NCBI GenBank assembly: GCA_021155855.1
Contig: JAJNAZ010000018.1
Location: forward strand, 1-47,316
Length of the DNA: 47,316 bases
DNA from: Solirubrobacterales bacterium
GTDB lineage: Bacteria; Actinomycetota; Thermoleophilia; Solirubrobacterales; 70-9
Direction: 5' to 3'
Shown one piece after another: positions 1-47,316 of this stretch. Position 1 is the first letter of the stretch, and every line of letters begins with the position of its first letter. The notes beneath the pieces were generated by a model. That model had not been told where the DNA came from. It did not search any database and was given only the letters and a program-made list of their open reading frames with translations. A program made the translations under genes and the position numbers.

Positions 1-41
1 TTTTGAGCACGAAGACAAAGCGAAGGAGTTAGAGGAACGAG

Positions 42-1223
<1,182 letters not shown>

Positions 1224-1230
1224 GGATTTG

Positions 1231-1260
1231 GGAGCCGGTCTCAGACCGGCTCCTTCGTTG
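1231..1260 (+). terminator. Hairpin directly after tuf
   Basis: Perfect 10-bp stem: GGAGCCGGTC at 1231-1240, loop TCA, GACCGGCTCC at 1244-1253, then TTCGTTG. It lies 7 bases after the tuf stop codon. The T-run is weak, so on its own it may act as an RNA 3'-end stabiliser or a partial terminator. Confidence 0.75.
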
Positions 1261-1277
1261 AAGTAACGGATACGACC

Positions 1278-1312
1278 GGGGCGCTGTCCCCCTTTTGGAC
1301 GGCGCCCCTTTT
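1278..1312 (+). terminator. Intrinsic terminator between tuf and rpsJ
   Basis: A 12-bp stem with one G-U wobble: GGGGCGCTGTCC at 1278-1289 pairs with GGACGGCGCCCC at 1297-1308 around a 7-base loop, followed by TTTT. Together with the hairpin at 1231 it forms a tandem terminator separating the str operon from the S10 operon. Confidence 0.85.
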
Positions 1313-1353
1313 GCGCCCACGAAACGAGCACAGAGCAACAAGCATCGAAACCA

Positions 1354-1674
1354 GTGGCAACACTCGCGACCAACAAGATCCGCATCCGCCTGAAGGCGTA
1401 CGACCACGACGCCATCGATCGGGCTGCGCGCGAGATCGTCGAGACAGCCACCCGTACCGGTGCCTCGGTGTCGGGCCCAGTGCCGCTGCCGACCGATCGC
1501 AACATCTACTGCGTTATCCGCTCGCCGTTCAAGGACAAGGACTCGCGGGAGCACTTCGAGATCCGCACCCACAAGCGGCTGATCGACATCCACCAGCCGA
1601 CGCCCAAGACGATCGACTCGCTCCAGCGCCTCGACGCGCTGCCGGCCGGGGTCGACATCGAGATCAAGATTTAG
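1354..1674 (+). CDS. rpsJ: 30S ribosomal protein S10
   Basis: S10 binds the head of the 30S subunit and in bacteria also partners NusB in antitermination. The conserved start [12 protein letters not shown] and the [17 protein letters not shown] segment that bounds the long loop are present. The length is 106 residues against about 102 in the family. Translation probably starts at the GTG at 1354, since no in-frame ATG precedes [10 protein letters not shown]. There is no obvious Shine-Dalgarno sequence; the leader is A-rich and contains ACGAGCACAGAGCAACAAGC. It is the first gene of the S10 operon. Confidence 0.97.
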
Positions 1675-1679
1675 CGGTG

Positions 1680-2297
1680 ATGGCGGCGATCGTCGGCAAG
1701 AAGCTCGGGATGACACAGGTCTTCACCGAGGACGGGACCCGCGTGCCGGTGACCGTGATCGAGGCGCAGCCGAACACGGTCACGGCGGTGCGAATCCCGG
1801 ATCGCGACGGCTACGCGGCGGTCCAGGTGGCGGCGATCCCGGTCGAGGAGCGCAAGTTGACCAGGGCCCAGCTCGGGCACTTGAAGAAGGCCGGGGCCTC
1901 GCCGTCTGCGACCGTGGTCGAGTTCCGCGACGAGGCGCCCGAGGCCCAGGTCGGCGAGCCGCTGACCGTGGAGCAGTTCGAGCCCGGGGAGACGGTCAAG
2001 GTCTCGGGCATCGGCATCGGCAAGGGCTTCCAGGGAACGATCAAGCGCCACAACTTCGGCCGTGGCCCGGTCTCGCACGGATCGCACAACGTCCGGGCGC
2101 CGGGCTCGATCGGCGCCAGCGCCGACCCGGCACGCGTGTTCCCGGGCACGAAGATGCCGGGGCGCATGGGCGGCGGGCGCGTCACGCAGCGCGGACTCGA
2201 GGTGTTCGAGATCGACGCCGAGCGCAACTTGCTGCTGATCCGGGGCGCGGTCCCGGGCCCCAAGGGCGGAACGGTGGAGGTGCGCTCCGATGGCTGA
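1680..2297 (+). CDS. rplC: 50S ribosomal protein L3
   Basis: L3 is an early-assembling 50S protein whose central extension reaches the peptidyl transferase region. The ATG at 1680 gives 205 residues beginning MAAIVGKKLGMTQVF, the standard L3 start; an in-frame GTG lies one codon upstream. The extension with GSIGASADPARVFPGTKMPGRMG lies around residues 140-165. The gene begins 5 bases after the rpsJ stop and overlaps rplD by 8 bases, so the two are probably translationally coupled. Confidence 0.97.
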   Translation: MAAIVGKKLGMTQVFTEDGTRVPVTVIEAQPNTVTAVRIPDRDGYAAVQVAAIPVEERKLTRAQLGHLKKAGASPSATVVEFRDEAPEAQVGEPLTVEQFEPGETVKVSGIGIGKGFQGTIKRHNFGRGPVSHGSHNVRAPGSIGASADPARVFPGTKMPGRMGGGRVTQRGLEVFEIDAERNLLLIRGAVPGPKGGTVEVRSDG

Positions 2298-2937
2298 CGC
2301 GGCGATCAAGGCGACGACGCTGGGCAAGCAGGCGAAGACCGACCTGCCGGCCAGCGTGTTCGGCGAGGAGTTCCACGAGAGCCTCGTACACGAGGCGGCG
2401 CGTGCCGACCTCGCCGCCCGGCGTCGGGGCACCGCCTCGACCCTCGGTCGCGGCGAAGTCTCGATGACGACAGCCAAGGCGTGGAAGCAGAAGGGCACCG
2501 GGCGCGCTCGCGCCGGGGCGCTCAGCGTCCCCCACCGGCGCGGCGGCGGCGTCGCCTTCGGCCCGAAGCCGCGCTCGCACACGGTCAAGGTGAACCGCAA
2601 GGCCCGCCGCCGGGCGCTGCGCTCGGCGCTCTCGGTGCACGCGAGCCGTGGCAGCATCGCGGTCTTCGACGCCTCCGCCTTCGCCGAGCCGTCGACCAAG
2701 AGCGCCGCCCAGGCGCTCGCCAAGTGGGCTCCGGACGGGCGCACCCTGGTGATCTGCGATCCCGAGGAGACCGGCGTCTACAAGAGCTTTCGCAACCTCC
2801 CCGGCGTCACCGTGCTGCCGGCGGGCGCCGCCGGGGTGGCGGACGTGATCGGCCATCCCTCGATCGCGGTCTCAGCGGCGGCACTCGAGGTGCTCGAGGC
2901 ACGGGCGGCGGACGTGACGCGTGGAGGGGGTTCCTGA
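2290..2937 (+). CDS. rplD: 50S ribosomal protein L4
   Basis: L4 lines the peptide exit tunnel. It has 215 residues, normal length. The conserved tunnel-loop stretch (KQKGTGRARAGALSVPHRRGGG, split around residues 65-85) and the following GPKPR are clear. In E. coli L4 also represses the S10 operon; I see no obvious equivalent leader structure here. Its start lies inside the last codons of rplC and its stop shares a base with the rplW start (TGATG). Confidence 0.97.
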   Translation: MADAAIKATTLGKQAKTDLPASVFGEEFHESLVHEAARADLAARRRGTASTLGRGEVSMTTAKAWKQKGTGRARAGALSVPHRRGGGVAFGPKPRSHTVKVNRKARRRALRSALSVHASRGSIAVFDASAFAEPSTKSAAQALAKWAPDGRTLVICDPEETGVYKSFRNLPGVTVLPAGAAGVADVIGHPSIAVSAAALEVLEARAADVTRGGGS

Positions 2938-3233
2938 TGGACTCGCGGCAGGTGATCATCGAGCCGGTCGTCTCGGAGAAGAGCTATGCCCTGATGGCCG
3001 ACGGCAAGTACACGTTCCGGGTCGACGACCGCGCCCACAAGACGCAGATCCGCCGCGCGGTCGAGGAGATCTTCGATGTCGGCGTGGTCGAGGTGCGGGT
3101 GATCACGATGCGCTCGAAGCCGAAGCGCCGGGGTCTGCACAGCGGCCGCACGCGCTCGTGGAAGAAGGCAATCGTCCAGCTCGCCCCGGGCGACCGGATC
3201 GAGCTGTTCGAGGGCGCGGCGGTAGCCGAGTAG
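2937..3233 (+). CDS. rplW: 50S ribosomal protein L23
   Basis: L23 sits at the tunnel exit and docks signal recognition particle and trigger factor. The ATG at 2937 overlaps the rplD stop by one base and gives 98 residues starting MDSRQVIIEPVVSEKSYALM, the typical L23 opening. The KPKRRG segment of the rRNA-binding loop is near residues 61-66. Longer in-frame readings upstream would run through rplD and are rejected. Confidence 0.97.
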   Translation: MDSRQVIIEPVVSEKSYALMADGKYTFRVDDRAHKTQIRRAVEEIFDVGVVEVRVITMRSKPKRRGLHSGRTRSWKKAIVQLAPGDRIELFEGAAVAE

Positions 3234-3242
3234 GTGAGCGCA

Positions 3243-4085
<843 letters not shown>

Positions 4086-4094
4086 GAAAGCTCC

Positions 4095-4370
4095 ATGGGT
4101 AGATCGACGAAGAAGGGCCCGTTCGCCGAGGAGCGGCTGATGCGCCGCATCCAGCAGCTGAACGAATCGAACCAGAAGCAGATGGTGAAGACCTGGTCGC
4201 GCTCGTCGACCGTGTTCCCGGACATGGTCGGCCACACGATCGCGGTCCATGACGGGCGCAAGCACGTGCCCGTGTTCATCTCCGAGTCGATGGTCGGCCA
4301 CAAGCTGGGGGAGTTCGCCCCAACCCGCACCTTCAGGGCCCATTCCGGAAGCGGCAGCAGGGAGCGATAG
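4095..4370 (+). CDS. rpsS: 30S ribosomal protein S19
   Basis: S19 binds 16S rRNA in the 30S head together with S13. Its 91 residues begin [19 protein letters not shown]. The family signature around [24 protein letters not shown] is intact at residues 56-80. It lies 9 bases after rplB and 3 bases before the likely TTG start of rplV. Confidence 0.97.
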
Positions 4371-4373
4371 GTC

Positions 4374-4787
4374 TTGGCCCAGGGATCCGACAAGCAGCCG
4401 AACAAGGCGCCTCAACAGCGGCGCGGCTCGGCTGACGCCTCGCAAGCCCCGATGGTGCGCGCGAAGGCGAGGTTCGTGCGCGTGGCGCCGCGCAAGGCCC
4501 GCCTGGTCGCCGACCAGGTCCGCGGGATGCCGGTGGAGGAGGCGCGCACCCTGCTCGCCTTCTCGACCCGGGGCGCCGCCCGCGATCTCTCGCGGCTGAT
4601 CGACTCCGCCGCCGCCAACGCGGAGGCCAACCACGAGCTCGTCGCCGAGGACCTTCGGATCGCCGACATCCGCGTCGACGAGGGCCCGACGCTGAAGCGC
4701 TGGCGCGCCCGCGCTCGTGGCCGCGCGACCCGGATCGACAAGAAGACCAGTCACCTCTCGGTGGCGCTCACCCCGACCACCGACTGA
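4374..4787 (+). CDS. rplV: 50S ribosomal protein L22
   Basis: L22 contacts all 23S rRNA domains and its beta-hairpin lines the exit tunnel. The conserved body begins [19 protein letters not shown] at an internal ATG (4452), which alone would give the usual 111 residues. GGAG lies 9 bases before the TTG at 4374, and the internal ATG has no ribosome binding site. I therefore prefer TTG and a 26-residue Gln/Ala/Ser-rich N-terminal extension, giving 137 residues. The family hairpin ([22 protein letters not shown], split around residues 103-124) is intact. Confidence 0.93.
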
Positions 4788-4803
4788 GGAGCCAGAACCG
4801 ACC

Positions 4804-5850
4804 ATGGGACAGAAGATCCACCCCGAGGGCTTTCGCGTCGGCTACATCCACGACTGGAAGTCGAATTGGTTCAACCAGCGCGAGTTCGCCGACTACCTGC
4901 TCGAGGACATGGCGATTCGCGACCACATCGAGGGGAAGCTCTCGCACGCGGGTCTCTCGGACATCAACATCGTCAAGCAGCGCGGCGAGATCACCGTCGA
5001 CATCCACACCGCCCGGCCCGGGATCGTGATCGGCAAGTCGGGCGCCGAGGTCGACGCGCTTCGCCGTGACCTGCACCGGATCACGAAGAAGCCGGTGAAG
5101 GTCAACATTCGCGAGATCAAGCGCCCCGAGCTCGACGCGCAGCTGGTCGCCCAGTCGATCGCCGAGCAGCTGCAGAACCGGGTGGCGTTCCGCCGGGCGA
5201 TGAAGCGGGCGCTGACATCGGCGATGCGTTCCGGGGCGAAGGGGGTCAAGGTCCAGGTCTCGGGCCGGCTCGGCGGCTCCGAGATGGCGCGCACCGAGGG
5301 CTACTCAGACGGGCGTGTTCCGCTTCACACCCTGCGCGCCGACATCGACTACGGCTTCATCGAGGCACGGACCACGACCGGCCGGATCGGGGTCAAGTGC
5401 TGGATCAACAAGGGCGAGGTTATGCCCGAGGGCTATCGCGCCGGCGCCGACGAGGAGGAGCTGGCGCCGCGCTCGTTCCGGCGCAAGGGCCGCGACCGCG
5501 ATCGCCCGCAGCGACCCTCCGGGGGCTCGGGCGCCGGTCCGAGGCCGAGCGCCCGGCGGCAGGCGCCCCAATCGCGACAGCAAGGGCAGCGGACCCCGCC
5601 GCCGGCGCCGCAGGCCTCTCCGCCCGAGCAGCGGCAGGCCTCTCCACCCGAGCAGCGGCAGGCCCCGACGCCCGAGCCGCAGCAGGCGGAACCGGCGCCC
5701 GAGCCGCAGCAGGCGGAGCCGGCGCCCGAGCAGCCCGTGGAGGGGGCGTCCCAGTCGGGCGGCCCGCCGCCGCCCGAGCCGGCCCCCGAGCCGCCCGCTG
5801 AGCAGCCGCCAGAGCAGGCGCCGCCGGCGCAGCGGGAGGGTGATTCCTGA
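4804..5850 (+). CDS. rpsC: 30S ribosomal protein S3 with long C-terminal tail
   Basis: S3 forms part of the mRNA entry channel. The ATG at 4804 gives [21 protein letters not shown] type-2 KH domain with the GxxG loop ([10 protein letters not shown]) is near residues 76-85, and the S3 C-terminal domain ends around [19 protein letters not shown] near residue 215. About 130 further residues are a Pro/Gln/Glu/Ala-rich tail encoded partly by tandem DNA repeats. Typical bacterial S3 is 210-280 residues; this one is 348. The tail is predicted to be disordered. Its stop overlaps the rplP start (TGATG). Confidence 0.96.
5611..5658 (+). repeat. 24-bp tandem repeat in the rpsC tail
   Basis: Two adjacent 24-base copies (5611-5634 and 5635-5658) that differ at one base. 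Each encodes QASPPEQR. They look like a slippage expansion inside the low-complexity S3 tail. Confidence 0.9.
5671..5724 (+). repeat. 27-bp tandem repeat in the rpsC tail
   Basis: Two adjacent 27-base copies (5671-5697 and 5698-5724) that differ at one base. Each encodes PEPQQAEPA. They keep the reading frame of the S3 tail. Confidence 0.9.
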
Positions 5851-6269
5851 TGCTGATGCCGAAGCGGGTCAAGCACCGCAAGCAGATGCGCGGCCGTCGC
5901 CGGGGCAACACCAAGGGCGGCGCGAGCGTCGCCTTCGGCGAGTACGGGCTCAAGGCGATTGAGCGCGGCTGGATCACCAACCGCCAGATCGAGGCCGCCC
6001 GCGTAGCGATGACCCGAAAGATCAAGCGCGGCGGCAAGGTCTGGATCAACGTCTTTCCCGACAAGCCCTACACGAAGAAGCCCGCCGAGACCCGGATGGG
6101 CTCGGGCAAGGGCAATCCGGAGGGCTGGGTTGCGGTGGTCAAGCCCGGCAAGGTGATGTTCGAGCTTGCCGGGGTCCCCGAGGCACTCGCCAAGGAGGCG
6201 CTGCGGCTCGCCGGTCACAAGCTGCCGATCAAGACCAAGGTCGTCGCCCGCGAGGGGCTCTCGCAGTGA
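5850..6269 (+). CDS. rplP: 50S ribosomal protein L16
   Basis: L16 contacts the A-site tRNA and organises the 50S central protuberance. It has 139 residues with the standard start [15 protein letters not shown], followed by [13 protein letters not shown] and [23 protein letters not shown]. The ATG at 5850 overlaps the rpsC stop by one base, and the stop overlaps the rpmC GTG by 4 bases, so rpsC, rplP and rpmC are likely translationally coupled. Confidence 0.97.
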
Positions 6270-6475
6270 AGGCCTCCGACGTGCACGCGCTCGGCGACCA
6301 GGACCTGGTCCAGCAGCTCAAGGAGGCGCGCGAGGAGGCGTTCAACCTCCGCTTTCGCCATGCCACCGGCGAGCTCGAGAACACCGCGGGGCTGCGCGAG
6401 TCGCGTCGCGACATGGCGCGGCTGATGACGATCGCCCGCGAGCGGGGGATCGACCTCGACAAGGAACTGCAATGA
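6266..6475 (+). CDS. rpmC: 50S ribosomal protein L29
   Basis: A small helical hairpin protein at the tunnel exit. It has 69 residues starting at a GTG in the GTGA overlap with rplP. The conserved [22 protein letters not shown] segment (residues about 18-39) followed by [17 protein letters not shown] identifies L29. Its stop overlaps an ATG at 6472 that opens a 19-codon frame leading to rpsQ. Confidence 0.96.
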
Positions 6476-6531
6476 GCACGGAGCCACGAGCACGGAGAAG
6501 TTGCGCGAGGCGCAGCGCGATCAAGAGCTGA
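6472..6531 (+). CDS. Possible 19-codon coupling peptide between rpmC and rpsQ
   Basis: An ATG at 6472 sits in an ATGA overlap with the rpmC stop and opens a 19-codon frame ([19 protein letters not shown]). Its TGA shares a base with the ATG of rpsQ at 6531. The start and stop geometry would hand ribosomes from rpmC to rpsQ by termination-reinitiation across a 55-base gap that has no strong ribosome binding site. The peptide itself is basic and resembles nothing I know. It may be translated only for coupling, or may be chance. Confidence 0.4.
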
Positions 6532-7169
6532 TGACAGAAGAAGAGAAGAACGAAGAGACCGCCGAGGAAGCCCCCGCAGCCGAGGAGCCTGCCGCGGAGG
6601 AGCCTGTTGCCGAGGAGCCTGCCGCGGAGGAGGCCCCCACGGCCGAGGAGCCCGCTGTCGAGGAAGCCCCGGCGGATCAGCCTGCGACAGCGGCCCCGAC
6701 CGCGGATGGCGAGCCTGAGGCGGAGCTGACCCCGAAGCAGCAGCGCAAGCTCGAGCGCTCCCGCCATACCGGCGACGCGCGACCGCAGCGGTCCGCGGAG
6801 GAGCGCGCCGCCGAGCGCGCCGCGGCCCGGGTGACGAAGGCGTCCGAGCGGCGGCGCACCCGTGCCCGCGCTCGCTCCAAGCACGAGGCCGGCGAGGGCA
6901 CCCCTGCGGCGGAGCGCCGTCCGGGCTCGAAGAAGGTTCGCCAGGGCACCGTCGTCTCGAGCAAGGCCGACAAGACGATCACCGTCCAGATCGAGGTCGT
7001 CCGGCGCCACCCCGTATACGAGAAGGTCGTCCGCCGGTCGGCGACGATCCACGCCCACGACGAGGGCAATGAGGCGAATGCCGGCGACATCGTCCGGGTG
7101 ATCGAGTCGCGGCCGATGTCGCGCACCAAGCGCTGGCGGCTGGTCGAGGTCCTGGAGAAGGCCAGGTAG
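6531..7169 (+). CDS. rpsQ: 30S ribosomal protein S17 with long acidic N-terminal extension
   Basis: S17 is an OB-fold primary 16S rRNA-binding protein of about 80-90 residues. Here the S17 core ([19 protein letters not shown] through the [14 protein letters not shown] end) occupies only the last 80 of 212 residues. The first 60 or so residues are EEPA-type acidic repeats, followed by about 70 basic Arg/Lys/Ala-rich residues. The ATG at 6531 is preferred; an in-frame TTG at 6501 would add 10 residues. The extension is charge-segregated, acidic then basic, and probably disordered. Confidence 0.93.
6579..6632 (+). repeat. Direct repeat in the rpsQ extension
   Basis: A 24-base string beginning GCCGAGGAGCCTGCCGCGGA occurs at 6579-6602 and again at 6609-6632, a 30-base period. 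It encodes the AEEPAAEEP motif of the S17 N-terminal extension. Confidence 0.85.
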
Positions 7170-7181
7170 GAAGGTGCGCTC

Positions 7182-7550
7182 GTGATCCAGCAGGAGTCGA
7201 AGCTCAAGGTGGCGGACAACTCGGGCGCCCGGGAGATCCTCTGCATCCGCGTCAAGGGCGGCTCGCATCGTCGTTATGCCGGCGTCGGCGACGTGATCAC
7301 GGCGACGGTCAAGCATGCGACGCCCCACGGCTCGGTGCGCAAGGGAGAGGTCGTGCAGGCCGTGATCGTGCGCACCCGCAAGCAGCTCGGGCGCGCCGAC
7401 GGCACCTACATCGCCTTCGACGAGAACGCCGCGGTGCTGATCGACGCCCAGGGCGCGCCCCGGGGCACGCGCATCTTCGGGCCCGTCGCCCGCGAGCTGC
7501 GCGAGCGCAACTTCATGCGAATTGTCTCCCTCGCCCCGGAGGTCCTGTAG
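7182..7550 (+). CDS. rplN: 50S ribosomal protein L14
   Basis: L14 forms intersubunit bridge B8 with 16S rRNA. It has 122 residues, the family length, starting at a GTG that gives [20 protein letters not shown]. The central [18 protein letters not shown] segment and the end [16 protein letters not shown] are standard. An AGGAAGG sequence lies 8-10 bases upstream. Confidence 0.97.
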
Positions 7551-7552
7551 CC

Positions 7553-7891
7553 GTGGGTAAGGCGATGCACATTCGTAAGGACGACTCGGTGGTCGTGATC
7601 GCCGGCAAGGACAAGGGCAAGACCGGCCGCGTGATCCGCACCGAGCCGGGTCGCCGGCGGGTCTTCGTCGAGGGGCTGAACCTGATCAAGCGCCACACGC
7701 GCCCGCGATCCGTCAAGGACACGCAGAAGGCCCAGTCGTCTGGAATCATCGAGAAGGAGGGGCCGATCGACGTCTCCAACGTGATGCTCCTCGACCCGAC
7801 CGACAACAAGCCGACCCGGATCGGCGTGCGAGTCGGCGACGACGGCGCCCGCCACCGTTACGCAAAGCGCACCGGGAAGGCGCTCGAGTAG
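7553..7891 (+). CDS. rplX: 50S ribosomal protein L24
   Basis: L24 is an assembly-initiating 50S protein with a KOW motif, seen here as DSVVVIAGKDKGKTGRVIR near residues 10-28. The GTG at 7553 has GGAGG 10 bases upstream and is preferred, giving 112 residues. An ATG at 7565 would give the more usual start MHIRKDDSVVVI but has no well-spaced ribosome binding site. The gene begins 2 bases after rplN. Confidence 0.96.
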   Translation: MGKAMHIRKDDSVVVIAGKDKGKTGRVIRTEPGRRRVFVEGLNLIKRHTRPRSVKDTQKAQSSGIIEKEGPIDVSNVMLLDPTDNKPTRIGVRVGDDGARHRYAKRTGKALE

Positions 7892-7906
7892 CGAGCAACG
7901 AGTTTG

Positions 7907-8714
<808 letters not shown>

Positions 8715-8722
<8 letters not shown>

Positions 8723-8900
8723 GACGTCACAGCGCGTGCGCCAGCAGCGCAAGGCCAAGTACAAGACCCGTGCGTACAACCGCTGCCGCCGCTGCGGCCG
8801 GCCCCGCGCCTACTACCGCAAGTTCGGGCTCTGCCGGCTCTGCCTGCGCGAGGCCGCCCACAAGGGCTACGTCCCCGGAATGAGCAAGGCCAGCTGGTAG
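8715..8900 (+). CDS. rpsN: 30S ribosomal protein S14, zinc-binding short form
   Basis: A 61-residue type Z S14. Cys24-x2-Cys27 (CRRC) and Cys40-x2-Cys43 (CRLC) form the zinc site that distinguishes it from the longer zinc-free paralog. The C-terminal [11 protein letters not shown] is the family signature. GGAAG before the ATG lies inside the rplE coding sequence, so its translation may be coupled to rplE. Confidence 0.97.
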
Positions 8901-8931
8901 CCCGAAGCAACCACGAACGAGCAACGAACCC

Positions 8932-9327
8932 ATGCTTACCGACCCCGTCTCCGACTACCTCACCCGGATCCGCAACGCGCTCGCGGCCGACCACCCCGAT
9001 GTCGAGGTGCCCGCATCACGCCTGAAGAAGGAGATGTCCCGCATCCTCGCCGAGCAGGGCTACATCACCGGCTTCGAGGTCGAGCCGACCGCGGTGGGCG
9101 AGGTGATCCGGATCCAGCTCAAGTACACCGAAGACCGCAGGCCGGTGATCAGCGGCATGCGCCGCGTCTCGCGGCCCGGGCGGCGCCAGTACGTCAACCG
9201 CAGCGACGTCCCCCGCGTCCAGGGCGGCATGGGCACCGCGATCGTCTCCACCTCGACGGGCGTGATGACGGGACACGAGGCCACTGCCAAGGGCGTAGGC
9301 GGCGAGGTCGTCGCCTACGTGTGGTGA
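8932..9327 (+). CDS. rpsH: 30S ribosomal protein S8
   Basis: S8 binds the central domain of 16S rRNA and in many bacteria autoregulates the spc operon. It has 131 residues beginning MLTDPVSDYLTRIRNAL and ending with GMGTAIVSTSTGVMTGHEA and GGEVVAYVW, as in the family. The 31-base gap after rpsN has no Shine-Dalgarno and contains ACGAGCAACGA at 8917-8927. Confidence 0.97.
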   Translation: MLTDPVSDYLTRIRNALAADHPDVEVPASRLKKEMSRILAEQGYITGFEVEPTAVGEVIRIQLKYTEDRRPVISGMRRVSRPGRRQYVNRSDVPRVQGGMGTAIVSTSTGVMTGHEATAKGVGGEVVAYVW

Positions 9328-9331
9328 TCGC

Positions 9332-9865
9332 ATGAGCCGCATCGGAAAACAGCCGATCAACGTCCCCGAGGGCGTCACCGTCTCCCTCGGCCCTGGCCGC
9401 GTCACCGTGAACGGCCCCAAGGGCGAGCTCAACCAGGGCGTCAGCACCCGGATGGAGATCGCCGAGGAGGACGGCACGCTGACGGTCAAGCGCCCCACCG
9501 ACCGGGGCGAGGACCGAGCCGTGCACGGGCTCACCCGCAGCTTGATCGCGAATATGGTCGAGGGGGTCACCGAGGGCTTCGAGAGGCGGCTCGAGATCCA
9601 GGGCGTCGGCTACCGGGCCAAGCTTCAGGGCAAGGCGCTCGAGCTCAGCGTCGGCTACTCCCACCCGATCTCGATCGCGGCCCCGGACGGGATCGAGTTC
9701 GAGGTCCCGCAGCCGACCCAGGTGATCGTGCGCGGGATCGACAAGCAGCTCGTCGGCGAGACGGCCGCCCGGATCCGCCGCACCCGGCCGCCTGAGCCCT
9801 ACAAGGGCAAAGGGATCCGTTACGAGGGCGAGCAGGTTCGCCGCAAGGTGGGCAAGCGCGCATGA
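9332..9865 (+). CDS. rplF: 50S ribosomal protein L6
   Basis: L6 lies near the factor-binding site of the 50S subunit. It has 177 residues beginning [19 protein letters not shown]. It has the duplicated L6 fold and the C-terminal signature [19 protein letters not shown] near residues 150-168. It starts 4 bases after rpsH and overlaps rplR by 4 bases (ATGA). Confidence 0.97.
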
Positions 9866-10215
9866 CCGTGGCGACGAAGCCACAGCAGCGCCTGCGCCGG
9901 CGCCGCCGCGTCCGGGCGAAGATCCGCGGCACCGCCGAGCGCCCGCGGCTTTCGGTCTTCCGCTCGAACCGGGGCGTCTTCGCGCAGCTCATCAACGACG
10001 AGGACGGCCGCACGATCGTTGCCGTGAACTGGATCGAACCCGAGCTGCGCAAGCTGGGGCCGATGGAGCAGGCGAAGCGAGTCGGCGAGCTGATCGCCGA
10101 GCGCGCCCAGCAGGCCGGGGTCTCGACCTGTGTCTTCGACCGCGGTGGATACCGCTACCACGGCCGCGTCCGCGCGCTCGCCGAGAGTGCCCGCGAGGGC
10201 GGGTTGGAGTTCTGA
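9862..10215 (+). CDS. rplR: 50S ribosomal protein L18
   Basis: L18 binds 5S rRNA with L5. It has 117 residues with the conserved [20 protein letters not shown] start, [16 protein letters not shown], and the C-terminal [20 protein letters not shown]. Its start overlaps the rplF stop by 4 bases. Confidence 0.97.
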
Positions 10216-10238
10216 CTCGCTAACTTGACTCAGTTCCG

Positions 10239-10913
10239 ATGACACGCAACCACGAGATCGAGACCGTGAGCCCGCAGGGGCTCGACCTGCAGGAGCGGGT
10301 GATCGAGATCAACCGCGTCGCCAAGGTCGTCAAGGGCGGCCGGCGCTTCTCTTTCACCGCTCTGGTCGCCGTCGGCGATGAGAACGACGTCGTCGGGATC
10401 GGCTACGGCAAGGCCCGCGAGGTCCCGCTGGCGATTCAGAAGGGGGTCGAGAACGCCCGCAAGAGCCTGATCCGGGTGCCCAAGTTCGGCCAGACGCTCC
10501 CGCACCGGATCATCGGCCGCTACGGCGCCGGCCACGTCGTCCTGCGACCGGCGAGCCCCGGTACCGGGGTGATCGCGGGCGGCGGCGTGCGCGCGGTGCT
10601 CGAGCTCGCCGGCATCCGCGACGTGCTCTCGAAGTCGATCGGCACCCAGAACCCGATCAACCTGGTCAAGGCGACGATGGAGGGGCTGATGGGGCTCCGC
10701 CGTCCCGAGGACGTGGCGAAGCTCCGCGGGCTGTCGGTGAGGCAGGTGCTCGGGCTCGACCTTCAGGAGGAGTCCGCCAGAGCCGCGAACGGCGACCCCG
10801 AGGACCAGGCACCGAGCACCGAGCAAGGGGCGGTCGAGCCGGTGGCCGTGGCCACGGAGGAACCTCGGGCCACGGACGAGACGGACGCTTCCGAGCGACC
10901 TTCCGATGGCTGA
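10239..10913 (+). CDS. rpsE: 30S ribosomal protein S5 with C-terminal tail
   Basis: S5 contributes to decoding fidelity at the mRNA entry tunnel. The double-stranded-RNA-binding-like N-terminal half ([20 protein letters not shown]) and the C-terminal half ([19 protein letters not shown], then [11 protein letters not shown]) are intact through about residue 175. About 45 more residues form a Glu/Pro/Ala/Thr-rich tail absent from most S5 proteins. Its final codons overlap the rpmD start by 8 bases, a geometry also seen at rplE-rpsN and rplC-rplD. Confidence 0.96.
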
Positions 10914-11091
10914 CCTGAAGCTGAAGCAGGTCCGCTCCTCCAACGGCGCAAGCCCGAAGCAGCGGGGAACGCTCGCGTCGCTGAAGCTCGGGCGGATCGG
11001 GCGCACCTCGACGATGAAGGACACGCCGCAGCTTCGCGGCGCACTCGACAAGGTCGTGCACCTGGTCGAGGTCGAGGAGGACTCGAGCTGA
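10906..11091 (+). CDS. rpmD: 50S ribosomal protein L30
   Basis: A 61-residue L30 with the usual [31 protein letters not shown] body and [19 protein letters not shown] end. It starts inside rpsE and its stop shares a base with the rplO start (TGATG). Confidence 0.96.
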
Positions 11092-11627
11092 TGGCTCGCT
11101 TGACGCCCGAGGAGATCGGGCTCGACACGATCCGCCCGAAGCCGGGTTCGCGCCGCCCGCGCAAGCGGCTCGGCCGCGGCAAGGGATCGGGCACCGGCAA
11201 GACTGCCGGCCGGGGCCACAAGGGCGCCGGGGCGCGCTCGGGCAACCGGTCCAAGCGCGGCTATGAGGGCGGCCAGAACCCGATCCACATGCGGATGCGC
11301 AAGCTGCGCGGCCCGCGGATGAAGAAGTCGATGCCGTTCGAGCGCTTCCGCACCCGCACCCAGCCGGTCAACGTCGGCGACGTCGAGGCCCGCTTCGACG
11401 CCGGCGCCGAGGTGACCCCCGAGGCGCTGCGTGAGGCTGGGCTGGCCAAGCGCCGTCATCCGGTCAAGATCCTTGGGCACGGCGAGATCTCGACCAAGCT
11501 CACCGTTCGCGCTCACGCCTTCAGCGCCACGGCGAAGGAGAAGATCGAGAAGGCGGGAGGAACCGTGGAGTTGATCGAGAGCCGTGCCGGCAGCGGAAGC
11601 GAAACGGAGCAGCCGGCAGGCCGTTAG
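11091..11627 (+). CDS. rplO: 50S ribosomal protein L15
   Basis: L15 is a late-assembly 50S protein. The Gly/Arg/Lys-rich unstructured N-terminal part (RLGRGKGSGTGKTAGRGHKG, residues about 25-44) and the C-terminal KLTVRAHAFSATAKEKIEKAGG segment are typical. At 178 residues it is about 30 longer than many L15 proteins, partly through a Ser/Glu/Gln-rich end. It lies 3 bases before secY. Confidence 0.96.
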   Translation: MARLTPEEIGLDTIRPKPGSRRPRKRLGRGKGSGTGKTAGRGHKGAGARSGNRSKRGYEGGQNPIHMRMRKLRGPRMKKSMPFERFRTRTQPVNVGDVEARFDAGAEVTPEALREAGLAKRRHPVKILGHGEISTKLTVRAHAFSATAKEKIEKAGGTVELIESRAGSGSETEQPAGR

Positions 11628-11630
11628 TTC

Positions 11631-12902
11631 GTGCTCCAGACGATCGCCAACGCCTTTGCGGTTCCGGAGATCCGCCGGAAGATCGCCTTCACCCTGGCGA
11701 TGCTGCTGCTCTACCGGCTCGGGGCCTACATCCCGGCGCCGGGCGTCGACATCGACACGGTCGAGTCGATCGAGGACAACTTCACCGGCAACAACGTGCT
11801 CGGGTTCCTCAACCTGTTCTCGGGCGGCAGCCTCCAGCGCCTCTCCCTGTTCGCGCTCGGAATCATGCCCTACATCACCGCCTCGATCATCCTCCAGTTG
11901 CTGACGGTGGTGGTGCCGGCCCTCGAGCGGCTGCAGAAGGAGGGCGAGGTCGGCCAGCAGAAGATCACCCAGTACACGCGCTATCTCACCGTCGGGCTCG
12001 CCTTCGGCCAGTCGCTGGGCTACGTCTTCCTGTTCCAGAGCTTCCAGAACGCCGAGGGCACCAGCGTCGTCGGCGAGCTCACCGCCGGCAAGGTGTTCCT
12101 GATCGTGATCTCGCTGACCGCGGGCACGACCCTGCTGATGTGGCTCGGCGAGCTGATCACCCAGCGCGGGATTGGCAACGGGATCTCGCTGATGATCTTC
12201 GCCTCGATCACCGCCGGCCTGGTGCCCGGGATCTCGTCCTGGTGGAACAACCCCGACCAGGTCTTCGTCGTGATGATGCCGTTCGTCGCCTTGGCGGTGA
12301 TCGTCGGCATCGTCTTCGTCCAGGAGGGCCAGCGCCGGATCCCGGTCCAGTACGCCAAGCGCGTCGTTGGTCGGCGGATGACCACCGGGGGCTCGACCTA
12401 CCTGCCCCTGCGGGTGAACATGGCCGGGGTGATCCCGGTGATCTTCGCGGCCTCGATCATGGCCTTCCCGCCGACGATCGGACAGCTCCTCAACACGCCG
12501 GTTGCGCTCGACTTCGCCGCCTTCTTCAGCCCCTCGAGCTGGGCCTACGTGGTCGGCGAGGTCTTCTTCATCATCATCTTCACCTACTTCTACACCGCGG
12601 TCACCTTCAACCCGGTCGACCAGGCCGACAACCTGAAGAAGTACGGGGGCTTCATCCCTGGGGTGAGACCCGGGCGACCTACCGCCGAATACCTGGACCG
12701 GATCTTGTCCCGGCTCACCTTCCCCGGCGCCCTCTACCTGGGCGCGGTCGCCGCCCTGCCGACGATCCTGATCAACCAGACCTCGGCCAACTTCTACTTC
12801 GGCGGCACCTCGATCCTGATCGTCGTCGGCGTCGCTCTCGACACGGTCAAGCAGCTCGAGGCGCAGCTGATGATGCGCAATTACGAGGGGTTCTTGAAGT
12901 AG
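11631..12902 (+). CDS. secY: Preprotein translocase subunit SecY
   Basis: SecY is the membrane channel of the SecYEG translocon. The 423 residues fit the family and hold about ten membrane segments. The first begins at IRRKIAFTLAMLLLYRLGAYIPAPG. GIGNGISLMIFASI in the middle and the C-terminal QLEAQLMMRNYEGFLK are family signatures. The plug region follows the first membrane segment. It starts at a GTG 3 bases after rplO, its usual place at the end of the spc cluster. Confidence 0.97.
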   Translation: MLQTIANAFAVPEIRRKIAFTLAMLLLYRLGAYIPAPGVDIDTVESIEDNFTGNNVLGFLNLFSGGSLQRLSLFALGIMPYITASIILQLLTVVVPALERLQKEGEVGQQKITQYTRYLTVGLAFGQSLGYVFLFQSFQNAEGTSVVGELTAGKVFLIVISLTAGTTLLMWLGELITQRGIGNGISLMIFASITAGLVPGISSWWNNPDQVFVVMMPFVALAVIVGIVFVQEGQRRIPVQYAKRVVGRRMTTGGSTYLPLRVNMAGVIPVIFAASIMAFPPTIGQLLNTPVALDFAAFFSPSSWAYVVGEVFFIIIFTYFYTAVTFNPVDQADNLKKYGGFIPGVRPGRPTAEYLDRILSRLTFPGALYLGAVAALPTILINQTSANFYFGGTSILIVVGVALDTVKQLEAQLMMRNYEGFLK

Positions 12903-12918
12903 CGAACGCCTCTCGCCG

Positions 12919-13140
12919 TTGGGGACGGTCAGCACTGCGGTAGAGGAGTTCTTGGTCGACGCCTTCTGGCCGGCCGCGCCGCTCGTGGTCGAGCTCGACG
13001 GCTACGAGTACCACCCCGACGCAGGGCCTTCGAGCGTGACCACGCAAGCTCTATGCGTGACCTGGCGCCAGCTCGGCGGGGAGCCGGCCTGGGTCGTGGG
13101 GCGGTTCGGATGCTGCTCGCGCGCGCCGGTCACACGGCGA
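12919..13140 (+). pseudogene. Remnant of a DUF559-type gene
   Basis: Between secY and adk lie fragments of a DUF559-like (Vsr-fold, restriction-endonuclease-like) C-terminal domain. One frame reads FWPAAPLVVELDGYEYH, a second continues RAFERDHASSMRDLA, and the first resumes VTWRQLGGEPAWVVGRF. These three pieces are in the order expected for the family but in two frames, with the catalytic-type VELDGYEYH core preserved. No start codon or N-terminal domain is visible. The first frame runs open into adk, but the adk start is independent. Confidence 0.6.
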
Positions 13141-13145
13141 ACCTC

Positions 13146-13151
13146 TAGCCT
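13146..13151 (+). promoter_or_regulatory. Candidate -10 element for adk
   Basis: TAGCCT ends 10 bases before the adk GTG. It fits the TANNNT-then-short-spacer pattern seen upstream of several other genes here, and would give adk-map a near-leaderless promoter independent of secY. No convincing -35 is visible. Confidence 0.35.
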
Positions 13152-13161
13152 GTTCCGACCC

Positions 13162-13833
13162 GTGAGCGAGCTCAATCTCATCCTCCTTGGGCCCCCCGGG
13201 TCGGGCAAGGGCACCCAGGGCGAGCGCCTGCAGGAGGATTTTCGTCTGCCCTACTACGCGACCGGCGAAATTCTGCGGGCCGCGGTTCGCAACGGGACCG
13301 AGATCGGCGCGAAGGCGAAGGAGTACATGGACCGCGGCGACCTTGTCCCCGACGACGTGATCGTCGGCGTGATCGGAGAGCGGATCGAGCAGAAGGAGGC
13401 CGAGGACGGGTTCATCCTCGACGGGTTCCCGCGCACCGAGCCGCAGGCCGAGGCGCTCGAGCGCAAGCTCACAGAGCTCGGCCGCGAGCTCTCGGCGGCG
13501 GTGCTGTTCGAGGTCTCCGACGACGAGGTCGTCCGCCGCCTCGGAGGTCGGCGAACGTGCACCAACGGCCACATCTTCCACATCGAGTTTGACCCCCCCA
13601 AGAACCCCGGCATCTGCGACGTCTGCGGCGCGCCGCTGGAGATCCGCGACGATGACGAGCCGGCCGTGATCCGCAACCGGCTCGAGCAATACCACACGAA
13701 AACCGAGCCGTTGATCGCCTTCTACGAGGGCCGCGGGCTGCTGAAGCGGGTCGACGGCTCATTTGCCCCGGACCAGGTGAGCGACCGCATCCGGGCGCTG
13801 CTCGCTACGTTGAAGATGGAAGAGGAGCTCTGA
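13162..13833 (+). CDS. adk: Adenylate kinase, zinc-type LID
   Basis: It interconverts ATP and AMP with two ADP. The GTG at 13162 gives a start matching the family (SELNLILLGPPGSGKGTQ). The P-loop GPPGSGKG is at residues 10-17 and DGFPRT, an AMP-site motif, near residue 91. The LID is the long form and carries CTNGH and CDVCG, so zinc is probably held by three cysteines and one histidine rather than four cysteines. The length is 223. An upstream in-frame extension exists but belongs to the decayed DUF559-like gene. Confidence 0.95.
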   Translation: MSELNLILLGPPGSGKGTQGERLQEDFRLPYYATGEILRAAVRNGTEIGAKAKEYMDRGDLVPDDVIVGVIGERIEQKEAEDGFILDGFPRTEPQAEALERKLTELGRELSAAVLFEVSDDEVVRRLGGRRTCTNGHIFHIEFDPPKNPGICDVCGAPLEIRDDDEPAVIRNRLEQYHTKTEPLIAFYEGRGLLKRVDGSFAPDQVSDRIRALLATLKMEEEL

Positions 13834-13839
13834 ACGAAC

Positions 13840-14607
13840 CTGTACCGCGGCGGGATCATCCTGAAGACGCCCGAGCAGCTCGAGCGCATGGCGGCGGCCG
13901 GCACGATCCAGGCCCGCTGCCTGAAGATGCTGCGCGCCAAGGCACGGCCCGGGGTGACCACCGAGGAGCTCGACCTGACCGCCGAGCGCTTCATCACCTC
14001 GCAGGGAGCCCAGCCGTCGTTCCTCGGCTATCGCGGCTTCCCGGGATCGATCTGCGCCTCCCCGAACTCGATGGTGGTGCACGGGATTCCCGGTGGCTAC
14101 GAGCTGCGTCGCGGGGACATCCTCTCGCTCGACGTCGGCGTAACCAAGGAGGGCTGGGTGGCCGATGCGGCGATCACGGTGCCGGTCGGGGAGATCAGCC
14201 CCGCTGCACGCAGGCTGCTGACCACCACCGAGGCGGCGCTGCACGCCGCCGTCGAACAGGCGAGGCCCGGCAACCACCTCGGCGACATCTCGCACGCGGT
14301 CCAGCGGACGGTCGAGGCCGACGGGCTCTCGATCATCCGCTCGCTGGTCGGCCACGGCGTCGGCCGGGAAATGCATGAGGACCCCCAGGTGCCCAACTAC
14401 GGCGAGCCCGGCCGCGGCCCAGAGCTCGAGCCCGGGATGGTGTTCGCGATCGAGCCGATGGTCAACTCGGGTGGCCCCGACGTCCGCGTCGGCGACGACA
14501 ACTGGGCCGTCTATTCCGCCGACGGCTCGCTCGCCGCCCATTTCGAGTTCACGGTCGCGATCACCGAGAACGGCTCGCGGATCCTCACGCCCTGGCACGA
14601 GGGCTGA
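13840..14607 (+). CDS. map: Type I methionine aminopeptidase, probable CTG start
   Basis: It removes N-terminal methionine from nascent proteins. Metal ligands typical of the family are visible: aspartates in [16 protein letters not shown], a histidine in [12 protein letters not shown], and glutamates in FAIEPMV and [11 protein letters not shown]. The substrate-site histidine is in MVVHGIPG. Homology begins upstream of the first ATG (13888): codons from 13840 read [17 protein letters not shown], the usual MetAP opening. The only candidates before the adk stop, which is in the same frame, are CTG at 13840 and ACG. I therefore place the start at CTG, giving 255 residues; ATG 13888 would give 239. 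Confidence 0.93.
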
Positions 14608-14743
14608 CCCGGCGCAGCCCTGCGACGCCCGGTTGCTAACATTCTCGTCGGCCCTCGGGCCGTTTTTGTGTGCCCGCTCGCCCGATTCATGGGGCCTGCG
14701 GGCCTTCTCGACAGCTGATTCGATACGACCCACGAAAGGGCCG
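14608..14743 (+). promoter_or_regulatory. Leader of the alpha operon with hairpin and T-run; infA absent
   Basis: This 136-base gap is where infA usually lies, but it is too short and has no IF-1-like frame. TAACAT at 14637-14642 could be a -10. CGGCCC at 14649-14654 pairs with GGGCCG at 14657-14662, followed by TTTTT at 14663-14667. This looks like an intrinsic terminator after map or an attenuator just downstream of a promoter for rpmJ-truA. The call between these is inference. Confidence 0.55.
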
Positions 14744-14857
14744 ATGAAGGTACGAGCGTCCGTGAAGCCGATGTGTGAGCGTTGCCGGGTGATCCGCCGG
14801 CGCGGCGTCGTGCTCGTGATCTGCTCGAACCCTCGTCACAAGCAAAGGCAGGGCTGA
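14744..14857 (+). CDS. rpmJ: 50S ribosomal protein L36, zinc form
   Basis: A 37-residue L36: [19 protein letters not shown] followed by [22 protein letters not shown] plus the later Cys and His form the zinc ribbon of the C+ type. The ATG at 14744 has AAAGGG a few bases upstream. It heads the alpha operon. Confidence 0.96.
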
Positions 14858-14866
14858 TACAGGCTG

Positions 14867-15250
14867 ATGGCACGAGTCGCAGGCGTAAACCTCCCCCTCA
14901 ACAAGCGGGCCGAGATCGGCCTCACCTACGTGCACGGGATCGGCCGCTCGACCGCGAACGAGATCCTGAGCAAGGTCGGCGTCGATCCGGACACCTACGT
15001 CAAGGACCTGACCGAGGATGAGACGGTGAAGCTGCGCGAGGCTGTCGAGACGCTCGAGGTCGAGGGCGACCTGCGCCGCGACCGCTCGCAGAACGTCAAG
15101 CGGCTCTCCGAGATCGGCTCCTATCGCGGGGTCCGCCACCGGCGCAGCCTGCCGACGCGGGGTCAGCGCACGAAGACCAACGCTCGCGCCCGCAAGGGGC
15201 CGCGGAAGATGAGCATCGCCGGCAAGAAGAAGCCGCCGGCGAAGAAGTGA
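14867..15250 (+). CDS. rpsM: 30S ribosomal protein S13
   Basis: S13 in the 30S head contacts the 50S subunit and P-site tRNA. It has 127 residues beginning [20 protein letters not shown], with a helix-two-turn-helix region and the C-terminal [20 protein letters not shown] signature followed by a basic tail. It starts 9 bases after rpmJ. Confidence 0.97.
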
Positions 15251-15260
15251 GGGCCTGAGG

Positions 15261-15659
15261 ATGCCGCAGCCGAAACGAGGCAGGGGCCGGCCTCGCCGCC
15301 GGGTGAAGAAGAACGTCCCCTACGGAATCGCCCACATCAAGACCAGCTTCAACAACACCATCGTCACGATCACCGATCCCGAGGGCAACGTCGTCTGCTG
15401 GGAGTCGGCCGGTTCGGCGGGCTTCAAGGGCTCGCGCAAGTCGACGCCGTTCGCCGCCCAGGTGACCGCCGACGCCGCCGCCCGCAAGGGCATGGAGCAC
15501 GGCGTCGAGCGGGTCGAGGTGCACGCCAAGGGCGCGGGCTCGGGCCGCGACACCGCGATCCGCTCGCTCCAGGCCGCAGGCCTGCAGGTGACGACGGTGA
15601 AGGACGTCAGCCCCCAGGCCCACAACGGTTGCCGGCCGAAGAAGCGGCGGAGGCCTTAG
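15261..15659 (+). CDS. rpsK: 30S ribosomal protein S11
   Basis: S11 forms the 30S platform. It has 132 residues; after a basic N-terminus ([15 protein letters not shown]) comes [19 protein letters not shown], and it ends in [19 protein letters not shown], the canonical S11 end. A GAGG sequence precedes the ATG. Confidence 0.97.
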
Positions 15660-15662
15660 CGC

Positions 15663-16283
15663 ATGGCACGCGACACCGGACCGCAGTGCAAGCAGTGCCG
15701 CCGCGAGGGCCAGAAGCTGTTCCTCAAGGGTGAGCGCTGCCTGACCGAGAAGTGCGGCGTCGAGCGCCGCAGCTATCCCCCCGGCGAGCACGGCCGCGGC
15801 CGGGTGCGGGCCTCCGAGTACCGCCAGCAGCTGCGCGAGAAGCAGAAGACGCGCCGTTTTTACGGGGTGCTCGAGAAGCAGTTCCGCAGCTACTACGAGA
15901 AGGCCTCGCGCCAGCCCGGCGTCACGGGCGAGAACCTGTTGCGGATGCTGGAGTGCCGCTTCGACAACGTGCTCGTGCGGCTCGGCTTCGCCGCCTCGCG
16001 ACGCCAGGCTCGCCAGATGATCAACCACGGCCACTGGCTGATCAACGGTCGCCGCGTCGACATCCCCAGTTACCAGGTCCGTCCCGACGACGTGATCACG
16101 ATCCGGCCCGAATCGGGCGCCGCCGACGTGGTTCGGCAGGCGACCGAGCTGACCGCCGTGGTGCCGCCGTGGCTCCAGGCCGATCACGACGCCCTGACGG
16201 CGAAGGTGCTCCGGCTGCCCGAGCGCAGCGAGATCGTCGCGCCGGTCTCCGAGCAGCTCATCGTCGAGCTCTACTCGAAGTAG
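15663..16283 (+). CDS. rpsD: 30S ribosomal protein S4
   Basis: S4 nucleates 30S assembly and binds the 5' domain of 16S rRNA. It has 206 residues. The N-terminal part has a cysteine cluster (CKQCRREG near residue 9, then ERCLTEKC near 28), consistent with the zinc-binding S4 form. The S4 RNA-binding motif LRMLECRFDNVLVRLGFAASRRQARQ is split around residues 95-120, with SRRQARQMINHGH following. It starts 3 bases after rpsK. Confidence 0.97.
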   Translation: MARDTGPQCKQCRREGQKLFLKGERCLTEKCGVERRSYPPGEHGRGRVRASEYRQQLREKQKTRRFYGVLEKQFRSYYEKASRQPGVTGENLLRMLECRFDNVLVRLGFAASRRQARQMINHGHWLINGRRVDIPSYQVRPDDVITIRPESGAADVVRQATELTAVVPPWLQADHDALTAKVLRLPERSEIVAPVSEQLIVELYSK

Positions 16284-16318
16284 TAGGGCCGCAGTTCCCG
16301 ACAAGCAAAGAGGTTCCA

Positions 16319-17287
16319 ATGACCACCCTGCCCGAATTCCAAATTCCCAAGATCACCGCTGAGAGCGTCGAGGACGACAAGCGGGGCACCTTCGTAGTCG
16401 AGCCGCTCGACAAGGGCTTCGGCTACACGTTCGGGAACTCGCTGCGCCGCGTGCTGCTCTCGTCGCTGGGCGGGGCCGCGATCAAGAGCGTTCGGATCGA
16501 GGGCGTCGCGCACGAGTTCTCGACCGTCGCCGGGGTGAAGGAGGACGTCACCGACATCGTCCTCAACCTGAAGGACATCGTCGTCCGCATGCACACCGAC
16601 GCCGACGAGGTCGAGGCGCCGCTGGTGGCGTCGGGCCCGGGTGAGGTGAGGGCGAAGGACATCGACCTCCCGGCCGGGGTCGAGATCCTCAACCCCGAGG
16701 CGCCGATCGCGACGCTCGAGAAGCGGACCAAGCTCGAGATGTACCTGACGATCGGCCGCGGGCGTGGCTATTCGCCCGCCGAGGAGAACAAGACCGAGGA
16801 TCAGCCGATCGGCGTGATCCCGATCGACTCGATCTTCTCGCCGATCCGCCGCGCCGCATACGACGTCGACTCGGCTCGCGTCGGCCAGCGCACGGACTTC
16901 GACAAGCTGACGCTCGAGGTGGAGACCGACGGTTCGATCGAGCCGGGCTCGGCGCTGCGCGACGCGGCCGAGATCTTGATCAAGACAATGGCGATCTTCA
17001 CCGACGCCGATCGGGTCGAGGAGCTGACCAGCCGCGACGGCATGGACGGCGACGAGGCCGCGATGGCGCCGGCGACGCCGAGCGAGGGCGACGACCGCCT
17101 GATCGAGGAGCTCGAGATCGGGGTCCGCGCCTATAACTGCCTCAAGCGCGCCGGGATCCAGACGGTCGGCGACCTGGTCCAGCGCTCGGAGTCCGAGCTC
17201 AACGCGATCCCGAACTTCGGCAAGCGGAGCACGGAAGAGGTGAAGGAGAGCCTGCACGCGCTCGGCCTCGGGCTGCGCGACGAGTAG
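16319..17287 (+). CDS. rpoA: DNA-directed RNA polymerase subunit alpha
   Basis: The alpha subunit dimerises to scaffold the polymerase. The ATG at 16319, with GAGG upstream, gives 322 residues. The N-terminal domain shows EPLDKGFGYTFGNSLRRVLLSS near residues 28-49, the assembly motif. A Glu/Asp/Ala linker near residues 235-260 leads to the C-terminal domain (LEIGVRAYNCLKRAGIQTVGDL, split around 266-287), which contacts UP elements and activators. It ends in KESLHALGLGLRDE. Confidence 0.97.
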   Translation: MTTLPEFQIPKITAESVEDDKRGTFVVEPLDKGFGYTFGNSLRRVLLSSLGGAAIKSVRIEGVAHEFSTVAGVKEDVTDIVLNLKDIVVRMHTDADEVEAPLVASGPGEVRAKDIDLPAGVEILNPEAPIATLEKRTKLEMYLTIGRGRGYSPAEENKTEDQPIGVIPIDSIFSPIRRAAYDVDSARVGQRTDFDKLTLEVETDGSIEPGSALRDAAEILIKTMAIFTDADRVEELTSRDGMDGDEAAMAPATPSEGDDRLIEELEIGVRAYNCLKRAGIQTVGDLVQRSESELNAIPNFGKRSTEEVKESLHALGLGLRDE

Positions 17288-17305
17288 GTAGCTTCCGGTC
17301 CGCTC

Positions 17306-17659
17306 ATGCGCCACCAAAAGCAGCGCAACAAGCTCAGCCGCGACAGCGCCCATCGGCGGGCGCTGTTGCGCAATCTCTGTCGCGAGGTGATCGAGCACGA
17401 GCGGATCACGACTTCGCAGGCGAAGGCGAAGGCGGTGAAGCCGAAGGTCGAGAAGCTGATCACGCTCGGCAAGCGCGGCGACATGCACGCGCGTCGCCAG
17501 GCTCTCACCGAGCTCGGCCAGGACAAGTTCTTGGTCCACAAGCTGTTCGAGGAGGTCGCGCCTCGCTACGCGGAGCGCCCCGGCGGCTACACGCGGATCG
17601 TCAAGCTCGGCCCGCGGCGGTCGGACTCGACCGAGATGGTCTTCCTGGAACTGGTATAG
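17306..17659 (+). CDS. rplQ: 50S ribosomal protein L17
   Basis: L17 lies near the tunnel exit. It has 117 residues beginning [20 protein letters not shown], then [23 protein letters not shown] and the C-terminal [20 protein letters not shown] signature. It follows rpoA by 18 bases. Confidence 0.97.
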
Positions 17660-17671
17660 CCGACCCGGCCG

Positions 17672-18406
17672 ATGGCGACGGCCCGGCTCGAGATCGCCTA
17701 TGACGGCGCCCGGTTTGCGGGGTGGGCCGCCCAGCCGGGGCAGCGGACGGTGCAGGGCGAGCTCGAGGCGGCGCTCGCGAGGATCGCCGGCGAGCAGGTG
17801 ACGCTGTCGGTCGCCGGGCGCACCGACGCCGGTGTGCACGCGACCGGCCAGGTGGCCAGCTTCGAGCACGCGAGCGAGTTGCCGGACCGGCTCGCCGAGC
17901 GCCTCAACGCGGTCCTCGGCCGTGACCTCGCGGTGCTCGTCGCCGAGCCGGCGCCGGCGGGTTTCGACGCCCGCCGCGACGCCCGCTCTCGCACATACCG
18001 CTACCGGGTGCTCGCCGCGCCGAGCCGCGAGCCGTTCGAGGAGGGCAGGGCGCTGTGGTGGCGCCACCCGGTCGATCGCGGCCTGCTCGATCGTTGTGCG
18101 GCCGCCGTGGTCGGCCGCCACGACTTCACCGCCTTCACTCCCACCCAGACCGAGCACGTGCTTTTCGAGCGCAACGTCGACGTGTGCGAGTGGATCGAGG
18201 AGCGACCGGTGCTGCTGGCGCTTCGAATCGAGGCACCGTCCTTCTTGCGCAACCAGATTCGAGTCCTGGTCGGGACGATGCTCGAGGTCGCCGGCGGGCG
18301 GCGCAGCCTCGAGGACTTCGGCGAGCTGCTTCGAGGCGCGCCGCGCGAGCGCGCCGGGAACACCGCCCCTCCGCACGGCCTCTACCTCGCCGGTGTCCGC
18401 TACTGA
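17672..18406 (+). CDS. truA: tRNA pseudouridine synthase A
   Basis: It converts uridines 38-40 in tRNA anticodon arms to pseudouridine. It has 244 residues, normal length. The catalytic aspartate is D52 in AGRTDAGVHATGQV. RNQIRVLVGTMLEV near residue 193 and the end APPHGLYLAGVRY are family features. It lies 12 bases after rplQ and is probably the last gene of the ribosomal super-cluster. Its last 7 bases overlap the tail of the convergent thioesterase gene, leaving no room for a separate terminator. Confidence 0.96.
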   Translation: MATARLEIAYDGARFAGWAAQPGQRTVQGELEAALARIAGEQVTLSVAGRTDAGVHATGQVASFEHASELPDRLAERLNAVLGRDLAVLVAEPAPAGFDARRDARSRTYRYRVLAAPSREPFEEGRALWWRHPVDRGLLDRCAAAVVGRHDFTAFTPTQTEHVLFERNVDVCEWIEERPVLLALRIEAPSFLRNQIRVLVGTMLEVAGGRRSLEDFGELLRGAPRERAGNTAPPHGLYLAGVRY

Positions 18407-19497
18407 GCGGCTGACCCGCCGAGCTCGATCTCCGGCCCGAGGTTGGCCGGGCAGTCGGGCAGGTACATCGCGGTGCCGGTGGCGAGCATCACCGGCTTGC
18501 CCTCGGCGTTCTCGACCCGCGCCCGTGCGATCGCCAGGGTGCGCCCGGAGTGCTCGACCCTGGCGCGGGCGGTGAGGTCGGCGCCGTCGCCGGCGACCGG
18601 GCGGAGAAAGTTCACCTTCAGGTCGAGCCCCGCGATCGCGACCGCGGCGGGAGCGGTGGTGAGCACCGCGGTCAGCATCGCCTGGTCGGCGAGCATCGTG
18701 ATCGCGCCGCCCTGGAGCCGGGCGGCGGGGCTGTTGAGCCACTCGCTCGCGGGCATGCGCACGGTCGCGGTGCCTGCGCCGACCTCGGTCGGCGCGATCC
18801 CGGTGAGGTGGTGGATCGCCGGTGGCGGCAGCTCACCGCTCAGGTGGCGCTCGAGGATCTCGCGGCCTGGGAGCTCCGACCACAGCTCCTGTTCGACCAC
18901 GGTGTCCGTGGGCGGCGGGCGCAGGTAGGGATCGGGCGTCGCGTACGAGAGCGGATCGGGGTGCGGTTCGGGCTCCGGGGCTGGCTCGGGCCGGGGGGAA
19001 AGCCCCTCGAGCGGACCCAGGATCGAGAGCCGGGAGGTTCCGTGGGCGATCAGCGTCTCCCCGCGCGGGTCGAGGATGAAGACCTCGGAGACGCCGACCG
19101 TGCGCCCAACGTGGATCGCCTGCCCGTGCGCCGTCAGGGTTGCCCCGGGGCGTGCGGGGCGCACGAACGTGAGCGAGAGCTCCGCGGTGGTGTAGGGCAC
19201 GGCGGCGGGGACGCGGCTCTCGATCGCGAGCCCGAAGGCGACGTCGGCGAGGATCGCGAGCGTGCCGCCGCCGATCAGCCCCGCCGCGTTGGTGAGCCAG
19301 CCCGAGGCCGGCATCTCGGCGTCGGCGGTGCCGTCGCCGAAGCCGCTCGGGCCGGCCCCGGTGAGGTGGGTGAGCGGCGGGTCCGGGTTGAGCCCGCGCC
19401 GCCACCTCTCCAGACGCTCACGGCCGGGCAGGGCGAACATCCACGGCTCCGGATAGCCGCCGCGCACCGGCTCGCGCCAGATCTCCTCGATGGTCAC
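18400..19497 (-). CDS. Fused double-hotdog (PaaI-type) thioesterase
   Basis: A 365-residue protein with two hotdog-fold thioesterase units. The first spans about residues 30-165 (HLTGAGPSGFGDGTADAEMP, then GGGTLAILADVAFGLAIES). The second spans about 230-355 (HLTGIAPTEVGAGTATVRMP, then GGAITMLADQAML). A Pro/Glu-rich linker joins them. In single-domain relatives this ALADxA-type helix carries the catalytic region and the substrates are acyl-CoA or aryl-CoA esters; the substrate here is unknown. The GTG at 19497 is preferred because the upstream part of the frame runs through the ABC ATPase gene. TAGCTT 8 bases before the GTG suggests a leaderless transcript. Confidence 0.85.
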   Translation of the reverse strand: MTIEEIWREPVRGGYPEPWMFALPGRERLERWRRGLNPDPPLTHLTGAGPSGFGDGTADAEMPASGWLTNAAGLIGGGTLAILADVAFGLAIESRVPAAVPYTTAELSLTFVRPARPGATLTAHGQAIHVGRTVGVSEVFILDPRGETLIAHGTSRLSILGPLEGLSPRPEPAPEPEPHPDPLSYATPDPYLRPPPTDTVVEQELWSELPGREILERHLSGELPPPAIHHLTGIAPTEVGAGTATVRMPASEWLNSPAARLQGGAITMLADQAMLTAVLTTAPAAVAIAGLDLKVNFLRPVAGDGADLTARARVEHSGRTLAIARARVENAEGKPVMLATGTAMYLPDCPANLGPEIELGGSAAQ

Positions 19498-19505
19498 GCC
19501 GCCGG

Positions 19506-19511
19506 AAGCTA
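19506..19511 (-). promoter_or_regulatory. Candidate leaderless -10 for the thioesterase gene
   Basis: TAGCTT on the minus strand, with exactly 8 bases between it and the GTG at 19497. It overlaps the stop codon of the upstream ABC ATPase gene. Confidence 0.4.
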
Positions 19512-20588
19512 ATCGACCGGGGCGGCGGCGGCCGTGGCGTCGCCTTCGCGCGGCAGCACGTCGGTGGGGCCGTCGACCCAGGCGCGCACGTGGTCGCCCG
19601 GGTGCCAGGCGGGGAAGCCGAGCCGGCGCGAGCGGATCGTCTGCCCGGACCTCAGGCGCAGCTCGACGAGCTGGTCGTGGCCGAAGAAGCGGCGGCCGAC
19701 CACCTCGGCGCTCGCGGCGCCCTCCGGGCCGCTGATCCCGATCGCGATCGACTCCGGCCGCACCAGCACGTCGACCGGTCCCTTGACCCCCTGCTCGGCC
19801 GAGAACGACCCCAGCTCGCACTCGACTCGCCCCTCCGCCGCGTCGCCCGGGACCACCTCGATCTCACCGAGGAAGCCGGCGACCCAGCGTGAGGCCGGGC
19901 GCGAGTAGATCTCCTCCGGCGTGCCGAACTGCTCGACCCGTCCCTCGCGCATCACCGCGACCGACTCGGCGATGCTCAGCGCCTCGGCCTGGTCGTGGGT
20001 GACGAACAGGGTGGTCACGCCGGCCCGGGTGAGGATCTCGCGCACCTCCTGGCGAAGGCGGTCCCGAAGCCCGGCGTCGAGGTTGGAGAACGGCTCGTCG
20101 AGCAGGATCAGCTCGGGGGTGGGGGCGAGTGACCTGGCGAGCGCCACGCGCTGCTGCTGGCCGCCGGAGAGCTCGTGCACGGGCCGCTGCGCGTCGGCAT
20201 CGAGCCCGACCAGGTCAAGCACCTCGGCGACGCGGCCCCGATCGGGGCTGCGACCGAGCCCGTAGCCGACGTTGCCGGCGACGTCGAGGTGGGGGAAGAG
20301 CGCGTAGTCCTGGAACACCATCCCGATTCGACGCCGCTCCGGGGCGACGAACTCCCCCGGGCCGTTGAGCGTCCGTTCGCCGATCGCGATCTCGCCCGCG
20401 TCGGGACGCTCGAGACCCGCGATCAGGCGCAGGGTCGTCGTCTTGCCGCAGCCGCTCGGACCGAGCAAGGCGCAGACCGAGCCGGCCTCGACCTCGAGAT
20501 CGAGGCCGTCGACGGCCGCCACCGGGCCATAGGCCTTGGCGAGGCCGTCGAGGCGCAGCGGCGCCGCCGTGGCGGCGGTCGCGGTCAC
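19509..20588 (-). CDS. Ferric-iron-type ABC transporter ATP-binding protein
   Basis: The motor ATPase of the importer encoded by the next two genes. Walker A GPSGCGKT is at residues 43-50, the signature is LSGGQQQR, Walker B is LILLDEP and the switch histidine is in FVTHDQAE. After the nucleotide-binding domain comes a TOBE-like C-terminal domain with LVRPESIAIGISGPEG. It has 359 residues. The GTG at 20588 overlaps the permease stop by 4 bases (GTGA). It resembles FbpC/FutC iron or related anion and thiamine importers; the substrate call rests on the partner lipoprotein and the iron box. Confidence 0.88.
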   Translation of the reverse strand: MTATAATAAPLRLDGLAKAYGPVAAVDGLDLEVEAGSVCALLGPSGCGKTTTLRLIAGLERPDAGEIAIGERTLNGPGEFVAPERRRIGMVFQDYALFPHLDVAGNVGYGLGRSPDRGRVAEVLDLVGLDADAQRPVHELSGGQQQRVALARSLAPTPELILLDEPFSNLDAGLRDRLRQEVREILTRAGVTTLFVTHDQAEALSIAESVAVMREGRVEQFGTPEEIYSRPASRWVAGFLGEIEVVPGDAAEGRVECELGSFSAEQGVKGPVDVLVRPESIAIGISGPEGAASAEVVGRRFFGHDQLVELRLRSGQTIRSRRLGFPAWHPGDHVRAWVDGPTDVLPREGDATAAAAPVD

Positions 20589-22222
20589 GCCGCCACCGCG
20601 CCGCGTTCGGAGAGCAGGTAGAGCGGCGGCGCGGCGATCGCCAGCAGGATCAGCGAGGGAATCGCGCTCGCCTCGTAGAAGCCGAAGCTCGTCTGTGTCC
20701 AGATCTCGGTGGCCAAGGTCTCGAACCCGATTGGGGCCAAGATCAGGGTAGCCGGGAGCTCTTTGACGGCGTGCAGGAAGACGAGGGCCGCGCCGGCGAG
20801 GATGCCGCCGCGCACGAGTGGCACGGTGATCGAGCGAAATACCTGCGTCGGCCCCCTCCCGAGGCCGCGGGCCGCCTCTTCGATCCGGGGGGACACCTGC
20901 GTCAACGAGGTGCCGATCGGCCCGATCGCGAGCGGCAGGTAGTGGACGGTGAGGGCGAAGACGAGCATGATCACGGTCTGGTAGAGCGCCGGCGCGGCGC
21001 GGGTGGCGAAGAAGACCAGCGCCAGCGCGACGACGATTCCCGGAAGCGCGTACCCGGCGTGACCGACTCGCTCGAGCGTGCGCGAGAGCGGCGACGGGAA
21101 CCGTCCCGCGAGAACCGCGATCACCAGCGCGGCGAGGGCGCCGCAGATTGCCGCACCGACTCCGGTCATGAGCGAGTTCGCCGCCAGCCCGCCGGCGAGC
21201 TCGAGCGAGGTCGAGCCGGCGGAGATCCCCTTGCTCGACCAGTAGACGAGCACCGCGACCGGGAGCACCAATGCGATCAGGGCCAGCAAGCCGCAGCCCG
21301 CTAGCGCCGGCCAGCGCCAGCGACCGAGCGCGTAGGCGCGGGGCGGGCGGGCGGTGCCAGGGCCGAGCCGGTGCAGGGCGCGCGCGTGGCGGATGCGCGA
21401 GTTGAGCCACAGCGCGAGCAGCATCAGGACCACGAGCACCGCGCCGAGGCCGGCCGCTGCGGTGCGGTCGAAGCTCGACTTGTAGGTGAGGTAGATCTCA
21501 TTGGTGAAGGCGTCGAAGCGCATGATCGAGACGGCGCCGAAGTCGCTGATCACATATAGGGCGACGAGCAGGCCGCCCACCGCGAGCGCAGGCCACAGCT
21601 GCGGCATGACGACCGAGCGGAAGGTCGCCAGCGGGGTGCGGCCCATCGCGCGCGCGGCGTCCTCGAGCTGCGGATCGAGGCGGCGCAGGGTGGAGCGCAC
21701 CGGGAGCAGGACCAGCGGGTAGGTGAACAGGCTGAGCACGAGCCAGGCGCCGGGGAAGCCGTAGATCGAGGGCAGCCGCTCGACACCGAGCAGGTCCTGG
21801 AGGATTCCGTTCGGCCCCAGGGCGGCGACGAACAGGTAGGCGCCGACGTAACTGGGGATCACCAGCGGCAGGGTGAGCAGCGTCGCCCACAGGCGCCGCC
21901 CGGGGAGGTCGGTGCGCACGGTGAGCCAGCCGATCGGCAGCGCGATCGCGATCGCGGTGGCGGTGACGGCGGCGGCGAGGCCGAGGGTGCGAGCAACCAG
22001 CAGGGCCGTATCGGCGTCGAAGGCGACCTCGAGGGCCGGCCCGAGGTCGCCGGCGACCACGATCAGCAGATAGGCGGCGGGGAGCATCGCGGCGGCCCCG
22101 ACGACGATCCCGGCGGCGAGCAGCGCCACCGGCGGTCGCCGCTCGGAGAGCAGCCAGGGAAGCCCGAGCCCACCCATCCGGGGCTCGGCTCGGACCGTCT
22201 CGCCGGTGCCCGGAGGCGTCAT
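20585..22222 (-). CDS. Ferric-iron-type ABC transporter permease, two fused domains
   Basis: A 545-residue membrane protein with about 12 hydrophobic segments in two homologous halves, as in FbpB-type permeases. Each half has an EAA loop that docks the ATPase: EDAARAMGRTPLATF in the first half and EEAARGLGRGPTQVF in the second. The ATG at 22222 shares a base with the stop of the binding-protein gene, and the stop overlaps the ATPase start. It would carry the ligand released by the binding protein across the cytoplasmic membrane. Confidence 0.88.
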   Translation of the reverse strand: MTPPGTGETVRAEPRMGGLGLPWLLSERRPPVALLAAGIVVGAAAMLPAAYLLIVVAGDLGPALEVAFDADTALLVARTLGLAAAVTATAIAIALPIGWLTVRTDLPGRRLWATLLTLPLVIPSYVGAYLFVAALGPNGILQDLLGVERLPSIYGFPGAWLVLSLFTYPLVLLPVRSTLRRLDPQLEDAARAMGRTPLATFRSVVMPQLWPALAVGGLLVALYVISDFGAVSIMRFDAFTNEIYLTYKSSFDRTAAAGLGAVLVVLMLLALWLNSRIRHARALHRLGPGTARPPRAYALGRWRWPALAGCGLLALIALVLPVAVLVYWSSKGISAGSTSLELAGGLAANSLMTGVGAAICGALAALVIAVLAGRFPSPLSRTLERVGHAGYALPGIVVALALVFFATRAAPALYQTVIMLVFALTVHYLPLAIGPIGTSLTQVSPRIEEAARGLGRGPTQVFRSITVPLVRGGILAGAALVFLHAVKELPATLILAPIGFETLATEIWTQTSFGFYEASAIPSLILLAIAAPPLYLLSERGAVAA

Positions 22223-23259
22223 CACAGCGCCCCCGCCTCCTGCATCAGCTCGACCGTCGCCTGGACCTCGGCGATGTCGTTGAGGTCTCCGCGCGGCACC
22301 GGGATCGCGGCCAGCGCCACGCTTAGCGACGGGTCGGGCTCGACCCCGCGGGCGAGCGGGTACTCCTTCGAGCTGGCGCTGAAGTAGCGCTGGCTCTCGG
22401 GCGCAAGCAGCGAGCGGATGAAGTCGAACGCCTCGTCCTTGCGGTCGCTCGACTCGAGCACCCCGGCGCTGGTCAGCAGCAGGAGCGACCCGAGGCCCTC
22501 GGGGGGGAAGTAGACACCGACCGGGTACTCGGGCCCCTCGGCGGCGATCGCCTGGGCGACGTAGTAGTGGTTGAGCAGGCCGACGTCGACCTCCTCGTTG
22601 GCGATCGCGTCGCGGATCGCGACGTTGTTCGGGTAGTCGACCGCCTCGTTGGCGACCATGCCCTCGACCCACTCGCGCGCGACCTCGTCGCCGTATTCGA
22701 GCCGCAGCGCGGTGACGTACTGCTGCAGCGAGTCGGTCACCGGCGCCCACCCGACCCTGCCCTCCCACTCGGGGTCGGTGAGCTTCAGCGGCGAGTCGGG
22801 AAGCTCCGACCGCTCTGTCGCCTCGCCGTAGGCGAGGGTGCGGGCTCGGCCCGTGATCCCGATCCAGCGGCCCTCGGGGTCGCGGAACCGGGCCGGGACG
22901 CGGTCGAGGATGTCCGCCGGCAGCTCCGCCAGCAGGGCCCGCTCGGCGACGGCGCCGATCGCCCCCGGCTCCTGGGCGAAGAAGACGTCCGCGGGGGAGT
23001 TCGACCCCTCCTCGACCAGGGTGGCGGCGAGGTCACCGGTCTCGGCGAAGCGAACCTGCACGTCGCGGTCGGCGGCGGCCTCGTAGATGTCGACCGCGCC
23101 GCCGATCGCGGCGGCGATCCGCCCCGAGTAGAGCGTGATCCCCTCCGTCTCGGGCTCCGGCGGCCCGCCCCCGGAGTCTTCGGAGGTCGCGCTGCAGGCA
23201 GCCACGACGAGGCTCGCGAGGGCGAGCAGCGTTGTCATTCCTAGTCGCACAGTCGGCAT
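22222..23259 (-). CDS. Ferric-iron-type ABC substrate-binding lipoprotein
   Basis: A 345-residue periplasmic-type binding protein anchored as a lipoprotein. A hydrophobic signal ends in a lipobox at VAAC with Cys22, followed by a Ser/Gly/Pro/Glu-rich linker. The mature part opens with ITLYSGR, and NHYY near residue 229 resembles the tyrosine pair that binds Fe3+ in FbpA/FutA proteins. The ATG at 23259 is 7 codons before an alternative ATG at 23238. The start codon overlaps an iron box. It is the first gene of a three-gene importer operon transcribed leftward. Confidence 0.87.
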   Translation of the reverse strand: MPTVRLGMTTLLALASLVVAACSATSEDSGGGPPEPETEGITLYSGRIAAAIGGAVDIYEAAADRDVQVRFAETGDLAATLVEEGSNSPADVFFAQEPGAIGAVAERALLAELPADILDRVPARFRDPEGRWIGITGRARTLAYGEATERSELPDSPLKLTDPEWEGRVGWAPVTDSLQQYVTALRLEYGDEVAREWVEGMVANEAVDYPNNVAIRDAIANEEVDVGLLNHYYVAQAIAAEGPEYPVGVYFPPEGLGSLLLLTSAGVLESSDRKDEAFDFIRSLLAPESQRYFSASSKEYPLARGVEPDPSLSVALAAIPVPRGDLNDIAEVQATVELMQEAGAL

Positions 23260-23277
23260 TAGGGAAGCCTAATCTTA
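23259..23277. promoter_or_regulatory. DtxR/IdeR-type iron box in a divergent promoter
   Basis: The 19 bases TTAGGGAAGCCTAATCTTA match 17 of 19 positions of the IdeR/DtxR consensus TWAGGTWAGSCTWACCTWA. The site overlaps the start codon of the leftward iron-importer operon. It also covers TAATCT (23270-23275), which lies 8 bases before the ATG of the rightward gene at 23284, and TAGGCT on the minus strand, 6 bases before the importer ATG. A repressor bound with Fe2+ would therefore block both leaderless promoters. Confidence 0.8.
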
Positions 23278-23283
23278 GGGTCC

Positions 23284-24714
23284 ATGCCCTCGCCCCGCCT
23301 CGCCGTGTCGCTGCTCGTCGCTGCCCTCGCCGCGCTCTCGCTGCTGCTGCCCTTCGCGCTCGTCTACGACCCCTGGGCGTGGCTGGTCTGGGGCCGCGAG
23401 ATCACCGGACTCGAGCTCGATACCGGGTCCGGCCCGTCGTGGAAGCCGTTGCCGGTGATCGCCACCACCCTCGCGGCCCCGGCCGGCGGGGCCGCGCCCG
23501 AGCTCTGGACGCTGCTCGCGCGGGCCGGATGGCTGGCGTCCGTGGCCCTCGCTTGGGCGCTGGCGGCGAGGCTCGTGATCCCCCCGGGACTGAGCATGCG
23601 GGCCGCCGCGCGGCTCGCGCCGGCGCGAATCCGCCGCGCGCGGATCGCGGCCGGGGCGCTGGCCGCGGCGGGCGTCCTGCTCCTCCACGACCCGTTCACC
23701 CCGTGGGTGCGGCAGTTCGCCGGCGGGCTCTCGGAGCCGCTGCTGGTCGCGCTCGCGCTCGGCGCGGTCGAGCGCCAGCTTGCGGCCCGGCCCGGGCAGG
23801 CGTTCGCGCTCGGCGTCGGCGCGGCGCTCCTGCGCCCGGAGGCGTGGCCGCTGTTGGCCGTCTACGGGTACGTTCTCTGGCGGCGGCATCCCGGGCTGCG
23901 GGTCGGGCTCGCCGCCGGCGCCCTCGCCGTGCCGCTGCTTTGGCTCGGCCCCGACCTGATCGGATCAGGCGACCCCCTCACGGGCGCCAGGCGAGCGCGC
24001 GAGGCGACCGGCACGGCTCCCGCCGAGGCCCTGGAGGCGATCGGACGGGCGCTCAACCTGGTCCTCGCGGGGCTCTGGGCGGCGGCCGCCTACGCGGGCT
24101 GCACCGCCTGGCGCGCCCGCGAGCGCCCGATCGTCGTCCTCGCCGCGGGCGCGCTCGGCTGGATCGCGATCGTCGCCGCCCTCGCCGCCGCCGGTTACGC
24201 CGGGATCCCCCGCTTCGCGGCGCCGGCGGCGGCGATCGCCTGCGTGCTCGGCGGCGTCGGCGCCGTACGCCTGCTGGCGCTGTGGGGACGCGCGCCGCGG
24301 ATGAGCCCGCGGCGGCGAGCACTGGCGGTCGCCTGCGCGGCGCTCGCCGTCGGGCTGGCGGTGCAGGGGGCGATCCGGGCGGCCGATGTCCCCGGTGACC
24401 TGCGCGGCGCCAACCAGTTTCGGGACGGGGTCGAGGACCTGTTCGCGGTCGTCGCCGGGGCCGGTCGCGAACGCGTCGTAGCCTGCGGAGGGGTGACCAC
24501 CAGCGACTTCCTCACCGAGACGGCCCTGGCGTGGAGGCTCGAGCTCGGCCTCGGCGGGGTCGAGCGCCGAATCGCCTCGGCGCCGGCGGCGGGTACCTCG
24601 TTTCTCGACGCCGACGCCCCGGCGGAGGCCCGGCGCGCGGTGCTCGCAGCCGGCCGCCGGGTCGCGGGCCGGGGGCGGTGGACCGCCTACGAGGTCTTCT
24701 GTGCAAATAATTAG
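23284..24714 (+). CDS. Polytopic membrane protein, GT-C glycosyltransferase-like
   Basis: A 476-residue membrane protein of unproven function. About ten hydrophobic segments fill residues 5-365. After the first comes YDPWAWLVWGREI, an acidic-aromatic loop in the position where GT-C (GT39-like, polyprenyl-phosphate-dependent) enzymes hold their catalytic aspartate. A soluble C-terminal part of about 110 residues follows. Its neighbours (GT2 glycosyltransferase, oxidoreductase, phosphatase-type enzyme) support a role in building an envelope glycan or glycolipid. The start ATG lies 8 bases after TAATCT, suggesting a leaderless transcript controlled by the iron box. A non-enzymatic membrane role is not excluded. 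Confidence 0.8.
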   Translation: MPSPRLAVSLLVAALAALSLLLPFALVYDPWAWLVWGREITGLELDTGSGPSWKPLPVIATTLAAPAGGAAPELWTLLARAGWLASVALAWALAARLVIPPGLSMRAAARLAPARIRRARIAAGALAAAGVLLLHDPFTPWVRQFAGGLSEPLLVALALGAVERQLAARPGQAFALGVGAALLRPEAWPLLAVYGYVLWRRHPGLRVGLAAGALAVPLLWLGPDLIGSGDPLTGARRAREATGTAPAEALEAIGRALNLVLAGLWAAAAYAGCTAWRARERPIVVLAAGALGWIAIVAALAAAGYAGIPRFAAPAAAIACVLGGVGAVRLLALWGRAPRMSPRRRALAVACAALAVGLAVQGAIRAADVPGDLRGANQFRDGVEDLFAVVAGAGRERVVACGGVTTSDFLTETALAWRLELGLGGVERRIASAPAAGTSFLDADAPAEARRAVLAAGRRVAGRGRWTAYEVFCANN

Positions 24715-24724
24715 GTATGCCTAA
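24711..24724. promoter_or_regulatory. Second TTAGG-N4-CCTAA site on the GT2 start codon
   Basis: TTAGGTATGCCTAA is an inverted repeat that overlaps the stop of the preceding gene and contains the ATG (24717) of the glycosyltransferase gene. Extended to ATTAGGTATGCCTAAT it matches 14 of 16 bases of the iron box at 23258-23273. The outer half of the IdeR consensus is not conserved (13 of 19 overall), so binding is less certain than at the first site. Confidence 0.55.
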
Positions 24725-25691
24725 TACCCGACCCAGGCAAGCCCGGCGCGAGAGCACGACCGGCACCGCGCCGACTCTGGCGGCGGTCGTCCCGGCGACC
24801 GATGCCCCGCCGACGCTCGAGCGCTGCGTCGCCGCCCTGCGCGCCTCCAGCTCGCCACCGGACGAGCTCGTGGTGGTGAAGAGCCCACCCGGCGCCGGCC
24901 CAGCAGCGGCGCGAAACGCCGGCGCCGCCGAGGTGAGCGCCGAGGTGATCGCGTTCGTCGACTCGGACGTCGAGGTCCACCGCGACGCGCTCGAACGCGT
25001 CCGGCGAGCGTTCGCCGCCGACCCCCGGCTGGCCGCCGTCTTCGGCAGCTACGACGATCGCCCCGCCGATCCGCGCCCCGTGTCGCGATTTCGCAACCTG
25101 CTCCATCACCACGTCCACACGAGCTCCCCGGGTCCTGCGGAGACCTTCTGGGCGGGGCTCGGGGCGATCCGCCGTGATGTTTTCGCCGCCGCGGGGGGCT
25201 TTGACGCCGAGCGGTTCGGGGAGGCGGCGATCGAGGACATCGAGCTCGGCATGCGCCTGAGCGCCGGCGGGGCCTCGATCGCGCTCGACCCGGAGATCCG
25301 CGGGACCCACCTGAAGAGCTGGTCGCTCGTGGAGATGGTGCGAACCGACCTCCGGCGCCGCGGGATTCCCTGGGTCCGCCTGCAGCTCGAGTCGCGGCGA
25401 GCCTCCGCCGCCCTCAACCTCGGCTGGTGCCATCGGCTCAGCGCGCTCGCCTCGGTGGCCGCGGCGTACGCGGTCGCGCGCCGGCGGCCGCCGGCGCTTG
25501 CCGCCGCCCTCGGCGGCCTGGTAGCGCTGAACGGGCGCTTCTACGCGCTCCTGCGCAGCCAGGGCGGGCTGGCGCTGGCGGCGATCGGCGTCCCGTTGCA
25601 CGTCATCCATCACCTGGTGGCGGTGGCCGCGGTGATCGTCGGCGGCCTCGCCCACGTCCTCGCACCGGCGCGTGCGAGGCGCGCGCCGTGA
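24717..25691 (+). CDS. Family 2 glycosyltransferase with C-terminal membrane segments
   Basis: A 324-residue GT-A fold enzyme. The nucleotide-sugar site has FVDSD with the metal-binding DSD at residues 82-84, and the catalytic-base region has AIEDIELGMRL with ED at 173-174. Hydrophobic segments between about residues 230 and 318 anchor it to the membrane. The acceptor and sugar are unknown. It starts 2 bases after the membrane-protein gene and overlaps the oxidoreductase by 4 bases, so the set is one operon. The start codon lies inside a palindromic operator-like site. Confidence 0.88.
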   Translation: MPNTRPRQARRESTTGTAPTLAAVVPATDAPPTLERCVAALRASSSPPDELVVVKSPPGAGPAAARNAGAAEVSAEVIAFVDSDVEVHRDALERVRRAFAADPRLAAVFGSYDDRPADPRPVSRFRNLLHHHVHTSSPGPAETFWAGLGAIRRDVFAAAGGFDAERFGEAAIEDIELGMRLSAGGASIALDPEIRGTHLKSWSLVEMVRTDLRRRGIPWVRLQLESRRASAALNLGWCHRLSALASVAAAYAVARRRPPALAAALGGLVALNGRFYALLRSQGGLALAAIGVPLHVIHHLVAVAAVIVGGLAHVLAPARARRAP

Positions 25692-26602
25692 GCGGCGGCC
25701 GCGCGCCACTGCGGCTCGGCCTCGTCGGCTGCGGCCGGCTCGCCGAGGCGGGCTATCTGCCCGCAATCGCCGGCGCCGGCGGCGTCGAGCTGGTCGCGGT
25801 CGCAGACCCGCGGGCCGAGCGCCGCGAGCTGGTGGCGCGGTTGGGCGCTCCCGACCCAGGCTCGGGTGCGGTCGCGACCCACGCCGAGGCGGCCACCCTG
25901 CTCGCCGCGGGCGGCCTCGACGCCGTGATCGTCGCCAGCCCGCCCGCCGAGCACGTCGAGCACGCGCGCCTGGCGAGCGAGGCTGGGATCGCCTGCCTGG
26001 TGGAGAAACCGCCGGCGCCGGAGCTGGCGGGGGCCAAGCGGCTGGCCGAGCTTGCCCGGCCGCCGTGGATCGGCTTCAACCGCCGCTTCCAGCACGCGGC
26101 GGCGCTGCTCCGCGCGGTGCCGTCGGAGGGGCCGCTGGAGCTGCTGCTCGAGCTCCACTACCGGCGCGACTCCTGGCGCGCGGTCTCGATCAGAGACGAC
26201 GCGGTCCTCGACCTCGCTCCGCATCTCGTCGACCTGGCGCTGCTGCTCGCCGGCGCGCGGACGGCGACGGTGCGCGTCGCGACCCTGACCTCCGAGCGAG
26301 TCGAGCTCGATCTCGACACCGGCCGCGTGCGGGCGCGGATACGCTGCGCCACCGATCGCGCCCATCGCGAGCTCGTCGTCGTCCGGCATCCGGGCGGGGC
26401 GAGGATCGCGGCCAGCCGGGCGGGCGGCTTCCTGCGCGGGGCGGTGGCGCGGATCCCTGCCGTCGCGCATCCCCTGATCGCCTCGCTCCGGGCCCAGTTG
26501 GGTGCCTTCGCCGCTGTCGCGCGCGGCGCCGAGGGCGGCCTGTTGGCGACGGCCGAGGACGGCGTCCGGGCGATGCGCGTGATCGAGGCGGCCGCGGCTT
26601 GA
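25688..26602 (+). CDS. Gfo/Idh/MocA family oxidoreductase
   Basis: A 304-residue NAD(P)-dependent sugar-type dehydrogenase. The Rossmann motif GLVGCGRLAEAGYLP is at residues 11-25. ACLVEKPPAPE near residue 105 carries the conserved EKP lysine, and LDLAPHLVDLALLL near 178 has the catalytic histidine. The GTG at 25688 lies in a GTGA overlap with the glycosyltransferase gene; further upstream the frame runs through that gene. In this context it probably oxidises or epimerises a sugar destined for the glycan made by the operon, which is inference. Confidence 0.87.
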   Translation: MSGGRAPLRLGLVGCGRLAEAGYLPAIAGAGGVELVAVADPRAERRELVARLGAPDPGSGAVATHAEAATLLAAGGLDAVIVASPPAEHVEHARLASEAGIACLVEKPPAPELAGAKRLAELARPPWIGFNRRFQHAAALLRAVPSEGPLELLLELHYRRDSWRAVSIRDDAVLDLAPHLVDLALLLAGARTATVRVATLTSERVELDLDTGRVRARIRCATDRAHRELVVVRHPGGARIAASRAGGFLRGAVARIPAVAHPLIASLRAQLGAFAAVARGAEGGLLATAEDGVRAMRVIEAAAA

Positions 26603-28158
26603 TCTGCGTGCTGCAGTTCGACGCCGCCGGCGTCGCGGTGCTCGATCGTCTCCTCGCCGAGGGGCGGCTGCCCAATCTGGCTGCGCTGGCCGCGCATGGA
26701 CGTCGGCACGAGCTCGAAACGCCGGCCGTCGACTTCGCCGCGAGCGCCTTTCACACCCTCTACAGCGGCAGCGAGCTCGGCGACCACGGGGTCTTCTACC
26801 CGTTCCAGTGGTCCGCGGGCGAGCAGCGGGCCCGCTACGCGACCGCGTTCGACGGCCCGCCCGCGGTTTGGGAGCGGCTCGCCGCGGCCGGCCTGCGAAC
26901 GCTGGCGATCGATCCATACGAATGCCGTCCGCCGGCGACCGCGAACGGCGTCTTCATCTGCGGCTGGGGGTTCGCCGATCGGGTTGTGCTGCCGCGCTGG
27001 TCGCGTCCCGTGGGCGCCGGGCGGGCGCACGCCCGGCGCCACGGCCGCGGCCCGGAGGCGACCGAGGTCTTCGGCCGCCCGCGCCCGCGCGAGCTCCTGC
27101 GCCTGCGCGAGAAGCTGATTGCCGCGCCGGGCCGGATCGCCGCCCTCGCCGAGGAGCTGCTGGCGCGCGAGCGCTTCGATGCGGCCTGGCTCACCTTCAG
27201 CGCCGCCCACCTCGCCGGCCACCAGTTCTGGGACCTCTCCCAGGTCGACGCGCGGGCGCTCGACCCGAAGTCGCGCCGGGCGCTCGAGGGCGCGCTCGAC
27301 GAGGTCTACGTCGCGGTCGATCGTGCCCTCGGCGGCGTGCTCGCGGCGCTGCCCGCGGGCGCCGAGGTGATCGTCACCTCGGCGGTGGGCATGGACGTCA
27401 ACACCAGCCGCGCCGACCTGCTGCCGGAGATGCTCGCAGCGGTGCTCGCCGGTGGCCCGGTGCAGACGGACGGTTCGGGCGCGATCTGGCGCCTGCGAGC
27501 GGCGATGCCCGCCGGCCTGCGCCGCGCGATCGCCGGCGCGATCCCCGATCGCGCGGCGCTCGAGCTGACCGCGCGGCTCGAGCTGCGGGGGCTCGACTGG
27601 ACCACCACCCGCGCCTTCGCCCATCCCGCCGACAACCAGGGGTACGTGCGCCTCAACCTGCGCGGGCGCGAGCGGCAGGGGATCGTCGACCCGACCGCGG
27701 CGGATGGACTGCTGGACGAGGTCGCCGCCGGGCTCTCGAGTTTCGAGGATCCCGACGGAGCGCCCGCGGTGGCCTCGACCGCGCGTCCCGGAGACCTCTA
27801 CCCCGGCCGGCACGCAGAGCGCCTACCCGACCTCGTCGTGCGCTGGTCCGAGCGTCCGGCGACGAGGCTGACCGAGGTGCGCTCGGCGCACTTCGGCACC
27901 GTTCGCCGCCGCGGCGGCGGCTCGGGCCGTGCCGGCAACCACACCGCCGGCGACGGGTGGGCGATCGTCGTTCCCGCGCGCTCGGCCCATGCCGCGCCCG
28001 TGCGCGCGCCGCGTCTCGTCGACGTCGCTGCCACCGTCTGCGAGCTCGTCGGCGCGGATCGGTCCGAGCTGCCGGGCGAGCCGCTGCTGACGAGCCCGGG
28101 CTCCGAGCCCGCGTCGAGCGAGCTCGGCCGCCGAGTGGCGGCGCCGCCGGGCAGGTGA
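26599..28158 (+). CDS. Alkaline phosphatase superfamily protein (type I phosphodiesterase-like)
   Basis: A 519-residue soluble-looking enzyme. It starts at a TTG that overlaps the preceding stop by 4 bases, giving MICVLQFDAAGVAVLDRLL; the aspartate is the first metal ligand. ASAFHTLYSGSELGDHGVFYP resembles the nucleophile region of nucleotide pyrophosphatase/phosphodiesterase relatives. Further metal-site candidates are GMDVN near residue 265 and the late GNHTAGDGW. No signal peptide is seen, so it acts in the cytoplasm unless exported otherwise. The substrate is unknown; hydrolysis or transfer of a phospho-sugar group would fit the operon. Confidence 0.82.
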   Translation: MICVLQFDAAGVAVLDRLLAEGRLPNLAALAAHGRRHELETPAVDFAASAFHTLYSGSELGDHGVFYPFQWSAGEQRARYATAFDGPPAVWERLAAAGLRTLAIDPYECRPPATANGVFICGWGFADRVVLPRWSRPVGAGRAHARRHGRGPEATEVFGRPRPRELLRLREKLIAAPGRIAALAEELLARERFDAAWLTFSAAHLAGHQFWDLSQVDARALDPKSRRALEGALDEVYVAVDRALGGVLAALPAGAEVIVTSAVGMDVNTSRADLLPEMLAAVLAGGPVQTDGSGAIWRLRAAMPAGLRRAIAGAIPDRAALELTARLELRGLDWTTTRAFAHPADNQGYVRLNLRGRERQGIVDPTAADGLLDEVAAGLSSFEDPDGAPAVASTARPGDLYPGRHAERLPDLVVRWSERPATRLTEVRSAHFGTVRRRGGGSGRAGNHTAGDGWAIVVPARSAHAAPVRAPRLVDVAATVCELVGADRSELPGEPLLTSPGSEPASSELGRRVAAPPGR

Positions 28159-28200
28159 CTCGAGGCTCGAACCGCCACGGGACCACCCGGGGACCGTCCG

Positions 28201-28206
28201 TAGAAT
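28201..28206 (+). promoter_or_regulatory. Candidate -10 for surE-ligA
   Basis: TAGAAT lies in the 81-base gap before surE, 33 bases upstream of its ATG. No clear -35 is present 16-18 bases upstream. It is the best promoter candidate in the gap. Confidence 0.35.
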
Positions 28207-28239
28207 CGCCAATCGGTACGACCTGACCGTCAACAGCGA

Positions 28240-31139
<2,900 letters not shown>

Positions 31140-31223
31140 CGAGCGGCTCGCCGGAAGGGGATCTGGCGCCACAAGATCCGCTGCCAGGCCTGCGGCTACC
31201 GGTTCACGACCGCGCGCTACTGA
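31140..31223 (+). other. Zinc-ribbon-like frame after the ligA stop
   Basis: Directly after the ligA stop the same frame stays open for 27 codons and reads WRHKIRCQACGYRFTTARY before a TGA. The CQACGYRFTT stretch resembles the second half of a zinc ribbon such as those of NrdR-like or transposase-associated proteins. No start codon or first Cys pair is present. It may be a fragment of a lost gene, or readthrough-compatible sequence. Confidence 0.3.
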
Positions 31224-31275
31224 TCCTCTCCCCGCCCGCACCGGCCACCCGGCGACGGGCGAGGCCGGGGCGCGG

Positions 31276-32580
31276 TTACGGCTGATAGCGCGCGATCGCG
31301 GCCGCGATCCGGTCCTGGGCGCGGCGCGCGGCGTCGACGTCGGCGTGGTTCATCAGGGTCGAGAACGCGATCGTGTGGCCGCCGGCCTCGCAGTAGCCGG
31401 AGAGGGCGGAGACGCCGGAGAGGGTCCCGGTCTTGGCCCGGCAGTTGCCCTCGGCGGCGGTGCCGCGCATCCGGTCGGCGACGGTGCCCTCGCGGCCGGC
31501 GACCGGCAGCGAGTCGATATACGCGGTCGAGTTCTGCTCCTCGTGCGCCATCGCGACCAGCAGCCGGCCGACGTGCTTGGGAGAGACCCGGTTGCGGCGC
31601 GACAGGCCTGAGCCGTCGGCGGCGTCGAGGCCGGCGTCGACCGAGCGCGCGAACTCCTCGACCCGGCTGTTGCCCCGCTTGCGGGTGCCCTTCCTACCGC
31701 TCGTCGCCGCGAGCCGCTTGAGCAGCATCTCGGCGAAGAAGTTGTTCGAGGGCACGTTGGTCTCCTCGATCAGCTTCGCCACCGTCGGCGAGGCGACCGA
31801 GGCGAGCGGCTCGGAGCGAAGCGCCGCGGCCTGGAGGTTCGCGCGTCCAACCTGGCCCTTGACCCGGACGCCCCGCTTGCGCAGGGCGCTCTTCAGGCCC
31901 TTGGCGGCGACCAGCTCGGGCGAGCGGGCATAGTCGCCGCCGTCGTAGCCGTTGTTGAACGAGAGCCCGGAGAGCGGGCTCAGGTAGGGGCCGGCGCGGC
32001 GCTCGCGGTCGAAGATCGTGGCGTCGGCGAGGATCCGGCCCTTGACCCGCTTGACCCCGGCGGCGGCGACGTTGCGGGCGAGCTCGGAGACCCTGGTCGC
32101 CGGTTGGTCGTGCGCGCGGGCGAAGCGGCCGGTGCCGAAGGCGGGGTCGCCGTCGCCGACGATCACCAGGTCGCCCGCGACCACCGAGTCGCGCCGCCCG
32201 TCGAGCCCGCCGCGAGCGTAGACGCGGGTCTGAAGCCGCGCCGCGGGTCCGAGCTCGGCGAGCAGCGCGGCGGTAACGAACAGCTTCTGGTTCGAGGCCG
32301 GGATCCGCGGTTTGGACGAGCTGTCGGCGAACAGCAGTCCGTCGCCGGAGGCCTCGGTGTCGAACACCCAGGCGCCGCCGGCGGAGCGGTCGGCGGCGAG
32401 CGCCGCGCCGAGCTCGCCCCGAAGCTCGGCGGTGCCAAGGGCGCGCTCCGAGGCCCGCTCCGAGCCCGCCTTCGCCGCAGCCGCGTCGGTTCCGATCGCG
32501 GCGGCGAGCGCGCCCGGAGCCGTCGCGAGCACGGCGACCGCGGTCGCCAGCATCATCCGAGCGCTCAGTGCTCCCGGCAT
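31276..32580 (-). CDS. D-alanyl-D-alanine carboxypeptidase/endopeptidase, PBP4 type
   Basis: A 434-residue serine-type penicillin-binding protein of peptidase family S13, exported to trim peptidoglycan cross-links. An N-terminal hydrophobic signal (LATAVAVLATAPGALA) precedes the enzyme. The active-site motifs are SNQK at residues 96-99, SNN in NVPSNNFFAEML, and KTG in CRAKTGTLSG. The insertion domain between the first and second motifs is typical of PBP4. The ATG at 32580 lies 8 bases after TACCCT, a possible leaderless promoter. It converges with ligA. Confidence 0.93.
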   Translation of the reverse strand: MPGALSARMMLATAVAVLATAPGALAAAIGTDAAAAKAGSERASERALGTAELRGELGAALAADRSAGGAWVFDTEASGDGLLFADSSSKPRIPASNQKLFVTAALLAELGPAARLQTRVYARGGLDGRRDSVVAGDLVIVGDGDPAFGTGRFARAHDQPATRVSELARNVAAAGVKRVKGRILADATIFDRERRAGPYLSPLSGLSFNNGYDGGDYARSPELVAAKGLKSALRKRGVRVKGQVGRANLQAAALRSEPLASVASPTVAKLIEETNVPSNNFFAEMLLKRLAATSGRKGTRKRGNSRVEEFARSVDAGLDAADGSGLSRRNRVSPKHVGRLLVAMAHEEQNSTAYIDSLPVAGREGTVADRMRGTAAEGNCRAKTGTLSGVSALSGYCEAGGHTIAFSTLMNHADVDAARRAQDRIAAAIARYQP

Positions 32581-32588
32581 CGAGCGCC

Positions 32589-32594
32589 AGGGTA
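32589..32594 (-). promoter_or_regulatory. Candidate leaderless -10 for the PBP4 gene
   Basis: TACCCT on the minus strand, followed by exactly 8 bases to the ATG at 32580. It matches TANNNT only at the invariant positions. Confidence 0.35.
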
Positions 32595-32657
32595 GCGATG
32601 AATCGGGAGGGCCTGAGGCGGTACGGCTGTACCGATTGAAATAATCACTGCGCCTTT

Positions 32658-33971
32658 ATGGGCAAGGTCGTCGACATCGATACGGCCGGGACCGAGCCGC
32701 AGGCGGCTCGCCGCCGGCGGGCGCGCCGCAAGCCCTCGACGACGGCCCTGGTGCTCGGGGGCGGCGGGTTCACCGGCGGGGTCTACGAGATCGGCGCCCT
32801 GCGCGCGATCGATCTTCTTGCCACCAACCGAACTGTGAACCAGTTCGACATCTACGTCGGCACCAGCGCCGGCGCCTTCGTCTCCAGCCTGGTCGCGAAC
32901 GGGGTCACGCCCGAGGAGATGATGCGGGTGCTGAACCGGGACCTGCCCTCGCCGCTGCGCGACATCGATCTCAGCATCCTGCTGCGGCCCAACTACCGGG
33001 GCTTTCTGAAGCAGTCGCTCACCTTCCCGTTCAAGCTCGCCCGCGTCCTGCGCGAGCTTGCCGACAACCTCGGCGAGGTCTCGGCCGTCGATCTGGCCAC
33101 CGGCCTCGCAGCGGCGCTGCCGAAAGGCCTGTACTCGGGCAGCGGGATCGAGCGCTACGTCGAAGAGGTGCTCTCCGACCCCGACCGCACGAACGTCTTC
33201 CGGCTGCTCGAGCAGGAGCTCTACCTGGTCGCCACCGATCTCGACACCACCGAGCGTGTGATCTTCGGTGAGGGCGAGTGGGCCGACGTGCCGATCTCCG
33301 AGGCGGTCGCCGCCTCGGGGGCGCTGCCGGGGATCTACGAGCCGGTCGCGATCAACGGCCACGAGTTCATCGACGGCGGCATCGTCTCGACCACGAATGT
33401 CGACGTCGCGATCGAGCGCGGTGCCCGGTTCGTCGTCGTCATCAACCCGCTGGTCCCCTACGTCAACGACTTCGCCAAGAACATCCCGACGATCTCCGGC
33501 TCGCGCGCGCAGCGGGTCTCCGACATGGGCATCGCGGCGATCGCGAATCAGACCTTCCGCCTGCTCTCGCACGACCGCCTGCACCGCGCGGTCGAGATCT
33601 GGGAGGAGCGCTACCCCGGCGTCGACATCATCCTGATCGAACCCGAGCTCGATGACGAGTTGATGTTCGGCACCTCGATCCTCGACTACCGCGCCAGGCT
33701 CCAGATCGCCAAGCACGGCTTCGAGTCCGTGACCCTGAAGCTCGCTCGCGACTACGACCGCTACCGGGCGATCGCCGAGCGCCACGGGATCGAGATCTCG
33801 GCCCGCCGCGTCCGCCACGTGCTCGACCAGGTCGAGCGCGAGCGCGAGAAGCTATCGGCCTGGCGGCGGGTGCTCGAGCTCACCAACAGCGCCCTGCTGC
33901 GCTCGCCGCGCGAGAAGCCCGACGAGCCGGTGGCCGGCGAGGCGGACGACTCCAGTGGTGCCAAGGGCTAG
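32658..33971 (+). CDS. Patatin-like phospholipase
   Basis: A 437-residue acyl hydrolase with a Ser-Asp dyad. The oxyanion loop is GGGGFTGG at residues 34-41, the nucleophile is S70 in VGTSAGAF, and the aspartate is in EFIDGGIVS near residue 239. A basic Arg-rich stretch at residues 17-25 precedes the domain. No signal peptide is seen. Likely substrates are membrane phospholipids or other acyl esters. Divergent from the PBP4 gene and convergent with the acyl-CoA ligase. Confidence 0.92.
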   Translation: MGKVVDIDTAGTEPQAARRRRARRKPSTTALVLGGGGFTGGVYEIGALRAIDLLATNRTVNQFDIYVGTSAGAFVSSLVANGVTPEEMMRVLNRDLPSPLRDIDLSILLRPNYRGFLKQSLTFPFKLARVLRELADNLGEVSAVDLATGLAAALPKGLYSGSGIERYVEEVLSDPDRTNVFRLLEQELYLVATDLDTTERVIFGEGEWADVPISEAVAASGALPGIYEPVAINGHEFIDGGIVSTTNVDVAIERGARFVVVINPLVPYVNDFAKNIPTISGSRAQRVSDMGIAAIANQTFRLLSHDRLHRAVEIWEERYPGVDIILIEPELDDELMFGTSILDYRARLQIAKHGFESVTLKLARDYDRYRAIAERHGIEISARRVRHVLDQVEREREKLSAWRRVLELTNSALLRSPREKPDEPVAGEADDSSGAKG

Positions 33972-34073
33972 CGCCACCAGCAGCGTCGATCGGAACCCCG
34001 AGCTCGGCCGAAAGTAGCGGCGCAGCCGGGTCGAGTCACGCGCGAAGAGCGCCCCCGGCCCGATCGGACCGGC

Positions 34074-35885
34074 TCAGCCGTAGAGCGAGTCGATCTCGCT
34101 CGCGTACTTGTCGGCGACCACGTTGCGCTTCACCTTCATCGTCGGGGTCAGCTCACCGCCCTCCTGGGAGAGGTCCTGGGGCAGGATCTCGACCTTCTTC
34201 ACTTGCTCGACCCGGGCGAACTTCTGGTTGATGCGCTCGACGTGCGCGTCGATCGACGCCTTGACCTCGGCGTTCCCGGCGAGTGCCGCCGGATCGCCGG
34301 GCAGCCCGTGCTCCGCGGCGTACTTCGCCGCCTCCTCGGGATCGAGGGTGACGAGCGCGACCAGGAAGGGCCGGCGGTCGCCGATCACCACGCACTGGGA
34401 CACGAGCGGGTGCTGCTTGATCTCCGCCTCGAGGTTCGCGGGGGTGATGTTCTTGCCGCCGGCGGTGATGATGATGTCCTTCTTGCGGCCGGTGATCTTC
34501 AGGTACCCGTCGGCGTCGATCTCGCCGATGTCGCCGGTGTGCAGCCAGCCGTCGATCAGTGTTTCGCCGGTGGCCTCGGAGTTCTTGTAATAGCCCTGGA
34601 AGATGTTGGGGCCCTTGACCAGCACCTCTCCGTCGTCGGCGATCTTCAGCTCGGTGCCCGGGAACGGCTTGCCGACGGTGCCCCACTTGAAGTCCTCGGG
34701 GGTCGCGATCGTCGACGCGGTTGAGGTCTCGGTCATCCCCCAGCCCTCGAGCACGAGCACGCCCGCGGCGTCGAAGAACTCGAGGATCTCGGGATTGATC
34801 GGTGCGGCGCCCGTGACCGCCAGCTTCAGCTTGCCTCCGAACAGGCCGCGGATCTTCGACAGCACCTGCTTGTCGGCGATCCGGTGCTGGAGGGCGAGCA
34901 GCGGCCCGGGGCGCTTGCCCTGGCGCTCGAGCCGCCGCACCTTCTTGCCGACCCCGATCGCCCAGTCGAAGACGGTCTTCTTCAGGCCGCCCTCCTTTTC
35001 GACGTTGGCGGTCGCGGCGGTATAGATCTTCTCGAAGATCCGCGGCACGGAGGGGAAGTAGGTCGGCTTTACCTCGGCCAGGTTGGGGAGGATCTTCAGC
35101 GGGTCACGCTCCCAGTAGGCGAGGGTGGCGCCGAGGTCGAAGGTGCCGAACTGGATCAGGAGCGCGAACGAGTGCGCGAGTGGCAAGAACAGGTAGGTGA
35201 CCTCGTCGTCGCCGAGCACGTTGACCTCGTGGACCATGTCGAGCATCGAGCGGTAGTTGCCGTGCGAGATCACGCAGCCCTTCGGCGGTCCGGTGGTGCC
35301 CGAGGTGTAGATGAAGGTGCAGATGTCGCCGGGCTCCACCGAGGCGTAGCGCCGCTCCCAGTCGGCCTCCGAGCCGGCGCCGCCGCGCTCAAAGAGGTCA
35401 TCGAGCGAGATCGCGTCGCGCGATGTGCCGGTCATCCGAATCACGTGCTCGAGCTTCGGGCAGGCATCGCGGATCTGGCGGATCTTCTCCAGCTGCTCGT
35501 CGTCCTCGACGATCACCGCGACGGCGTCCGAGTTCTCGAGCACGTACTTGCACTCCTCCGGCGAGTTGGTCTGGTAGATCGGCACCACCGTCGCCCCGGC
35601 CGAAAGCGCGGCGAAGTCGAAGTAGGTCCATTCCGGGCGGGTGTTGGAGAGGATCGCGACCTTGTCGCCCTTCTCGATCCCGAGCTCGATCAGCCCGAGG
35701 GACAGCTTGCGCACGATCTCGCCGACCTCGGCGTAGGTCTTCGAGACCCACTCACCGGATTCGCCGCGGTAGAGCACCGCCCGCTTCGGGCCGTGCTTGC
35801 GCGCCGCCGCCGGGAACAAATCGGCGAGCGTCGCCGATCCGGTCGCCGCCTTCACCGCCGGCTTCTCGACCGTCGCCGATTCCAT
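34074..35885 (-). CDS. Long-chain fatty acid--CoA ligase (AMP-forming)
   Basis: A 603-residue adenylate-forming enzyme that activates fatty acids to acyl-CoA. The P-loop FIYTSGTTGPPKGCVISHGN is near residues 190-209, EGWGMTETSTAS near 385, LHTGDIGEID near 450, and the C-terminal GRKKDIIITAGGKNITPANLE carries the hinge and the catalytic-lysine region. It matches the FadD15-like bacterial group. A strong purine tract (GAGGAGAGGGAG) precedes the ATG on the minus strand. The fatty-acid chain range cannot be read from the sequence. Confidence 0.94.
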   Translation of the reverse strand: MESATVEKPAVKAATGSATLADLFPAAARKHGPKRAVLYRGESGEWVSKTYAEVGEIVRKLSLGLIELGIEKGDKVAILSNTRPEWTYFDFAALSAGATVVPIYQTNSPEECKYVLENSDAVAVIVEDDEQLEKIRQIRDACPKLEHVIRMTGTSRDAISLDDLFERGGAGSEADWERRYASVEPGDICTFIYTSGTTGPPKGCVISHGNYRSMLDMVHEVNVLGDDEVTYLFLPLAHSFALLIQFGTFDLGATLAYWERDPLKILPNLAEVKPTYFPSVPRIFEKIYTAATANVEKEGGLKKTVFDWAIGVGKKVRRLERQGKRPGPLLALQHRIADKQVLSKIRGLFGGKLKLAVTGAAPINPEILEFFDAAGVLVLEGWGMTETSTASTIATPEDFKWGTVGKPFPGTELKIADDGEVLVKGPNIFQGYYKNSEATGETLIDGWLHTGDIGEIDADGYLKITGRKKDIIITAGGKNITPANLEAEIKQHPLVSQCVVIGDRRPFLVALVTLDPEEAAKYAAEHGLPGDPAALAGNAEVKASIDAHVERINQKFARVEQVKKVEILPQDLSQEGGELTPTMKVKRNVVADKYASEIDSLYG

Positions 35886-35988
35886 CCGTTCTCCCTCTCC
35901 TCTGGGTAGCTGAAGCGCGCGGGCCGCTGCCCGCCCATGGGAAAACTACCTCAGCGCGGCGGCCGCGAGCCCGCCGGGGCGGGTGCCT

Positions 35989-36171
35989 CTAGGCCGCCGC
36001 CTGTGGCGTCTTCTGCCCCTGGCCGAGGCGGCGCAGGTTGGAGAGAAAGAGGGTCTTGTCGATGCGACCGTTGAAGATCGGTACACCCATCTCCATGCAC
36101 TTGGAGATCACCTCCCGCCGCTTCATGTTCATCTCGTCGGCGAGCTCGGTCGGCGTCAGGTGATTAGCCAC
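35989..36171 (-). CDS. Small helix-turn-helix-like protein (IF-2 N-terminal-like)
   Basis: A 60-residue protein: LTPTELADEMNMKRREVISK, then CMEMGVPIFNGRIDKTLF and a Gln/Ala-rich end. The pattern of two short helices and a wing resembles IF2_N and excisionase/MerR-type domains that bind nucleic acid. No specific function is known to me. The GTG at 36171 has GGAG 8 bases upstream, and a good promoter lies 39-67 bases upstream. The gene lies 103 bases before the acyl-CoA ligase on the same strand and could regulate it. Confidence 0.75.
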   Translation of the reverse strand: MANHLTPTELADEMNMKRREVISKCMEMGVPIFNGRIDKTLFLSNLRRLGQGQKTPQAAA

Positions 36172-36209
36172 GCAGGTGTCTCCTCGTCCGCTTGCAGAAA
36201 GCAGATGGA

Positions 36210-36238
36210 GTCTTACCGGCCGGGCCGGACATTTTCAA
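36210..36238 (-). promoter_or_regulatory. Promoter of the small HTH-like gene
   Basis: On the minus strand TTGAAA (36233-36238) is followed by a 17-base spacer and TAAGAC (36210-36215). This is the best -35/-10 pair noted in the window. It would give a leader of about 30 bases containing GGAG before the GTG at 36171. Confidence 0.6.
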
Positions 36239-36241
36239 GCG

Positions 36242-36260
36242 TTTTCCCGCAACGTGCGGG
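36242..36260. other. Short hairpin between the Nif3-like and HTH-like genes
   Basis: CCCGCA-ACG-TGCGGG forms a perfect 6-bp stem downstream of the Nif3-family gene. On the minus strand it is followed by AAAACG, not T residues, so it is not a classical terminator in that direction. It may mark an RNA 3' end. Confidence 0.35.
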
Positions 36261-36273
36261 AGGCCGAAAGGGG

Positions 36274-37035
36274 TCAGATCGGGTTCGGGACCTCGATGAA
36301 CTCGTGCTCGACGGCGAACCGATCAGCGAGCAGGTCGCCGAGCCGCCGGATGCCCAGCGTCTCGGTCGCATAGTGCCCGGCGGCGATGAAATGGAGCCCG
36401 CCCTCGCGGGCGTCCGCCATCGCGTGCTCGGCCGGCTCGCCGGTGAGGAAGGCGTCGAGGCCGCGGCCGACCGCCTCGCCGAGCTCCGAGGCGGCCGCGC
36501 CGGAGACGATCCCGATCGAGCGGACCCGCTCGGGCCCGGCGTCGAAGACCAGCGGCTCGCGCCCGAGCAGCTCGCGCACGGCGGCGAACAGGTCGCCGGC
36601 GGGAATCGGCTCACCGCGACGCCCGACCACGCCGATGGCCCGGCCGCGGATCTCCGCGAACGGCTCGCCGTCGGGCTCGAAGCCGAGCCCGGCGCAGAGC
36701 AGGGCGTTGTTGCCGATCTCAGGGTGCGCGTCGAGCGGCAGGTGATAGCCGGCGACGCTGATCTCGGCCTCGAGCGCGGTTCGCAGCCGCGCCGCCATCG
36801 GCTCGGTAAGGGCCCGCGGGAGGAAATCCCAGAACAGGCCATGATGGGCGAGCACGAGCTGGGCGCCGGCGTCGCGGGCCCGCGCGAGCAGCTCGAGATG
36901 GGCGGAGACGCCGGTCACCACCTTGCTCACCTCGGCGGCGCCCGGCACCTGGAGGCCGTTCGGGCCGTAGTCGTCGAACGAGTCGGCGTCGAGCAGCTCG
37001 TCGCAGTAGGAGAGGATCTCGTCGCGGCTTGCCAC
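36274..37035 (-). CDS. Nif3-like dinuclear metal centre hexameric protein
   Basis: A 253-residue member of the Nif3/DUF34 family, often linked to GTP cyclohydrolase I-like activity but without a settled function. Metal ligands are visible in LVLAHHGLFWD near residue 70, in the central HLPLDAHPEIGNN, and in the C-terminal FIAAGHYATET followed by a glutamate. YGPNGLQVPG near residue 24 is the family N-terminal motif. The GTG at 37035 is preferred because it lies 8 bases after TAGAGT, suggesting a leaderless transcript; the frame upstream of it lacks homology. Confidence 0.9.
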   Translation of the reverse strand: MASRDEILSYCDELLDADSFDDYGPNGLQVPGAAEVSKVVTGVSAHLELLARARDAGAQLVLAHHGLFWDFLPRALTEPMAARLRTALEAEISVAGYHLPLDAHPEIGNNALLCAGLGFEPDGEPFAEIRGRAIGVVGRRGEPIPAGDLFAAVRELLGREPLVFDAGPERVRSIGIVSGAAASELGEAVGRGLDAFLTGEPAEHAMADAREGGLHFIAAGHYATETLGIRRLGDLLADRFAVEHEFIEVPNPI

Positions 37036-37043
37036 GGCCGCCG

Positions 37044-37053
37044 ACTCTACGAT
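37044..37053. promoter_or_regulatory. Overlapping divergent -10 elements
   Basis: Minus strand: TAGAGT (37049-37044) lies 8 bases before the Nif3-like GTG. Plus strand: TACGAT (37048-37053) lies 9 bases before the ATG at 37063. The two elements share two bases inside a 27-base gap between divergent genes, so only one polymerase could bind at a time. Confidence 0.45.
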
Positions 37054-37062
37054 GTCCTGCTC

Positions 37063-37317
37063 ATGCACGACCGCGGCGGCACCCGAGGGCGCGGCGAGTT
37101 CATCGACTCGTTGATGGACACCGAGCTGTACTCGATCGGCGCCTACTTCAGCGACGAGCACCCGGACCTGGTCGACGAGGTCGTCGCTCGCAGCGTCGAG
37201 ATCGAGACTCGCGGGCTCGAGGCCTACGCTCGAGACGGCGACGCCCCCCTCGAGGAGACCTTCGAGACCCTGCTCACCGGGCTGGCGGTCCGCTACTACA
37301 AGGCGGTGGCGGGATGA
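37063..37317 (+). CDS. Small acidic protein of unknown function
   Basis: An 84-residue protein I do not recognise. It is acidic and likely helical (GEFIDSLMDTELYSIGAYF, HPDLVDEVVARSVEIETRGL, EETFETLLTGLAVRYY). It has no signal or membrane segment. The ATG at 37063 lies 9 bases after a TANNNT element. It lies 31 bases before the DsbA-like gene on the same strand and is divergent from the Nif3-like gene. Confidence 0.7.
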   Translation: MHDRGGTRGRGEFIDSLMDTELYSIGAYFSDEHPDLVDEVVARSVEIETRGLEAYARDGDAPLEETFETLLTGLAVRYYKAVAG

Positions 37318-37348
37318 CGGCCGCGAGCGGCCGCGGCTTGCCGCGCGG

Positions 37349-38023
37349 GTGAGCCCGTGGGTGCCGAGGGCGCTGCTGCTCGTCGGTGGCGGAGCGCTGA
37401 TCGCGGCGATCGTCTCGATCGCGGTCGGCGAGGGCGGGCCGCGGGCGGAGGAGATCGGCGGCGTCAACGAGGTCCAGCGGATCTTCGGCGGCATCGCCCA
37501 GGAGGGCGCCGCGCTCGGCGAGGACGCCGAGATCACGGTCAGCGTCTTCAACGACATCCAGTGCGAGCCCTGCGCCGACTATCAGATCGAGGTGATCGAT
37601 CCGCTGGTGGAGGAGTACGCCCGCAGCGGTGAGGTCCGGTTCGAGTTCCGCCACTTCTCACTCGCCCCCAACGACACCACCGTGGCGGCGATCGCCGCCG
37701 AGGCCGCCGGGGAGCAGGAGCGCCAATGGCAGTACCTGGACACCTTCGTCCGCAACCTGGACGTGGCGATCAGCCGCGACGTCGACGAGGAGGTGCTACG
37801 TGAGGTCGCCGAGGCCGTGCCCCAGCTCGAGGTCGACCAATGGGAAGAGGATCTCGGCTCGCCCGAGACCGAGGAGCTGGTGCGCGAGGACGCGATGCTT
37901 GCCGCCGAGCTCGAGCTGCCCGCCGACCCCGCGGTGGTCGTCGACGCGCCGGGCGGGCAGCGCGAGCTGATCGAGTCGCCCTCGATCGAGCAGATCGAGG
38001 CGGCGATCGCCGAGGTCCGCTAG
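37349..38023 (+). CDS. Membrane-anchored DsbA-like thiol oxidoreductase
   Basis: A 224-residue thioredoxin-fold protein (thioredoxin_4/DsbA group) with one N-terminal membrane anchor (ALLLVGGGALIAAIVSIAV, residues 8-26) and the active site Cys72-Glu-Pro-Cys75 in FNDIQCEPCADY. VRFEFRHFSLAPND in the middle matches the family. It would act outside the membrane in disulfide chemistry. It starts at a GTG 31 bases after the small acidic gene and ends next to a large hairpin. Confidence 0.88.
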   Translation: MSPWVPRALLLVGGGALIAAIVSIAVGEGGPRAEEIGGVNEVQRIFGGIAQEGAALGEDAEITVSVFNDIQCEPCADYQIEVIDPLVEEYARSGEVRFEFRHFSLAPNDTTVAAIAAEAAGEQERQWQYLDTFVRNLDVAISRDVDEEVLREVAEAVPQLEVDQWEEDLGSPETEELVREDAMLAAELELPADPAVVVDAPGGQRELIESPSIEQIEAAIAEVR

Positions 38024-38034
38024 CGCCGCCCGAA

Positions 38035-38093
38035 CGAGCGTCGAGTCGTGCGTTCTCAGGCCCTGAGACGATCAACGTACGACTCGACGCTCG
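38035..38093. terminator. Large inverted repeat between convergent genes
   Basis: The left arm CGAGCGTCGAGTCGTGCGTT (38035-38054) pairs with 38074-38093 over 20 bp with one mismatch that is a G-U wobble in one RNA strand. The loop holds a second small hairpin (CTCAG-GCC-CTGAG, 38055-38067). It lies 12 bases after the DsbA-like stop and 58 bases from the end of the convergent TVP38-like gene. A bidirectional transcription stop is likely, though a T-run is missing. A small mobile palindrome is an alternative. Confidence 0.65.
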
Positions 38094-38150
38094 ACGGGCT
38101 TTGAGTGGCGATCCAGCGCTGGCGTGCGGCGTCAGCCGGGGCGCCCGAGC

Positions 38151-38873
38151 TCAGCCCTCGGCCTCGCCGAGCAGCCGGCGGATGCGCCGCATGAGCAGCA
38201 GCAGCCCGATCATCACGATCGCGCCGATCCAGATCACGGGATCGGTGGGCGAGAGCTCCTCCAGGCGGCTGCCCAGATAGACGAACAGGGCCGTGATCGG
38301 GATGTAGCCGACGGCCGTCGTCCACAAGAATCGCGGCACCTGGACGTGCGCGGCGCCGGCGACGATCGAGAACAGGCTGAAGGGGATCACCGGGATCAGG
38401 CGCATGCCGAGCAGCAGGGTGACGCCCCCGGTCTCGGCCAGGCGCTCGAGACGCTCGAAGCGCGCCTGGCCGACGAACCGGTACAGTCCGGGGCGCGCGG
38501 CGTGGCGGCCGATCCAGTAGGCGACCATCGCGTTCATCGTCCAGCCGGCCATGATCAACGGCATCGCGACCCAGAAGCCGTAGACGAACCCGGCCGCCGC
38601 GTCGAGGATCTCGGCCGGGTACCAGATCACCGCGTGGACGACCGCGAGCGCCAGCACGATCAGCACGCCGCCGAAGTCGAGCTCGCGGATCTCCGTTCGC
38701 AGCGACTCCGTGTCACCTTGGAGGGCGTTGCCGACGCCGGTGCGCAGCGGCTCGATCAGGGCGATCATCAGCGCCAGCAGCGCCACCCCCACGAGCGTGA
38801 AGGCGACCCCGACCAGGGGCGGGGCTCCGCCCGGAGCCGGGCCCTGGCCCCTCGCTCCGGGGTTCTCCGCCAT
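38151..38873 (-). CDS. TVP38/TMEM64 (DedA-like) membrane protein
   Basis: A 240-residue integral membrane protein of the VTT/SNARE-associated family. About six hydrophobic segments are visible; the family core LGMRLIPVIPFSLFSIVAGA is near residue 155 and WTTAVGYIPITALFVYLGS follows. Members are thought to move or scramble lipids or lipid-linked substrates. The ATG at 38873 is chosen because the longer frame would run through the tRNA gene. It has a Gly/Pro/Ala-rich cytoplasmic N-terminus. Confidence 0.9.
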   Translation of the reverse strand: MAENPGARGQGPAPGGAPPLVGVAFTLVGVALLALMIALIEPLRTGVGNALQGDTESLRTEIRELDFGGVLIVLALAVVHAVIWYPAEILDAAAGFVYGFWVAMPLIMAGWTMNAMVAYWIGRHAARPGLYRFVGQARFERLERLAETGGVTLLLGMRLIPVIPFSLFSIVAGAAHVQVPRFLWTTAVGYIPITALFVYLGSRLEELSPTDPVIWIGAIVMIGLLLLMRRIRRLLGEAEG

Positions 38874-38916
38874 GGCGGCCAGTATGGCGTGCCGTTTTCG
38901 CAATACTGGGAAACCT

Positions 38917-38990
38917 CGGGGCGTGGCGCAGCCTGGTAGCGCGCACCGTTCGGGTCGGTGAGGTCCCCGGTTCAAATCCGGGCGCCCCGA
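38917..38990 (+). tRNA. tRNA-Pro (anticodon CGG)
   Basis: A 74-base cloverleaf. The 7-bp acceptor CGGGGCG (38917-38923) pairs with CGCCCCG (38983-38989), with discriminator A at 38990. D stem GCGC/GCGC; anticodon stem CACCG/CGGTG around loop TTCGGGT with anticodon CGG at 38951-38953 and G37, as in proline tRNAs. T arm CCCGG-TTCAAAT-CCGGG. CCA is not encoded. AATACT lies 9 bases upstream and may be its -10. Confidence 0.97.
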
Positions 38991-38994
38991 TTGG

Positions 38995-39023
38995 TCGAAT
39001 CCCGCTGTTCATGGGGGATTCGA
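38995..39023 (+). terminator. Hairpin after tRNA-Pro
   Basis: TCGAATCCC (38995-39003) pairs perfectly with GGGATTCGA (39015-39023) around an 11-base loop, starting 5 bases after the tRNA. There is no strong T-run after it, so it may protect or process the tRNA 3' end as well as stop transcription. Confidence 0.5.
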
Positions 39024-39851
39024 TATGCATCAGGCCGGGTCGTGGTAGCAATATGGTCGCATTGTGTTGATTGTGCGGGGCGCCGGGAGATCCCGCCTTC
39101 AGGGTCTCAACGTCGACGATCTCGACGTCCTGTGGGTTCTGGCGCCCGCGAACGCTTGCGAGAGAGTGACCTCGAATGGACACGCCAGCCGCCACGCCGC
39201 GGCGATTGAGGCCTGAGGGGGGCGCGCGACGAGCAGACGGGGTTCAAGTTTGCGTGGACCATCCACGCGACCCGCTCGGCCCGAAGGTCTGCCCTCGCCA
39301 GGAGGTACCCCGAGCTGTTGTTTCAGCGCTGGTACGGCACAGCTCGAACTCGTCGGTCTTGGCGAAGCGGAAGCAGTACTCGATCGCGTCCTTCAAGGCC
39401 TGTCGATAGTTGCCCTAGGGCACACCCTTGGTCGCAAACCTGGCGACCGTGTCCCAGCCGTCCTCGGTGTCGGGCTTGTCCGTCTTGCCCCGGAAACCCC
39501 GGTCGCGTAGCTCATCCGACACGTCGTAGCCTCCGGTGCCGCTGACGATGTTCGAGATCAGGCGAGCGAGAGCTGGCAACGCAGCGCCGGCTCGAGCCGA
39601 AAGGTTGCCGCCATCTTCCAGCGCGTCCACCGGGACCGACACGTCCTCGAAGGCCCGGAGGGTCGTGGCCAGCTCCGTTGGCGTGTAGCCGAGATGAGTC
39701 GGAAGATGCGCAGCGTTCGAGGGTCGGCCTCATCCGTAGTCCCGCCCGGACGCGCACCCCGCGCGGGCTACGGATCCAATCGTCGTCGGTTGCGTCTCAG
39801 ACGGTGCGCTTTACGACGATGGGTCGGCGGTTCGTGCACAATCCGTCAGCG
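39024..39851. other. Intergenic stretch with no intact gene
   Basis: More than 800 bases between the tRNA and the flavodoxin remnant. The open frames here are short and most lack ribosome binding sites. The only part that reads like real protein is the minus-strand remnant at about 39266-39735. I saw no tRNA 3'-end duplication longer than about 8 bases that could be an attachment site, no integrase and no IS ends. Confidence 0.6.
39266..39735 (-). pseudogene. Unrecognised degraded gene, split by a stop
   Basis: The minus strand reads LGYTPTELATTLRAFEDVSV, then a Gly/Ala-rich stretch, then VSDELRDRGFRGKTDKPDTE and WDTVARFATKGVP before a TAG near 39415. The same frame resumes directly as GNYRQALKDAIEYCFRFAKT and decays within about 30 codons. 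The composition is protein-like on both sides of the stop, so this looks like one gene broken by a nonsense change. I cannot name the family. A GTG at 39642 could still start a 75-residue product. Confidence 0.4.
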
Positions 39852-40374
39852 ATGCCTGCGCTCGGGTCTTCGAGTCGATCTCCGGCAACACCTGCGCCGT
39901 GGCCGAGGCGATCGCCGAGGGCCTGCGGGCAGCCGGCGAGGAGGTCGAGATCCGCGCGGTTCACGCTGCGGACGCGGCCTCGGTCGAGGCCGCCGACCTG
40001 CTGATCGTCGGAGGCCCGACGCAATGCACGGACTCTCGACCTCGCTCAGCCGCAAGCTGGCCGTTCAGGCCGGCGAGGAGGACGGTGCGGAGATCGAGCC
40101 CGGCGCGACCGAGGAGCCCGGGCTGCGCCAGTGGCTGTCGAGGCGGACGGGCGAGGCGTAGGGCGAGCGCCTTCGACACCCGCCTCGACCGCTCTCCCAC
40201 CCTCACCGGTGTCGCTGCCCGCGGCATCGCGCGGAGGCTGCGGCGCCGGGCTATGAGCTCGTCGGCGATTCCGAGAGCTTTCTGGTCGAGGACTCCGAGG
40301 GGCCGCTGGCGGACGAGCGCGAGCGAGCTCGCGATTGGGGAGCCGGGTTGGCGGAGAGGGCATCCGCGAGCTAG
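39852..40374 (+). pseudogene. Flavodoxin-family pseudogene with three frameshifts
   Basis: Pieces in family order lie in three frames. First RVFESISGNTCAVAEAIAEG, including the FMN phosphate loop, through EAADLLIVGGPTQ. After a shift near 40023 comes MHGLSTSLSRKLAVQAGEED through GLRQWLSRRTGEA. After a shift near 40158 comes SAFDTRLDRSPTLTGVAARG, and after one near 40245 GYELVGDSESFLVEDSEGPL through DWGAGLAERASAS and TAG at 40372. The first strand of the fold is damaged, as no clear start precedes RVFESISG. It cannot encode a working flavodoxin unless these are sequencing errors. Confidence 0.8.
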
Positions 40375-40408
40375 CGGACCTCTAAACGGGCCATGCGTCG
40401 GGCCGCTC

Positions 40409-40630
40409 CTATTTCCGCTCGGGCGCGAAGTGCTGGACCGAGGCGTCGGAGCTCGGATAGAACGTGCTGACGACCCCATCCTCCCAGCGCACCTCGTATG
40501 GCGGTGCGCCGTCCTCCCCGTGAACCTCGAGGATCTCTCCGTCGCGCGGGGGCTCGCCCAGGTGATGCCCATGGACCACCACGCGGTCGCCCGGACTCGC
40601 TCGTAGCGACGCTCTTCGGCTTGCCGACAT
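40409..40630 (-). CDS. DUF1918 domain protein
   Basis: A 73-residue protein matching the actinobacterial DUF1918 family: ASPGDRVVVHGHHLGEPPRD, then GEILEVHGEDGAPPYEVRWEDG and the end FYPSSDASVQHF. The fold is probably a small SH3-like beta barrel; the function is unknown. The ATG at 40630 is preferred over an adjacent TTG, with GAGGAGG upstream on the minus strand. It is divergent from the dodecin gene and is a common companion of stress genes. Confidence 0.88.
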   Translation of the reverse strand: MSASRRASLRASPGDRVVVHGHHLGEPPRDGEILEVHGEDGAPPYEVRWEDGVVSTFYPSSDASVQHFAPERK

Positions 40631-40703
40631 CAACCGTTCCTCCTCTCGTTTCGACGATCGTCCCCCTGGCGCGGTCCTCGTGCATCGGTAGCGGCCACCA
40701 GGA

Positions 40704-40719
40704 AGGGTCAGTGGACCCT
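40704..40719. promoter_or_regulatory. Perfect palindrome upstream of the dodecin gene
   Basis: AGGGTC-AGTG-GACCCT is a 6-bp-arm inverted repeat in the 149-base divergent gap between DUF1918 and dodecin, 60 bases before the dodecin ATG. GGGTC/GACCC arms recall operators of dormancy-type response regulators, but the match to the DosR consensus is loose. It is a candidate operator for the stress module. Confidence 0.4.
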
Positions 40720-40779
40720 ACGGATGCGCCCTCGCCCCGGGCGATCGATGCTCCGACGGAAAGCGAGAAAGGGGAGTTC

Positions 40780-40980
40780 ATGTCAGTCGCAAAGGTCATC
40801 GAGATCACGTCGTCCTCTGACCAGAGCTTCGAGGATGCGATCGTCAAGGGAATCGCGAAGGCATCGGAGTCGGTGCGAGACATCCGCGGCGCATGGGTCA
40901 ACGAGCAGATGGTCAGGGTCGAGAGCGGCGAGATCGTCGAATACCGCACCGACCTCAAGGTCACCTTCGTGCTCGAGTAG
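40780..40980 (+). CDS. Dodecin family flavin-binding protein
   Basis: A 66-residue dodecin, a dodecameric flavin (or CoA) storage protein. SVAKVIEITSSSDQSFEDAI, then the helix ending in RDIRGAWVNEQMVRV with the flavin-stacking tryptophan W39, and EYRTDLKVTFVLE match the family throughout. GGGGAG lies 5 bases before the ATG at 40780. It probably heads the module that continues with the site-2 protease and universal stress protein genes. Confidence 0.93.
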   Translation: MSVAKVIEITSSSDQSFEDAIVKGIAKASESVRDIRGAWVNEQMVRVESGEIVEYRTDLKVTFVLE

Positions 40981-41040
40981 TAGTAGGCGCTCCGGCGAAA
41001 TGAGGCTCTGCCATGTGAGGCTCTGCGACGGTCGGCGGTC

Positions 41041-42249
41041 ATGACCTCGAGCCTGCGACTTGGCCGCCTCGCCGGGGTCGAGATCGGTCTCCACTGGAGC
41101 TGGGCGCTGATCTTTGCCCTGATCGTCTGGTCGCTCGCCGACGGCGTGTTCCCGGAGACAAACCCGGGACTCGCCGACGGTACGTATCTCGCGATGGCGG
41201 TCGTCGCGGTACTGCTCTTCTTCGGTTCGCTGCTCCTCCACGAGTTGGGCCACGCGACGCGCGCCCTGCGCGAGGGTATGGAGATCGAGGGGATCACGCT
41301 GTGGATCTTCGGCGGCATCGCACGTTTTCGCGGCTTGTTCCCCTCCGCCGGGGCCGAGTTTCGGATCGCGATCGCCGGACCGATCGTCTCGCTCGTGATC
41401 GGGGCGTGCGCGCTCGCCGGGGCGCTGGTGCTGCCGCTCCCCAGCGCGGTCGACGGCGTGGTCTTCTGGCTCGGCTACATCAATCTCGCCGTTCTCGTCT
41501 TCAACCTGATGCCGGCGCTGCCGCTCGATGGTGGCCGCGTCCTGCGCTCGGCGCTGTGGGCTCGCAAGCGCGACTTCCTGGCCGCGACCCGCGCCGCCGC
41601 GGCTATCGGCCAGGGGTTCGGCCAGATGCTGATCGCGCTCGGCGTCCTCTCGGTGTTGCTCGGCGGCGCAATCGGCGGTCTGTGGCTGGTATTCATCGGC
41701 TGGTTCGTGCTCGCCGCGGCCCAGGCGGAGCGCGCGGGCGCGGAGACGCACGAGGCGCTCAGCGGCGTGCGCGTGGAGGACGTGATGGTCGCGAGGCCGC
41801 TCACGGTCGATCCGGGGGTTCGACTGGAGGAGTTCATGGACCGCTACTTCTTCCAGCATCGGCACGTTGCCTATCCCGTCCTCCACGATGACCGTCCGGT
41901 GGGCCTGGTCTCGTTTCGTTCGGTGCTCGCCGTGCCGCGCGACTCGTGGTCGGAGCGGCGAGTCGGCGACGTGATGTCACCACTCGAGCGCCTGCCGACT
42001 TTCGCGCCCGAGACGCCACTGGAGTCGGCTGTGGAACGGCTCAGCCAGAGCGACGCCAACCGCGGCTTGGTGCTCGACGACGGCCGGCTTGCCGGGTTGC
42101 TCTCGATCACCGACGCCGCCCGCGTGATCGAGGCGCGGCGGGTCGCGAGCCTGCCCGAGAGCGGCGAGCCGGCCTCATCGGGAGGAGAACGAGGCCGAAC
42201 CGCCGGGTACCTTGCGCCGGCGAGCGTCGATCGAGGGGGCGGATCATGA
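41041..42249 (+). CDS. Site-2 protease family zinc metalloprotease with two CBS domains
   Basis: A 402-residue intramembrane metalloprotease. The zinc motif HELGH is at residues 67-71 between hydrophobic segments, and NLMPALPLDGGR carries the third ligand D163. About six membrane segments precede residue 235. Two CBS domains fill about residues 245-370 (VEDVMVARPLTVDPGVRLEE and VGDVMSPLERLPTFAPETPL) and probably sense adenine nucleotides. It resembles Rip3-type mycobacterial proteases found in the DosR regulon; the substrate is unknown. Its stop overlaps the next gene by 4 bases. Confidence 0.93.
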   Translation: MTSSLRLGRLAGVEIGLHWSWALIFALIVWSLADGVFPETNPGLADGTYLAMAVVAVLLFFGSLLLHELGHATRALREGMEIEGITLWIFGGIARFRGLFPSAGAEFRIAIAGPIVSLVIGACALAGALVLPLPSAVDGVVFWLGYINLAVLVFNLMPALPLDGGRVLRSALWARKRDFLAATRAAAAIGQGFGQMLIALGVLSVLLGGAIGGLWLVFIGWFVLAAAQAERAGAETHEALSGVRVEDVMVARPLTVDPGVRLEEFMDRYFFQHRHVAYPVLHDDRPVGLVSFRSVLAVPRDSWSERRVGDVMSPLERLPTFAPETPLESAVERLSQSDANRGLVLDDGRLAGLLSITDAARVIEARRVASLPESGEPASSGGERGRTAGYLAPASVDRGGGS

Positions 42250-43142
42250 GCAAGGTCGTGGTCGGATTCGATGGGCGCGATGCGTCGCGGGACGCGCTGC
42301 GCCTGGGCAGGGAACTGGCGGCGGTCGAGGATGCGGAGCTGCAGGTCGCGGTTGCGGTGGCCTACGCGCCGCTGCCGATCACCGTCGAGGCATTCGACCG
42401 CGCGCGCGCCGAACGCTTCCGCGAGCTGTTCGCCGAGGTCGAGCGCGAGCTCGACAGTGCGGAGTTCGTGCGCTGGGAGCTCGAGGACGCCTCCCCGGCG
42501 CACGCTCTCGACCAGTTGGCCGAAAGCCAGCAGGCCGAGATGATCGTGATCGGGTCCACCCACCGCGGGGCGCTCGGACGCGTCTATCCGGGCAGCGTCG
42601 GCGAGCGCCTGCTGAGCGGCGCGCCGTGCGCGATCTGCGTCGCGCCCCGGGGCTACGCCGAGCGCGAGCACGCGGGACTGGGACTGATCGGCGTGGGTTA
42701 CGACGGCAGCCCGGAGGCCGAGGTCGCCCTCGGCGAGGCCGAGGGGTTGGCGCGCAGGCTGGGGGGCACCCTGCGCCTGATCGCTGTGGTTCCCCCGGTC
42801 GTGCCGATGCCGGCGCGCATCGGCCATACGGACGGTGGCTTTCGCAAGGTCCTCCGTGAGCACTTCGAGCGGGTGCTGGAGACCGGGTCCGCCCGGCTCG
42901 CCGGCCGCCTCGACCTCGAGGCGGCGCTCCTGGAGGGCGACCCGGCGGCGGCCCTCGTCGATCAGGGCGTCGAGCTCGACCTGCTCGTGCTCGGCTCGCG
43001 AGGCTACGGGCCGTTTCGCCGCACACTGCTCGGCGGGGTGGCGGCGAAGGTGATGCGCACGGCGCCGTGTCCGGTGATCGTCGTGCCAAGGGGGGCCGAG
43101 CGCCCGGACGAGGTCGGTGCGCCGGCCCGTGAGGCCACGTGA
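42246..43142 (+). CDS. Tandem-domain universal stress protein
   Basis: A 298-residue protein with two UspA domains. Each has an ATP-binding-type pattern: GSTHRGALGRVYPGSVGERL in the first (near residue 102) and GSRGYGPFRRTLLGGVAAKV in the second (near 249). Both domains open with the DG-S/A start (VVVGFDGRDAS, GVGYDGSPEA). The ATG at 42246 sits in an ATGA overlap with the site-2 protease gene, so the two are co-translated. In actinobacteria such proteins accumulate in hypoxia and stationary phase. Confidence 0.94.
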   Translation: MSKVVVGFDGRDASRDALRLGRELAAVEDAELQVAVAVAYAPLPITVEAFDRARAERFRELFAEVERELDSAEFVRWELEDASPAHALDQLAESQQAEMIVIGSTHRGALGRVYPGSVGERLLSGAPCAICVAPRGYAEREHAGLGLIGVGYDGSPEAEVALGEAEGLARRLGGTLRLIAVVPPVVPMPARIGHTDGGFRKVLREHFERVLETGSARLAGRLDLEAALLEGDPAAALVDQGVELDLLVLGSRGYGPFRRTLLGGVAAKVMRTAPCPVIVVPRGAERPDEVGAPAREAT

Positions 43143-43195
43143 TCACACTGAGATGCTGCTCGCAGCCGAACGGGCGGTGAGCGGAGGGCGCCAGC

Positions 43196-44050
43196 ATGCT
43201 GCGTCAGGGCCGCTCGCACGTCGGCGCGCTGATCGCCAAGGGTGACCGCGACTTCGCCACCGCCGTCGAAATAAGTATCGAGGAGGCGGTCAGGCGGCTC
43301 CTCGCCGCCGAGGTCCCCGGGATCCCGCTCCTCGGGGAGGAGGAGGAAGGTGCGACGCTCGACGAGGGAGTGCTCTGGGTCCTCGACCCGATCGACGGCA
43401 CGGTCAACTTCACCCGCGACAGCCTGCTGTGTGCAATCTCGCTGGCGCTGGTCGAGGACGGCCAGCCGTCGCTGGCGGTGGTCGATCTGCCGCTGCTCGG
43501 GCGAGCGCTACGTCGCAGCCCGCGGCGGCGGCCTACCTCAACGGCCAGCCGCCGATCGGAGTCTCTGACACCCTCGCCTCGAGGCGGCGACTGTCGGGAT
43601 GGCGGACCTCGCGGTCGGCTCGGGAGCCCCAGCAGCAGAACGGCGTCCACCTCGAGCTCGTGCGCGAGCTCGCGGTGCGGGCACTGCGAATCAGGGTGCA
43701 CGGCTCGGAGGCTGTGGACCTCGCCTGGCTGGCCGCGGGCCGGCTCGACGCCGCGCTGATGCTGTCCAATCTGCCCTGTGACGTCGGCGGGGGCATCCTG
43801 GCTCGTCCGCGAGGCGGGCGGGCTCGTCTACGACGCCGACGGAGAGCCGTATACCCCGCGCTCGAAGTACACCCTCGCCTCGACCGCGGCGCTCGTCGAA
43901 CCTGTGGTCGAAGTCGTTCGCGACGCGATCGCCGCGACTCAGCCGAAGCCGGGGCGATCGCGAGTCGCCCCGGTTATCCTGGCCGTCCCGTGGCGCGCCC
44001 GGAGCGAGAGGTCGGACGGATCGCGATCTTCTCGCCCAACCCGCTGTTGA
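43196..44050 (+). pseudogene. Inositol monophosphatase family pseudogene
   Basis: The first frame (from the ATG at 43196, with GGAGGG upstream) reads GIPLLGEEEEGATLDEGVLW and VLDPIDGTVNFTRDSLLCAI, the metal-binding motifs. At about 43500 the frame changes to GERYVAARGGG and again to AYLNGQPPIGVSDTL. A third frame carries AVDLAWLAAGRLDAALMLSN through LPCDVGGG, and a fourth piece WLVREAGGLVYDADGEPYTP closes the fold. At least three frameshifts break it, and the expected WDVAAG motif has become CDVGGG. Its end overlaps the PfkB start. Confidence 0.8.
43975..43980 (+). promoter_or_regulatory. Candidate leaderless -10 for the PfkB gene
   Basis: TATCCT ends 9 bases before the GTG at 43990. It is the closest match to TATAAT among the leaderless-type elements in the window, and would let the kinase be expressed although the gene before it is broken. 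Confidence 0.5.
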
Positions 44051-44928
44051 CGATCGCGATCGAAGCCAGGGGCGAGGGGAGGGACGACATCCACCTGCAC
44101 GCGGGCGGCCAGGGCGTTTGGGTGGCGCGCGCAGCGAGCGAGATGGGCGGCGATCCCGTGCTCTGTGGATTGATCGGCGGCGAGACCGGCGCGGTGCTCG
44201 AGCCCCTCCTCGAGCGCCTGCCAGCGCAGCGGCGGCTGGTCCGCACCGATACGGCCAGCGGGTGCCACGTCTTCGACCGCCGCAGCGGGCAGCGCGTGCT
44301 GCTCTCGCGGATGGCCGCGGAGCCGCCCACGCGGCACGAGCTCGACGACCTGTTCTCGCTCACCTGCGCCGTCGCCTTGGAGGCCGCGACGCTGGTGATC
44401 TGCAATCCCGATCCGCCCCAGGCGTGGCCGCTCGACCTCTACGCGAACCTCGCCGCCGATGCCGGCGCCAACGGCACGCCGGTGCTGGTCGACCTCTCCT
44501 CGCCGCGCCTGGACAGCGCTCTCGAGGGTCGCCCGCACCTGGTCAAGATCAACGACTGGGAGCTGGCGGAGTTCGTGGCCGGGCCGGTCGACGGGCCCGG
44601 GCGTCTGCGGGCGGCCGCCGAGCTGCTCCGCGAGCGGGGTGCCGCCAACGTGATCATCACTCGGGGAGGCGAGCCCGCCCTCGTCCTGCACGGAGATGCG
44701 GCGTCGTGGCTTGTGCCGCCACGGTTCGAGCGGGGCGCCCGGGAGGGCTGCGGCGACACGATGATGGGGGCGCTTGCCGCCGCGCTCGCCCTCGACCGCC
44801 CCTTGGACCAGGCGGCGGTCACCGCAGCTGCCGCGGGTGCCGTCAATTACCTTCGCCACGGTCTCGGATCGGGCGAGCGCCCGGTGATTGAGGAGATCGC
44901 GGCGGAGGTGGAGCTGGTGCCGTTCTAG
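43990..44928 (+). CDS. PfkB family sugar kinase (1-phosphofructokinase-like)
   Basis: A 312-residue ribokinase-fold enzyme. FSPNPLLTIAIEA at the N-terminus and GGQGVWVARAASEMGGDPVL are like tagatose-6-phosphate/1-phosphofructokinases. KINDWELAEF near residue 183 replaces the usual KPNxxEL. The anion-hole motif is EGCGDTMMGALAAAL with the catalytic aspartate near residue 255, where most members have GAGDS. The GTG at 43990 is in frame with an earlier stretch belonging to the broken phosphatase gene. In actinobacteria a PfkB gene is commonly found in DosR-type stress loci. Confidence 0.88.
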   Translation: MARPEREVGRIAIFSPNPLLTIAIEARGEGRDDIHLHAGGQGVWVARAASEMGGDPVLCGLIGGETGAVLEPLLERLPAQRRLVRTDTASGCHVFDRRSGQRVLLSRMAAEPPTRHELDDLFSLTCAVALEAATLVICNPDPPQAWPLDLYANLAADAGANGTPVLVDLSSPRLDSALEGRPHLVKINDWELAEFVAGPVDGPGRLRAAAELLRERGAANVIITRGGEPALVLHGDAASWLVPPRFERGAREGCGDTMMGALAAALALDRPLDQAAVTAAAAGAVNYLRHGLGSGERPVIEEIAAEVELVPF

Positions 44929-45650
44929 TCGGCGGCGAGAGGCGGCTCGAGGTCGTCGCCCCTGACGATCGCCGCCGGCGCGGTGTGCGCGATCCAGTCG
45001 AGGTGAGGGCGTAGCTCCGGGTCCTCGCGCAGGCGCTCGAGTGCGCCCGCGATCCGTACCGGTCGACCGTGGCGAGCGGAGTGGGAGTCGCTGCCGAGCA
45101 CGTGCAAGAGCCCGTGTCGCGCCAGATCGAGCAGCGGCTCGGCGGCCTCGCCCTCGGCGAGCAGTGCGGCTGTTGCCTGCACGAGACAACCGGCCGCGAC
45201 GAGCTCGGCCAAGCGCTCCTGAAAATCCGCCGCCGGATGTCGCTCCGGGTGAGCGATCAGGCTCCGGTAGCCGCGCCATCGGAGGCGTTCAGCGGCGGCC
45301 GCGAGCGAGTCTCCGAGCGGCCCCGGGGCGGGCTCGAGCAGGATCCAGCGGCCGCCCAGGGCGACGCTCCGAAGCTCCTCGTCGGCCAGGCCGTCGACAA
45401 CCGTCTCCGCGACCTCGCCACCGCCGATCACGCTCACCGCCACGTCGCGGCGTGCGAGCTCGGCGTTGAGCCCGGCGACGCGCCCGGCGAGCTCGTGTAT
45501 CCGGACGTCGTGATCGTGGCGGATGTGAGGGGTGGCGCAGATCGCCTCGATCCCGTCCTCGGCGCCCTGGCGGGCCATCGCCACGCTGTCCTCGATGTCA
45601 ACCGCGCCGTCGTCGATCCCGGCCAGGATGTGGCAGTGGAGGTCGATCAT
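44925..45650 (-). CDS. PHP-domain phosphatase (CpsB/YwqE-like)
   Basis: A 241-residue metal-dependent phosphatase of the polymerase-and-histidinol-phosphatase fold, similar to tyrosine-protein phosphatases of capsule loci. The metal ligands are in MIDLHCHILAGIDDGA (H5, H7, D13), CATPHIRHDHD, LIAHPERH and GSDSHSARHG. EDSVAMARQGAEDGI after the first motif is typical of CpsB. Its last 4 bases overlap the convergent PfkB gene. A broken universal stress gene lies just upstream on the same strand. There is no exopolysaccharide gene nearby, so its target is unclear. Confidence 0.9.
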   Translation of the reverse strand: MIDLHCHILAGIDDGAVDIEDSVAMARQGAEDGIEAICATPHIRHDHDVRIHELAGRVAGLNAELARRDVAVSVIGGGEVAETVVDGLADEELRSVALGGRWILLEPAPGPLGDSLAAAAERLRWRGYRSLIAHPERHPAADFQERLAELVAAGCLVQATAALLAEGEAAEPLLDLARHGLLHVLGSDSHSARHGRPVRIAGALERLREDPELRPHLDWIAHTAPAAIVRGDDLEPPLAAD

Positions 45651-45668
45651 GGCACGGACGCCACCCGC

Positions 45669-46039
45669 TCACCTCTTCAGCCGCAGCAACGCCCCGACCT
45701 CGCGTTCGAACGCGGCGATGATCCGCTCCGGGTCCGGCACCAGGCCGGCGTCCAATTCGAGCACCGCCGGCGCGGGTCGCCCTTCCTCGAGCGTGACCGG
45801 GGCCAGCGCCGGGAAGCCGACCGTCGAGCTTCGCTCGCAGAGCTCGCGGAGCCAACCGCGAGCCTCCTCGGGATCGGGAGGCGCCCGATCCACACCGGCT
45901 CCGAAACCTCTCGATCGGGCTCGAGCACGTGAACAACCGTCACCCGGGAACCGAGCGCGCGCGCCAACTCCAGCGAGAAGTCGAGGCCGGCTCGCGAAGC
46001 GGCCGAGCCGTCATATGCGGTAAGCACTCGCTCAAACAC
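45669..46039 (-). pseudogene. Universal stress protein pseudogene (frameshifted)
   Basis: The GTG at 46039 opens VFERVLTAYDGSAASRAGLD followed by LELARALGSRVTVVHVLEPD, a UspA N-terminus. Near 45890 the frame shifts to DRAPPDPEEARGWLRELCER and continues to APAVLELDAGLVPDPERIIA and a stop at 45669. The C-terminal G-x2-G-x9-G nucleotide motif is missing, so it is both shifted and degraded. Confidence 0.7.
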
Positions 46040-46130
46040 GCTGGGGTCTGAAATACCAGCTTCGGCCCGGTGGTGCTTGATCTCCCCCGAGGGGTTCCGC
46101 CGCGCATGGATAGGCGAGAGCCGACAGCCC

Positions 46131-46400
46131 TGCGGGATCGACGGCTCCGAGGAGTCCCAAGCCGCGGCCGCCTTCGCGGCTCGATTGAGTGAGCGCCGTC
46201 GTCCCCGGCTGATCCTCGTACACGCCCTCGAGCAACCAGATACGGATCCGCTGACAACTGGCGAAAGCCGAGGATCCTCGACCTCGGCTACGACGCCCGG
46301 GCTCGTCGGTCGCTGCCCGCGCTGCGCTCGGACGTGTTGCTCGGCTCGGTGTGACTAACCTCGCCTCCTTGGTGGCGTGTCCGGTGCTCAGCGAGTCGTC
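46131..46400 (+). pseudogene. Universal stress protein remnant
   Basis: GIDGSEESQAAAAFAARLSE with RRRPRLILVHALEQPD is a UspA N-terminal strand-helix-strand. The middle is missing. A second frame gives LPALRSDVLLGSV up to a stop, and a third continues TNLASLVACPVL, the usual UspA end. The pieces are in order in three frames within 270 bases, so a large part of the domain is deleted. Confidence 0.65.
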
Positions 46401-46469
46401 TCACCCGACGTCTCGGCCTGATGCGAGAACTCGCGCACGATCAACCTGGTCGCTGATCGCTCTAATCGT

Positions 46470-46640
46470 CCTCGCCGGTCTCCCGTGGATGGGCGGCGCG
46501 ACGCACGACCAAGCCGAGCAGGAGGCTCGATGCGCCACTCGTTCGCTGACGCTCCCGAGTGTCTTGAGGCGGGTCATCCCACGGCTGCCGACGACGACAA
46601 GCGACGCCTGTCCCGAGCTGGCCAGCTTCACGCTCGCGCC
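46470..46640 (-). pseudogene. Universal stress protein C-terminal remnant
   Basis: The minus strand reads KLASSGQASLVVVGSRGMTR and LKTLGSVSERVAHRASCS, the UspA nucleotide-binding end. It then shifts frame to LLLGLVVRRAAHP, the expected last strand. No N-terminal half is present upstream; the next gene starts within 30 bases. Confidence 0.65.
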
Positions 46641-46653
46641 AAGGAGGCGTGGC

Positions 46654-46659
46654 TAGACT
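46654..46659 (+). promoter_or_regulatory. Candidate leaderless -10 for the NTF2-like gene
   Basis: TAGACT ends 7 bases before the ATG at 46667, matching the pattern seen at several other starts in this window. Confidence 0.45.
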
Positions 46660-46666
46660 CGGCCCG

Positions 46667-47008
46667 ATGGCCGCCAATCGCAGGCAGATCGTTCGCGCCT
46701 TCTATGCCGCCTTCGCGGCCGGCGACCGCAGCTTCTTTGAAGAGCGCCTCAGCGACGACTTCCTCTTCTCCGCCCCTCCGGATCCGAAGCTCGACCGCGA
46801 TGGCTACTTTGAGCGGTGCTGGCCCGGGGCGGGGCGGGGCCAAGGCTTCGAGTTCGTCCGGCTGATCGAGTCCGGCGACGAGCTGGTCGTCACCTACGAG
46901 AGCGACGTCTCCGGCGGCGGCAGGGGACGGAACACCGAGGTCATTACCTTCGACGACGAGGACAAGATCGCCCGCACGGAGGTCTACTTCGGCTGGAATC
47001 TGGAGTAG
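46667..47008 (+). CDS. NTF2-like (SnoaL-type) protein
   Basis: A 113-residue cone-shaped alpha-beta barrel protein. RRQIVRAFYAAFAAGDRSFF is the first helix pair, FLFSAPPDPKLDRDGYFERC follows, and VVTYESDVSGGGRGRNTEVI then EVYFGWNLE form the sheet. Members include ketosteroid isomerase-like enzymes and ligand-binding proteins; no substrate can be assigned. The ATG at 46667 is chosen over a GTG at 46649 because TAGACT lies 7 bases upstream of it, which would place the GTG outside a leaderless transcript. Confidence 0.8.
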   Translation: MAANRRQIVRAFYAAFAAGDRSFFEERLSDDFLFSAPPDPKLDRDGYFERCWPGAGRGQGFEFVRLIESGDELVVTYESDVSGGGRGRNTEVITFDDEDKIARTEVYFGWNLE

Positions 47009-47020
47009 GCGCCCGCTGCT

Positions 47021-47037
47021 TCTCGCGCCAAGCGAGA
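47021..47037 (+). terminator. Weak hairpin after the NTF2-like gene
   Basis: TCTCGC and GCGAGA form a 6-bp stem with a 5-base loop, 12 bases after the stop, followed by a pyrimidine-rich GTGTCTACGTTCTTCTCC. It is a plausible but weak terminator. Confidence 0.35.
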
Positions 47038-47130
47038 GTGTCTACGTTCTTCTCCGCGGACTCCAGTGTGAGCCGCCGCTACTGCGTTCGATAGGCTCGC
47101 GGAAGAGTTTCACCCGAGGAGAGAGTCACT

Positions 47131-47316
47131 ATGCCCGCCACCAAGAAGCCCTCATCCGGGCGCGGTTGGACAGCTCGCAAGCGCCCGGCCGCCGGCGAAC
47201 CGGCTTCGGTAAAGCGCCTCAACAAGTCGCTGGACGCAGCCCAGGATGCCCTTGCCGCGCTCCGAAACGACGTGAGCAAGGACGTAAGCACCGGTGCGCG
47301 AGACCTCTACAAGGAC
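47131..47316 (+). CDS. Lys/Ala-rich protein, partial (runs off the window)
   Basis: 62 codons are visible, starting MPATKKPSSGRGWTARKRPA and continuing VKRLNKSLDAAQDALAALRN. The start is basic and low-complexity; the rest looks like an amphipathic helix or coiled coil. I do not recognise the family; a DNA- or surface-associated small protein is possible. GAGGAGAG lies 8-9 bases before the ATG, and TAGGCT at 47092-47097 may be the -10. The C-terminus is outside the window. Confidence 0.7.
   Translation, partial: MPATKKPSSGRGWTARKRPAAGEPASVKRLNKSLDAAQDALAALRNDVSKDVSTGARDLYKD

What the first reader, a model, noticed from the sequence alone, without database searches (positions are those of the whole stretch)
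23284..28158. Uncharacterised four-gene envelope-type pathway tied to iron import
A polytopic GT-C-like protein, a GT2 enzyme, a Gfo/Idh/MocA oxidoreductase and an alkaline-phosphatase-superfamily enzyme are spaced by 2 bases or overlap by 4 (GTGA, TTGA), so they form one operon. They share a divergent, iron-box promoter with an iron importer. Together they could make, modify and release a sugar or phospho-sugar unit at the membrane in response to iron. I know of no named pathway with this exact set.
Basis: partly seen in the sequence, partly recalled or inferred. Interest (0 to 1): 0.72.

Follow-up and report, generated by a model that had tools for sequence, protein, structure and literature searches.

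The report
Iron-regulated envelope-glycan cassette beside ferric importer
A set of bacterial genes that looks like an assembly line for a surface sugar sits beside a ferric-iron importer, carries its own iron-control switch, and keeps that arrangement across distant actinobacteria, which suggests that these bacteria remodel their surface when iron is scarce.

Summary
Four genes (GT-C-like membrane protein, GT2, Gfo/Idh/MocA, AlkP-fold protein) lie at the stated coordinates, divergent from a true FbpA-type ferric importer. The DtxR/IdeR-type core TTAGG-N4-CCTAA occurs three times in the 2.83 Mb genome; two copies are here. One is in the divergent promoter. The set recurs with importer and boxes in Solirubrobacterales, Acidimicrobiales and Pseudonocardiaceae, joined there by a UDP-galactopyranose-mutase-like flavoenzyme, a second GT2 and a flippase, and in Pseudonocardiaceae by an EmbC-like arabinosyltransferase. 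Two different ferric-binding subclasses fill the importer slot. Clusters without the importer lack boxes. Gene 1 has a GT-C fold. The AlkP-fold protein has lost the catalytic Thr and half of the metal site, so release by a phosphatase is unlikely. Best reading: an iron-starvation-inducible envelope-glycan pathway. Its product and its role in iron supply are not shown. I found no description of it in the papers I could search.

The parts
19509..20588 (-). FbpC-type ABC ATPase of the ferric importer
   Evidence: 63-74% identical ATPase in the same linkage in Solirubrobacterales loci, about 55-60% in distant loci
20585..22222 (-). FbpB-type fused permease
   Evidence: PF00528 twice, E 6e-22; linked in all loci that carry the importer
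22222..23259 (-). FbpA-type ferric-binding lipoprotein
   Evidence: best match solved iron-binding protein 7w3w, E 3e-62; NHYY motif
23259..23272 (.). iron box 1, TTAGGGAAGCCTAA, divergent promoter, touches the fbpA start codon
   Evidence: one of 3 in the genome; conserved in relatives
23284..24714 (+). gene 1 (G1): GT-C-fold membrane glycosyltransferase
   Evidence: AF2 pLDDT 75.9, ArnT Z 19.6, all top rows GT-C; Asp29 invariant in 14 homologs
24711..24724 (.). iron box 2, TTAGGTATGCCTAA, spans the gene 1 stop and the gene 2 start
   Evidence: the same place carries a box upstream of GT2a in relatives
24717..25691 (+). gene 2 (GT2a): family 2 glycosyltransferase
   Evidence: PF00535; DxD (D82, D84) and E173-D174 invariant in 14 homologs
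25688..26602 (+). gene 3 (GFO): Gfo/Idh/MocA oxidoreductase
   Evidence: PF01408; E106-K107-P108 and H179 invariant in 14 homologs
26599..28158 (+). gene 4 (PDE): AlkP-fold protein with a degenerate active site, no signal peptide evident
   Evidence: PF01663 E 2e-12; T to A/P, DH to (A/P/V)(V/L); D8, H204, H208, H448 kept

Best explanation
This is a glycan-assembly cassette that a DtxR/IdeR-type repressor switches on when iron is low, together with the adjacent FbpABC ferric importer. Shown by sequence: gene families, boxes, linkage and conservation. Inferred steps: the Gfo/Idh/MocA enzyme (and, in relatives, a UDP-galactopyranose-mutase-like flavoenzyme) prepares a nucleotide sugar; GT2a (and GT2b in relatives) builds it on a membrane lipid at the inner face; a flippase (in the locus in many relatives, absent here) turns it over; the GT-C protein G1 transfers it on the outer face to an envelope acceptor. 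The AlkP-fold protein is probably a cytosolic sugar-phosphate or lipid-phosphate binding partner, or a one-metal enzyme, not a classical phosphodiesterase. The cell thus changes its surface glycan under iron starvation, most likely in support of ferric uptake.
For: Only 3 perfect boxes in the genome, 2 here. A matrix trained on 12 Solirubrobacterales sites finds a site above all 30 shuffles in 13 other loci and above 29 of 30 in a fourteenth (L068); 13 of these 14 carry the importer and L026 is too short to tell; 6 loci without the importer in the sequence held show no such site. 27 of 31 boxes (up to one mismatch) lie in 7% of the sequence, the promoter zones of cluster genes; the other 4 also lie upstream of genes. 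Importer within the flank in 16 of 18 long loci of the first set and in 3 more of the second. The importer is of two subclasses, FbpA-like here and FutA-like in distant loci, about 30% identical, with the same glycan genes. GT-C fold. UGM-like flavoenzyme, second GT2, flippase and EmbC-like gene in relatives. EfeO/EfeB-type and FTR1-type iron genes beside L029 and L032.
Against: No product is known and no expression data exist. Four genomes, this one included, lack the flippase gene in the locus and gave no match elsewhere, though that search had no positive control. Related glycan clusters without importer or box exist (L019, L034, L073-L076), so the glycan itself need not serve iron uptake. 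Two DtxR-family repressors are present and which one binds is unknown.
Confidence: 0.62

Rival explanations
1. The cassette is a dedicated protein-glycosylation system: G1, a GT-C enzyme of the PMT/ArnT kind, glycosylates the surface iron-binding protein or other iron-uptake proteins expressed with it.
For: Structural neighbours of G1 include protein mannosyltransferases and oligosaccharyltransferases. G1 lies directly beside importer genes, downstream of SBP-permease in L015/L016 and of the ATPase in L027/L029.
Against: Two GT2s plus a flippase and, in Pseudonocardiaceae, an EmbC-like enzyme suggest a larger glycan than a single protein O-sugar. A shared fold does not show the acceptor.
Confidence: 0.15
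2. The glycan is a general envelope component (for instance a furanose-containing polymer) whose genes merely fell under iron control by sitting beside an iron-regulated importer; it has no part in iron supply.
For: The importer has its own box without the cassette (L096, L097, L099, L100), and the glycan genes occur without importer and box (L019, L034, L073-L076).
Against: The cassette carries a second box of its own at GT2a, kept in distant lineages, and two unrelated ferric-binding subclasses were paired with it.
Confidence: 0.17
3. The cassette makes or decorates a diffusible siderophore that FbpABC brings in.
For: Iron boxes and importer linkage.
Against: No siderophore synthetase-type gene was seen among the cluster genes or their annotated neighbours, and the importer proteins resemble binders of bare ferric iron.
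Confidence: 0.04

Closest known systems
Lipid-linked envelope glycan pathways of Actinomycetota (arabinogalactan: Glf, GlfT, AftA-D, Emb)
   Same: GT2 and a GT-C enzyme structurally near AftA/AftB/AftD/Emb; in relatives a UGM-like flavoenzyme, and an EmbC-like protein in Pseudonocardiaceae loci
   Different: Flavoenzyme is PRK07208-type, nearest to eukaryotic UGM among solved structures; adds a Gfo/Idh/MocA enzyme and a degenerate AlkP-fold protein; iron-box control and FbpABC linkage
FbpABC/FutABC ferric importers under DtxR/IdeR control
   Same: ferric-binding protein, fused permease, ATPase and DtxR-type box
   Different: a glycan-assembly cassette with its own box is built into the locus
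PF01663 type I phosphodiesterase / nucleotide pyrophosphatase family (AlkP superfamily)
   Same: profile match and conserved Asp and His residues
   Different: nucleophile and one metal site lost; no evident signal peptide
ArnT/PMT-type GT-C transferases
   Same: fold of G1
   Different: 13% identity; donor and acceptor unknown

Membership tests
GT-C glycosyltransferases (gene 1) | GT-C multi-helix fold | tested here: met
   AF2 pTM 0.79; top VIA rows all GT-C, ArnT Z 19.6 over 404 residues, rmsd 5.4
GT-C glycosyltransferases (gene 1) | acidic residue in the first outer loop | tested here: met
   Asp29 invariant in 14 homologs, just after the first helix
GT2 glycosyltransferases (gene 2) | PF00535 match, DxD and ED motifs | tested here: met
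Gfo/Idh/MocA oxidoreductases (gene 3) | NAD-binding Rossmann domain, EKP lysine and catalytic-region His | tested here: met
   PF01408 E 4e-16; E106-K107-P108 and H179 invariant
PF01663 phosphodiesterases (gene 4), membership of the fold family | profile match above the curated cut-off | tested here: met
   48.1 bits against cut-off 23
PF01663 phosphodiesterases (gene 4), as active two-metal enzyme | Thr/Ser nucleophile and two complete metal sites | tested here: not met
   nucleophile position Ala/Pro; Asp-His pair lost; Asp to His at 204
FbpA ferric-binding proteins (P0005) | sequence relation to solved ferric-binding proteins and paired-Tyr iron ligands | tested here: met
   E 3e-62; NHYY conserved; iron binding itself not tested
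DtxR/IdeR regulon | box like TTAGGTTAG(G/C)CTAACCTAA and a DtxR-family repressor in the genome | tested here: met
   14-base core exact at both sites; two PF02742 proteins in the genome
DtxR/IdeR regulon | iron-dependent repression | not testable with these tools
   needs expression or binding data
Arabinogalactan-type pathway | UGM and galactofuranosyl/arabinosyl transferases in the locus | tested here: inconclusive
   UGM-like and EmbC-like proteins in relatives, absent from this locus; sugar identity unknown

The most novel reading that the evidence does not exclude
The cassette makes a surface glycan, possibly with furanose residues, that binds or relays ferric iron to FbpA/FutA: a carbohydrate-based, siderophore-free iron capture system of actinobacteria, with the three-His AlkP-fold protein as a new one-metal or non-catalytic variant.
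Probability: 0.15. Interest if true: 0.88.

Novelty: new variant of a known kind. Interest (0 to 1): 0.64.

Why it matters
Iron-starvation responses are usually described as importers and siderophores. Here a conserved glycan-assembly cassette appears to be written into the iron regulon of distant actinobacteria, beside two different ferric importers and sometimes beside EfeUOB-type genes. If the glycan aids iron capture, it is a new route of iron acquisition; if not, it is still an unrecognised iron-controlled change of the cell surface. A cultured carrier (Actinomycetospora cinnamomea DSM 45771) makes it testable.

Tried and rejected
One-operon reading: set aside because of box 2 and the intervening flavoenzyme gene in relatives. 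Active phosphodiesterase: rejected from active-site comparison. AF2 of the AlkP-fold protein from 6 sequences was poor (pLDDT 53), so its Foldseek matches to phosphonoacetate hydrolase are weak support only, and no profile match was found in the PDB. The importer as a phosphonate importer (PhnS2/PhnU2 hits far below cut-off) was rejected by the PDB comparison. Where the flavoenzyme went in this genome: the best homolog is at C9:84913 (52%), without a box nearby. The flippase of L013 found nothing in G000, G033, G011 and G004, but without a positive control. Chance neighbourhood: rejected by conservation in three lineages and by the box in the cassette itself. Literature searches for an iron-regulated glycan cassette of this make-up gave nothing relevant; only open-licence papers were searched.

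Full report
What is there. The window is contig C40 of a 2.83 Mb, 96% complete genome; most of the named loci closest to it are Solirubrobacteraceae/Solirubrobacterales metagenome genomes. The four ORFs are as reported, with a 2-base gap and two 4-base overlaps. Divergent from them lie fbpA-, fbpB- and fbpC-type genes. The binding protein (P0005) matches solved ferric-binding proteins, best E 3e-62, and has an apparent lipobox (VVAAC) and the NHYY motif.

Iron boxes. TTAGGNNNNCCTAA corresponds to the first 14 bases of the DtxR consensus TTAGGTTAG(G/C)CTAACCTAA (PMC1382209). It occurs three times in the genome, and the reversed control does not occur. One copy is in the divergent promoter, touching the fbpA start codon. 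The third lies about 34 bases upstream of a fatty-acid-hydroxylase gene (L012). In several relatives the second box is a divergent promoter between a flavoenzyme gene and gene 2, again overlapping or abutting start codons. So genes 2-4 are an iron-boxed unit of their own, even if read-through from gene 1 also occurs.

Conservation. A scan of genome contigs with the family of gene 4 gave 20 loci: 19 of Solirubrobacterales, Acidimicrobiales, Pseudonocardiaceae and other actinobacterial genomes, including Actinomycetospora cinnamomea DSM 45771, and one distant relative in Novosphingobium (lineage). Gene-by-gene comparison shows a shared set: importer, G1, GT2a, GFO, PDE, and in many loci GT2b, a flippase, and a PRK07208-type flavoenzyme related to eukaryotic UDP-galactopyranose mutase. 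Four loci add an EmbC-like gene. Among 18 long loci the importer is within the flank in 16. Twelve further stretches were fetched: five repeat earlier ones, three new ones (L066-L068) have importer genes, and four (L073-L076) do not. In samples of whole genomes the gene 4 family is in 6 of 396 across the phylum and 16 of 399 in the class, so it is widespread but uncommon.

Boxes follow the importer. A matrix built from 12 Solirubrobacterales sites was run on the other loci. The best site beats all 30 shuffles in L020, L022, L023, L025-L029, L032, L033, L035, L066 and L067, and 29 of 30 in L068 (L026 is too short to show an importer; L024, also cut, scores too). In L019, L034 and L073-L076, which have glycan genes but no importer in the sequence held, no site stands out; L074 and L075 are cut by contig ends, so absence there is weaker. 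Over the first set, 27 of 31 sites with at most one mismatch fall in promoter zones that make up 7% of the sequence; the other four are also upstream of genes (the flavoenzyme/GT2a pair, whose start was misplaced by my gene caller; the Emb/imelysin pair; a gene with a DHOR domain; the epimerase). The zones come from my own gene calls, and some of these loci also helped to define the pattern, which are limits; the matrix test was trained on separate loci.

The importer can be swapped. The binding protein here is nearest to 7w3w, that of L029 to 2pt1 (E 7.5e-68); they are about 30% identical while gene 4 is about 60% identical. The same glycan genes beside two ferric-binding subclasses argue for a functional tie. 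Conversely the importer also occurs without the cassette, with its own box (L096, L097, L099, L100), and in L096 and L098 the binding-protein gene lies next to surE-ligA with none of the cassette genes between: the likely empty site. Among 61 relatives all 6 genomes with the true gene 4 family have the binding protein, against 17 of 55 others (hypergeometric P about 0.002, computed by hand and without correction for kinship).

Functions. G1: AF2 pLDDT 75.9, pTM 0.79; best matches ArnT (Z 19.6), protein mannosyltransferases, oligosaccharyltransferases, AftA/B/D and Emb, all GT-C; Asp29 is invariant. GT2a and GFO keep their catalytic motifs. Gene 4 matches PF01663 but has Ala or Pro in place of the nucleophile, has lost the Asp-His pair of one metal site, and keeps D8, H204, H208 and H448. 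It starts directly at the first strand of the fold, so I infer a cytosolic protein. It should not be called a phosphodiesterase.

Interpretation. Shown: families, boxes, linkage, conservation, degenerate AlkP-type site. Inferred: iron-dependent transcription, a lipid-linked glycan, its outer-face transfer by G1. Speculative: that the glycan captures or relays iron. The pieces are known kinds; the combination under iron control was not found in the literature that could be searched.

Noticed in passing
G000:C17:8436-8449 (L012 4937-4950): Third perfect iron box of the genome, about 34 bases upstream of a fatty-acid-hydroxylase-family gene (PF04116, L012 4280-4903, minus strand), presumably a di-iron enzyme.
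   Followed up: partly
L029 17037-19302; L032 15492-19207: Imelysin (EfeO-like) plus DyP peroxidase (EfeB-like) in L029, and an FTR1 permease plus imelysin in L032, next to the cassette, with box-like sites upstream: an iron-uptake island.
   Followed up: partly
L022, L028, L029, L035: EmbC-like arabinosyltransferase gene beside the flippase (PF04602/PF14896 checked in L028 and L029); in L028 and L029 a box-like site lies at its start.
   Followed up: partly
L073-L076, L019, L034: Glycan clusters of the same kind without ferric importer and without iron boxes in the sequence held.
   Followed up: partly
L096 3682-5614; L098 6429-8408: Likely empty sites: the ferric-binding-protein gene next to surE-ligA, where the window has the 4.9 kb cassette in between.
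   Followed up: yes
window 23259-23284 and 24711-24717: Boxes overlap or abut start codons, as in relatives, which suggests leaderless transcripts with the repressor over the start region.
   Followed up: no
L038 3705-4868: A 28%-identical AlkP-fold relative in a Novosphingobium metagenome genome has Ser at the nucleophile position and also HxxxH, so the His-for-Asp change is wider than the loss of the nucleophile.
   Followed up: no
L091 4-1387; L092 4073-5832: Contig-end stretches of a same-genus and a same-family genome show box and G1 beside the importer, so the cassette is probably there too but cut off.
   Followed up: no

Follow-up and report, generated by a model that had tools for sequence, protein, structure and literature searches.

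The window analysed here is a 47,316-nucleotide stretch of a contig of a Solirubrobacterales bacterium. Near its end, stress or dormancy-type genes flank a divergent gap, which raises the question whether they form a distant version of the mycobacterial DosR hypoxia response and, if so, which DNA element would serve as operator. The original prediction proposed such a relationship and named a perfect palindrome in the gap as candidate operator.

Gene content of the module

DUF1918, dodecin, a Peptidase_M50 protein with two CBS domains, a tandem universal stress protein (Usp) and a PfkB kinase were all identified by Pfam at 40409-44928 (Table 1), so that the grouping of genes in the original prediction is borne out. 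The site-2 protease (S2P) has a Rip3-like architecture, and its sequence shows HELGH and LDGG motifs. The earlier gene list for the 5242-bp span 40409-45650 lacked the frame-disrupted inositol monophosphatase (IMPase) gene between Usp and PfkB and the CpsB/CapC-type phosphatase. As the latter is convergent, the named module ends at 44928. Family-like pieces of the IMPase are scattered across frames, which reflects either a pseudogene or an assembly error. The DUF1918 gene likely starts with the ATG at 40630, with GAGGAGG ahead of the start, and the gap between DUF1918 and dodecin measures 149 bp.

Table 1. Genes and DNA elements of the module (positions in the window)
Feature	Position	Strand	Evidence or remark
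DUF1918 protein	40409-40633	-	Pfam PF08940, E 9.4e-25; family name only
Second, weaker candidate box TCGGTAG-CGG-CCACCAG	40685-40701		23 bp upstream of first box
Perfect palindrome AGGGTC-AGTG-GACCCT (AGGGTCAGTGGACCCT)	40704-40719		Present exactly as predicted; probably incidental
Candidate operator TCAGTGG-ACC-CTACGGA	40708-40724		Two mismatches to TCCGTAG-N3-CTACGGA; divergent gap
Dodecin	40780-40980	+	Pfam PF07311, E 5e-23
Site-2 protease (M50) with two CBS domains	41041-42249	+	PF02163, 4e-19; PF00571, 1e-15
Tandem universal stress protein	42246-43142	+	Two Usp domains in one ORF; Pfam PF00582, 2e-41
Inositol monophosphatase family gene, frame-disrupted	43196-43990	+	PF00459, 1e-20 on first open stretch
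PfkB-family sugar kinase	43990-44928	+	Pfam PF00294, 1.3e-23
CpsB/CapC-type phosphatase	44925-45650	-	Pfam; convergent

A DosS/DosT-type kinase and an adjacent regulator

The genome also encodes, on contig 11, a 563-aa kinase with the Pfam domain order GAF-GAF-HisKA_3-HATPase. In phmmer its first GAF domain matches DosT (2vzw, E 1e-44) and DevS (2w3d, 1.5e-42). When the stretch HHPPMRTFLG is aligned with DosT/DevS the haem-ligand histidine (His149/147) is present, and this residue is kept in all 20 relatives' kinases that were read. The role of the proximal haem histidine in DosS/DosT is described in the accessible part of PMC4082495. Judged from its sequence, the contig-11 kinase is predicted to be a haem sensor of O2/NO/CO or redox state. 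Its gene neighbours that of a NarL-type response regulator, in a stress island which also carries Usp, CBS, VIT1 and Pyr_redox_2 genes. Thus, with this pair the genome contains the DosR-like regulator that the original prediction suggested searching for, and the refuting condition of a missing regulator does not apply. The regulator matches VraR as well as DevR. DevR contacts DNA through Lys179, Lys182 and Asn183 (accessible part of PMC4082495); the contig-11 regulator differs from it in lacking these three base-contacting residues, the aligned positions being Arg, Glu and Thr (VRTVETHR vs EKTVKNYV). DosS was present in at least 44 of 101 genomes at E <= 1e-60. This is a minimum, as up to 13 candidates per genome were scored and G042, with a DosS-like gene in locus L258, was missed.

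Module genes in the islands of relatives

In the relative G005 the order is Hsp20, dodecin, DosS, regulator, CBS and Usp, and the dodecin adjoining the DosS-like gene is 67% identical to that of the window. Site-2 protease relatives (51% identical) are located directly beside a response regulator and beside DosS in G042 and G051; four of the six S2P relatives with at least 50% identity are not adjacent to DosS or a regulator. G078 has the IMPase-PfkB order within its DosS island, at a distance of a few kb from DosS itself, and an island in G023 combines Usp, SQR, S2P, PPDK, DosS, PfkB and dodecin. For the tandem Usp of the window, the closest matches found lie in the DosS islands of G005 (5e-86) and G019 (2e-87). 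The linkage of regulon gene content (Usp, CBS, S2P, PfkB, PPDK, Zn-ADH, Hsp20) to kinase and regulator is spread over several relatives, not one genome. Because the genome has the kinase/regulator pair and relatives carry counterparts of several module genes in their DosS/regulator islands, the description of the module as a distant version of the DosR response fits. This part of the original prediction is supported, whereas its choice of operator is not.

The perfect palindrome and DosR/OsdR-type boxes

Of 64 promoter-type gaps taken from nine other stretches of the same genome, 37 contain inverted repeats with arms of at least 6 and a spacer of up to 8 bp. The core of the palindrome, GGGTC-N4-GACCC, has five copies in the 2.83-Mb genome. 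The original prediction had expected the palindrome to recur upstream of other stress genes, but in a genome-wide search none of the remaining four copies was at a recognisable stress gene: they lie in or beside a uvrD/pcrA-like gene, an unknown ORF and gyrA, and upstream of glnA (gene names assigned by eye). Furthermore, the DosR/OsdR architecture GGGNC-N4-GNCCC is not enriched in 187 promoter-type island gaps (3 matches; other spacers, 1-8). Therefore, the palindrome was rejected as operator; it occurs at chance level and is probably incidental.

Literal DosR boxes were sought as well. GGGAC-N4-GTCCC has four copies in the genome; the copy whose core is most DosR-like, at 55380 on contig 11, was discarded as it falls within a coding region. 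A scan of 11 own-genome promoters with the DosR 20-mer remained mostly at shuffle level, the best match (13/20) being equalled by 25 of 200 shuffles.

A 7-3-7 motif at stress and regulator genes

An unbiased motif search was run on 21 promoters of the subgroup with the genome's own type of regulator, the window being left out. It returned TCCGTAG-N3-CTACGGA with an LLR of 180 (next unrelated motif, 98), and 13 promoters of four relatives alone gave the same motif (122 vs 64). With up to one mismatch, 39 sites were found in the 101 genomes; 34 of them are intergenic and 20 are situated within 350 bp upstream of a gene of the stress set (stress or regulator genes). For a control palindrome with 30 sites only 7 were intergenic and none was upstream of such a gene. 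This location bias is significant (Fisher P 1e-6; 2.5e-6 without the four sites in training loci). The signal is the location of the sites and not their count, as 26 of 101 genomes have a match compared with 50 of 101 for the control, and the own-genome totals at up to three mismatches are 65 and 116, respectively. Five of these 65 sites fall in one 23-kb segment of contig 11, where about 0.5 would be expected (P 2e-4). A looser pattern, TCSGTRN5YACSGA, proved too permissive, catching coding sequence and being present in 97 of 101 genomes.

In several genomes the regulator and DosS genes are themselves preceded by motif sites. In promoters belonging to other regulator subgroups, the motif differs or was not found. 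It differs between regulator groups whose recognition helices are unlike (ETHR type vs VRAVEVNR type), and the motif search of promoters of the ESHRAHIQQK group gave no clear motif. In the genus g11 a GGCTTTTCCCCGATG-like element may take the place of TCCGTAG-N3-CTACGGA. NarL-family operators consist of heptamer half sites. Like them, the motif pairs inverted 7-bp half sites across a short spacer, which is the layout that a NarL-type regulator would be expected to bind; its half-site sequence and 3-bp spacer are different. In the literature accessible to our search, we found no report of a TCCGTAG-N3-CTACGGA operator and no work joining Thermoleophilia with DosR.

Candidate boxes in the DUF1918/dodecin gap

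A copy of the motif lies in the divergent gap and overlaps the palindrome by 12 bp. A whole-genome scan of the own genome found no site with up to one mismatch, and the window box is among just four sites with up to two. With a matrix built on 21 sites in relatives it was the top-scoring of 225,700 positions in the own genome, and it ranked 9 with the matrix from the 13 promoters of four relatives, which holds no own-genome data. With the own-genome-free matrix, eight of the top 15 positions are in contig-11 island gaps or in the DUF1918/dodecin gap, one of the eight sitting in a called ORF that was judged spurious. Scores at least as high as that of the window box occurred 30 times in 3 Mb of simulated sequence and once in 83,996 control-locus positions. 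The chance of such a box in the gap is roughly 0.0015 with this matrix and 0.0028 with a looser one from all 62 relatives' promoters. The weaker box ranks 15 (own-genome-free matrix). In the gap ahead of the contig-11 response regulator two boxes are likewise 23 bp apart. Among six related dodecin promoters, only one contains a box closely similar to it.

Proposed regulation and alternatives

These results make it fairly probable that the module belongs, as a dispersed member, to a DosS-DosR-like stress regulon with a rewired 7-3-7 operator bound by the contig-11 regulator. The kinase would respond, presumably through haem, to a low-oxygen or redox signal and phosphorylate the adjacent regulator, which would then bind the palindrome TCCGTAG-N3-CTACGGA upstream of its own gene. 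Pyr_redox_2/SQR-like oxidoreductase, CBS, PPDK and Usp genes may be further targets. At the divergent DUF1918/dodecin promoter the regulator would bind the stronger box, perhaps helped by the weaker one, and this binding would switch on the dodecin-S2P-Usp genes.

Alternatively, the genes could be an ordinary stress cluster driven by a general (sigma-factor or housekeeping) promoter, with a coincidental box in the gap. Usp, CBS and dodecin often occur together in general stress islands, the window site is degenerate and a chance of about 0.0015-0.003 for one such site in the gap is not tiny. However, the paired boxes share their arrangement with the gap upstream of the response regulator, and the gene types are linked to DosS/regulator in relatives, which renders this explanation rather unlikely. 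That the module is a decaying, unexpressed leftover of a stress island at the contig end is distinctly improbable. Between 39.8 and 46.6 kb the IMPase, a flavodoxin-like gene and several Usp genes are indeed frame-disrupted or truncated, but these disruptions may stem from assembly errors; the DUF1918, dodecin, S2P, Usp and PfkB frames are open across their Pfam domains and plausible ribosome-binding sites precede DUF1918 and dodecin.

Two further explanations concern the DNA-protein pair. The motif may be real but bound by another island-encoded factor, since regulator paralogues and a cyclic-nucleotide-binding-like protein (by eye) are present in or near the islands; the sites upstream of regulator and DosS genes and the variation of the motif with the recognition helix argue against this, and we regard it as improbable. 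Equally improbable is that the palindrome itself is a DosR/OsdR-type box, bindable by a canonical DosR-like protein. In its layout, GGGNC-N4-GNCCC, it agrees with the OsdR consensus AGGGCCGATCGGCCCT, and 6-4-6 is found in OsdR sites (accessible part of PMC5069765). Against it stand the lack of enrichment in island gaps, the location of the other core copies, the shuffle-level DosR 20-mer matches and the absence of the DevR lysines and asparagine from the regulator.

The chances seem even that this poorly studied high-GC lineage has a DosSR-like dormancy regulon which retained the haem-type sensor and many of its targets while the DNA code was swapped, recognition helices and operators differing together between subgroups and target genes being rewired one by one, including dispersed modules like that of the window. 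It would exemplify a conserved regulon in which operator and recognition helix seem to have been altered jointly. The analysis connects obscure proteins (DUF1918, dodecin, Rip3-like protease, IMPase/PfkB) with a DosS-type sensor in a lineage other than those where the regulon was worked out, and supplies a concrete 17-bp candidate operator.

Comparison with known systems

The system resembles DosS/DosT-DosR (DevSR) of Mycobacterium tuberculosis in its tandem-GAF kinase with the haem histidine and in target types (Usp, S2P-CBS, PfkB and CBS). In contrast, the candidate operator TCCGTAG-N3-CTACGGA differs from GGGAC-N4-GTCCC of DosR, and the island is rich in Pyr_redox_2/SQR-like genes and dodecin. 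In M. tuberculosis we take Rv0569 to be a DUF1918 protein, and Rv2625c and Rv2029c to be the S2P-CBS and PfkB members of the DosR regulon. Rv0569 is on the list of hypoxia-induced genes in the accessible part of PMC4082495, a paper that also names the loci Rv2625c and Rv2029c.

For Streptomyces coelicolor, the accessible part of PMC5069765 gives the OsdR box as AGGGCC-GATC-GGCCCT, the architecture of which is unenriched here. According to the same portion, OsdK/OsdR also comprises a DosS/DevS-type kinase, a DevR-type regulator and a palindromic operator of similar length, and its island of stress genes likewise includes Usp, pyruvate phosphate dikinase and zinc alcohol dehydrogenase among the targets.

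Gene grouping at the window end

A distant version of the mycobacterial DosR response had been proposed for the gene grouping of DUF1918, dodecin, a site-2 protease (S2P) with CBS domains, Usp and PfkB. The grouping is present and meaningful, and its counterparts recur beside DosS-like kinases in relatives. Disrupted or truncated frames were seen at this contig end (39694-40161, 43196-43990, 45677-46039 and 46077-46631) in flavodoxin-like (by eye), inositol monophosphatase (IMPase) and Usp genes, whereas the ribosomal-protein part of the window is intact by eye; they represent either real decay or assembly errors.

Features of the module and of the contig-11 gene pair (L087 positions are local to that stretch)
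Feature	Position	Remarks
DUF1918 gene		first of module; reverse strand
DUF1918/dodecin gap		divergent; 149 bp
Second box	40685-40701	
Palindrome AGGGTC-AGTG-GACCCT	40704-40719	perfect
Candidate operator TCAGTGG-ACC-CTACGGA	40708-40724	in DUF1918/dodecin gap
Dodecin gene		directly after gap
M50 S2P gene		two CBS domains; after dodecin
Tandem Usp gene		after S2P
IMPase gene		frame-disrupted; between Usp and PfkB
PfkB kinase gene		after IMPase
CpsB/CapC-type phosphatase gene		last in order; convergent
GerE regulator gene	L087:6330-6980	contig 11
GAF-GAF-HisKA_3-HATPase kinase gene	L087:6986-8677	563 aa; adjoins regulator gene

Sensor kinase and regulator

A domain search of the genome holding the window found GerE at 8 places and Usp at 19. 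One GerE gene on contig 11 lies beside a kinase gene, and its further neighbours encode a tandem Usp, a CBS protein, VIT1 and several Pyr_redox_2 oxidoreductases. The first GAF domain of the kinase matches the crystal domains of DosT (E 1e-44) and DevS (E 1.5e-42). Glu87 is the gate for oxygen access in DosS; in one alignment its position is Gly in the contig-11 kinase and also in DosT. The haem histidine of DosT/DevS is aligned, as is the tyrosine of LYLT, matched to the named tyrosine by counting from the haem histidine (His149, His147 and Tyr171 are named for DosS/DosT in PMC4082495). The regulator is about equally near VraR (1.3e-28) and DevR (9e-28), and the DevR residues Lys179/Lys182/Asn183, as given in PMC4082495, are replaced by Arg/Glu/Thr. 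Judged by sequence, the kinase is thus DosS/DosT-like and the regulator a NarL-type protein with a recognition helix unlike that of DevR.

Also part of the contig-11 island (L087 and L088) are a molybdopterin oxidoreductase, a trehalose-synthase-like glycosyltransferase, PPDK, at least five Pyr_redox_2/SQR-like genes and, by eye, apparent 2-oxoacid:ferredoxin oxidoreductase genes. Contig 71 (L098, 3586-4212) encodes another member of the contig-11 regulator's subfamily, 54% identical to it; within the 7-kb stretch read, no neighbouring kinase gene was recognised.

Linkage in relatives

DosS-like kinases (E <= 1e-60) occur in at least 44 of the 101 related genomes. Twenty DosS loci and four further S2P loci were annotated with our own gene caller and phmmer, with Pfam on selected genes, and the window's gene types were found again beside the kinase. 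G005 has the order Hsp20 | dodecin - DosS - regulator - CBS - Usp. There, Hsp20 and dodecin are divergent with a one-mismatch candidate operator (see below) in between and the DosS gene adjoining (L122 on contig C107, 1287-2144); HspX is a flagship DosR target of mycobacteria. The nearest relatives of the window Usp among annotated loci are those of G005 (5e-86) and of the G019 DosS island (2e-87). An IMPase-PfkB pair lies a few kb from DosS in G078, and contig 204 of G023 carries Usp, PfkB, SQR, S2P and PPDK within one stretch (L048), followed in the stretch after it (L139) by regulator, DosS, Usp, a PfkB fragment and dodecin. In G042 and G051 an S2P relative (51% identical) is on the same strand as the regulator gene with a gap of 10-36 bp, DosS adjoining; the remaining four S2P relatives with at least 50% identity are located elsewhere. 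A DosS-like ORF of 1024 aa in G052 (L129, 2251-5325), about 450 aa above the others, is possibly a fusion or extension.

A recurrent palindrome as candidate operator

In 71 island-gene promoters TCCGTAG/CTACGGA emerged from a dyad count, and the palindrome obtained by expectation-maximisation has TCCGTAG-N3-CTACGGA at its centre. When 21 promoters from the subgroup having own-type regulators were used, the window left out, random starts converged on C.TCCGTAG...CTACGGA.G (log-likelihood 180 vs 98 for the next unrelated motif).

At one mismatch or less the pattern has 39 sites in 26 of the 101 genomes searched. Its total is not above that of the control, the pattern read backwards, and the difference lies in location: 34/39 sites are intergenic vs 7/30 control sites (Fisher 8e-8), and a DosS, regulator, Usp, SQR-like or dodecin gene starts within 350 bp downstream of 20/39 vs 0/30 (Fisher 1.2e-6), sites within one genus (e.g., g2) not being independent. 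With sites in training loci removed, 17/35 remain by such genes (P 2.5e-6).

The window's own genome has no site at one mismatch or less and four at two mismatches, among them the candidate operator in the DUF1918/dodecin gap. A matrix of 21 relatives' sites, built from hits of a pattern whose discovery set included the window, puts it at the top of the 225,700 positions scanned in the own genome. With a matrix of 13 promoters from only four relatives it ranks 9th and the second box 15th; eight of the top 15 fall in contig-11 island gaps or the DUF1918/dodecin gap, one of them inside a called ORF that is itself taken as spurious. By simulation (30 in 3 Mb), the gap would contain a site of this quality by chance with a probability of ~0.0015, or 0.0028 with a broader matrix. 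Paired boxes 23 bp apart are seen too in the gap upstream of the contig-11 regulator. At three mismatches or less the genome has 65 sites, fewer than the control's 116, of which five lie in a 23-kb part of the contig-11 island (P 2e-4).

The original prediction had taken AGGGTC-AGTG-GACCCT as a candidate operator. It is unremarkable as a palindrome, since inverted repeats with similar or longer arms occur in 37/64 promoter-type gaps of nine other own-genome stretches. Its core GGGTC-N4-GACCC has five copies in the whole genome, and none of the other four is at a recognisable stress gene (gene names by eye). It was therefore ruled out; the recurrent palindrome, which overlaps it by 12 bp, is the better operator candidate. 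The DosR-like reading is thus largely right for sensor and target genes and fails for the palindrome as stated.

In the proposed mechanism, the contig-11 regulator would bind TCCGTAG-N3-CTACGGA and the window module would be induced, with oxygen as the putative signal. The predicted system would work like DosSR/OsdKR, but the two features defining that regulon, DNA-contact residues and box, are both missing here, so we class it as a rewired variant. GGGNC-N4-GNCCC, the architecture common to DosR and OsdR boxes, shows no enrichment in 187 island gaps (3 matches vs 1-8 for other spacers).

A third regulator group gave no motif in its promoters. Promoters of genus g11, where the regulator helix is of VRAVEVNR type, have a different, GGCTTTTCCCCGATG-like element. 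In G023, of this genus, the regulator carries another recognition helix, and the PfkB, dodecin, SQR and Usp promoters (L048, L049, L139) have a common GGCTTTTCCCCGATGG-like element.
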